IMG/VR virus record: IMGVR_UViG_3300025769_000521
Span: 1-30,991 of that record
DNA from: a virus
DNA length: 30,991 bases
Strand: one strand, 5' to 3'
The notes under the pieces were generated by a model. It saw only the letters and a list, made by a program, of their open reading frames with translations. It made no database searches and was not told the DNA's origin. This document shows, piece after piece, positions 1 to 30,991 of this stretch. Made by a program: the position numbers and the translations under genes. Numbering within the stretch: position 1 is the stretch's first letter; every line of letters starts with the position of its first letter.

Positions 1-1
1 T

Positions 2-319
2 GCTGTACTAACAGTATCAGATGCTCCAGGTTGGACAACTGCTGCTGGATCATTAGGATCTTTTTCTGGTGGAGATTCAATATCAGTTACAGTAGCTGCA
101 ACAAATGCTACATCTTTTTCTAAAACTTCTGGTACTTTTCCAGGTGGTTTATCTCTTAATACATCTACAGGTGTAATAAGTGGTACAGAAAGTGGCTCAA
201 CATCAGATACAACATTTAGTTTCACTTTAAGAGCTACAGATGCTCAAGGTCAAACTGCTGATAGAGCATTTAGTATAACAATAACAGTAGGAGCTAACAA
301 CTCTGGACAGTTTAACTAG
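2..319 (+). CDS. Tail-fibre/adhesin-like protein, C-terminal part (Ig-like domain)
   Basis: The frame is open from the window edge to a TAG at 317-319, so only the C-terminal ~105 residues are seen. They are rich in Ser, Thr and Gly and contain a putative-Ig (He_PIG-type) signature, GGLSLNTSTGVISGT, followed by the strand pattern FSFTLRATDAQGQTADRAFSI. Such beta-sandwich repeats are common in phage tail fibres and surface adhesins. The gene directly precedes two more adhesion-type genes, so a role in the tail or fibre is likely. The start and the N-terminal domains lie outside the window. Confidence 0.7.
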   Translation, partial: AVLTVSDAPGWTTAAGSLGSFSGGDSISVTVAATNATSFSKTSGTFPGGLSLNTSTGVISGTESGSTSDTTFSFTLRATDAQGQTADRAFSITITVGANNSGQFN

Positions 320-328
320 GATAATATT

Positions 329-1693
329 ATGGCAAACAGTTATTTAACAAGAACACCATCTAGTGCATCAAATAGAAAAACATGGACATTTTCTGCTTGG
401 GTTAAAAGAACTAATCTTGGTGCTGGTAATCAAATTTTTCAGCAAAGTCAAGATGGAAGTAATTACATGAAATTATATTTTTCAAGTGATAAAATATTTT
501 GGAGAGGTGTTTCTGGTGGTTCTAATAGTGCTTATATTATAACCAATAGATTATTTAGAGATACATCAGCTTGGTATCATGTTGTAGCAAGATTTGATTC
601 TACACAATCTACTGCTGCAGATAGAATGAGACTTTATATAAATGGAGTAGAAGAAACTTCTTTTTCAACTAATATATTACCAGATTTAAATCATGATAGT
701 TTTTGTAATACAACAAACCCAATGGATATTGGCAGAGATAATGTAAATAATGGTAGTTATTTTGATGGCTATATGAGTCATGTTTCATTTGTAGATGGTC
801 AATCATTAGCTCCAACTGTATTTGGTGAAACAGATTCTACATCAGGTATTTGGAAATTTAAATCACCATCTGGTGTTACTTGGGGTACTAATGGTTTTCA
901 TTTAAAATTTGAAAACTCTGGTGCATTAGGTACAGATAGTTCTGGTAATTCAAACACATTTACAGTTAATGGAAATTTAAAACAAGCAGTTGATACACCA
1001 TCAAATGTTTATGCTACATTAAATTCTTTAGTTACTTCTTCTTATAATGATTTAACTCAAGGTAATAATACAGTTAAAGGAAACACAGGAACAAATGATG
1101 GAGAAACTTACAGTACATTAGGCACAGGCAACAAAGGTAAATGGTATTGGGAAATTAAAGCAACAGGTATTAATGGTGCAGGTAATCCTAAACTTGGTTT
1201 TGTTCAAACAAATAGTACCAATATTTTTAGACTACAAAATGGTGGTTCTGGTTATGGTGGTGGAAGTAATAGTGATAGTATTATGATTAGACCAGATGGT
1301 GCAGTAATTAATGAGGGTTCAACTTCAGGTGTTTTATATGGAACTTTTAGTGCAGGAGATATTTTATCTTTTGCTTTAGATAGCGACAATGGTGCTTTTT
1401 ATTATGCAATTAATGGCACATGGCAAAATAGTGGTGACCCTACAAGTGGAGCATCAAAAACTGGTGCTGTTAAAACTTGGACAGCTACATCTGATAAAGC
1501 ATCACAGGGACAGCATGTTTGTATTGGAACTTATGATACTGCAACACAAGCTGATTGTAACTTTGGCAATGGATTTTTTGGTACTACAGCTATAACTTCT
1601 GCAGGTTCAAATGGTAATGGCTCATTATTTGAGTACGATTGTCCATCAGGATATTACGCATTAAATACAAAAAATATTAACACTTATGGATAG
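329..1693 (+). CDS. LamG/SPRY-like tail adhesion protein
   Basis: This 454-aa protein starts at an ATG preceded by AGGA. Residues ~1-170 look like a concanavalin A-like/LamG domain: SAWVKRT near the start, WYHVVARFD, MRLYINGVE and a DGYMSHVSFVDG strand. Residues ~255-400 resemble a SPRY-like fold, with GKWYWEIKATG and later FYYAINGTWQNSG. Both folds bind glycans or proteins, and LamG proteins are frequent in marine phage tails. It lies between an Ig-like fibre gene and another adhesion gene, so a receptor-binding or fibre role is likely. That role is inferred from fold and context; no enzyme motif is visible. Confidence 0.7.
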   Translation: MANSYLTRTPSSASNRKTWTFSAWVKRTNLGAGNQIFQQSQDGSNYMKLYFSSDKIFWRGVSGGSNSAYIITNRLFRDTSAWYHVVARFDSTQSTAADRMRLYINGVEETSFSTNILPDLNHDSFCNTTNPMDIGRDNVNNGSYFDGYMSHVSFVDGQSLAPTVFGETDSTSGIWKFKSPSGVTWGTNGFHLKFENSGALGTDSSGNSNTFTVNGNLKQAVDTPSNVYATLNSLVTSSYNDLTQGNNTVKGNTGTNDGETYSTLGTGNKGKWYWEIKATGINGAGNPKLGFVQTNSTNIFRLQNGGSGYGGGSNSDSIMIRPDGAVINEGSTSGVLYGTFSAGDILSFALDSDNGAFYYAINGTWQNSGDPTSGASKTGAVKTWTATSDKASQGQHVCIGTYDTATQADCNFGNGFFGTTAITSAGSNGNGSLFEYDCPSGYYALNTKNINTYG

Positions 1694-1701
1694 GAAATAA
1701 T

Positions 1702-2748
1702 ATGGCATACTCAACAATTTCAAAACCTAGCTTACATTTTAATACTAAACTTTATACAGGTAATGGAAGCACACAATCAATTACAGGTGTTGGCTTTCAA
1801 CCAGATTTTACATGGTTAAAAAGTAGAAGTAATGCTAATGTTCATGCTCTTTTTGATGCTGTAAGAGGTGTTACTAAAAGAATGTCATCTAATGATAGTT
1901 CTGCAGAATATACAGAAGCAGGTGCTTTAACAGCATTTGATAGTGATGGTTTTAGTTTAGGAAACTGGACATCAACAAATGGAAATGGTCATACTCTTGC
2001 ATCATGGAATTGGAAAGCAGGTGGTGCAGGTTCAGCTAATACAGATGGTACTATAAACTCTACAGTTTCAGTTAATACTATAGCAGGATTTAGTATTGTT
2101 AAATACGAAGCTACTGCTAATGCAACGATAGGACATGGACTAGGAGTAAAACCTGCAATGGTAATTACTAAATCAAGAGATGATTCTACAAACTGGGCTA
2201 GTTGGCATCAAAATTTAACAGGTGGTAACGAAAATGATAGATATGTTAATTTAAACACTACTGCTGCAGATGACAATTATACTAATTATTGGGGAACTGG
2301 TGGTTTTACATCTTCAGTTTTTGGAGTATCAAATACTGGTTTTCATAATAATAGTAATAGTATGATTGCTTACTGTTTTGCAGAGAAAAAAGGCTACTCA
2401 AAATTTGGAAGCTACACAGGAAATGGAAATGCTGATGGCACATTTATTTACACAGGATTTAAACCAGCTTGGGTTATGTATAAAGTGTCAAGCACTACAA
2501 GTGATTGGTATATACAAGATAATAAAAGATTAACTTACAATGTTAATAATACAAGATTAGAAGCTAATAATTCTGATGCAGAAGTTACTGGTGCAGCAGA
2601 TTCAATAGATGTGCTTTCAAATGGTTTTAAAATGAGAAACGCATCAGCTTCATTTAATGCTTCTGGTGCTACATACATCTACATGGCATTTGCAGCAGAA
2701 CCTCTTGTAGCTAATGTAGGTGCTTCAATACCAGCTACTGCTAGATAA
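1702..2748 (+). CDS. Tail-associated adhesion protein, DUF7483-like
   Basis: This 348-aa protein starts 8 bases after the preceding gene with a GGAAATAAT leader. The N-terminus carries KLYTGNGSTQSITGVGFQPDF, a glycine and aromatic-rich signature typical of DUF7483-type marine phage tail proteins. A very similar block recurs near residues 235-260 (GSYTGNGNADGTFIYTGFKPAWVMYK), so the protein looks like two copies of one beta-rich domain. It probably decorates the fibre or binds the host surface. The domain name is from memory; the internal duplication is visible directly. Confidence 0.6.
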   Translation: MAYSTISKPSLHFNTKLYTGNGSTQSITGVGFQPDFTWLKSRSNANVHALFDAVRGVTKRMSSNDSSAEYTEAGALTAFDSDGFSLGNWTSTNGNGHTLASWNWKAGGAGSANTDGTINSTVSVNTIAGFSIVKYEATANATIGHGLGVKPAMVITKSRDDSTNWASWHQNLTGGNENDRYVNLNTTAADDNYTNYWGTGGFTSSVFGVSNTGFHNNSNSMIAYCFAEKKGYSKFGSYTGNGNADGTFIYTGFKPAWVMYKVSSTTSDWYIQDNKRLTYNVNNTRLEANNSDAEVTGAADSIDVLSNGFKMRNASASFNASGATYIYMAFAAEPLVANVGASIPATAR

Positions 2749-2750
2749 TT

Positions 2751-3077
2751 ATGGCTAACTCATATAAATTTTTAGGTGTCAATTTATCAACACAAACAGA
2801 AACATCAATTCTGACTGCTGGTACTAAAGATACAATTATAGTTAAATCTATAAGAGTTACAAATAATACAGGTAATACACCAACAATATCTTTTGATGTA
2901 TTAGATAGTTCTAATAGTGTTGAAGCTACAATACTAAATACACAATCACTTACAGCTAACTCATCTGTTGAAATATTAACAATGCCTTTAGTATTAGAAT
3001 CTTCTGATATTTTAAAAGCAACTGTTAGTAGCAACGATAATGTTAATATAGGAATAAGTTACTTAAACATAACTTAA
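2751..3077 (+). CDS. Small beta-rich structural protein, unknown
   Basis: This 108-aa protein alternates Ser/Thr and hydrophobic residues, as in a beta-sandwich (for example TIIVKSIRVTNNTGNTPTI). It has no Cys and no membrane segment. It starts two bases after the previous stop and its TAATG overlaps the next gene. The composition resembles the small decoration-type proteins near 29745 and 30273. It probably belongs to the virion, but no family is recognised. Confidence 0.6.
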   Translation: MANSYKFLGVNLSTQTETSILTAGTKDTIIVKSIRVTNNTGNTPTISFDVLDSSNSVEATILNTQSLTANSSVEILTMPLVLESSDILKATVSSNDNVNIGISYLNIT

Positions 3078-3526
3078 TGAAATTAGTAAATATACCATCA
3101 TCTAATTTAGATGATGTTTGGTCTTTAGTTCAAAAAGACATATCTCAAGCTTTATCTTTTTCAGGTGATCACACAGATGCACAATTTGTTTATGATTGTG
3201 TTAAAGATAATAAAATGCAGCTTTGGATAATTTGGGATAAAGATAAATCTACAACACTTGAAAAATATTATGGAGTTGTAGTTACAGAAATAGTTAAAAG
3301 AAAATTAATACAATCTTGTAATATATTTATAGTTACAGGCAGACAAAGACAAAAATGGCAACATCTAATAAGTGTATTAGAAGATTTTGCTTTAAAAAAC
3401 AATTGCACAAACATGGAATTAATAGCAAGAAAAGGTTGGAAAAAAATTATGGAACAATTTGATTACAAACAAACTCATGTAGTTTTAGAAAAACTAATAA
3501 CAAAAACTGAAAAGGAGAATAAATAA
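3077..3526 (+). CDS. GNAT-like virion-associated protein
   Basis: This 149-aa protein is translationally coupled to its neighbours by one-base overlaps on both sides. It has the pattern of a GNAT-like protein common beside tail genes in marine phages: a helix-rich N-terminus, LWIIWDKDK, a central strand pair (YYGVVVTEIV, CNIFIVTGR), a QRQKWQHLISVLEDFA helix and a C-terminal VVLEKLI strand. The classical Q/RxxGxG/A acetyl-CoA loop is not clear; only GRQRQKW is present. Acetyltransferase activity is therefore uncertain and a structural role is possible. Confidence 0.5.
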   Translation: MKLVNIPSSNLDDVWSLVQKDISQALSFSGDHTDAQFVYDCVKDNKMQLWIIWDKDKSTTLEKYYGVVVTEIVKRKLIQSCNIFIVTGRQRQKWQHLISVLEDFALKNNCTNMELIARKGWKKIMEQFDYKQTHVVLEKLITKTEKENK

Positions 3527-4233
3527 TGTCATTCGGTGGTGGATCAAGTGGTGGTGGTCAGGTACAGAATCAATCTGTAAATCCTTACGCACCAGCTCAA
3601 CCTGCATTAAATCAAATTATAGGTGAAGCAGGAAATTTATATAATCAAGGTGTAGGTGCTGCTGGATATGTAGCTCCTAGTACACAAACTACTCAAGGTC
3701 TTGCTCAACAAGAATTAATGGCAAATGCTGCTAATACTCAACTTGCAGATACTTTATCTGGAAAATATTTAAATCCTTTTTTATCTCCAATGTTACAAGG
3801 TGCTGCTAATGATATTGCAACATCAATTAATTCTGAATTTAGTGTAGCTGGTAGAACACCAGGTTCAATGATGAACCAACAACAAATTTTATCTGGTATT
3901 ACTCAAGAAGCAATTCCTTATGCTTTTGATCAATATGAAAAAGAAAGAGCAAGACAATTAGGAATAGCAGGATCTGTACCAGGACTTACACAAGTTGGTT
4001 CACAATTAGAAAATATTCAAAGACAACAAAATTTAGCTCCAGCACAAGCACTATCACAGTATAGTAGTTTTGTGAATCCTATTGCATCTGGCTTTCCAGT
4101 TCAAACAGGACAAACACAAACATCTGCCAATCCAGTAACCACTGCTATGGGTGGTGCTTTAATAGGATCTAAATTTGGTGTACCTGGTGCATTAGTCGGT
4201 GGTGGTCTGGGATTTTTAGGGGGGTTATTATAA
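3526..4233 (+). CDS. Gly/Gln-rich virion protein (ejection or tail-internal type)
   Basis: This 235-aa protein has a strong AAGGAG site about 8 bases upstream. The N-terminus is low complexity (MSFGGGSSGGGQVQNQS). The middle is rich in Gln, Ala and Asn. The last ~30 residues form a glycine-zipper-like hydrophobic tail (GALIGSKFGVPGALVGGG). Proteins of this look often sit before the large internal or ejection proteins of short-tailed phages and may interact with membrane. The position immediately before the three large internal-protein genes supports that, but no catalytic motif is visible. Confidence 0.55.
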   Translation: MSFGGGSSGGGQVQNQSVNPYAPAQPALNQIIGEAGNLYNQGVGAAGYVAPSTQTTQGLAQQELMANAANTQLADTLSGKYLNPFLSPMLQGAANDIATSINSEFSVAGRTPGSMMNQQQILSGITQEAIPYAFDQYEKERARQLGIAGSVPGLTQVGSQLENIQRQQNLAPAQALSQYSSFVNPIASGFPVQTGQTQTSANPVTTAMGGALIGSKFGVPGALVGGGLGFLGGLL

Positions 4234-4328
4234 TGAAACTAAAAGAACACATTCCACATTTTGTGGAAGAACATAAGAAAGCAATAGCAGTTGCTGTTGT
4301 AATTTTAATTATTGCAATAATTTTATAA
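4233..4328 (+). CDS. Mini membrane protein (31 aa)
   Basis: The ATG overlaps the preceding stop (TAATG). The 31-aa product has a charged N-terminus (MKLKEHIPHFVEEHKK) followed by one hydrophobic segment, AIAVAVVILIIAIIL, running to the end. It looks like a single-pass membrane peptide. Its last 14 bases are identical to those of the next mini gene. Function is unknown; a holin-accessory or ejection-related role is possible. Confidence 0.5.
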   Translation: MKLKEHIPHFVEEHKKAIAVAVVILIIAIIL

Positions 4329-4332
4329 TTAA

Positions 4333-4443
4333 ATGGAAAAGATAAAAAAAGTAATTTACGATATTGAATGTGATATTGATAGAAGAACATCTAAATATAT
4401 TTTAGGTCTTACTTTATTATTTATAATTTCAATAATTTTATAA
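4333..4443 (+). CDS. Mini membrane protein (36 aa)
   Basis: This 36-aa frame has a charged N-terminal half (MEKIKKVIYDIECDIDRR) and a C-terminal membrane segment (YILGLTLLFIISIIL). It starts 4 bases after the previous mini gene and shares its terminal bases CAATAATTTTATAA, suggesting a pair of related reading frames. The next gene's AAGGA site directly follows its stop. There is no family match, and translation is inferred from coupling and composition. Confidence 0.5.
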   Translation: MEKIKKVIYDIECDIDRRTSKYILGLTLLFIISIIL

Positions 4444-4451
4444 GGACATCA

Positions 4452-5795
4452 ATGTTATTAAACGACAACTTTGAAATGCAAGGTGGTGTAAGAAATTATC
4501 TTGGTAAAACTAAAGAAGTAACTGCACCTAAATTTTGGCAATCTAGTAAAGATAGTCCACCAACAGAACTTGTATATATCACAGATGCTGAAAAAAGTTT
4601 ATTATTAGATGCTAACTTACATGGCACATTAGATAGTGGAAAACCTAACATAGGTGCATCTGGTCTATTAAGTTTAGATGGTTGGGGTGATGCTAGTGAT
4701 GGTTTTGGAAATAGTGGAGAAACATCATCTGATAGTGGATTTAGTGGAAACGATAATAACAATTATTCTGTTCAAGATGACATGGAAGATTACGCAACTA
4801 ATGTTGGTAAAGAAGCTGCACCAACTGGTGGATTTGTTGGAGATAATAATGATGGTGGAAATAACTATGTAGTACCTGATCCTGTTTTACCACCAGGAGT
4901 AATTTCTAACAATTTTGATTATGAAACAGATGCCTATTCAAATAATATAGATGCTGGTTATGGTTTAGGAACAATTACCAATGCTACTTGGAATAATGAT
5001 ACTAAAACAGTTGATATAGAACAAACTCCAGGAATTATTAATACAGAACAATATCAAACAGCTAACTTGAGTGCTTTTTTAGATTCACCAGATGTAAGTG
5101 ATCAAGAAAAAAAAGATACTTTAAATCAATTACAAGCATTATCTAATTCAAATTTAAAAGGTAGTAAATTATCTAATATTGAAACAGATTTTGTTTTAGA
5201 AAATTTAGATTTAGCTTTTAACAATGTTAAAGATCAAACTAAATATAGTGAGTACACTTCATCAATAGATGAAACAGCAACAACTTTTTCAGGAGATTTA
5301 TCTGATAATTTATTAGGTACTGTTGCTAATTCTGGTGGTGTTATTGGCACTATGTTTAGAGGTATTACAGATACTTATAAAAATAATAAAGCATTAGGAG
5401 TTTTAGGTTATACAGGAAAAACAATTCAATATAATCCTGATGGCTCTGGTGATTTTAATTATGGTGGTGGTTTTTTAACTGGTAATGTTAGTGAGGGTGA
5501 AAGAGAAGCAGTTAATCAATTAACACCTTTAGCTGCTAATATTGTTGGTGGAACTACACAGCAACCATCTATGGTTAATGATTATTTTTCAAACTTAAAT
5601 AATACTAATCTTGGAATTTCAGAAAATTATTTAAATACTTACAACACAGCTAAAACTAAAATGGCTAACATTTTAAATATGACTCCACCTAATCAACAGT
5701 ATGGTTATGGAAATAATTATAATGATACTTACGCAAGACAAATCAACAACACTAATGTTTTTTATAACTACTTAAATGAACAAGGATTAATCTAA
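4452..5795 (+). CDS. Putative internal virion/ejection protein (447 aa)
   Basis: The start has a good AAGGA site 5-6 bases upstream. The 447-aa product is rich in Asn, Asp and Gly, with a low-complexity acidic stretch at ~75-150. A central GGVIGTMFRGITDTYKNN segment is followed by LGVLGYTGKTIQYNPDGSG. There are no membrane segments or enzyme motifs. It is the first of three large genes joined by one-base overlaps, in the position where short-tailed phages encode internal or ejection proteins. The role is inferred from size and order only. Confidence 0.5.
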   Translation: MLLNDNFEMQGGVRNYLGKTKEVTAPKFWQSSKDSPPTELVYITDAEKSLLLDANLHGTLDSGKPNIGASGLLSLDGWGDASDGFGNSGETSSDSGFSGNDNNNYSVQDDMEDYATNVGKEAAPTGGFVGDNNDGGNNYVVPDPVLPPGVISNNFDYETDAYSNNIDAGYGLGTITNATWNNDTKTVDIEQTPGIINTEQYQTANLSAFLDSPDVSDQEKKDTLNQLQALSNSNLKGSKLSNIETDFVLENLDLAFNNVKDQTKYSEYTSSIDETATTFSGDLSDNLLGTVANSGGVIGTMFRGITDTYKNNKALGVLGYTGKTIQYNPDGSGDFNYGGGFLTGNVSEGEREAVNQLTPLAANIVGGTTQQPSMVNDYFSNLNNTNLGISENYLNTYNTAKTKMANILNMTPPNQQYGYGNNYNDTYARQINNTNVFYNYLNEQGLI

Positions 5796-6868
5796 TGGCA
5801 GAATCTAAATATAAAGGTTTATTATACTCACCAGAGGTTTTAGGTGGAATAGGATTATTAACATCAGGACTAGCTGGTGGTAATCCAAGTCAAGCTTTGC
5901 CAAGTCTTTTACAAGGTATGAAAACAGCTTCTATGTTTAGAACTATGGAAGATGAAGAAGAAAAAAGACAACTTATTGATCAATATGCAGACCAAGTACC
6001 AGAAGATCAAAAAGCTGCTTTTAAAATAGCTCCTGCAAAATGGTTGGAAAAAAATGTTTTTTCAAAAGATAAAATAGAAACTAAACAATTAATGATACCT
6101 AATGCAGAGGGAAAATATGGTACTCCAAAAACTTTTAATTTAGCATTACCGGCAGATGTTATAGCATTTAATAAATTTAAAGATCAAAAAGGTGTCTATG
6201 AAGTTAAGCCACCATCTGTAGTAGCTGCAAGTTTTGATGGTATGCAAAAACCAGAAAAATCATCTAAAGGAACTTGGGAAAAAGAAATTAAAGGTCAAGA
6301 AGATTTATTAGCCAATCTTGAAAGAATGGATATTTTTTATGATGAAAGATTTTTACAAATTCAAGGTAAAGTGGGTAAAGAGTTAAATTCAGTATTAGAT
6401 AAATTTGGATTAGCAAAAAATGATCAAGTGCAATTTTTACAAAGATATGCCAACTGGGAACAAGCACAAGAACAATACTTTAATGCTTACAGAAAATTAA
6501 TTACTGGTGTTGCTGCTGGTGAAAGAGAGATAGCTTGGATTCAAGCTTCAATACCTAGTTCTAAAGATTCTCCAAGTGTGTATAGATCAAAAGTTAAATT
6601 ACAAAAACAAATAACTAAACAAATAATTGACAGAGCTAAAAGATTTAAAGGTGGTTTTGAAAAAGCATTAAAACCTGATGGTACACCTACAAAAGAATTT
6701 AAAGAATTTTTGAAAAAAGAGGGATTAACTCCTAATTATGATGTGGTTAATGCTACACATGATTTATATTTATCACAAGGTTATGATGAAAAAACAATGA
6801 AAGCAATTATGAATCAAAACTTTGTGGGTATTAATTGGGAAGAAATTTTAATGTCAGGTGGTAATTAA
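5795..6868 (+). CDS. Putative ejection protein with YRKxITGxAAGE motif
   Basis: This 357-aa protein is coupled by TAATG to both neighbours. The N-terminus (~10-50) is Gly/Leu-rich (GGIGLLTSGLAGGNPSQALP), and a charged helical stretch (TMEDEEEKRQLID) follows. Residues 232-245 read YRKLITGVAAGERE, a motif I associate with podoviral internal/ejection proteins, followed by a helix-rich C-terminus. The same motif occurs in the 63-aa protein at 23449. The gene lies between two other large internal-type proteins. DNA-ejection function is an inference. Confidence 0.55.
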   Translation: MAESKYKGLLYSPEVLGGIGLLTSGLAGGNPSQALPSLLQGMKTASMFRTMEDEEEKRQLIDQYADQVPEDQKAAFKIAPAKWLEKNVFSKDKIETKQLMIPNAEGKYGTPKTFNLALPADVIAFNKFKDQKGVYEVKPPSVVAASFDGMQKPEKSSKGTWEKEIKGQEDLLANLERMDIFYDERFLQIQGKVGKELNSVLDKFGLAKNDQVQFLQRYANWEQAQEQYFNAYRKLITGVAAGEREIAWIQASIPSSKDSPSVYRSKVKLQKQITKQIIDRAKRFKGGFEKALKPDGTPTKEFKEFLKKEGLTPNYDVVNATHDLYLSQGYDEKTMKAIMNQNFVGINWEEILMSGGN

Positions 6869-8901
6869 TGGATTATAGTGAATTTTATTCAAAGAAAAAA
6901 GAAGAACTTTTAGAAATAGAAACTAAAAACGCAGAACAAAATACCAATCAATTAGTTGATAATAATAATCCTGAAAATAATATTACTGTGGCAGAAGCTG
7001 GTGTTGTTGGAACTGCAAGTGATGTTGTAGTATCAGGTGCAGTAGGTGCTTTAGATACTGTAACTTATTTAATTGATTTACCTTTTATGCTAACTGATGC
7101 TTTAGATAAAGGTGGTAAATTTCTTTTTGAAAAAGCAGCAGAAGCTGCTGGTTTTGAAAAAAACGAAACTGAAGAAATGGAACAAACTTATGCTGACAAA
7201 ATACTAGCTGAAAGAAGTAAATATAGACCAGGTAAATATTTAAGAGAAAATTTTTTAACTTACGACACAAAAACTAAACCAGGTGAATATTTTAGAAGTA
7301 TGGGAGAGTTTGCTATTGGTGGTATTTTTGGTAAAACTGGAAAAGCTGCACAAACTCTTACTAAAACTGGAGCAGCATCAGGTGTTGTAAAACAAGCAGT
7401 TACAGATGTTGCTGATAATGAAGCTGTAGGTACAGGTGTTGGTGTTGTAACAAACATAGCTGCTGATCTTTATGCTTTAAAAAAAGGCAATACTGCTGTT
7501 CTTACAAAACATGTTATTCCTGATAATATTAAAGATACTAAAGATTTACAAAAATACGCAAAAGATAAAGGTCTTATTTTAAAAACATCAGAAGCAAGTG
7601 GTAAATCATCTGTTATCAAAGTTGATGGTACAATTGAATCAAGCATTATTGGAAACAAAGTAGTAGATAAATTTTGGGAAAATAGACCATCACAATTAAA
7701 AACATTTATTACTAATTGGGGTAAATCAATGGGTTTCATTACTAAAAATAAAGCCATGAGTGAAATGGAATTATTTGGTCAAATGAAAACTGCTGCTGTT
7801 AAATTAGATGATATGTCTAAACAAGCATGGATAATTAATGGTGGTAATCAAATTAAAAATTTTAACTTTAAAACATCAGAAGTTAATAATTTAGTAAAAT
7901 CACTTAATAATATAATTACTGAAAATCCTGCAGCATCAAAAGAATTAACAAACATATTAAAACATCAAGTTAAACTTTTAGAAAAATCTAAAGGTAATGG
8001 TCAAGTATTACAAAATGTTTATAAAGTATTTAGAGATACTTCTGCTTATGGAAATTTTGAGGGTGCGAAATTTTTAGATAAAGCTATTTATGGAAAGTTA
8101 AGTGAAGTTTTAAGAGGAACTTTAAAAACAAATAAAGACTGGGTTAAAGCAAATAAAAAATATTCAGAGTTTATGGTTGGTTTTAATAACAACCTTACTC
8201 AAGGATCTAAAACTAAAATATTTGAAAGTTTATCAGATGCTAAATGGTCAGATAAACCTGAAAACATGGGTAAATTATTTAAAGCATTAAATGATCCAAG
8301 TTTATCTAAAAAAGATATTGTTTTATTTACCAATGCTATAAATAAAAGCAAAGTACCAAATCTTTTAGAAAATACTATTGCAACATATTTTCAGTCTAAA
8401 TTTAATATTGCAGCAGCAGATAGTGTTAAAGATGGATTAAATACTGGAACTATCTTTTATAATTCTATTATGAAAAATGAACAAACTAAAAGTAATTTTA
8501 CTGAAATGTTATTTCAATTAGCAAAATCAAAAAATAAAAATGTTAAATATAAAGATATAGAAAAATCAGTTATGATGTTTGGTAAAGTTTTAAAAGCTAG
8601 TGGTAAGTCTGGTAAAGCAGGATCAAGTACAGCAGGAAATTTAAACTTCCAAGAATTAATGAGAGAAAATCCAGTTTCATCAGGAATTGAAATTTTTAGA
8701 TTTGCTGAAAATTTTAATAGATGGGCTAAACAAAGAACATTTTCAAAAACATCTAATGCACTTGCTGAAGCTATGGTTAGTGATAAAGGTGTAGATGCTT
8801 TATTAGAATTAGCTGCTGGTTGGAAAGACCAAGCAAAAGCAATATCTTATTTAAGAGCTATAACTTTAAGTTATGCTACAACAGATGAGTTTATGAACTA
8901 A
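6868..8901 (+). CDS. Large internal virion/ejection protein (677 aa)
   Basis: This is the second longest gene in the window. Residues ~45-75 are Ala/Gly/Val-rich and amphipathic (GVVGTASDVVVSGAVGALDT). A second Gly/Ala-rich region at ~140-205 may contact membrane (FAIGGIFGKTGKAAQTLTKT). The rest is Lys-rich and largely helical. Size, helical content and position after two other large coupled genes match the big internal-core proteins of short-tailed phages. No transglycosylase or peptidase motif was found. Its stop overlaps the start of the next gene. Confidence 0.55.
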   Translation: MDYSEFYSKKKEELLEIETKNAEQNTNQLVDNNNPENNITVAEAGVVGTASDVVVSGAVGALDTVTYLIDLPFMLTDALDKGGKFLFEKAAEAAGFEKNETEEMEQTYADKILAERSKYRPGKYLRENFLTYDTKTKPGEYFRSMGEFAIGGIFGKTGKAAQTLTKTGAASGVVKQAVTDVADNEAVGTGVGVVTNIAADLYALKKGNTAVLTKHVIPDNIKDTKDLQKYAKDKGLILKTSEASGKSSVIKVDGTIESSIIGNKVVDKFWENRPSQLKTFITNWGKSMGFITKNKAMSEMELFGQMKTAAVKLDDMSKQAWIINGGNQIKNFNFKTSEVNNLVKSLNNIITENPAASKELTNILKHQVKLLEKSKGNGQVLQNVYKVFRDTSAYGNFEGAKFLDKAIYGKLSEVLRGTLKTNKDWVKANKKYSEFMVGFNNNLTQGSKTKIFESLSDAKWSDKPENMGKLFKALNDPSLSKKDIVLFTNAINKSKVPNLLENTIATYFQSKFNIAAADSVKDGLNTGTIFYNSIMKNEQTKSNFTEMLFQLAKSKNKNVKYKDIEKSVMMFGKVLKASGKSGKAGSSTAGNLNFQELMRENPVSSGIEIFRFAENFNRWAKQRTFSKTSNALAEAMVSDKGVDALLELAAGWKDQAKAISYLRAITLSYATTDEFMN

Positions 8902-9107
8902 TGGCAACTCAATCTCAAAAAAACTCAATTGATATAATTAAATTACAAGGTGAAACTAGACTTATAAATCAAAAGTTAGAAACTATTACAAACAATCACT
9001 TACACCATTTGGACTTGGAAATAAAAAACATAAAAAAAATTGCATGGGTAATACTAACCATAAGTTTAAGCAGTCTATTAAGCCTGGTGTCAAACCTATT
9101 AAGTTAA
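8901..9107 (+). CDS. Small coiled-coil protein with C-terminal membrane anchor
   Basis: This 68-aa protein has an N-terminal helical/coiled region (IIKLQGETRLINQKLETI) and one C-terminal membrane span, IAWVILTISLSSLLSLVSNLL. The architecture matches XhlA/haemolysin-like or Rz-accessory proteins of lysis cassettes. It is coupled to the previous gene, and its last 64 bases are overlapped in another frame by the next gene. A lysis-accessory role is inferred from topology and from nearby lysozyme and holin genes. Confidence 0.55.
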   Translation: MATQSQKNSIDIIKLQGETRLINQKLETITNNHLHHLDLEIKNIKKIAWVILTISLSSLLSLVSNLLS

Positions 9108-9376
9108 GTACAAACATTAAAGGCACTATCGGAGAATACCAAGAAATAGTTAATTTAACTAGACAAGGTTATTGGGTAGCAAAAGCTTGTGATCCACAAT
9201 GTCCATTTGATTTAGTAGCTGTATCTCCTGATGGAACTATTAAATTACTAGACATAAAAACTAATACATTTCGTAAGAATGTAAAATCTTACAGAAGAAA
9301 AATTTGGCGATCACCTACTGCCAAACAAAAAAAATTAGGAATAAAAATTATCATGGTAGATCATGGCAACGATTAG
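9044..9376 (+). CDS. PD-(D/E)XK nuclease-like protein
   Basis: This 110-aa protein has a compact nuclease core: GTIGEYQEIVNLTRQGYWVAK supplies the N-terminal Glu, then PFDLVAV supplies Asp and LLDIKT supplies the D-x-K pair. This is the pattern of small PD-(D/E)XK enzymes such as Holliday-junction resolvase-like nucleases. No ATG, GTG or TTG lies between 9044 and the core, so the 64-base overlap with the preceding gene seems real. It could resolve replication intermediates or aid packaging; the substrate is unknown. Confidence 0.65.
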   Translation: MGNTNHKFKQSIKPGVKPIKLSTNIKGTIGEYQEIVNLTRQGYWVAKACDPQCPFDLVAVSPDGTIKLLDIKTNTFRKNVKSYRRKIWRSPTAKQKKLGIKIIMVDHGND

Positions 9377-9386
9377 GGAGCTAACT

Positions 9387-9464
9387 ATGAATTACTATTT
9401 TACAGGTGTTCTAATAATACTATTTGTATTGTTAGCAATATTTGGCAACCCAAGTAACTATTAA
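9387..9464 (+). CDS. Mini membrane peptide (25 aa)
   Basis: A 25-aa frame starts at an ATG with GGGAG about 7 bases upstream and ends in TAATG overlapping the next gene. The product is MNYYFTGV followed by the hydrophobic LIILFVLLAIFG and a short polar tail, so it is a single-pass membrane peptide. The ribosome site and perfect coupling argue that it is translated. It lies in the lysis-type gene cluster; function is unknown. Confidence 0.5.
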   Translation: MNYYFTGVLIILFVLLAIFGNPSNY

Positions 9465-9832
9465 TGAAAAATATAAAGCTATCAGAAAATACAGGAATAC
9501 AATTACCTGCAAAGAATCTTTTAATGATTGTAGCCGGTGCAGTTGTTGCAACGATTAGTTTTTTTGAATTAGAAAATAGGATTGGCTCACTTGAAACAAG
9601 TAGAGAATTATTTCAAGCTGATCTGTTAAAAAAATCAGAACAATTACCTACTGATCAAGAGCAATTTATGTTGCTAGAACATATAGCTTCACAAGTAGAA
9701 AATATTCAAAAAGAAATGGAAACAATGAGAAACAACAATGTCAATATAAATTATGCTATGAAAGATATTGAAAAAATTAAAGAAAATTTAGAATCGCTTA
9801 AAGATAAAGTTAGAGCTAATGGGAATCATTAA
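9464..9832 (+). CDS. Membrane-anchored coiled-coil protein
   Basis: This 122-aa protein has one N-terminal membrane segment at ~19-36 (LLMIVAGAVVATISFFEL). A long Glu/Lys-rich coiled coil follows, with MLLEHIASQVENIQKEMETM and a later KDIEKIKENLESLKDK. Such inner-membrane anchored coiled coils resemble i-spanin (Rz-like) proteins, and the next gene encodes a small signal-peptide protein. The neighbours include lysozyme and holin. The spanin assignment is an inference from topology. Confidence 0.5.
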   Translation: MKNIKLSENTGIQLPAKNLLMIVAGAVVATISFFELENRIGSLETSRELFQADLLKKSEQLPTDQEQFMLLEHIASQVENIQKEMETMRNNNVNINYAMKDIEKIKENLESLKDKVRANGNH

Positions 9833-10044
9833 TGGAACAGATGGTCATAGCTTTATTACTCCTGGTCAATAACGAAATTAAAGAAGCAAGATTACAACCA
9901 GATTTAAGCACCTGTTTATCTGGTAAAAGAAAAGCTACAAGACAGGTATCTAATAACATTGAATACAGATGTATTAAAACAAAAGCAGAATTAGAAAAAA
10001 ATATAGATGGCTCATTCTCAATTAAGAAACTGATTGTAGAATGA
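9832..10044 (+). CDS. Small exported protein, unknown
   Basis: This 70-aa protein begins with a short hydrophobic leader (MEQMVIALLLLVNN), suggesting export. Two Cys residues follow, in STCLSG and YRCIKT. There is no clear lipobox. It overlaps the previous gene by TAATG and the next by ATGA. Together with the upstream membrane coiled coil it could form a spanin-like pair, but this is weakly supported. Confidence 0.5.
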   Translation: MEQMVIALLLLVNNEIKEARLQPDLSTCLSGKRKATRQVSNNIEYRCIKTKAELEKNIDGSFSIKKLIVE

Positions 10045-10271
10045 TTGATAGATTATTAGGGAATATATTTGGATGGTTTGATAAACTTAATGAAAAGTTA
10101 AATGAAGTATTAACTTTTGATTATCCAAAACCAAAACCAAGAAGAAAAAAAAAGTGTAAAGATTGCCATTGTCAATGTCATTGTAAAGCAGAGTTTCATC
10201 TGCATCATTGGGATGGTGATGTTTGTACTTGTGAGGAATGTATATGTACGAAGAAGTCAAAGAAGAAATAA
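10041..10271 (+). CDS. Cys/His-rich, probably metal-binding protein
   Basis: This 76-aa protein has an amphipathic N-terminus (IDRLLGNIFGWFDKLNEKL), a basic linker (KPKPRRKKK) and then a dense cluster of Cys and His: CKDCHCQCHCK, FHLHHW and VCTCEECICTK, nine Cys in all. The spacing suggests binding of two or more zinc or other metal ions. It is coupled to the previous gene by ATGA, and its 3' end overlaps the lysozyme start. Function is unknown; the Cys density stands out from its neighbours. Confidence 0.55.
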   Translation: MIDRLLGNIFGWFDKLNEKLNEVLTFDYPKPKPRRKKKCKDCHCQCHCKAEFHLHHWDGDVCTCEECICTKKSKKK

Positions 10272-10675
10272 AAGCCTGTGAGGGTTATGTAAATAAAATT
10301 TACAAATGCACAGAGGGATTTGATACCATCTTTTATGGTCATAAGATTACACCTGAAGATGATTATGAACATGGAATAGAATATACAAAAGCAGAGGGTG
10401 AAGCTGTTTTTGAAAAAGATTTTCAAAGAACATTAGATGCAGCAGAAAGATTAATTGCTGACAGACCAATTAATAATACAGCTAAAGAAGTTATTATTAA
10501 CATGGTGTACCAAATCGGTGAGGGTGGAGTTAGCAAATTTAAGAATATGTTTAAGGCTCTTGATAACGAAGATTATGGAGAAGCTGCTTTCCAAATGCTA
10601 GACTCTTTATGGGCAAAGCAAACACCTAACAGAGCAAATAAACTTTCTAAAAAAATGCAATCAGCGAAATTATAG
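10244..10675 (+). CDS. T4-type lysozyme (GH24 endolysin) with E-C-T triad
   Basis: This 143-aa muramidase cleaves peptidoglycan for lysis. Numbered from the ATG at 10244, the catalytic triad is E13-(8 aa)-C22-(5 aa)-T28, within ACEGYVNKIYKCTEGFDTI, then the FYGH turn. The C-terminal half (NMVYQIGEGGVSKF and later KQTPNRANKL) matches T4 lysozyme closely. The Asp of T4 is replaced by Cys, a variant known from other phage endolysins. The ATG at 10238 touches the GAGGA ribosome site, so the ATG at 10244 (6-base spacing) was chosen. No signal peptide is seen, so release probably needs the downstream holin. Confidence 0.9.
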   Translation: MYEEVKEEIKACEGYVNKIYKCTEGFDTIFYGHKITPEDDYEHGIEYTKAEGEAVFEKDFQRTLDAAERLIADRPINNTAKEVIINMVYQIGEGGVSKFKNMFKALDNEDYGEAAFQMLDSLWAKQTPNRANKLSKKMQSAKL

Positions 10676-10684
10676 GAGAACATT

Positions 10685-11068
10685 ATGTGGTTAAGTGCAG
10701 TCAAACTAGCTTTAAATGCTGGTACTCATATCTATAAAAAAAGACAAGAAACTAAAATGGCTATGGCAGATGCTCAACATATGGCAGCTACCAAAATGGC
10801 TAAAGGTGAAACTGAATATCAAGGCAAACTTTTAGAAGCTAGACAGAATGATTATAAGGATGAATTTTGTCTTTTGATTTTAAGTTTCCCAATTATAATT
10901 TTGGCTTGGGCAGTATGGTCAGATGATCCAGCAGCTATGGACAAAGTAAATATTTTCTTTGAACATTTTGCAGCACTTCCATCATGGTTCACTAATCTCT
11001 GGATTTTAGTAGTGGCTAGTATTTTTGGAATTAAAGGCACTCAAGTATTTAGGAACAATAAAAAATAA
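10685..11068 (+). CDS. Holin-like protein (Holin_3TM type)
   Basis: This 127-aa protein has a strong AGGAG site. The N-terminal ~55 residues are amphipathic and charged (KMAMADAQHMAATKMAKGE). Two clear membrane spans follow: LLILSFPIIILAWAVW at ~63-78 and LWILVVASIFGIKG near ~104-117. The tail ends in basic FRNNKK. This arrangement matches three-helix holin/gene-transfer-release proteins of alphaproteobacterial and marine phages. It sits 9 bases after lysozyme, so it probably permeabilises the inner membrane for endolysin exit. Confidence 0.75.
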   Translation: MWLSAVKLALNAGTHIYKKRQETKMAMADAQHMAATKMAKGETEYQGKLLEARQNDYKDEFCLLILSFPIIILAWAVWSDDPAAMDKVNIFFEHFAALPSWFTNLWILVVASIFGIKGTQVFRNNKK

Positions 11069-11071
11069 TTG

Positions 11072-11290
11072 ATGTCAGAAAATTCAGAACTGATTAACGA
11101 ATATAAAGAACAAGTTCGTATCCTTAAACAAGAAGTAGCTGAACTGCAAGACGCAGGTAAATCTAAAGATAGTGCTAATAAAAGATGCTTACAAAAATTA
11201 GAACATTCAGCACAAGATTTAGAAGATGCTAATAAAAAAATTACAAGTTTAGAAGATGAACTTCATAAAATTAAAAAGAAAGACGATTAA
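11072..11290 (+). CDS. Small coiled-coil protein
   Basis: The ATG at 11072 is used; a TTG one codon upstream is less likely. The 72-aa product is almost entirely charged heptads (YKEQVRILKQEVAELQDAGK and SLEDELHKIKKKDD) with no membrane segment. It follows the holin gene and is coupled by TAATG to the next. It could be an Rz1/spanin accessory or an assembly factor. No family is recognised. Confidence 0.55.
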   Translation: MSENSELINEYKEQVRILKQEVAELQDAGKSKDSANKRCLQKLEHSAQDLEDANKKITSLEDELHKIKKKDD

Positions 11291-11529
11291 TGGAATTTGT
11301 ATTAAATTTAATAATGTGTTCTGCTGTAGCAAACACTTGCTTACCACCTTACAAATATCCTGATTTATTTGTTGATGGTTATTCTTGTATGATAGCTGGA
11401 AATACAGAGTCAATTCTTAAACTAGAAGAAATAGGTTATGAGGAAGTAAATAAAAATAAAATTTTTATTAAGTTTATATGTAATGAAAAAGTTATTGTAC
11501 CACCACCAAAACCAAAGGTTAAAGCATAA
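11290..11529 (+). CDS. Small exported Cys-containing protein
   Basis: This 79-aa protein begins with a short hydrophobic segment (MEFVLNLIMCSAVANTCLPP) that looks like a signal peptide. It has four Cys (10, 17, 33 and one near residue 64) and a proline-rich basic end (VPPPKPKVKA). The gene is coupled on both sides by TAATG. It could act in the periplasm at lysis, for example as an outer-membrane partner. Function is unknown. Confidence 0.5.
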   Translation: MEFVLNLIMCSAVANTCLPPYKYPDLFVDGYSCMIAGNTESILKLEEIGYEEVNKNKIFIKFICNEKVIVPPPKPKVKA

Positions 11530-11789
11530 TGGCAGAGTATCAAGGTAGAAAAGTTACACTCAATAAACCATTTAGATTACCAGCAGGTAAATCAAAAAAG
11601 AGTGGTGTGTATGTTCGTAATAAAAAAACAGGTAAGGTTAATAAAGTTACTTTTGGAGATCCTAATATGAAGATCCGAAAGAACAATCCTAAAGCTAAAA
11701 AAAGTTATCTTGCAAGATCAGGTGGGATTAAAACTAAAGGACAAAAAACTTTATCAGCAAATTATTGGTCAAGAAAAGCCTGGAGATAG
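11529..11789 (+). CDS. Basic DUF5872-like protein
   Basis: This 86-aa basic protein carries the signature of DUF5872-type phage proteins: KKSGVYVRNKKTGKVNKVTFGDPNMKI, then NNPKAKKSYLARSGG and a C-terminal YWSRKAW. Homologous segments are widespread in marine phages, alone or joined to larger proteins; their function is not known. It starts by overlapping the previous stop and is followed directly by the next ATG. Confidence 0.65.
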   Translation: MAEYQGRKVTLNKPFRLPAGKSKKSGVYVRNKKTGKVNKVTFGDPNMKIRKNNPKAKKSYLARSGGIKTKGQKTLSANYWSRKAWR

Positions 11790-12047
11790 ATGGCAAAAAA
11801 ACTTTGGAAAAAACCAAGTGTTATAGTTATTAATATTGGTAAGTGCAAATATTGCCAAGCCGAAATGGTAAATACAGAATCATTTGTAGCTTTCTATGGT
11901 GGGGAAAAAGCTCATTACGAATGTATGAAAAAAGATGACTTTAAAAAACTAATAGAAAAGGAAAAACAATGGCAAAAAGAAAAGGATTGTACGCAAACAT
12001 CCATGCAAAAAGAAAAAGAATCAAAGCTGGTTCAGGTGAACGAATGA
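11790..12047 (+). CDS. Small zinc-finger-like protein
   Basis: This 85-aa protein has C-x2-C (GKCKYCQAEM) and, ~26 residues on, H-x3-C (AHYECMKK), which can form one zinc site. The C-terminal third is charged and helical. Its last 79 bases overlap the next small gene in another frame, and that overlap may explain the Lys/Glu/Gln-rich end. A regulatory or nucleic-acid-binding role is possible; none is proven. Confidence 0.5.
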   Translation: MAKKLWKKPSVIVINIGKCKYCQAEMVNTESFVAFYGGEKAHYECMKKDDFKKLIEKEKQWQKEKDCTQTSMQKEKESKLVQVNE

Positions 12048-12130
12048 GAAAAGTAGGAACTAAAGGTGCGCCAACATCAGCAAATTTTAAAAAGGCAGCA
12101 AAGACTGCAAAGAAAAGAAAAAGAAAATAA
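11969..12130 (+). CDS. Small basic protein with LYANIHAKRKRIKAGSGE motif
   Basis: This 53-aa, strongly basic protein overlaps the previous gene by 79 bases. Its core KGLYANIHAKRKRIKAGSGE, followed by RMRKVGTKGAPT, is a block I recognise as recurring in small proteins of marine phages, which argues that this frame is translated despite the overlap. A GGAAAAACA stretch lies just upstream. The Lys-rich end suggests nucleic-acid binding or DNA packaging inside the head. It closes the late operon. Confidence 0.65.
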   Translation: MAKRKGLYANIHAKRKRIKAGSGERMRKVGTKGAPTSANFKKAAKTAKKRKRK

Positions 12131-12163
12131 CAGAATAGGTTTGGTCTTTTTAGATCAGATGTG

Positions 12164-12175
12164 AGTCATTTGACT
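12164..12175. promoter_or_regulatory. Candidate integrase arm-type site (left arm)
   Basis: AGTCATTTGACT at this position is the exact reverse complement of AGTCAAATGACT at 12580-12591, on the far side of the tRNA-derived core. A 12-base inverted match flanking a tRNA-identity segment and next to an integrase gene fits arm-type binding sites. Binding is inferred. Confidence 0.45.
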
Positions 12176-12344
12176 TGCAGGGATAGTGGTGGGTAAAAAA
12201 ATTTAAATGGTATAAAGTTTATATTGTGTTATCATTTGCTTAACATAGAGTTAATGTTTATGTGTAATAACAAATATAAAAATTATACTGACAATATATT
12301 TTTTTTTAAAAGTTCAAGTATAGTTAGTTTATTTAGGGGGTTTA

Positions 12345-12387
12345 ATTGATTACAAATCAATTGCTCTACCAGCTGAGCTACAAGGGC
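12345..12387 (-). other. attP core: 5' half of tRNA-Thr(UGU)
   Basis: Read on the minus strand from 12387, this is the first 43 nt of a tRNA: acceptor strand GCCCTTG, TA, D-stem GCTC/GAGC with AGCTGGTA loop, then anticodon stem ATTGA, loop TTTGTAA and TCAAT. The anticodon is TGT (Thr). The tRNA match stops at the end of the anticodon stem: no T-arm or 3' acceptor follows. A truncated tRNA beside a tyrosine integrase is the hallmark of an attP. Recombination within the anticodon loop would rebuild the host tRNA-Thr using the phage-carried 5' half. Confidence 0.8.
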
Positions 12388-12410
12388 ATTTTAAAAAACC
12401 TTATATACAT

Positions 12411-12450
12411 AGCCGAATTGGATCGCAAGATTCTTTTCGGCTCTTTTTTT
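12411..12450 (+). terminator. Rho-independent terminator downstream of late operon
   Basis: The arms AGCCGAA and TTCGGCT enclose an ~18-base loop and are followed by C and eight T residues. It lies downstream of the last late gene and beyond the tRNA-derived core. It would stop late transcripts before the integrase region. Confidence 0.7.
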
Positions 12451-12502
12451 GTATCTGTATTATTCAGTTTTATAAGGAAAAATAAATTTTTTCCTCAAAA
12501 TA

Positions 12503-12521
12503 TATACCGAATCTATACCGA
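12503..12521. repeat. Tandem TATACCGA direct repeats
   Basis: TATACCGA occurs at 12503-12510 and again at 12514-12521, an 11-base period (about one helical turn). The pair lies between the attP core and the right-arm repeats, where excisionase or a regulator could bind. Function is inferred from position. Confidence 0.4.
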
Positions 12522-12562
12522 TCAATTGCATATTTTTTTTATATTCCAGGTAGCCATGTGTA

Positions 12563-12592
12563 AAATGACTGATAAATATAGTCAAATGACTG
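12563..12592. promoter_or_regulatory. Candidate integrase arm-type sites (right arm, two direct repeats)
   Basis: AAATGACTG occurs at 12563-12571 and 12584-12592, spaced 21 bases (two helical turns). The second lies in AGTCAAATGACT, whose exact reverse complement is at 12164. Direct repeats of this sort beside the core and the integrase gene fit the arm sites of a tyrosine recombinase. Confidence 0.45.
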
Positions 12593-12662
12593 TTGATAAG
12601 CTACTTAACATCAGCTATAACCTATGTATAAGTTAATGATAACTAATATAGAGGAGAGAATA

Positions 12663-12977
12663 ATGACTACAAAAACAATTACTGTTAAGCATATACTTAA
12701 TGAAACAGTAGAAAAAAAAACCTTTTCTTGTTTAGAAGAAGTACAAGCTTATGTTTATACTTTACTAGATCAGAAAGATTTGTTTGTACCATCAAAAATT
12801 CATGGAGTTTATGAAACTGCTGATTGGATATGGACATCAAAACCTGGAAGTGCTTTCAACACAAGTTTGTTACAATTTTATTTTTTTTCAAATGATGAAA
12901 AAGAAAAACTTCCAGTTGATGAGTTAGAAGAATGTCAAAAAGAAAATGAGTTAAACTATTATGGTGGGAGAGCATAA
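12663..12977 (+). CDS. Small protein upstream of integrase, unknown
   Basis: This 104-aa protein starts at the ATG at 12663, which has GAGGAG about 7 bases upstream; ATGs further upstream lack a site. The product is acidic with no recognised domain (ITVKHILNETVEKKTFSCLE, and later ETADWIWTSKPGSAF). Its last base is the first base of the integrase start codon, so the two are probably co-expressed. It may be an integration or excision accessory factor, but it lacks a visible winged-helix or MerR-like pattern. Confidence 0.6.
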   Translation: MTTKTITVKHILNETVEKKTFSCLEEVQAYVYTLLDQKDLFVPSKIHGVYETADWIWTSKPGSAFNTSLLQFYFFSNDEKEKLPVDELEECQKENELNYYGGRA

Positions 12978-14131
12978 TGTCTAAAGAAAAGCTAGAGTAC
13001 AATAATATATCGTCAGTTAAAATTAATGGTAAAACTAAATATCGTTTTCAATACAAGGGTGCTGATAATAAAATTAAATTTATTACCAGTATAAATAAAA
13101 AGACTCTTAAACCTTTAGTGGTTAAGAAGATTGAAAAAGATGGTTTCAAAATTATTGATTTTAACTTTTGGGGTATAGAGGATGCACATAAGTTGTGGCT
13201 TGATCGTCAGTTATATAAAGAAAAAGAATATGGCAAACCATCTAAAAGCTGTATTAAAGATTATAATTCTATGGCTACCTATCATGTTTTGCCTTACTTC
13301 AAAAACCAAGACATTAGATTAATTGATAAGGATTTAATTAAAGATTTTGTTACACATTTAGAAACTAAACAATCTATTAATGCAAAAACATTATCTAAAA
13401 TTTTTAATGTTTTAAGTGCCATCCTGGACTATTCAGCTTCTCAAAATAAAATTCAAAGAAATGTTTGTAAGGATATGAATTTTTTATCTGACATTGTTAT
13501 AGTAGAAAAGCAGCAATCTAAATTAGATTTTAATGATTGGACTTTAGAAAAAGTTCAGCAGCTCATTAATCATGTAGAAAGAGATGATATTAAATTAATG
13601 TTTCATATTATGTTGCAGACTGCTTGTAGACCAAGTGAGATCAGAGGTTTAAATAAATCTAATTTAAAATTTAAATCTAATGTTCCTTACATAAGTATAA
13701 CTAATGCAGTTAAAAGAGATCAATCTTTAGGTTCAACTAAAACTAAATCAGGCACTAGAGATTTGGCAATATCTATTAGTCTTAAAGATAAAATACTTGA
13801 ACATCTTAATAGATTACCAGAAACTCAAACTAATTTGTTTCTTAATAGCAAGGGTGATTTTATGCGTTTAGAAACGATTATAAGGGCTCTAGACAGGGCA
13901 ATAAAGAGTTTTGGGGTAGAACTACCCATTGAAAGAAAAAGCTATTTTTTCAGGCACTATATGGCTACCTATTGGTCATTCAAAAAGAAGTACACAGATC
14001 CTCAAGACCTTGCAAATGCTTTAGGTGATAAAGATGTAAATTTTGTGAACAGAACTTACATCAAACCTTATGCAAATACTGAAATGGAAAAAGAAAAAAG
14101 CGATTGGTTAAACAATCAGTTTAAGGATTAA
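12977..14131 (+). CDS. int: Tyrosine-family integrase
   Basis: This 384-aa recombinase would catalyse integration at the tRNA-Thr site just upstream. Residues ~65-165 form the SAM-like core-binding domain (DAHKLWLDRQ and later QSINAKTLSKIFNVLSAILD). The catalytic domain shows R218 in TACRPSEIRGL, a Lys in STKTKSGTRDL (255 or 257), R326 in SYFFRHYMATYW and nucleophile Y361 in NRTYIKPY. The usual His three residues before the second Arg is Tyr (Y323), and the usual LGH reads LGD (D351), so two supporting residues differ. The N-terminal ~60 residues may be the arm-binding domain. Confidence 0.9.
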   Translation: MSKEKLEYNNISSVKINGKTKYRFQYKGADNKIKFITSINKKTLKPLVVKKIEKDGFKIIDFNFWGIEDAHKLWLDRQLYKEKEYGKPSKSCIKDYNSMATYHVLPYFKNQDIRLIDKDLIKDFVTHLETKQSINAKTLSKIFNVLSAILDYSASQNKIQRNVCKDMNFLSDIVIVEKQQSKLDFNDWTLEKVQQLINHVERDDIKLMFHIMLQTACRPSEIRGLNKSNLKFKSNVPYISITNAVKRDQSLGSTKTKSGTRDLAISISLKDKILEHLNRLPETQTNLFLNSKGDFMRLETIIRALDRAIKSFGVELPIERKSYFFRHYMATYWSFKKKYTDPQDLANALGDKDVNFVNRTYIKPYANTEMEKEKSDWLNNQFKD

Positions 14132-14132
14132 T

Positions 14133-14195
14133 ATGATTGAAGCTTTAATAATAATTGAGCTTTGTTTGATAGCTCATTACTTAATTACTAATTAA
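14133..14195 (+). CDS. Possible 20-aa hydrophobic peptide
   Basis: A short frame starts two bases after the integrase stop: MIEALIIIELCLIAHYLITN. It is hydrophobic and could be a membrane peptide. GGA lies near the start, but length alone gives little support. It ends directly against the convergent minus-strand gene. Confidence 0.25.
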   Translation: MIEALIIIELCLIAHYLITN

Positions 14196-14366
14196 TTATT
14201 TATACCAATACTTATCGTAGTTCTCTTTATTATAGGGAACTACATCCCACTCAATTTTTTTCTTAATACTTTTTTTAGCAAATTCTCTAGCATCTTTTTC
14301 TAAAGAAAATATATTATTACTAAAGGTGGTAAATATTTCTTTTGGTTTCCAGATTATAAAATACAT
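14196..14366 (-). CDS. Small hypothetical protein (56 aa)
   Basis: The 56-aa product begins MYFIIWKPKEIFTTFSNNIF and continues with a charged helix (LEKDAREFAKKSIKKKIEWD) and an aromatic tail (NYDKYWYK). The balanced composition and normal-looking strand/helix pattern suggest a real protein. No ribosome site is obvious; a 10-bp hairpin lies just upstream. It is the last gene on this strand, convergent with the integrase. Function is unknown. Confidence 0.55.
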   Translation of the reverse strand: MYFIIWKPKEIFTTFSNNIFSLEKDAREFAKKSIKKKIEWDVVPYNKENYDKYWYK

Positions 14367-14372
14367 AATTTA

Positions 14373-14407
14373 AGAGGGTAGGGAGATGACTAATAAACCT
14401 ACCCTCT
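14373..14407. repeat. 10-bp inverted repeat (hairpin)
   Basis: AGAGGGTAGG and CCTACCCTCT pair perfectly around a 15-base loop. It lies between two minus-strand genes, ahead of the 56-aa gene. No T-run follows on either strand, so mRNA processing, attenuation or protein binding is more likely than classic termination. Confidence 0.5.
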
Positions 14408-14450
14408 ATACACTAACTAAAGTGGATGGTTACAAAGCACCCACAATCAC

Positions 14451-14477
14451 TTACATCATTAGGGAATAATGATGTAA
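14451..14477. repeat. 10-bp inverted repeat downstream of the XRE regulator
   Basis: TTACATCATT and AATGATGTAA are perfect complements separated by 7 bases. It lies just past the stop of the minus-strand HTH gene. No T-run is present. It could be a protein operator or a transcript-end structure. Confidence 0.45.
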
Positions 14478-14487
14478 TAAGCACTTG

Positions 14488-14886
14488 TTAAAGTTCTGAT
14501 GACAGGGAGCAATCTCCATCATTGTTAGAACTATTAATAGGTGGCTTATGTTGACCTACTAATTCTGCAGCTTCACTTGTAAAATAATCAAGTGGCTTAT
14601 TAAAAAATTTACTCATTTGTATAAGTATGATTGTTGAAACTCCATTTTGTCCTTTCTCATATTTCTGAATTTGCTGAAAGGTTTTTGGTGGAGTTAAAGC
14701 TTTGGCTAATTTACTTTGTGTTAATGGTTTTTTTCTAGGTGTAGTCCAAATGTTTTTTGTTTCTGTGTCATAAGTTTTAACAAAAGTAACATGATTTAAT
14801 CTTGCTTCTTTAATTTTTTTTCCAATAGCTTTATTAAGAACTGTATCAAATTCAGTTTTGACTACATGGTTATATGGTCTTGGCAT
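14488..14886 (-). CDS. XRE-family HTH regulator
   Basis: This 132-aa protein has a Cro/CI-type helix-turn-helix: AIGKKIKEARL, then after a ~20-residue insertion LTQSKLAKALTPPKTFQQIQKYEKGQN and the closing helices TIILIQMSKFFNKPLDYF. The insertion between helix 1 and helix 2 is longer than in Cro. It is the distal regulatory gene of the leftward set, with a GGAGAG site before the ATG. It may act as an anti-repressor, Cro-like switch or control protein for the methyltransferases. Confidence 0.75.
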   Translation of the reverse strand: MPRPYNHVVKTEFDTVLNKAIGKKIKEARLNHVTFVKTYDTETKNIWTTPRKKPLTQSKLAKALTPPKTFQQIQKYEKGQNGVSTIILIQMSKFFNKPLDYFTSEAAELVGQHKPPINSSNNDGDCSLSSEL

Positions 14887-14954
14887 TTCTCTCTCCTTTG
14901 TTTTGGGCAGACTCCTAGCCTACAGTTAATTGCAACTTTTAAGTTAGTTAGTAA

Positions 14955-15152
14955 TTAAGTTTGTGCGTAAATGAATTTTGCATCTTCATTCTCAACACCA
15001 ACAATTTGCCTAAAAGTTTTGTCATACTTCTTTTTTGCATTAAGAGTATGAACACATTGACGACCTTTACTTTTAACTGGTCGCATAATCTCATCATGCA
15101 ATTTTTGAAGTTTGGCATATCTTCTAATTAGGCTATTACTCTTTGCTGCCAT
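14955..15152 (-). CDS. Small basic hypothetical protein
   Basis: The 65-aa product starts at the ATG at 15152, preceded by AAAGGA with 9-base spacing. An upstream ATG at 15230 would add residues that only mirror the overlapping gene, so it was not used. The product is basic and helical (SLIRRYAKLQKLHDEIMRP, then LNAKKKYDKTFRQIVGV). Function is unknown. It overlaps the upstream gene by 17 bases. Confidence 0.5.
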   Translation of the reverse strand: MAAKSNSLIRRYAKLQKLHDEIMRPVKSKGRQCVHTLNAKKKYDKTFRQIVGVENEDAKFIYAQT

Positions 15153-15330
15153 CCTTGTCTGTCCTTTGGTTAAGTTTAATCCTGGACTTATCAAATTTAA
15201 TATCCAGAACTTCAATTGAAGCCAACTCACTTGGCTTATCTGACTTTGCAGCTAATTCTGCATTATCAAATTTTTCTTCAAACTTGGTTTGAATTTCGTA
15301 ATAACTTTCTTTAATTACTTCTTCACTCAT
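15136..15330 (-). CDS. Small acidic hypothetical protein
   Basis: This 64-aa protein is coupled by an ATGA overlap to the winged-helix gene upstream. It is charged and mostly helical (ESYYEIQTKFEEKFDNAELA), with no known motif. It belongs to the leftward early operon between DNA-binding genes. Function is unknown. Confidence 0.5.
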   Translation of the reverse strand: MSEEVIKESYYEIQTKFEEKFDNAELAAKSDKPSELASIEVLDIKFDKSRIKLNQRTDKDGSKE

Positions 15331-15617
15331 CGTCTTAAATCCAATGTTGAATATTCTTTATTAAAATTTAATGTTGGTATTTGTGTGCTTTGTTTATCAG
15401 TCATCCTAATTTTACGATGAGCTGCCTTACCTTTTGATATTAAACCTAGCTTAAATAACTCTGCACATATTGCACCAGCTCTAGCTCTGCTAAATGAAAA
15501 ATGCTCACCAATTTCTTTATAAGTTGGAGAGAATTTATTTTGTTTTATAAAGTTGCTTATAAAAGATAAGCAATCGTATTTAATTTTTGACAAATATATA
15601 TGTCCATTATTATTCAT
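15327..15617 (-). CDS. LexA-like winged-helix DNA-binding protein
   Basis: The start at 15617 has AAGGA five bases upstream; the frame extends to 15659, but that N-terminus overlaps the next gene. The 96-aa product has a winged helix resembling the LexA N-terminal domain: CLSFISNFIKQNKFSPTYKE, IGEHFSFSRARAGAICAEL, then FKLGLISKGKAAHRKI as the wing. There is no peptidase domain. It probably regulates early transcription or starts replication. It lies in the recombination operon. Confidence 0.65.
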   Translation of the reverse strand: MNNNGHIYLSKIKYDCLSFISNFIKQNKFSPTYKEIGEHFSFSRARAGAICAELFKLGLISKGKAAHRKIRMTDKQSTQIPTLNFNKEYSTLDLRR

Positions 15618-15915
15618 GTTTGTCCTTAAATAAATTTGTGATGTTTGGTTTAGAAACATAATCAGGAGCTTTTTGTTTTGGACTATCTAATCCTTGTAAA
15701 TGTAGTTCTAATTTATTGGAATACCAATTAGCTTTCCTTACATCCATTAAACAAGCTTCTGCTGTACTGCCATGTTTTGCACCAAACCTCATTGTGTATT
15801 TCAAAATTTGTGAACGCAAGAAACCAACCACCTCTAATGGAGATAGTTGGCTTACGATTGCATCGTATGTTTGAATACTTTTTTGATAATGTTTTGGGTT
15901 CACTTCTTCAGACAT
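15610..15915 (-). CDS. DUF3310-like protein
   Basis: This 101-aa protein shows the DUF3310 (SaV-like) pattern: VNPKHYQKSIQTYDAIVSQL, then LRSQILKYTMRFGAKHG and VRKANWYSNKLELHL. The NP-x-HY start and the KY-x-xR-x-G-x-K helix are diagnostic. The family is common in phage early regions, often near nucleotide-metabolism or recombination genes; its biochemical role is not established. The start overlaps the SSB-like gene stop by one base. Confidence 0.75.
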   Translation of the reverse strand: MSEEVNPKHYQKSIQTYDAIVSQLSPLEVVGFLRSQILKYTMRFGAKHGSTAEACLMDVRKANWYSNKLELHLQGLDSPKQKAPDYVSKPNITNLFKDKHE

Positions 15916-16148
15916 TATATTGGTAAATCCTCATTGTTATTTTCTGGTTTTTTATAAGGCTCTTTTATTGTGCCTGACATATCAGGTTGTGCAGGATTTT
16001 TTTTATCTGTTTGAATCCAAACAGCTACATCTTTAACCACACCATCTACATTAATGTTACCTTGATAGTGAGGATAAGCTTTACCTGCCACATCGTTTTC
16101 ACTAGGTTTTCTTTTCCATAAACTTATTTTATTATTAAAGTCTGCCAT
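15915..16148 (-). CDS. Putative SSB-like protein with acidic tip
   Basis: This 77-aa protein has an AAGGAA site. The middle (YPHYQGNINVDGVVKDVAVWIQTD) resembles the beta strands of small phage ssDNA-binding proteins of the form HPDYxGxIxVxGxxxW. It ends in NNNEDLPI, similar to the acidic DDIPF tip by which SSB recruits partners. It lies directly after the ERF annealing protein. Single-strand binding is an inference. Confidence 0.5.
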   Translation of the reverse strand: MADFNNKISLWKRKPSENDVAGKAYPHYQGNINVDGVVKDVAVWIQTDKKNPAQPDMSGTIKEPYKKPENNNEDLPI

Positions 16149-16791
16149 TGTTTTTTCCTTGTTTGTTTTGTATTTGTGATTTTAGTTTTGTGTATTCTGT
16201 TTCAACTCTTACATCCTCAATAGGATCTAATTTAATTTCGTTAAGTTCAGACTCAAATTGTTTAACTTGAATCTGATAATTTTTTTCAAATTTATTTGGA
16301 GATGTTTCATCTTTAGCAATTTCGTTTAATTTTTTAATCCAATCGTTTGCTAATTTTGTGGTGTCAGTTTTAGGTATAGCTGCAACACTTGGAGCTTTAA
16401 ATGGTTTAGCTTTATATCCATCATCATTATCTAATCCTGTTTCTAAATTAAGTGCATTAAGAAAAGCATATTTCCTAGAATAAGACATGGCATTACCAGT
16501 TCCATATTTATCTAAATTACCTAATGCTGAACAACCATGTATTACAATTTGTTCTTTTGTTTCTGTATCATGTATTGTCATTTCACATTTAACAAAAACA
16601 TATCTGTCAGTTATGTTATTTTCATAATTACAAACTGGATATAAACCATGTTCATGCAAAGCTTCCATAGCAACTTTTTGGACAGCATCATGCATTAAAG
16701 CATTGAAAGGCATACCACCTTTTTTTGGAGCTTTAATTACTTTGTCAGCAGACTGACTAGCCTTGCTTAACTTATTATATATATTAGACAT
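16135..16791 (-). CDS. erf: ERF-family single-strand annealing protein
   Basis: This 218-aa recombinase would anneal complementary single strands in phage recombination. ERF features are clear: FNALMHDAVQKVAMEALHEHG and YVFVKCEMTIHDTETKEQI, then the hallmark GNAMSYSRKYAFLNALNLET followed by DNDDG. The C-terminal ~70 residues are a charged helical tail. AAGGAAA precedes the start. It is encoded with a RecB/Cas4-like nuclease and an SSB-like protein, the usual exonuclease plus annealing-protein pair. Confidence 0.88.
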   Translation of the reverse strand: MSNIYNKLSKASQSADKVIKAPKKGGMPFNALMHDAVQKVAMEALHEHGLYPVCNYENNITDRYVFVKCEMTIHDTETKEQIVIHGCSALGNLDKYGTGNAMSYSRKYAFLNALNLETGLDNDDGYKAKPFKAPSVAAIPKTDTTKLANDWIKKLNEIAKDETSPNKFEKNYQIQVKQFESELNEIKLDPIEDVRVETEYTKLKSQIQNKQGKNNGRL

Positions 16792-17008
16792 TATTTCCTT
16801 TCTCTTTTATTTTTTTTAATTCTTCTGAAAGCTCACCATTAATTTTTCGGTGCTGCTCATTCACATCATCTAATCTTTTTATTTCATCGTTTAATCTTTC
16901 AATCTCATTATCTTGAGATAAAAGTTTTGCATTTTTAAAAACTAACTTTTCAATCAATTCTGATTTATCTAAAGTTTCGTAGTGATCTATTAATTCTTTA
17001 AAGTCCAT
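16784..17008 (-). CDS. Small coiled-coil protein
   Basis: This 74-aa, mostly heptad-repeat protein (LLSQDNEIERLNDEIKRLDD, then LSEELKKIKEKG) overlaps the nuclease stop by 11 bases and the ERF start by 8. It may be an accessory of the recombination pair. No domain is recognised. Confidence 0.55.
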   Translation of the reverse strand: MDFKELIDHYETLDKSELIEKLVFKNAKLLSQDNEIERLNDEIKRLDDVNEQHRKINGELSEELKKIKEKGNNV

Positions 17009-17918
17009 ATATACCCAGAAATTTATTTTTTAATTCATCAGGAACATTTTCCCACATGAAAGTATTTTTTTTAATATCAGAAACATCTGGCACACATAAC
17101 CAGGCTAACTTTTCAACATCGCCATCAGCTATCTCTAATTTCTTTTGCCAAGCCACTTCATACATAGATAAAATTTTTAATGCTTGGTCTAAATTTTCTT
17201 GCTTTAATTCATCGCAATTATTTTCAGTAAATAATTTCCTATCACAATTACTAGCATAACTTAAAAATGGTGGCAGAGAACATGAGTGCTTGTATAGTGC
17301 AATTTGCATTACATCACTAAAGTATGGTCTAGTAGGAACTTTAACATTACTATAAACCCAATCGTCTATTCTATTATCTACAACTGGTTTATCTTTTTTT
17401 GGTTTTTTTAATGGACTTTCTTTAGCTGCACCAAAACAATTTTTTAAGTCACCGAAATTTTTAGTACCAACTAAATCTAAATACATTAACCAATATGTTT
17501 CTACATTAGGTAGCCAAGCTGTATATTCTATTTCTGCTTTAAATGTTTGAGCTTCTAATTCTGCTAAATTAGATAAGTGATTTTGTGCAGTAGCCTTTAA
17601 ATTTTTAATAATAAATTTAAATTTATATTTATCTTTATCGCTAAATGGAAAATATGAGTCTATTTCTTTTTGAATTTTATCGCTATTAATTACATCATCT
17701 ATTGTTTCATAATGTTTTTCAGTTACAAATAATTGCACAACATCATGCACAATGTTGCCACCTTTAAAACTGGCATTGTTTAATTTACTTGTTTCTTTTG
17801 GAAATAATATTTTTTTAAATAATCTGTCTGAATGTTTAAGACAAGCTGTAGATTTTGAAGTGTGTTGCAGACCAAACTTTGTATAGCAATCTGCTACTTT
17901 TCTGATTCGTTTCTCCAT
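16998..17918 (-). CDS. PD-(D/E)XK exonuclease (RecB/Cas4-like)
   Basis: The 306-aa product shows the nuclease core: GGNIVHDVVQLFV (N-terminal G-x-x-x-H helix), AEIEYTAWLP, then YLDLVGTKNFGDLKNC, supplying the Asp and the D-x-K pair, and a downstream MQIALYKHS matching the Q-x-x-x-Y helix. Such enzymes resect DNA ends to load the annealing protein encoded two genes later. It is the first gene of the leftward operon; a 17-bp palindrome lies ~40 bases upstream, suggesting repressor control. Confidence 0.75.
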   Translation of the reverse strand: MEKRIRKVADCYTKFGLQHTSKSTACLKHSDRLFKKILFPKETSKLNNASFKGGNIVHDVVQLFVTEKHYETIDDVINSDKIQKEIDSYFPFSDKDKYKFKFIIKNLKATAQNHLSNLAELEAQTFKAEIEYTAWLPNVETYWLMYLDLVGTKNFGDLKNCFGAAKESPLKKPKKDKPVVDNRIDDWVYSNVKVPTRPYFSDVMQIALYKHSCSLPPFLSYASNCDRKLFTENNCDELKQENLDQALKILSMYEVAWQKKLEIADGDVEKLAWLCVPDVSDIKKNTFMWENVPDELKNKFLGIYGL

Positions 17919-17957
17919 ACCTAGTATCTACACTATGTATAGCTGAAAGCAACTTAA

Positions 17958-17974
17958 TTATCACTCAATGATAA
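17958..17974. promoter_or_regulatory. Palindromic operator O1 (TTATCA-N5-TGATAA)
   Basis: A perfect 6+5+6 palindrome lies in the 61-base gap between the 234-aa gene and the nuclease gene. A near copy lies upstream of the 234-aa gene at 18737-18753. The size suits a dimeric HTH repressor. Confidence 0.6.
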
Positions 17975-17979
17975 ATAGA

Positions 17980-18684
17980 TTAATAATCGTAATATGATGC
18001 ATATAAAGTTCCCTCAATCCTAGATGACCAAGATAAGTCAATATCCTCTGCTAACTTGCCGATTGTTTTACCAGTAGAATATGATTTATCTAAAATATCA
18101 TATTTGCCATTTGATTTAGGTTCTATGAAACCAAAATAAACTATTTTAGATTTTTTGCATTGTACTACACCAAATCTATTATCAGCACCTGTATAAATCA
18201 TATTTCTAGGTTTATACATTCTAATTAAACCATTACTTGATGCAATCCTTGATATTATACCAACACATCCACCAAATCTAATTGATACAGGAGTTTTTTT
18301 AATTTCGTTTTTTTTATATAATCCTATTTGACCATTACCATATAAACTACCTACAATAGAAATTTTAGCTGATTGACCTATAAAAAAATTAACTCCTAAA
18401 TAAGGATCTCCATTTTGAATAAATTGATTAAAGTATTTTGCTAATTGTTCAGCTAATTCTAAAGCACCAAAATAATGTGGAGAATTTTTTGGCTTATTTA
18501 TTAACCTACTAATTTTAACTCTCATATTAGCTTGGTCTTTTTTAAGGTAAGTAGCTTTTATAAAATCGTCTGTAGTTTTATTGTATTTTTTTTTTAAAAA
18601 TTCTAATCCCTCTTTTCTAAAAACATTATTTAAATAATTCATGTAATCAGTTTTATACACCATATTTAAATTATATTCAGTCAT
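17980..18684 (-). CDS. Putative lysogeny repressor (CI-like)
   Basis: This 234-aa protein has a helical N-terminal region with a possible HTH (IKATYLKKDQANMRVKISRL, then HYFGALELAEQLAKYF). A beta-rich C-terminal half follows (ISIVGSLYGNGQIGLYKK, MIYTGADNRFGVVQC, IVYFGFIEP) that resembles an S24/LexA-like fold. The Ser and Lys catalytic residues of self-cleaving repressors are not evident. It is transcribed divergently from the rightward genes and is flanked by two copies of a 17-bp palindrome. Repressor function is inferred from architecture and context. Confidence 0.55.
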   Translation of the reverse strand: MTEYNLNMVYKTDYMNYLNNVFRKEGLEFLKKKYNKTTDDFIKATYLKKDQANMRVKISRLINKPKNSPHYFGALELAEQLAKYFNQFIQNGDPYLGVNFFIGQSAKISIVGSLYGNGQIGLYKKNEIKKTPVSIRFGGCVGIISRIASSNGLIRMYKPRNMIYTGADNRFGVVQCKKSKIVYFGFIEPKSNGKYDILDKSYSTGKTIGKLAEDIDLSWSSRIEGTLYASYYDY

Positions 18685-18736
18685 ATTATTAACAATATAT
18701 TGACCTTATACTGACTTGATATTGGTTGCAACATAA

Positions 18737-18753
18737 TTATCATTGAGTATTAA
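18737..18753. promoter_or_regulatory. Palindromic operator O2, imperfect copy
   Basis: TTATCATTGAGTATTAA matches the reverse complement of the 17-base site at 17958-17974 at 15 of 17 positions. It lies in the divergent promoter region, overlapping AGTATT-A-AATACT (18746-18758), a second small palindrome. TTGCAA at 18726-18731 could serve as a -35 on either strand, with TATAAG toward the repressor gene. Confidence 0.5.
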
Positions 18754-18835
18754 ATACTATAGTGATTCATTTTTTTAACTTTAAATGATTCTAAATTATG
18801 AGAGAAAAAGCAAGTAAAATAAGGGTTTTTAGTAG

Positions 18836-19087
18836 TTGAAAATTTTTTTTCTAATACTAGGTATTGTTGGTGGTGAGGTTGATCCTACCATTAGTCTTAT
18901 AAAAATACCTATATCCACAGAGATAAAACGAATCTCTTGTGAAGAAGCTTTTGAAAAACATACTACCTGGAAATTAAATCCTCATTACGAAGTAGGTAAT
19001 GGTGAGGTTTGGGGTTATCACACACATAAAGATAAGCCTGTCATCTTACATTTTTGCAAAGACAAAAAAGGGAATTGGGTAAGATGA
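18836..19087 (+). CDS. Small exported protein (TTG start)
   Basis: The 83-aa product starts at TTG 18836 with AAGGG upstream; no ATG is available in frame. The N-terminus is hydrophobic (MKIFFLILGIVGG), like a signal sequence or membrane anchor. Two Cys occur, in ISCEEAFEKH and HFCKDKKGN. It is the first gene rightward from the divergent promoter region. A function in superinfection exclusion or lysogeny would suit an early membrane protein, but this is a guess. Confidence 0.5.
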   Translation: MKIFFLILGIVGGEVDPTISLIKIPISTEIKRISCEEAFEKHTTWKLNPHYEVGNGEVWGYHTHKDKPVILHFCKDKKGNWVR

Positions 19088-19599
19088 GTCCAGAAATAGA
19101 ATTAGATTTATATGAGATAACTACTGCAGCACAAACTGGTTTATTAAGAGTTACTGAAAGCATTAAATTAAACCAGGATTGGGGTCATAAATATTCTGGC
19201 ACATTAGAAGATAAAATTTCAAAAAGTATTAGTGGAGCTATGGCAGAGATCAGCTTATGCAAGTATTTTGGCATACCATTTGAGTTTCATACAAATGTAG
19301 GTTCAGCTCCTGATGTTAAATACAAAAATTATAATATCCAGGTTAGATCACAAACAGTTAAAAAAAATAATAACAACTCACTTATTATTAGACCTAATGG
19401 TGTAAAGCCAAATGAGATTTATGTATTTATATTAAGTGAAGCTCCCAAATTTACTATTAAAGGTTTTATAAATAGTTCTGCTGTAATTGGTAAAGATAAT
19501 TACTTAACAGACTTTAACCTTGCTAGACCTAAAGTTTGGTCAGTACCTTTAGATATTTTATCACCAATTTTATTATTAAAGGATGGAGCATGGAATTAA
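19084..19599 (+). CDS. PD-(D/E)XK-like nuclease-fold protein
   Basis: The ATG at 19084 overlaps the previous stop and is preferred. The 171-aa product has E55 in GAMAEISLCKYFG, D77 in GSAPDVKY and Q86-V-R88 in YNIQVRSQ, which follows a restriction-endonuclease-like core with Arg in place of the usual Lys. A beta-rich C-terminus follows (YVFILSEAPKFTIKGFI). It overlaps the cytosine methyltransferase by 10 bases, as restriction-modification partners often do. Activity is uncertain because the last catalytic Lys is replaced. Confidence 0.5.
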   Translation: MSPEIELDLYEITTAAQTGLLRVTESIKLNQDWGHKYSGTLEDKISKSISGAMAEISLCKYFGIPFEFHTNVGSAPDVKYKNYNIQVRSQTVKKNNNNSLIIRPNGVKPNEIYVFILSEAPKFTIKGFINSSAVIGKDNYLTDFNLARPKVWSVPLDILSPILLLKDGAWN

Positions 19600-20486
19600 A
19601 TGTTCTTGATTTATTTTCTGGCATTGGTGGTTTTAGTGTTGGCTTGGAAGCTACAGGAAAATTTAAAACTATTGGATTTTGTGAACAAGATAAATTTTGC
19701 CACAAAGTCTTACATAAACATTGGAGTGATGTTCCAATTTATGAGGATATTAAAAAATTAGATGGAACAAAAATTAAAGCAGATGTCATTGTTGGGGGAT
19801 TCCCATGCCAAAGTTTCAGTATTGCTGGTAAGCAAAAAGGCAAAGATGATGAACGATACCTCTGGGATGAAATGTTTAGAGTCATTAAAGAGGTTAAACC
19901 CAGATGGATTATTGGCGAAAATGTCCAAAACCTTACTAACATCTCAAATGGAGAAATCTTGCAAGGAATTTACAATGATTTGGAATCTCAAGGTTACGAA
20001 GTCCAAACTTTTAATATTTCAGCTAGTTCGCAAGGAGCATGGCATAAAAGAGCAAGAGTCTGGATCGTTGCTGCCAACGCCAAGTGCAAGTTGTTACATG
20101 GATGTAGTAGCACCACCACAGACAGTACAAAAAAATTCACAAGGTTGGAGTGTAACAAGAGTAAAGTCAGGGGTGAAATATGGAGCAAAATTAAACGATG
20201 TAGTGAACAAAATTTACAACACACCAACAACAAACGATTCCAAAAATTTAAGTTTTCCGAAAAGCCAAAAAAAAAGAACATCCATAATAGGCAATTTAAT
20301 GAAAGAGCAAGTAATAAATCCTGGTGGGAAACTCAATCCGAACTTTGTGGAGTTCCTAATGGGGTACAATATGAATTACACCCAGATAGAGCCAACAGAA
20401 TTAAAGCACTTGGAAACTCAATCGTACCACAAATCGTTACTGAAATCGGACAAGCAATTATTAAAGCAGAAGAAGAAATAGAATGA
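19590..20486 (+). CDS. dcm: DNA C5-cytosine methyltransferase
   Basis: The ATG at 19590 has AAGGATGGAG upstream and overlaps the previous gene by 10 bases. The 298-aa enzyme transfers methyl from SAM to cytosine C5. Motif I is LDLFSGIGG (6-14), motif IV GGFPCQS with catalytic C73, motif VI GENV (109-112), motif VIII RARVWIV (154-160), and motif X RIKALGNSIVPQ (270-281) after the target-recognition region. All key residues are present. It probably protects phage DNA from host restriction. A long second frame (19762-20481) runs inside it. Confidence 0.92.
   Translation: MELNVLDLFSGIGGFSVGLEATGKFKTIGFCEQDKFCHKVLHKHWSDVPIYEDIKKLDGTKIKADVIVGGFPCQSFSIAGKQKGKDDERYLWDEMFRVIKEVKPRWIIGENVQNLTNISNGEILQGIYNDLESQGYEVQTFNISASSQGAWHKRARVWIVAANAKCKLLHGCSSTTTDSTKKFTRLECNKSKVRGEIWSKIKRCSEQNLQHTNNKRFQKFKFSEKPKKKNIHNRQFNERASNKSWWETQSELCGVPNGVQYELHPDRANRIKALGNSIVPQIVTEIGQAIIKAEEEIE
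19762..20481 (+). CDS. Overlapping +1-frame ORF with methyltransferase-family-like motifs
   Basis: A 239-codon open frame lies wholly inside the C5 methyltransferase gene, one base out of phase. Its translation has motifs I recognise from another type of phage methylase-annotated protein: FTMIWNLKVTKSKLLIFQLV, ESGSLLPTPSAS, NTPTTNDSKNLSFPKSQKKR and GGKLNPNFVEFLMGY. The ribosome site is weak (GAGGA about 12 bases upstream). It may be a true overprinted gene, or a frame that is translated in relatives. Translation here is unproven. Confidence 0.4.
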   Translation: MEQKLKQMSLLGDSHAKVSVLLVSKKAKMMNDTSGMKCLESLKRLNPDGLLAKMSKTLLTSQMEKSCKEFTMIWNLKVTKSKLLIFQLVRKEHGIKEQESGSLLPTPSASCYMDVVAPPQTVQKNSQGWSVTRVKSGVKYGAKLNDVVNKIYNTPTTNDSKNLSFPKSQKKRTSIIGNLMKEQVINPGGKLNPNFVEFLMGYNMNYTQIEPTELKHLETQSYHKSLLKSDKQLLKQKKK

Positions 20487-20665
20487 ACATTTATGGAGAC
20501 ATGAGAACTTGTATTAAATGTGCAGCTAGAGCTGACATAGTAGAAAAAGGTAAAGATTATTGTGCTGATTGTTATTCATTAACAATTTGGAAAATACCAC
20601 TTTCAAAAGTTGGAAAACATTTAGATAAAAAAGAGGGAGTAAAATTAAAGGTGGTAACACCATGA
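20483..20665 (+). CDS. Small zinc-ribbon protein
   Basis: This 60-aa protein has C10-x2-C13 (RTCIKCAAR) and C27-x2-C30 (DYCADCYS), a four-Cys zinc ribbon. It overlaps the methyltransferase stop by 4 bases and the adenine methyltransferase start by 4. It could bind DNA or assist either enzyme; no specific family is recognised. Confidence 0.6.
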   Translation: MNIYGDMRTCIKCAARADIVEKGKDYCADCYSLTIWKIPLSKVGKHLDKKEGVKLKVVTP

Positions 20666-21198
20666 TTCCATTTCCAAAAAAGAAATACAATATTATTTAT
20701 GCAGATCCAGCTTGGCATTATCAAGTTTGGGCAGAGGGTAGCAAAAGAAATGTTACTGCAAAGTACAGTACAATGAATCCACAAGAAATTTGGGATTTAC
20801 CAGTCCAAGACATAGCAGATAAAGATTGCATTTTATTTTTATGGGTTACATTTCCTAAATTATTAGAGGGAATAGAAACAATAAATAAATGGGGATTTAC
20901 CTATAAAACTTGTGGATTTAATTGGGTTAAAAAAAATAAAGTCGCTGATAGTTTTTTTTGGGGTATGGGTTATTGGACAAGAGCTAATACTGAACTTTGT
21001 TTAATTGCTACTAAAGGCAAACCAAAAAGAATTAGTAAAGGAGTTCATCAGGTAGTTTATGAACGAATAAGAGAGCACTCAAGAAAACCAGATTGTATTA
21101 GAGATAAAATAACAGAACTTTGTGGTGATCTACCAAGAATTGAACTATTTGCCAGACAAAAAGTTGATGGATGGGATTGTTGGGGTAATGAAGTATGA
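20662..21198 (+). CDS. MT-A70-family adenine methyltransferase
   Basis: This 178-aa enzyme would methylate adenine N6. The catalytic motif is DPAW (15-18) in YNIIYADPAWHYQVW, a variant of DPPW. Further MT-A70 blocks are ILFLWVTFPKLLEGIETINK, YKTCGFNWVKKNK, FFWGMGYWTRANTELCLIAT and IREHSRKPDCIRDKI, ending in IELFARQKVDGWDCWGNEV. It lies three genes after the PD-(D/E)XK-like gene and in the same operon as the cytosine methyltransferase, suggesting combined protection of phage DNA. It has 4-base overlaps on both sides. Confidence 0.9.
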   Translation: MIPFPKKKYNIIYADPAWHYQVWAEGSKRNVTAKYSTMNPQEIWDLPVQDIADKDCILFLWVTFPKLLEGIETINKWGFTYKTCGFNWVKKNKVADSFFWGMGYWTRANTELCLIATKGKPKRISKGVHQVVYERIREHSRKPDCIRDKITELCGDLPRIELFARQKVDGWDCWGNEV

Positions 21199-21584
21199 AA
21201 ACTTTTGAAAAATTTGACAGCTATCTTTTAAATAATAAAGTTTTATCAGCTAATGAAAAAGTGGTTTATTTAATCTGTAAAAGCTTTGAAAATGCTCCAC
21301 AGGGTTGCAGAGTTTCGCACCAATATTTGATGGATAGAACTGGTATTAAAACCAGGAAAACACTTATTAAGTGCCTTGACAGACTCACTCTGTTTGGAAT
21401 GTTGGCTAGAAAACAAATTAATAATAGCACTTGCCATTATGTTTTTGAAAAAGAATTGATGCAAGAATATATCAAGCACAATCAAAATAAACGAAGAAAA
21501 ATTAAGTTATCTAAAAACAAAAATAATCCACAATTTCATCAACAAATAGACAATGTTATTCACATCGTCAAAAAGGATAAGTAA
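21195..21584 (+). CDS. HTH replication-initiator-like protein
   Basis: This 129-aa protein has an N-terminal winged helix (HTH_36-type): LSANEKVVYLICKSFENAP, then VSHQYLMDRTGIKTRKTLIK and LDRLTLFGMLARKQ. The C-terminus is basic (KRRKIKLSKNKNN). Such proteins act as phage replication initiators of the O/DnaD-like type or as early regulators. Direct repeats just downstream could be its binding sites. The initiator role is inferred; no helicase loader follows. Confidence 0.6.
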   Translation: MKTFEKFDSYLLNNKVLSANEKVVYLICKSFENAPQGCRVSHQYLMDRTGIKTRKTLIKCLDRLTLFGMLARKQINNSTCHYVFEKELMQEYIKHNQNKRRKIKLSKNKNNPQFHQQIDNVIHIVKKDK

Positions 21585-21677
21585 ATGGATGTAGCAAAAA
21601 CTTCATTTGGGTGTAGCAAAAAGGATAGTGAATCTATACCTATTATCTATACCTATAAGGGATTTATTAAATGGTAA
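21585..21677 (+). CDS. Possible 30-aa peptide over direct repeats
   Basis: A frame starts directly after the previous stop: MDVAKTSFGCSKKDSESIPI followed by IYTYKGFIKW. It covers the TGTAGCAAAAA repeats and ends 7 bases into the next gene. It has no separate ribosome site. It may be a remnant of a longer C-terminus of the upstream HTH protein. Confidence 0.25.
   Translation: MDVAKTSFGCSKKDSESIPIIYTYKGFIKW
21590..21656. repeat. Two pairs of direct repeats, candidate origin iterons
   Basis: TGTAGCAAAAA occurs at 21590-21600 and 21612-21622 (22-base period). CTATACCTAT occurs at 21634-21643 and 21647-21656 (13-base period). They lie directly after the replication-initiator-like gene in AT-rich DNA, as in phage origins placed in or near the initiator gene. 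Origin function is inferred. Confidence 0.4.
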
Positions 21678-21883
21678 ATTATGTAGATCCTAAATTAGTT
21701 GCCAAAGCATTGGCAAGGGTAACTAAATCATCTAATATTCATTACACATCTGCTGTTAAAAAGATCAAAAAAAACAGGAAACAATATTATCAAAATAAGA
21801 CGACTAAAACATTACAAAAATCATTATCTAAAGATCGCTTTAACACCTACCTTGAGGAATTATATAAACATGATAACGACTAA
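21671..21883 (+). CDS. Small basic hypothetical protein
   Basis: This 70-aa, Lys-rich protein (TSAVKKIKKNRKQYYQNKTT, then LSKDRFNTYLEELYKHDND) has an AAGGG stretch upstream of its ATG. Its composition suggests nucleic-acid binding. It overlaps the next gene by 14 bases. No family is recognised. Confidence 0.5.
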   Translation: MVNYVDPKLVAKALARVTKSSNIHYTSAVKKIKKNRKQYYQNKTTKTLQKSLSKDRFNTYLEELYKHDND

Positions 21884-22304
21884 CCTTACAATTGACGAAT
21901 TAGATAGATTTTTACAAATTTCATCATTTTGTGATAGTAAAATGCCTAAAGTAAAAGCTAAAACATTACCCACAATGTTTAAAGTGATAGATAACAGTAT
22001 TGGTATTGGAGATGATAAAGATAGCATTAAATATTCGGACAAACACCTTGCTAGACTCAAAATTACATTAACTTCAAGACAAATTACAATTTACGATTTT
22101 ATTGCTATTTTAATGTTAGATGCTACTGAAAAAGATAGAGAATTATTATATTTGAGGAATTTTCCACAAAGAAAAAGTTTAAGACAAATGAAAAGAATGT
22201 ATTTAGATTGGTCTCATACTAAAATAGGTTATGAGTACAATAAATCTTTGATTGCAGTTTGTAAGATTGCAAATAAAAATTTAAAAAAATATTTGACAAG
22301 TTGA
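21870..22304 (+). CDS. DUF6362-like protein, possible late regulator
   Basis: The ATG at 21870, with GAGGAA ~10 bases upstream, is chosen over a TTG at 21852. The 144-aa product contains KMPKVKAKTLPTMFKVIDN, YDFIAILMLDATEKDRELL and a C-terminal HTH-like region (LRNFPQRKSLRQMKRMYLDW, then YNKSLIAVCKIA), matching DUF6362-type phage proteins just before terminase genes. That position and the sigma-4-like HTH suggest a late transcription regulator. A bidirectional terminator follows. Confidence 0.6.
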   Translation: MITTNLTIDELDRFLQISSFCDSKMPKVKAKTLPTMFKVIDNSIGIGDDKDSIKYSDKHLARLKITLTSRQITIYDFIAILMLDATEKDRELLYLRNFPQRKSLRQMKRMYLDWSHTKIGYEYNKSLIAVCKIANKNLKKYLTS

Positions 22305-22326
22305 CAAATAAGTTAGAGAAAAAAAA

Positions 22327-22379
22327 TATACTACATATAAATAGGTTTTATCATTTCCTACTATATGTAGTTTTTTTTT
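22327..22379 (+). terminator. Bidirectional rho-independent terminator
   Basis: The arms CTACATATA (22331-22339) and TATATGTAG (22362-22370) are followed by nine T on the plus strand. On the minus strand the same stem is followed by TATATTTTTTTT. It separates the plus-strand early operon from the convergent small gene at 22446. Confidence 0.75.
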
Positions 22380-22436
22380 AGGCAGATCAGTCATTTTCTT
22401 TCTTTCTCTCTCTCTTGAATCAACTATCTGCCTAAA
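22377..22436. repeat. 11-bp inverted repeat with polypyrimidine loop
   Basis: TTTAGGCAGAT (22377-22387) and ATCTGCCTAAA (22426-22436) are perfect complements. The loop contains a C/T tract (22395-22415). No T-run follows either arm outward, so it is not a simple terminator. It abuts the bidirectional terminator and the stop of the minus-strand gene. Confidence 0.5.
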
Positions 22437-22445
22437 TACCAAAAT

Positions 22446-22601
22446 TTATAATGGATGTTTAAAGTATTGTAATTTATGCTTCTTTTGAAGTTTTGGACAT
22501 TTAAAAATGTCTTTTAAAGTTTCTCTTTTTTTAAAAACTTTAACAATATCAATTTTAAACATACTTACTGGATTAGTTAATATTTTATTGTTTTTAAGCA
22601 T
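22446..22601 (-). CDS. Small basic hypothetical protein (51 aa)
   Basis: The start at 22601 is supported by AGAGGAA with proper spacing before the ATG; the frame extends to 22649, but that start has no site. The product begins MLKNNKILTNPVSMFKIDIV and is Lys-rich to its end (KCPKLQKKHKLQYFKHPL). It is the only minus-strand gene between the early and packaging operons and converges on a bidirectional terminator. Function is unknown; an independent promoter would suit a lysogenic or regulatory gene. Confidence 0.5.
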   Translation of the reverse strand: MLKNNKILTNPVSMFKIDIVKVFKKRETLKDIFKCPKLQKKHKLQYFKHPL

Positions 22602-22688
22602 ATTATTCCTCTCTGATTCGGTTAATAACGAATCTAATTGATTTAACATGAATGATAACTCAATTACAACCCTTAATTTAACAATAAA

Positions 22689-23108
22689 ATGGCTAATAAA
22701 ACGAAAAAAAACCCAAAAGTATTACAAGAAATCTATGAGGAACTTGCTACAGGAGCTTCTATAAGAAGTTGTTTATCTCCTAGAAATAAAAAAGAAGATA
22801 GACCATGTTGGCAATCATTTAGAACCTGGATGGCTAAAGATCCAGAAATTCGTAAGAATTATGAACAAGCTAAAACAGATGGAATAGAATATTTATTATC
22901 TGATGCAACAGATACAATTAATGAAGCATTAGAAAACAGTAAGTTTAAAGAAAAAACAGATTTAGGTCAGACTCATTTAATTAAATCATTTATTGATCTA
23001 ACTAAATGGAAATCAGAACGATTAGCACCTAAAACTTACATGAAAAAGGATAGTTTGCAGCTATTAGGATCAGATTCATCTCCACTTGTTGTTAAGTGGG
23101 ATAAATAA
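22689..23108 (+). CDS. terS: Terminase small subunit
   Basis: This 139-aa protein has the small-terminase pattern: an N-terminal HTH-like region (VLQEIYEELATGASIRSCLS), the CWQSFRTWMAKDPEIRKNYEQA helix, ADTI-like DATDTINEAL, and the oligomerisation segment HLIKSFIDLTKWKSERLAPKTY. It recognises phage DNA and recruits the large subunit. It lies ~740 bases before terL, separated by a non-coding gap and two small genes. Confidence 0.75.
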   Translation: MANKTKKNPKVLQEIYEELATGASIRSCLSPRNKKEDRPCWQSFRTWMAKDPEIRKNYEQAKTDGIEYLLSDATDTINEALENSKFKEKTDLGQTHLIKSFIDLTKWKSERLAPKTYMKKDSLQLLGSDSSPLVVKWDK

Positions 23109-23448
23109 ATTGTTGATTAGCTTGGTTTATTGTAAAATCATGAGAGTCATGGATTAATCTAGCACAGACTTGCTTATAATGACATTTTTGCAACACTTTT
23201 ATTAGAATCATTCTAAATTAGAAAAAAAAAGCAACTAAACTATACTTAATTTATATTTTTATAAATAATTGGCTAAATTATTAACTTATTTAACCAAATC
23301 AAATGATTAACAATCATTTTACACTCATTTAGCTCACAAAAGTCATGGGGGTGAAGAAAAAGCGACCCCCAAAACTTATATGAGTTTTATAAATAAATTT
23401 AGGGAAGTTGCACACAGCTAAACTAACAAATCACTAATAGGAAAAATT
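23109..23448. other. Non-coding gap between terS and the terL group
   Basis: These 340 bases have no supportable gene. They contain a TATAAT box at 23175-23180 with TG four bases upstream, a perfect 15-bp palindrome TTAGAAT-C-ATTCTAA (23212-23226), AAATGATT-AAC-AATCATTT (23301-23319) and a GC-rich GGGGGT/ACCCCC hairpin (23347-23370). AGTCATGG appears twice (near 23145 and at 23341). A promoter, packaging site or small RNA are the main options. Confidence 0.5.
23175..23180 (+). promoter_or_regulatory. Candidate -10 box for the packaging/head operon
   Basis: A perfect TATAAT, with TG slightly upstream, lies in the non-coding gap ahead of terL. The -35 region is weak (GATTAA at 17-base spacing). 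It is the clearest promoter-like box before the head genes. Confidence 0.4.
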
Positions 23449-23640
23449 ATGGCATCAATAGAAGAATTATTAAAAAAAAGATTTAAAAATAAAAAAAAAA
23501 TTAAAGAATTTAATGATTATAGAAAATCCATTACAGGAATAGCAGCAGGTGAAAAGGAAATGAAGTTTTTATCTGAAATGGGTGGAACTGTAGATGAAGA
23601 AGTATTTAAAAAAATAAAAGCTTTGTTACCAAAGAGGTAA
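23449..23640 (+). CDS. 63-aa protein with ejection-protein motif
   Basis: An AGGAAAAATT leader precedes the ATG. The basic 63-aa product holds YRKSITGIAAGEKE at residues 24-37, matching YRKLITGVAAGERE in the 357-aa internal-virion-type protein at 5795. The rest is Lys-rich with an acidic middle (GGTVDEEVFKKIKALLPKR). It may be a stand-alone copy of a virion-binding segment. Function is unknown. Confidence 0.6.
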   Translation: MASIEELLKKRFKNKKKIKEFNDYRKSITGIAAGEKEMKFLSEMGGTVDEEVFKKIKALLPKR

Positions 23641-23645
23641 TTTCA

Positions 23646-23834
23646 ATGTACGAATTTAATGATAAAAAAGTTGGTTATACAGCTATCGTTTATGTAATGG
23701 AATCTACTAATAGTGTAATCGTACACTTTGATGGTTTTGATAATTTAAAAGAATGTAATAATTTTTCTCATAAGATCATGGATGATCTTGGAATAGAACC
23801 TTTATTCACTCCACAGGATGTAACTTTACATTAA
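23646..23834 (+). CDS. Small hypothetical protein upstream of terL
   Basis: This 62-aa protein alternates strands and a helix (VGYTAIVYVMESTNSVIVHF, then LKECNNFSHKIMDDLGIEP), compatible with a small alpha/beta fold. It lies 12 bases before terL. No family is recognised. Confidence 0.5.
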   Translation: MYEFNDKKVGYTAIVYVMESTNSVIVHFDGFDNLKECNNFSHKIMDDLGIEPLFTPQDVTLH

Positions 23835-23846
23835 TTTTTTTTAAAA

Positions 23847-25115
23847 ATGCCAAATATAGTTATACCTTATAAGCCTAGAGCTTTGCAGCAGATACTACAT
23901 AAGCAAATAGATAAACATAGGTTTAGTGTTTGTGTTCTACATCGTAGAGCAGGTAAAACTGTAATGACCATTAATCACATGCTCAAGGCAGCTTTAACGA
24001 ATACCAAGCTTAACCCTAGATATGTGTTTCTTTCGCCATATAGGCTACAAGGAAAGGCAACAGCATGGGATTACATCAAACAGTTCGCAGGAAAAATACC
24101 AGGCACTAAATTCAATGAGAGTGAGCTTCGTTGCGATTTACCGAATGGTGCTAGAATAACAATTTTGGGCGCAGAAAATGATCAAGCCATAAGAGGTATT
24201 AGTTTAGATGGTTGTGTATTTGACGAAACACAATCTATTAAACCAACACTATTTCCAGAAGTCATAAGACCAGCTTTGGCAGACCGAAAAGGTTGGTGCA
24301 TATTTATTGGAACTCCAAAAGGTAGAAATTCGTTTTATCAATTATACCAAAGGGCAATCCAGAATAAAGAATGGTATGCTTGTACTTATAAAGCAAGTGA
24401 AACAGGAATTTTAGACGATGAGGAATTACAAGCTGCTAAAGATGTAATGTCCAAAGACTTATACGAACAAGAATTTGAATGTTCGTTTCAAGCAGCAATA
24501 ACAGGATCTTATTATGGAAGTATAATAGAGGATTTAGCAAAACAGAAAAGAATGGTATCTAATCTGTTTGATGAAGATTTAGATGTAGAAACCTGGTGGG
24601 ATTTGGGAATGAATGACCAGACTGCAATATGGTTTGTGCAAAAGCATAAAGGTGAAATAAGATTAATTGATTATTACGAAAATACTGGACATGGTTTAGA
24701 TCACTATGCTGATATTTTAAGAAATAAAAGTTATGATTATAGCACTCATATTTTACCACATGATGTTAAAGTTAGAGAGCTTGGCAATTTTGGTAAAACA
24801 AGATTAGATAGTTTATTAGAGCTAGGCATCGCAGGTGAGGTAGCTCCAAAGATTAGTATTGAAGATGGCATAGAAGCTGTCAGAAAAAATTTAGTAAATT
24901 GCTGGTTTGACATAGATAAGTGTGCAACAGGCATTGAATATTTAAAAGCCTACTCAAAAAAATGGGATGATAAGGCACAAGTGTTTAAGTCTAAACCCAT
25001 GCACTCTTATGCAAGTCATTGTGCTGATGCTTTCAGAACTGGATTTGTTGGGCAAGGGATAGACCTCTCTAATTGGAAAAAACAAGTTCCTATAAATACA
25101 AATTATATAGTTTAA
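23847..25115 (+). CDS. terL: Terminase large subunit
   Basis: This 422-aa packaging motor/nuclease has Walker A HRRAGKT (32-38), Walker B CVFDETQ (D126, E127) and the coupling-motif region IFIGTPKGR (152-160). The C-terminal nuclease has D252 in WWDLGMNDQTAIW and a late Asp in SHCADAFRTGF. Length is usual for podoviral TerL. The start has only weak ribosome-site support, but the reading begins right at the expected N-terminus. It is followed 6 bases later by the portal gene. Confidence 0.93.
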   Translation: MPNIVIPYKPRALQQILHKQIDKHRFSVCVLHRRAGKTVMTINHMLKAALTNTKLNPRYVFLSPYRLQGKATAWDYIKQFAGKIPGTKFNESELRCDLPNGARITILGAENDQAIRGISLDGCVFDETQSIKPTLFPEVIRPALADRKGWCIFIGTPKGRNSFYQLYQRAIQNKEWYACTYKASETGILDDEELQAAKDVMSKDLYEQEFECSFQAAITGSYYGSIIEDLAKQKRMVSNLFDEDLDVETWWDLGMNDQTAIWFVQKHKGEIRLIDYYENTGHGLDHYADILRNKSYDYSTHILPHDVKVRELGNFGKTRLDSLLELGIAGEVAPKISIEDGIEAVRKNLVNCWFDIDKCATGIEYLKAYSKKWDDKAQVFKSKPMHSYASHCADAFRTGFVGQGIDLSNWKKQVPINTNYIV

Positions 25116-25121
25116 AAAGTT

Positions 25122-27311
25122 ATGGTAAAAAAAGTATCAGAAATAGAAATTAAAAGCATCATTTCATCAGAAATAAATAACTCAATGGGTTTTTTAGGTG
25201 GTGCGCTATCAGACCAAAGAAGAAAATCACTTGAATATTACATGGGTGATAAACTGGGTACTGAACAAGATGGCAGAAGCCAGGTTATAAGTACAGATGT
25301 ATCTGACACAATAGAAACAATCTTGCCAAACCTATTAAGAGTTTTTACTTCATCTGATCAAGTAGTTAGATGCGAACCTGTAAAATCAGAAGATGTACCA
25401 TTAGCTGATCAAGTAACAAATTACATAAATTATATTTTTAACAAAGATAATAATGGTTTTTCAATTTTATACACTTGGTTTAAGGATGCTTTATTAGAAA
25501 AAAATGGAATTGTAAAAGTTTATTGGGATGATGCTCAAAAAGTAGAGCAAGAAACATACGAAAATTTAAGTGACTACGAATACGACTTATTAATGCTTGA
25601 GACTGATATAGAAATTGTATCAGAAGAAAAATTTGTAGATGAGTTTGCAGTTACAAGATTAGAGCAGTTAAAAGCTGAAGCTGCACTTAATGGTCAAGAA
25701 GTTGAGGATGTTCCAACACCTTATTTACATAATTGTGTAATAAAAAGATTTAGAACTGCTGGTAAAGTTAAAATAGAAAATATACCACCAGAAGAATTTT
25801 TAATTCAAAAATCAGCTAAATCTATTGAAGATGCAAATTTTGTAGCTCATAGAGTGTTAAAAACTAGATCCGATTTAATTGAAATGGGTTATGACGAAGA
25901 TATTGTTAATAGCTTACCTACTTCAAACAATATTTTATATAACGATGAAAGTTTAGTTAGAAATTCTGATATAGACGAAAGTCCAGTAGAAGATTCACCA
26001 GATGATAGCACTTCAGAAATTGAAATTTATGAATGTTATGTCAGAGTAGATATGGATGGCGATGGTGTTGCTGAACTTCGTAAAATAATAACTGCAGGAA
26101 CTGGTTTTGAAATTTTAGAAAATCAACCTTGCGATAATATTCCTTTCTGTTCATTAACTCCAATTCCAATGCCACATAGATTTTATGGTAGGTCAGTTGC
26201 AGAATTAGTAGAAGATGTTCAATTAGTTAAATCAACTGTTATGAGACAGTTGTTAGATAATATGTATTTAACTAATAATAACAGAGTAGCCATAATGGAT
26301 GGAATGGTAAATCTTGATGATTTACTTACATCAAGACCTGGTGGAGTGGTAAGAACTAAACAACCACCAAGCCAAGTTATGATGCCAATGCAATCACAAA
26401 CTATTTCGCAACAAGCTTTTCCATTATTAGAATATTTAGATACAGTAAGAGAATCTAGAACTGGTGTTACAAGATACAATCAAGGTTTAGATGCTGATAG
26501 CTTAAATAAAACAGCAACTGGTGTTAATGCTTTAATGAGCCAATCTCAAATGAGAATGGAATTAATTGCAAGAGTATTTGCCGAAACTGGTGTTAAAAAT
26601 TTATTTAAAAGAATTTTTGAACTTACTTGTAAGTATCAAGACAAAGAAAGAGTTGTAGAATTAAACAATCAATTTATTCCAGTTAAACCTACTGAATGGA
26701 GAAACAGATATAATATTTCTATAACTGTTGGTTTAGGCACAGGAAGTTCAGATCAACAAATAATGATGTTAAATAATATTTTAGAAAGACAGCTCCAGGC
26801 ATTTCAATTGCAGGGTGGTCAAGAATATCCAATGGTTAGTCTTAAAAATATTTACAATAGTTTGGCAAAAATTATTGAAAATGCTGGTCTTAAAAATGTT
26901 GAAAATTATTTTGTTAATCCTGATCAAGGAAAACAAATGGTTCAACCAAAAGCTCCACCACCACCAACACCAATTGAAAAAATTGAATTTAGTAGAATTG
27001 CAAGTGAAGAAAAACGAAAACTTGCTGATCTTGAATTACAACTAAAAGAAATTAAGAGCAATAATGCTAAAATGCTTTTAGAAAATGAAATTAAAATGAA
27101 AGAACTTGAGCTTAAATATAATGCTCAAATAGATTCAGCTCAAATTAAAGCAGAAGCAGATTTAAATAAAATGCTAGTTGCTGAAAGTACAAAAGATTTT
27201 AGGGATGCACAACAATCACAACAAAAACTAGAACAAGAAATTGAGTCATTAAATGGACAACCAGGAACAGGCAAAGCTCCAGCAGGAAGTAAGCCAATCC
27301 AACAAAGCTAA
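25122..27311 (+). CDS. Portal protein (P22-like)
   Basis: This 729-aa portal is of the P22 type used by short-tailed phages. Indicative blocks are DVSDTIETILPNLLRVFTSS near the start, the central PIPMPHRFYGRSVAELVEDVQ, DGMVNLDDLLTSRPGGVVRT and SLNKTATGVNALMSQSQMRM. The last ~120 residues are a charged coiled-coil/barrel-like extension ending in a low-complexity tail. It forms the dodecameric head vertex for DNA passage. Its 3' end overlaps the next gene by 59 bases. Confidence 0.9.
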   Translation: MVKKVSEIEIKSIISSEINNSMGFLGGALSDQRRKSLEYYMGDKLGTEQDGRSQVISTDVSDTIETILPNLLRVFTSSDQVVRCEPVKSEDVPLADQVTNYINYIFNKDNNGFSILYTWFKDALLEKNGIVKVYWDDAQKVEQETYENLSDYEYDLLMLETDIEIVSEEKFVDEFAVTRLEQLKAEAALNGQEVEDVPTPYLHNCVIKRFRTAGKVKIENIPPEEFLIQKSAKSIEDANFVAHRVLKTRSDLIEMGYDEDIVNSLPTSNNILYNDESLVRNSDIDESPVEDSPDDSTSEIEIYECYVRVDMDGDGVAELRKIITAGTGFEILENQPCDNIPFCSLTPIPMPHRFYGRSVAELVEDVQLVKSTVMRQLLDNMYLTNNNRVAIMDGMVNLDDLLTSRPGGVVRTKQPPSQVMMPMQSQTISQQAFPLLEYLDTVRESRTGVTRYNQGLDADSLNKTATGVNALMSQSQMRMELIARVFAETGVKNLFKRIFELTCKYQDKERVVELNNQFIPVKPTEWRNRYNISITVGLGTGSSDQQIMMLNNILERQLQAFQLQGGQEYPMVSLKNIYNSLAKIIENAGLKNVENYFVNPDQGKQMVQPKAPPPPTPIEKIEFSRIASEEKRKLADLELQLKEIKSNNAKMLLENEIKMKELELKYNAQIDSAQIKAEADLNKMLVAESTKDFRDAQQSQQKLEQEIESLNGQPGTGKAPAGSKPIQQS

Positions 27312-27546
27312 AACTTTATTAGAAGATCCTTTACTAAAAGAGTCTTTTGATAAACTAAAAGATTTATATTCTACAAGTTTATTAAATACTGGTGTTAATG
27401 AAGTTGATACTAGAGAAAAACTTTGGTTAGCCTATAATATTGTTGGCAAAGTAGAACAAAATTTACAAGAAGTTATAGACACAGGTAAATTAGCTTCCAA
27501 ACAATTAGAAGAATTTAGAAAAAAAATAGAAAATAAAAAATTCTAA
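27253..27546 (+). CDS. Small head-associated helical protein
   Basis: This 97-aa protein starts inside the portal tail in another frame (59-base overlap). It is helical and charged (LKESFDKLKDLYSTSLLNTG, then DTREKLWLAYNIVGKVEQN). A similar small gene often lies between portal and scaffold in marine podoviruses. Assembly or chaperone function is possible but unproven. Confidence 0.65.
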   Translation: MDNQEQAKLQQEVSQSNKAKTLLEDPLLKESFDKLKDLYSTSLLNTGVNEVDTREKLWLAYNIVGKVEQNLQEVIDTGKLASKQLEEFRKKIENKKF

Positions 27547-27551
27547 ACAAA

Positions 27552-27593
27552 TAAGTTTAGGATAAGCCAACCTCACAAGAGGAGCTTAACTTA
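27552..27593 (+). promoter_or_regulatory. Structured leader ahead of scaffold gene
   Basis: A multi-part stem forms from TAAGT/ACTTA (27552-27556, 27589-27593), TAAGC/GCTTA (27563-27567, 27584-27588) and CCTC/GAGG around an ACAA loop (27571-27582). The AAGGAAAA ribosome site of the scaffold gene follows directly. It may protect the mRNA or tune translation. Confidence 0.5.
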
Positions 27594-27605
27594 AAAGGAA
27601 AATAT

Positions 27606-28646
27606 ATGTCAGACAATCAAGGCAACCCATTACAAGGATCTGAAACTGATTTACAGAAAGCCACAAAGGCAGTAGATGGTTTATTAAATCCAAAAGAAGA
27701 AGAAGTAATTGGACAACAAGAACCACCAAAAGAAGAAATTAAACAAAATTCTCCTGAACCACAAAATGAGGAATCTTTAAATGAAGAACAACCACAGGAA
27801 CAGGAAATAAGTGAAGAAACTGAATCTCAAGATGAAGTTTCCGAACAAGATGTATCTCAAGACGAAGAACAAATTGAAACTCAAGAGAAACAAGATTCCA
27901 CCTACAAGGTAAAAGTTGCAGGTCAAGAATTTGAAGTTACCCTTGATGAGTTGAGAAATGGTTACTCAAGAGATGCTGATTACAGACGAAAGACAGAAGA
28001 ATTGTCTCATGAAAAGAAACAATTTATGTCAGAGTCTGAAAAGCAAAGACAAGACTATTCTCAAAAATTAAATGAGATGAATCAATTATTGTCTAATGCT
28101 CAACAAGAGCTTAATTCAGAGATTTCATCTTCTGATTTAGAAGCTCTTTATGACGAAGATCCAGCTCAAGCTGCAAAGATTGAACATAGGTTAAGAAGAA
28201 AACAAGAAAAACTTGCTTCTGCTTTACAAAAAACTCAATCAGAGCAAAAAAAACAGTTTGATGGATATTTACAAATGGAACGAACAAAATTAGTAAATAA
28301 AATTCCTGATTTTGCCGATCCTGGTAAAGCATCAACTTTAAAAAACAATATGAGAAGTCATTTGGCTAAATATGGATTTAATGATTCAGAAATAGCTCAA
28401 GTATATGACCATCGTATTTTGATGTTGGTAAATGATGCTATGAAATTTGGAAATTTACAAAAAGCAAAACCAAATATTGCTAAAAAAATTTCTAAACCAA
28501 GCAGAACATTTTCGTCAGGTATTAAACAAGATAAAAACGATGTCAGATCAAAAATTAGTAGAGAAAAGTTTAGTCGTCTAAAAAAATCTGGCAGTATGAA
28601 AGCTGCTCAAGATGTATTTTTAGATATGATTAACAACAACAAATAA
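27606..28646 (+). CDS. Scaffolding protein
   Basis: This 346-aa protein has AAGGAAAATAT before its ATG. Residues ~25-100 are extremely acidic and Gln/Glu-rich (EETESQDEVSEQDVSQDEEQ). Residues ~105-135 read KVKVAGQEFEVTLDELRNGY and SRDADYRRKTEELSHE, typical of phage scaffolds, followed by long coiled-coil helices. It sits directly before the capsid gene, the usual position. It would guide capsid assembly and leave or be degraded before packaging. Confidence 0.85.
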   Translation: MSDNQGNPLQGSETDLQKATKAVDGLLNPKEEEVIGQQEPPKEEIKQNSPEPQNEESLNEEQPQEQEISEETESQDEVSEQDVSQDEEQIETQEKQDSTYKVKVAGQEFEVTLDELRNGYSRDADYRRKTEELSHEKKQFMSESEKQRQDYSQKLNEMNQLLSNAQQELNSEISSSDLEALYDEDPAQAAKIEHRLRRKQEKLASALQKTQSEQKKQFDGYLQMERTKLVNKIPDFADPGKASTLKNNMRSHLAKYGFNDSEIAQVYDHRILMLVNDAMKFGNLQKAKPNIAKKISKPSRTFSSGIKQDKNDVRSKISREKFSRLKKSGSMKAAQDVFLDMINNNK

Positions 28647-28668
28647 CTCAACAAATAGGGATAAAACT

Positions 28669-29634
28669 ATGGCAATCGTAGCAAATACATTCCAAACTTA
28701 TGCAGCTATTGGTAACAGAGAAGATTTATCAGATATTATCTATAACATCTCTCCTACTGATACTCCTTTCATGAGTTCAATTGGAAAAGAAAAAGCATCT
28801 GGCACTTTACATGAGTGGCAAACTGATGCTTTAGCAGCAGCAGCAGCTAATGCACAAATAGAGGGTGATGAAATCACTTTCAACGCAGTAACTCCAACTG
28901 CTAGAATCAATAACCAAACACAGATTTCTAGAAAATCTGTAATTGTTTCTGGTACTCAAGATACTGTTAATAGTGCAGGTAGAAACAATGAACTAGCTTA
29001 CCAAATTTCTAAAAGTTCAAAAGAACTAAAAAGAGATATGGAAGTTGTTCTTACTTCTAATCAATCAAGAAACGCAGGTGGAGCTGCAGCAGCAAGAAAC
29101 CTTGCAGGTCTTGCTTCTTGGATTCAATCAAACACTAGCAAAGCAGCAAATGGTGCTAATGGACAAACAAATCCTGGTGGTGGTGCAGTTGATACTCCAG
29201 GTACAGCTAGAACTGATGGAACGCAAAGAGCTTTCACAGAAGCACAATTGAAAGATGTTGTAAAACAAGTATGGGATAATGGTGGAGACGCATCAATGAT
29301 CATGCTTGGTTCTTTCAATAAACAAAAACTTTCTGGCTTTACTGGTGGTTCTACTAAAATGACTCAAGCAGAGGACAAAAGACTTGTCGCTGCAATTGAT
29401 ATTTATGAATCAGACTTTGGATCAATGACTGTTGTTCCAAACAGATTCTCAAGATCAAGAGATTGTTTTGTACTTTCACCTGATATGTGGTCTGTTGCGT
29501 TTTTAAGAGATTTTCAAGTTATGGATCTTGCAAAAACTGGTGACGCACAGAAAAAAGCTATGTTAGCTGAATACACACTTGTTTCTAAAAACGAAAAAGC
29601 AAGTGGTGCAGTATTCGATCTAACTACTTCATAA
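28669..29634 (+). CDS. Major capsid protein (SU10-like, DUF5309)
   Basis: This 321-aa HK97-fold capsid protein has the SU10/DUF5309 signature: NREDLSDIIYNISPTDTPFM, SSIGKEKASGTLHEWQTDAL and ARINNQTQISRKSVIVSGTQ near the N-terminus. Later blocks include FTEAQLKDVVKQVWDNGGDA and a C-terminal MLAEYTLVSKNEKASGAVFD. AGGGATAAAACT precedes the start. No N-terminal cleavage region is needed, as usual for this family. A strong hairpin follows, consistent with high expression. Confidence 0.92.
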   Translation: MAIVANTFQTYAAIGNREDLSDIIYNISPTDTPFMSSIGKEKASGTLHEWQTDALAAAAANAQIEGDEITFNAVTPTARINNQTQISRKSVIVSGTQDTVNSAGRNNELAYQISKSSKELKRDMEVVLTSNQSRNAGGAAAARNLAGLASWIQSNTSKAANGANGQTNPGGGAVDTPGTARTDGTQRAFTEAQLKDVVKQVWDNGGDASMIMLGSFNKQKLSGFTGGSTKMTQAEDKRLVAAIDIYESDFGSMTVVPNRFSRSRDCFVLSPDMWSVAFLRDFQVMDLAKTGDAQKKAMLAEYTLVSKNEKASGAVFDLTTS

Positions 29635-29643
29635 TAAAACTTT

Positions 29644-29672
29644 TTGTGAGGGGGTTTTTTACTCCCTCACAA
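29644..29672 (+). terminator. Hairpin downstream of capsid gene
   Basis: TTGTGAGGG (29644-29652) and CCCTCACAA (29664-29672) form a 9-bp stem, extendable inward by two pairs, around a T-rich loop. The 3' side is not followed by a clear T-run, so partial termination or mRNA 3'-end stabilisation is likely. Confidence 0.55.
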
Positions 29673-29744
29673 TATTCATTAACATTTTGTTTGGTCTTTG
29701 AAGATTTTTAAAGTCGGAACGAAGCAAACTTATAAGGAAAAAAC

Positions 29745-30086
29745 ATGAGAACACTTAACGATTATTTTATTACATCTGCAATTCCAGATGTATCAACAGC
29801 ATCATCTACATTTGTATGTGTACCAGATGGTGGAAGAATAATTAAAATTATAACTCACAACAAAGCAACTACTACAGGAACAGCAGCTATCTCTTTTGAA
29901 ATAGGTGGTGTTGCAGTAACTGGTGGAGCTATAAGTCATACAGCTTCTGGGTCTGCAGGTAGAGTAGCAACAGCAGAACCAACTGCTGCTAACAGAGTTG
30001 AAGAAGATGGAACAATTGAATGTATCACTAATGGTGGTTCAACAAATGCTTCTAAAATGGAAATAACTTTTGTTATAAGAAGATAA
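29745..30086 (+). CDS. Small beta-rich head protein (decoration-like)
   Basis: AAGGAAAAAAC precedes the ATG. The 113-aa protein is Ala/Thr/Gly-rich and beta-like (VCVPDGGRIIKIITHNKATT, then GTAAISFEIGGVAV, and MEITFVIRR at the end). Small beta proteins directly after the capsid gene are often decoration or head-stabilisation proteins. It is flanked on both sides by strong hairpins, fitting high and separate expression. The role is inferred from position. Confidence 0.6.
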   Translation: MRTLNDYFITSAIPDVSTASSTFVCVPDGGRIIKIITHNKATTTGTAAISFEIGGVAVTGGAISHTASGSAGRVATAEPTAANRVEEDGTIECITNGGSTNASKMEITFVIRR

Positions 30087-30094
30087 TTAACGAT

Positions 30095-30133
30095 TTTGTG
30101 GGAGATCCTGTCTAGCGATATTTCTCCCACAAA
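30095..30133 (+). terminator. Hairpin downstream of the 113-aa head gene
   Basis: TTTGTGGGAG (30095-30104) and CTCCCACAAA (30124-30133) form a 10-bp stem around a 19-base loop. It resembles the hairpin after the capsid gene in having TTGTG..GGG/CCC..CACAA arms. No strong T-run follows. Confidence 0.55.
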
Positions 30134-30156
30134 TACCAATTAAGGAAAAATAAATT

Positions 30157-30261
30157 ATGCCAATGGTAGGAAAAAAAAAGTTTTCATATTCTAAATCAGG
30201 AATGAAAAAAGCAAAGTCTTATGCAAAGAAAAAAGGCAAAAAAGTAAAATATAAAAAATAA
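30157..30261 (+). CDS. Tiny basic protein (34 aa)
   Basis: A 34-aa frame has an AAGGAAAA site. The product starts MPMVGKKKFSYSKSGMKKAK and is nearly all Lys, Tyr and Ala after that. Tiny MPMVGKKK-type proteins recur near head genes in marine phages. They may bind DNA in the capsid. Function is unknown. Confidence 0.55.
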   Translation: MPMVGKKKFSYSKSGMKKAKSYAKKKGKKVKYKK

Positions 30262-30272
30262 AGGAAAATAAT

Positions 30273-30554
30273 ATGAGTTTTAATTATGGATTAAGACCAG
30301 GAACTATACATCATGTAAGTTTAACAAATACTAACTCTACAGCTACTGGTACATTCGCTTCAACAACAGAATATGTAAGAGTTTGTGCAGATTCAGATGT
30401 TCACATTACTTTTGGTGCAGCACCTGTAGCAACAGCAACAAGTATTTTTATACCTGCAGATCAACCAGAAATTTTTAAAGTTTCTCCAAATCATAAGTGT
30501 GCTTGTATAGGTTCATCTGGTAACAAAATTTCTGTTACTGAAATGGGTGGCTAG
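30273..30554 (+). CDS. Small beta-rich head/decoration-like protein
   Basis: AAAGGAAAATAAT precedes the ATG. The 93-aa product is beta-rich (FASTTEYVRVCADSDVHITF, then ATSIFIPADQPEIFKVSPNH) and has three Cys. The pattern of short strands with a PADQPEIFKV edge is common in small head proteins. It follows the capsid genes; a role in head decoration is inferred. Confidence 0.55.
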   Translation: MSFNYGLRPGTIHHVSLTNTNSTATGTFASTTEYVRVCADSDVHITFGAAPVATATSIFIPADQPEIFKVSPNHKCACIGSSGNKISVTEMGG

Positions 30555-30688
30555 TGGCTAGGCAAAAGTTTGTTCACTTTGTACCTAGACCTAAACCAAA
30601 AAAAAGACCTAGAGTACATAAAAAAAGTTTGAATAAATCTGAAAAAAGACAAAAAAAACTTACTAGATACAAGGGTCAAGGCAGATAA
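30554..30688 (+). CDS. Tiny basic protein, GTG start (44 aa)
   Basis: The GTG overlaps the preceding TAG (TAGTG) and the stop overlaps the next ATG. The 44-aa product is strongly basic: MARQKFVHFVPRPKPKKRPR, then HKKSLNKSEKRQKKLTRYKG. Coupling on both sides argues for real translation. It probably binds nucleic acid; function is unknown. Confidence 0.55.
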   Translation: MARQKFVHFVPRPKPKKRPRVHKKSLNKSEKRQKKLTRYKGQGR

Positions 30689-30991
30689 TGAAAAAAATAA
30701 GTCAAGAAACAGATAAACATATTACTGAAACATTTTTAGATAATGGTGCAGATGGTATTGTTCAAAAAAGATCATTAGATGTTAAACCTATTTTAGAAAA
30801 TAACAAAAGACTAATTACACAAAATGATGGTTATAGTCCTGATAGAAGTTTAAAAAGAATTGCATCAATACCAGTAGTAGTTCTTGAAATATGGTGTAAG
30901 GAATATCACAAAGATCAAAACAAAGGTAATTGGTTTGAATTACCAAAAGATATACAAAAAAAAATATTAAGAGAAAAATTAAATAGTTCTG
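30688..30991 (+). CDS. Conserved-looking phage protein, 5' part
   Basis: The gene starts by TAATG overlap and runs off the window end, giving ~101 residues. Visible blocks are DNGADGIVQKRSLDVKPILE, DGYSPDRSLKRIASIPVVVL and EIWCKEYHKDQ. A similar block occurs in small head-to-tail region proteins of marine podoviruses. A connector or adaptor role is possible from position. The C-terminus is not seen. Confidence 0.55.
   Translation, partial: MKKISQETDKHITETFLDNGADGIVQKRSLDVKPILENNKRLITQNDGYSPDRSLKRIASIPVVVLEIWCKEYHKDQNKGNWFELPKDIQKKILREKLNSS

Follow-up and report, generated by a model that had tools for sequence, protein, structure and literature searches.

Most elements that target tRNA genes restore the 3′ end of the gene, and the host promoter stays in charge of the restored copy. 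The locus studied here raises the question of what would drive a restored tRNA when the phage brings the 5′ half. The window, i.e. the whole stretch of DNA that was analysed, is a virus record of 30,991 bases that encodes an SU10-type portal protein, a terminase, a lysozyme, an HTH regulator and a tyrosine integrase; cultured pelagiphages are matched by short stretches of it. An earlier note on this DNA had read positions 12345-12387 as the core of a phage attachment site (attP) made of the 5′ half of tRNA-Thr(UGU), with the consequence that the tRNA restored by integration would be transcribed from phage DNA. In this work, we propose that the site is likely the attP of a temperate-type pelagiphage that uses tRNA-Thr(UGU) and leaves the rebuilt tRNA behind a terminator-promoter element of the phage.

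The reading of the 43 nt as a tRNA-Thr(UGU) 5′ half ending at the anticodon stem was borne out, since window positions 12387-12345 (minus strand) are identical to nt 1-43 of the tRNA-Thr(UGU) gene of the SAR11 genome HTCC9565. The string has one exact match in the window, at 12345-12387 (minus strand), and with up to three mismatches it gave no match in 100 shuffles. Nucleotides 1-26 comprise the acceptor 5′ strand and the D arm, and the last 17 nt form the full anticodon stem-loop, ATTGA-TTTGTAA-TCAAT. Beyond nt 43 the phage reads TAAACCCCC... and the host reads AGGTCCGCGG. The 3′ half is indeed missing at this point, as had been claimed: phage DNA takes its place, and ARAGORN detected no complete tRNA in the window. 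The comparison of the window with Rfam returned nothing at the gathering score.

The half adjoins a gene for a tyrosine integrase of 384 aa (12977-14131, plus strand; Pfam Phage_integrase, 1.4e-10; PHROG 1 integrase, 1.8e-30), which starts 590 nt from nt 1 of the tRNA and is directed away from it, on the opposite strand. The R..HxxR..Y region of tyrosine integrases is conserved in A1. An HTH_3 repressor-like protein of 132 aa is encoded at 14488-14886 (minus strand; Pfam HTH_3, 2.3e-07; PHROG transcriptional regulators). The presumed recombination core is the anticodon stem-loop, nt 27-43 (12345-12361, minus strand), whose dyad is exact in both the phage attP and the host attB, and the presumed strand-exchange overlap is the 7-nt anticodon loop (12350-12356, minus strand).

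The hexamer GGTATA occurs on both sides of this core, twice on the integrase side, 11 nt apart (12503-12519, minus strand, as 12508-12503 and 12519-12514), and once on the far side (12209-12214, plus strand). In 17 dereplicated relatives there were 33 sites on the integrase side against 3.4 expected and 29 on the far side against 3.6 expected, often as 11-nt pairs and, in many relatives, at similar distances from the core; the hexamer was absent from the integrase side in seven of the 17 (L019, L025, L027, L037, L052, L078 and L100). These repeats are putative arm-type sites of the integrase. The assignment of the half as attP core is therefore supported by the adjoining tyrosine integrase and by arm-type repeats on both flanks, and the window presents three features of a lambda-type attP: a tyrosine integrase, an anticodon dyad shared with attB, and two-sided arm repeats.

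Other features were observed in the window. The attP is bracketed by a 12-nt perfect inverted pair, AGTCATTTGACT / AGTCAAATGACT, at 12164-12175 and 12580-12591, which is possibly a site for a regulator or an excision factor; its core word is also present in L130 and L132, and twice beside the scar of the SAR11 genome G313, described below. An ORF of 117 aa (12624-12977), for which no Pfam or PHROG match was obtained, overlaps the integrase start and is a candidate for an excision factor or regulator. Positions 19536-20486 resemble a C5 cytosine methylase by eye and positions 20662-21198 encode an MT-A70 methylase; the two have a possible role in the protection of phage DNA.

Upstream of the tRNA half, signals are present on both strands. 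The plus strand carries an intrinsic-terminator-like hairpin (12411-12450), AGCCGAA...TTCGGCT followed by a T run, which faces the late genes and for which RNA folding gave -17.4 kcal/mol with a z-score of -4.87. Its stem lies partly within the spacer of a promoter-like element of the minus strand, composed of a candidate -35 TTGCGA (12423-12428), a spacer of 17 nt and a candidate -10 TATAAG (12400-12405) that ends 12 nt before nt 1 of the tRNA. The earlier note had pointed to TATATAAG on the minus strand as a possible -10; the string was confirmed, and TATAAG is found within it, at 12405-12400, inside the conserved upstream block. Five sequences following the elements of relatives, with four different stems, fold likewise (z-scores of -4.2 to -7.0). 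The arrangement TTGC[GA]A-17-TATAA[GAC], 12 nt before the tRNA, is the best promoter match in 13 of 17 dereplicated relatives, L130 has a candidate that differs from this common arrangement, and a good candidate is absent in three (L025, L078 and L100).

In any single phage the promoter match (9/12) is not significant, 6-17% of shuffles being as good (6-13% for the phages with the common arrangement); the native promoters of host tRNA-Thr genes reached a median of 9/12 in the same test. The TTGCGA-17-TATAAG site was absent from the list given by a consensus promoter scan that is stricter at the -10, so the evidence for a promoter comes from conservation and from the scars in host genomes. A terminator scan found none at the element, perhaps owing to the internal loop of the hairpin. 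Directly upstream of the tRNA half there is hence a conserved element that combines a terminator hairpin facing the late genes with a promoter-like TTGCGA-17-TATAAG directed towards the tRNA, whose promoter activity is putative. No paper on such a terminator-promoter element was found in a literature search that covered part of the earlier work on pelagiphage integration and tRNA sites.

The layout is shared by related phages. A search with the integrase only retrieved 21 loci, and the integrase start is present in 15. A tRNA 5′ half lies on the opposite strand, 482-1679 nt away, in 13 of these 15 (nine tRNA-Thr, four tRNA-Asn), while the two others have just 108 and 122 nt of upstream DNA; the layout is thus common to 13 of the 13 integrase relatives with enough flanking DNA, with tRNA-Thr or tRNA-Asn. 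This unbiased count is restricted to the integrase-fetched set, because many of the other loci had been fetched for holding the half or the element. A pattern scan of viral contigs for tRNA-Thr-like starts gave at least 120 matches, and among the matches listed 19 were halves and 101 complete tRNAs.

Conservation was measured in 17 relatives with less than 80% integrase identity, leaving out L056 and L286. Mean pairwise identity was 0.96 at nt 8-26 and 0.87 at nt 27-43, and directly past nt 43 it was 0.38; the 60 nt upstream of nt 1 gave 0.53-0.64 and the sequence farther out 0.33-0.43. The phages therefore retain a 5′ stretch much longer than recombination by itself should require, and the 3′ side is absent altogether. 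This retention would be explained by selection for rebuilding a working tRNA from its 5′ side.

The two loci left out, L056 and L286, present a complete tRNA-Thr(UGU) at the attP (L056:6731-6805, plus strand; L286:5137-5211, minus strand) with the same upstream element. The two tRNA sequences are the same, and their 3′ half pairs properly but is unlike that of SAR11, an indication of a phage tRNA in direct use. As both contain a complete tRNA, they were also considered as integration junctions, and for L056 this was dropped because phage-like genes are present on both flanks. Four other loci (L124, L125, L126 and L134), with 96-98% integrase identity, have GCCCCTGTAGCTCAATTGG in place of GCCCTTGTAGCTCAGCTGG, a variant tRNA-Thr 5′ half that perhaps suits a different host. 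Halves may therefore change with the host.

On the host side, genome contigs scanned with the half gave at least 120 loci, mostly of Pelagibacteraceae. Among the matches listed, 123 hits comprised 116 complete tRNAs and seven partial ones, L238 being partial solely from the contig end. In 95 loci among the matches listed, rlmB and the complete tRNA-Thr are no more than 100 nt apart (about 40 nt), often with nadK next; in 10 the distance is 1.3-5.6 kb and the DNA upstream of the tRNA is different, and 11 have no rlmB in the available sequence. The host attB is the tRNA-Thr(UGU) gene beside rlmB in SAR11, and the half gives a precise host assignment for the phage. Mizuno et al. (PMC3861242) linked marine phages, including pelagiphages, to their hosts by means of tRNA fragments.

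The displaced tRNA genes preserve traces of past insertions. A left copy of the 5′ half is kept in six of the ten displaced cases among the matches listed (L152, 40/43; L169, 40/43; L188, 43/43; L217, 42/43; L225, 42/43; L246, 36/43) and is absent in L146, L175, L181 and L205 (21-23/43); control windows (n=275, with 14 island or partial loci excluded) gave a mean of 22/43 and a maximum of 26/43. The left copy lies 40-42 nt after rlmB in five of the six cases and 1,164 nt after it in L188. Mutated or element-type bases are found in the left copies, for the most part at nt 39-43, and the far copy stays complete. At the left junction, the departure from the host sequence occurs at nt 39 (G313), 41 (L169), 42 (HTCC9565) or 43 (L217 and L225), which points to strand exchange at or 5′ of the end of the loop. 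In L188, L217, L225, L315 and L169, the displaced 5′ fragment upstream and the complete tDNA downstream are in the same orientation. By their arrangement, these scars correspond to the predicted product of 5′-half integration. Islands of the Islander class would include an integrase, but none of the phage family was found in the 22 genomes tested; the SAR11 islands look decayed, the integrase being carried by the phages.

Two scars resemble the phages in their upstream DNA. In L169 (RIS_SAG_23), the D stem of the left copy is altered and the complete tRNA is 2 kb away. The 68 nt upstream of this complete tRNA align with the element of phage L130 with a score of 77 (shuffle maximum 34, n=300); the tRNA-side half of the element is nearly unchanged, with TTGATATATAACCCACTA kept, and the outer hairpin arm has drifted. 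Among the rows tested for element likeness, L169 alone scores high (71, next 22). A search for the L130-type element in 397 SAR11 genomes gave 41 that reach E 0.01, with only G313 (1.1e-7) clearly above the rest; among seven inspected of the 20 loci listed, a tRNA was seen in L320 only. In G313 a tRNA-Asn locus is split, and downstream of the native-site copy the DNA is similar to the phage far arm, with scores of 51 for L133, 54 for L276 and 42 for the window type (shuffle maxima 31, 32 and 25). Upstream of its complete tRNA-Asn there is a phage-type element, which scores 60 against both L133 and L276 (maxima 32 and 39) and 53 against L130 (maximum 38); against the window type L122 the score is 26, under the shuffle maximum of 31. 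The two pieces of G313 are on different contigs and are presumably linked.

HTCC9565 (G001) has the same arrangement, with a partial tRNA-Thr copy at rlmB and, at a distance of 5.7 kb, a complete one, whose upstream DNA belongs to another island type and not to the window element. This genome has 30 tRNAs over the cut-off (RF00005), and ARAGORN reads one tRNA-Thr, the displaced copy; if the tRNA list is complete, the strain depends for its only tRNA-Thr on DNA brought by the insert. Regarding gene content, the inserts L342:1-6879 (G313, tRNA-Asn) and L316:3548-13626 (G003, tRNA-Thr) include a C5 methylase and a SinI-type endonuclease, and the former also AspBHI/Mrr-type and helicase-nuclease genes. 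Sites of tRNA 5′ halves may be hot spots for defence islands.

In the proposed mechanism, strand exchange by the integrase would take place at the anticodon loop of the tRNA-Thr(UGU) gene of the host, so that nt 1 to about 37 would come from the phage copy and the remainder from the host. The late-gene end of the prophage would then retain the host promoter and 5′ half, cut off from the rest of the gene, and the complete tRNA would be formed at the integrase end, with phage DNA upstream of it. Since the integrase is directed away from the tRNA, its transcription cannot serve the tRNA. On one strand, the element would stop late-gene or host read-through before the integrase; on the other, it would act as the tRNA promoter.

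The tRNA half, the integrase, the arm-type repeats, the hairpin and the host target can be read from sequence comparison, and the integration of relatives at such sites is demonstrated by the host scars. For the window phage, no intact prophage with its integrase was found in 22 SAR11 genomes (0/22), the integrase gave one match, weak (7.9e-7), in 397 SAR11 genomes, no junction between the phage element and a 3′ half of SAR11 was found in viral contigs, and the window-type element was absent in the 397 genomes, in a search run without a positive control. As no prophage, junction or window-type element was found, integration of this phage is deduced from its attP and from the scars of its relatives. 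The check proposed in the earlier note, a search of SAR11 and relatives for tRNA-Thr(UGU) genes interrupted by a prophage, thus gave junctions of the predicted form in SAR11 genomes, and no intact prophage or junction of this phage. In the same way, the claim that phage-derived DNA would stand upstream of the rebuilt tRNA, and transcribe it, agrees with the scars of relatives; the junction of this phage was not found, and the promoter activity is presumed.

The rebuilt tRNA could instead be transcribed by read-through from the leftward phage operon, antisense through the integrase gene, in which case the element would be only a terminator of the other strand. This operon ends with the HTH gene (14488-14886, minus strand), 2.1 kb upstream of the tRNA half, and no terminator is listed between them, in a scan that also misses the 12411-12450 hairpin. 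Moreover, the T run of the hairpin is on the late-gene side only and the promoter matches are individually not significant. Read-through is nonetheless unlikely, for TATATATAAG is conserved although it is not part of the hairpin, with a constant distance of 12 nt to the tRNA. In addition, the scar of L169 has kept the tRNA-side half with TTGATATATAACCCACTA and not the original outer arm of the hairpin, and no phage operon was seen beside it.

The same scars bear on the origin of the element. If it had been captured from a host tRNA locus, the similarity of the scars would reflect the common ancestry of the hosts and not a phage derivation. This is quite improbable, because the upstream regions of native tRNA-Thr and tRNA-Asn genes in other SAR11 genomes are unlike the element, L169 is the sole high scorer among the rows tested, one strong match was obtained in 397 genomes, and the far junction of G313 also has phage-type arm sequence; on the other hand, native tRNA promoters share the median of 9/12, and a capture may have taken place at the first origin of the attP. 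That the half would be a relic or a decoy (a source of tRNA fragments or host mimicry) and not an attachment site fits the fact that no lysogen of the window phage was found (22 and 397 SAR11 genomes, and viral contigs), but we consider it hardly credible, given its constant association with the integrase, the flanking arm sites, the host junctions and the end of identity at the edge of the core.

The statement that a phage with a 5′-half attP belongs to a minority stands, yet there are precedents in Islander islands, T7-like cyanophages and pTN3. According to passages of PMC8776855, the attP of T7-like cyanophages (P-SSP7 and S-TIP37) matches the first half of tRNA-Leu; like the window, these phages are marine and have the integrase gene beside a 5′-half attP. 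In P-SSP7 the half is just 3′ of int on the same strand, whereas in the window family int is divergent, with the hairpin-promoter element between them, and the target is tRNA-Thr or tRNA-Asn in place of tRNA-Leu. A tblastn of the window integrase against a phage collection including P-SSP7 and HTVC011P matched five distant records, with no cyanophage or pelagiphage among them. Part of PMC4383910 reports a 5′ tDNA fragment in 159 of 3919 Islander islands, which, like the SAR11 scars, consist of a displaced 5′ fragment, an insert and a regenerated tDNA; this is a class of site use for which those sections describe no dedicated promoter, while the window family has a conserved element.

Archaeal pTN3-like elements attach through the 5′ half, and their integrase promoter drives the tRNA, a situation that is uncommon in bacteria (PMC8371274). 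As in our proposal, the restored tRNA is expressed from element DNA, but their att splits the integrase gene, whereas the window attP lies 590 nt outside a divergent int. In the tRNA-dependent lysogeny of mycobacteriophages, and in roseophage CRP-810, which integrates in tRNA-Thr and brings its own tRNA-Thr, the disrupted tRNA function is also supplied by the phage (passages of PMC10865867 and PMC11288001); such systems combine a core of about 10-13 bp with a complete phage tRNA, while the window has a 43-nt 5′ half only and no complete tRNA. In the SAR11 phages HTVC011P and HTVC200P a tRNA-Leu adjoins int, and it is complete by ARAGORN (L383:5592-5676 and L384:2787-2872, respectively), as in L056 and L286 and unlike the window half; it could have a role like that of the L056 tRNA-Thr. 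Attachment by a 5′ half is already known from the Islander, cyanophage and pTN3 precedents, and what appears new here is the divergent integrase with a conserved terminator-promoter element, the tRNA-Thr and tRNA-Asn targets, and the host scars showing the swap.

In this group, the phage would control the transcription of a tRNA that is indispensable to the cell. The complete tRNA-Thr genes found behind insert DNA in SAR11 suggest that promoter swaps occur and last, and the scars provide a means of detecting past lysogeny in SAR11, where prophages are rarely seen. We tentatively extend this to a widespread family of pelagiphage integrases that would routinely swap the promoter of the only tRNA-Thr of SAR11 (and of tRNA-Asn), making the lysogen, and later the scar, dependent on phage DNA, an idea to which we give slightly less than an even chance. 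If true, the phages would have an inherent hostage or addiction device, with prophages made stable and permanent promoter swaps left in the host lineage.

Follow-up and report, generated by a model that had tools for sequence, protein, structure and literature searches.

M.EcoHK31I and M.EaeI are C5-methyltransferases (C5-MTases) for YGGCCR that consist of two polypeptides, and in M.EcoHK31I the small open reading frame (ORF) lies inside the large one in a different frame. M.AquI is encoded by successive genes. The phage enzymes SPR, phi3T and SPbeta are multi-specific C5-MTases that carry several target-recognition domains (TRDs) on single chains. Published work on M.EcoHK31I placed motifs I-VIII and X on the large polypeptide and motif IX on the small one, with the TRD as part of the large subunit, while M.AquI was found to be split in the variable region, past motif VIII but before the TRD ends, with motifs IX and X on the second polypeptide (PMC3404938). 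In the open-access literature no account was found that treats nesting as general among phage C5-MTases. The locus described here very probably encodes, in one stretch of DNA, both parts of a two-subunit C5-MTase, with the subunit that carries the TRD and motif IX nested in the +1 frame.

The window, i.e. the whole 30,991-base stretch that was analysed, is the record of a marine virus and has the genes of a tailed phage (integrase, terminase, portal, scaffold and major head proteins). The C5-MTase locus is one stretch of it that is open in two frames, here called alpha (frame 0) and beta (+1 frame); the coordinates of both and of their features are given in Table 1. An MT-A70 methyltransferase gene sits just downstream (20662-21198, + strand; Pfam 6.8e-33), so that two DNA methyltransferase loci adjoin, and the short ORF between them (20483-20665) encodes 60 aa with two CxxC pairs.

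Table 1. Features of the nested C5-methyltransferase locus, in positions of the window
Feature	Position	Strand	Evidence or remark
Alpha subunit: frame-0 C5-MTase chain of 298 aa with motifs I-VIII and X	19590..20486	+	Pfam PF00145 2.9e-51; PHROG 363 1.7e-72
Putative beta subunit: nested +1 ORF, 239 aa	19762..20481	+	PHROG 1008 1.4e-19; dual-frame selection in relatives
Alpha motif IV GGFPCQ, catalytic Cys73	19794..19811	+	G70, P72 and C73 invariant in 60 alphas
Beta Trp74	19981..19983	+	Invariant in 89 betas; restricts the alpha Leu codon over it to NTG
Alpha motif VIII region QGAWHKRARVWIV	20031..20069	+	A150, H152, R154 and R156 invariant in 60 alphas
Beta TRD module 1 (LLPTPSASC...VVNKI)	20068..20217	+	Module of 92.5% DNA identity in L012/L194; beta-like TRD-zone substitutions
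Alpha residues 183-260, without predicted fold, over beta TRD and motif IX	20136..20369	+	AlphaFold
Beta TRD module 2 (YNTPTTNDSKNLSFPKSQ...)	20215..20319	+	Common to distant relatives
Beta motif IX GGKLNPNFVEFLMGYNMNYT, same bases as alpha WWETQSELCGVPNGV	20326..20382	+	Profile/motif comparison of betas
Alpha motif X RIKALGNSIVPQI	20397..20435	+	G275 and N276 invariant in 60 alphas

The original prediction, of a long +1 frame within a C5-MTase gene that was unexpectedly open and carried motifs of its own, was borne out on each of these points: the quoted motifs are present and the beta ORF lies wholly within that of alpha. When the frame-0 codons were redrawn synonymously with the codon usage of the window, the +1 stretch held a mean of 10.5 stops and was open in 0/20,000 redraws; with the gene's own codon usage the mean was 4.3 (0.5% open) and under codon permutation 3.9 (0.23% open). 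The longest +1 run in ten other large genes of the window was 35-86 codons, against 239 at the C5-MTase locus. The openness of beta exceeds chance. The motif IX pattern of beta appeared in <0.05% of the synonymous redraws. Beta probably starts internally, either at the ATG at 19762, which is immediately 3' of an in-frame TAG, or at Met29/30 (19846 or 19849). A Shine-Dalgarno-like site precedes Met29/30 only, with none clear at ATG 19762.

Alpha matches Pfam DNA_methylase (PF00145), the main stretch covering positions 2-225 of the 324 in the profile, and also TIGR00675 and PHROG 363. It has the motifs expected of a PF00145 C5-MTase, namely I, IV (PCQ), VI (ENV), VIII and X, but differs from the usual single-chain enzyme in that motif IX and the TRD modules sit in the +1 frame. 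Aligned with M.HhaI, it runs as far as motif VIII and then gives just one more, weak, segment at motif X. The AlphaFold model has high confidence for most of residues 1-165 and for the C-terminal residues 280-297, and the folded part matches M.HhaI and M.HaeIII, at best with 1.5-1.8 A over ~165 columns (1.5 A for M.HhaI). From about residue 183 to 260 the pLDDT is mostly <50 and there is scant secondary structure. On the strength of the M.HhaI alignment and the AlphaFold model alpha is thus a catalytic domain plus motif X, without a TRD fold or motif IX, and the earlier description of frame 0 as a complete methyltransferase with all motifs did not hold.

When searched separately, beta was found to match PHROG 1008 "DNA methyltransferase" over residues 3-212, which agrees with its having been likened to phage DNA methylases; there was no match to Pfam or NCBIfam models. 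It consists of repeated xTPxAxD modules followed by a C-terminal block, GGKLNPNFVEFLMGY, that fits motif IX. The C-terminus of M.HhaI has MGYPDSYK at the position matching this block, preceded within motif IX by RKLHPRECARV. Nearly all betas have 1-5 TRD modules, mostly 2-3 as counted with a loose pattern, and module 1 of the window has 92.5% DNA identity to a later (second-place) module in the relatives L012 and L194. Judged by sequence, the modules appear to vary in number and to move between positions, and each may read one target. Structure prediction for beta was poor (mean pLDDT 65.6, pTM 0.27); a PDB fold search with this low-quality model gave no useful match and a beta profile gave no C5-MTase match among PDB sequences.

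A tblastn search of phages with beta gave 56 records, every one at <60% identity, and in 7/7 phage representatives read in three frames a C5-MTase ORF held beta in its +1 frame. The annotator of Paenibacillus phage Diva had already labelled g50 as 'g49 internal gene'. A sample drawn with a beta profile comprised the best 80 of at least 593 confirmed IMG/VR loci and the best 80 of at least 365 confirmed loci from bacterial genomes, the bacterial loci coming from Bacillota, Pseudomonadota, Bacteroidota, Acidobacteriota, Nitrospirales and others. Beta was nested at +1 within a complete alpha in 73/80 of the IMG/VR loci and 72/80 of the bacterial ones; most of the others ran off a contig, had a single stop in them or escaped one of the motif patterns, and no standalone beta without alpha occurred among these 160 best-scoring loci. 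A second sample was chosen without reference to beta, as the 80 best-scoring viral loci fetched by alpha alignment. Motifs I-VIII and X were found in alpha and motif IX in a nested +1 beta in 77 of these 80, the exceptions being two contigs that end early and one frame-disrupted copy (L291). The offset of beta relative to alpha was always +1 in the loci surveyed. The same plan is seen in enterobacterial prophage MTases of the AYYNEIDP type, and nested relatives give the same pair of PHROG 1008 and PHROG 363.

Individual relatives showed features of their own. For the nested MTase of E. coli ST361 (L025; NZ_CP103704, 1879-3048) the annotation gives two pseudogene fragments, labelled 'missing C-terminus' and 'missing N-terminus', despite a frame 0 that is open from start to stop and a +1 beta frame that is open as well. 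On plasmid pAP1 of Paenibacillus polymyxa (L245; 1166-2656) the part with the TRD and motif IX is apparently tandem-duplicated, the +1 frame having two motif IX blocks with stops between. In Mycobacterium phage Llama (L244; 1543-2302) the annotation divides alpha between gp74 and gp75, which differ in frame; the +1 frame of gp75 contains a motif IX block, NPVWIEWLMGFPPNWT. The N-terminus of alpha in KT997847.1 (L001; 1234-2177) is out of frame with the rest and the pieces were called as separate genes, which from the sequence looks like either a broken gene or a sequence error. Five matches on one chromosome record of a Roseovarius MAG (OX638333.1; L140-L144) have equal match position, identity and E-value and for that reason are probably near-identical copies of the nested MTase, reflecting repeated prophages or an assembly artefact.

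Some relatives are split in a different manner. In L230, L231 and L233 from IMG/VR and in L164 from Brevibacillus borstelensis alpha ends just past motif VIII, and the +1 ORF carries TRD modules followed by motif IX, a WxxEP block and motif X; motif X is on the second polypeptide in these loci and in L243. Profiles made from nested loci find motif IX and then the alpha C-terminal block consecutively in the split +1 ORFs, whereas in the nested loci the two are the same bases read in two frames. Both parts are annotated genes in Arthrobacter phage KBurrousTX, where gp79 (motifs I-VIII) and gp80 (modules, LNPAFVEWMMG and motif X) overlap by 17 bases and the gp80 frame stays open further upstream of the annotated gene. 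The product of gp80 matches PHROG 1008 at 3.7e-87 and is a homologue of the +1 protein that is encoded largely outside an alpha frame. Because the split forms place them there, the parts of beta belong between motifs VIII and X of a C5-MTase. The original prediction had offered overprinting or two protein families that are frame-shifted versions of one ancestral gene; the first of these stood, and the second was rejected, since alpha and the +1 protein are different parts of one enzyme. Apparent in-frame fusions of alpha and beta in L157 and L168 were set aside, as each seems to reflect a one-base disruption of the frame within the TRD. Split relatives have what look like remnants of motif IX when their C-terminal block is read at +1 ('GTLNLIYLE' in L233). 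These would point to a nested ancestor of the split form, but such descent is not claimed, because alpha codon constraint alone could yield them.

Both frames are under protein-level selection in the relatives. Substitution rates by codon position and zone were obtained from 44 independent pairs of relatives, in which the third-position rate of alpha was.35 and.40 where alpha alone was coded and.18, about half, where it lies over beta across motifs IV-VIII. This drop in the upstream overlap, the synonymous constraint that the original prediction had proposed as a check, was seen in 33/34 pairs. It is also visible within the window's own clade (.36 to.20), where the TRD zone is saturated and selection on it is not measurable because TRDs are exchanged there. 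The alpha Leu over beta Trp74 is TTG or CTG in 136/138 loci, against 35% elsewhere, and the alpha Asp over a conserved beta Met is GAT in 135/148, against 40%. These observations bear on the strongest of the alternatives, a programmed +1 frameshift after motif VIII that would yield a single long chain (motifs I-VIII, TRD and IX) and no separate beta. The constant +1 offset would suit such a shift, and in the split relatives a shift past motif VIII would restore the canonical single chain, but the halved third-position rate and the fixed codons over Trp74 and Met lie upstream of motif VIII, where a shift after it has no need of them, and the shifted chain of the nested loci would be without motif X. 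As the constraint from the beta frame reaches upstream of motif VIII, a frameshift is disfavoured and is considered improbable.

It is rather less probable still that beta is real but stands outside the enzyme, for example as a regulator or a separate DNA-binding protein, and that alpha works alone. In favour of this reading, the link between beta and alpha is drawn from sequence and beta has no recognised fold. Against this, alpha is without motif IX and a TRD, the split relatives put the modules of beta exactly between motifs VIII and X, and beta accompanies alpha in nearly all of the loci that were fetched by alpha.

Further downstream in the overlap the pattern of substitution changes. In the TRD zone of the 44 pairs beta position 3, the same base as alpha position 1, changed fastest (.30 vs.21), and it did so again in the motif IX zone (.16 vs.13). 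The shift of the fast codon position is significant (chi2 p ~1e-80 for the TRD), the p-values being indicative because the counts run over related sequences. Amino-acid identity in the TRD zone was.70 for beta,.61 for alpha and.59 for the unused frame in the same pairs, and TRD module 2, which the window has in common with Paenibacillus phages and further distant relatives, had an identity of 67% in beta, against 28% for alpha and 30% for the third frame. That the +1 ORF is an untranslated shadow, conserved through alpha codons or DNA-level recombination, is hardly credible: some +1 motifs do underlie conserved alpha motifs and long +1 frames are less rare with the gene's own codon usage, but the TRD zone is conserved in beta and not in alpha, substitutions track beta codon positions, the motif IX pattern is seldom redrawn and there are beta relatives that lie mostly outside an alpha frame. 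A shadow produced by chance or by alpha constraint was rejected on the redraws, the codon-position shift and the higher identity of beta than of alpha. Overprinting was to have been abandoned if the +1 frame had no independent homologues, was interrupted by stops in close relatives and left synonymous variation unreduced; what was found was a homologue encoded largely outside an alpha frame, a frame that is open in relatives and a reduced synonymous rate.

If the locus does encode a two-subunit C5-MTase with its second subunit overprinted, alpha would bind AdoMet and provide the catalytic cysteine, with motifs I-VIII and a C-terminal motif X, and beta would supply the target-recognition modules and motif IX and so pick the target sequence. 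The two chains would be made from one mRNA at separate starts and would come together as a C5-MTase of the standard two-domain form. Over the TRD, frame 0 would serve chiefly as a linker free of stops, with beta constraining its DNA. We infer that beta is translated and forms a heterodimer with alpha, and that the heterodimer has methylation activity and target specificity. The wider generalisation is likely, though less firmly so than the reading of the locus itself: a large and widespread clade of phage and prophage C5-MTases would be obligately two-subunit. An overprinted +1 gene, made up of TRD modules that can be exchanged and may be multi-specific, would hold all of the specificity, and the catalytic subunit would be a passive linker across the same DNA. 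If specificity does lie in the overprinted +1 gene, then a swap of the recognition cassette rewrites two proteins at once. Such an arrangement would explain truncated-looking or 'pseudogene' phage cytosine methyltransferases and the existence of two separate 'DNA methyltransferase' families in phage databases, and if it is true the alpha gene product assayed alone would probably be inactive. The loci also provide a natural data set on overlapping genes, with dozens of independent pairs of a catalytic and a recognition chain in which selection is seen in both frames.

When compared by published description, the window resembles M.EcoHK31I in having motifs I-VIII and X on the large chain and motif IX on a nested small one. 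It is unlike M.EcoHK31I as published in that its TRD modules lie in the nested +1 frame and not in the large subunit, and it is on this feature, the published assignment of the TRD to the large subunit, that the two are set apart; if the TRD of M.EcoHK31I were on its beta as well, the window would be of the same kind. M.AquI shares with the window a TRD (its distal half in M.AquI) and motif IX on the second polypeptide, but has motif X on its small subunit, whereas in the window motif X is on alpha and beta is fully nested. The M.AquI-like form is represented among the relatives by L230, L231, L233, L164 and Arthrobacter phage gp79/gp80. As in SPR, phi3T and SPbeta there are several interchangeable modules between motifs VIII and IX; unlike those single chains, the modules are here in an overprinted subunit, and multi-specificity is putative. 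PHROG 1008 and PHROG 363, which are listed as separate families, are here beta and alpha of one locus. The window thus has the nested plan of M.EcoHK31I together with the domain logic of M.AquI, and what is new here is that the overprinted frame holds the TRD itself and that a large family is, as a rule, organised in this way.
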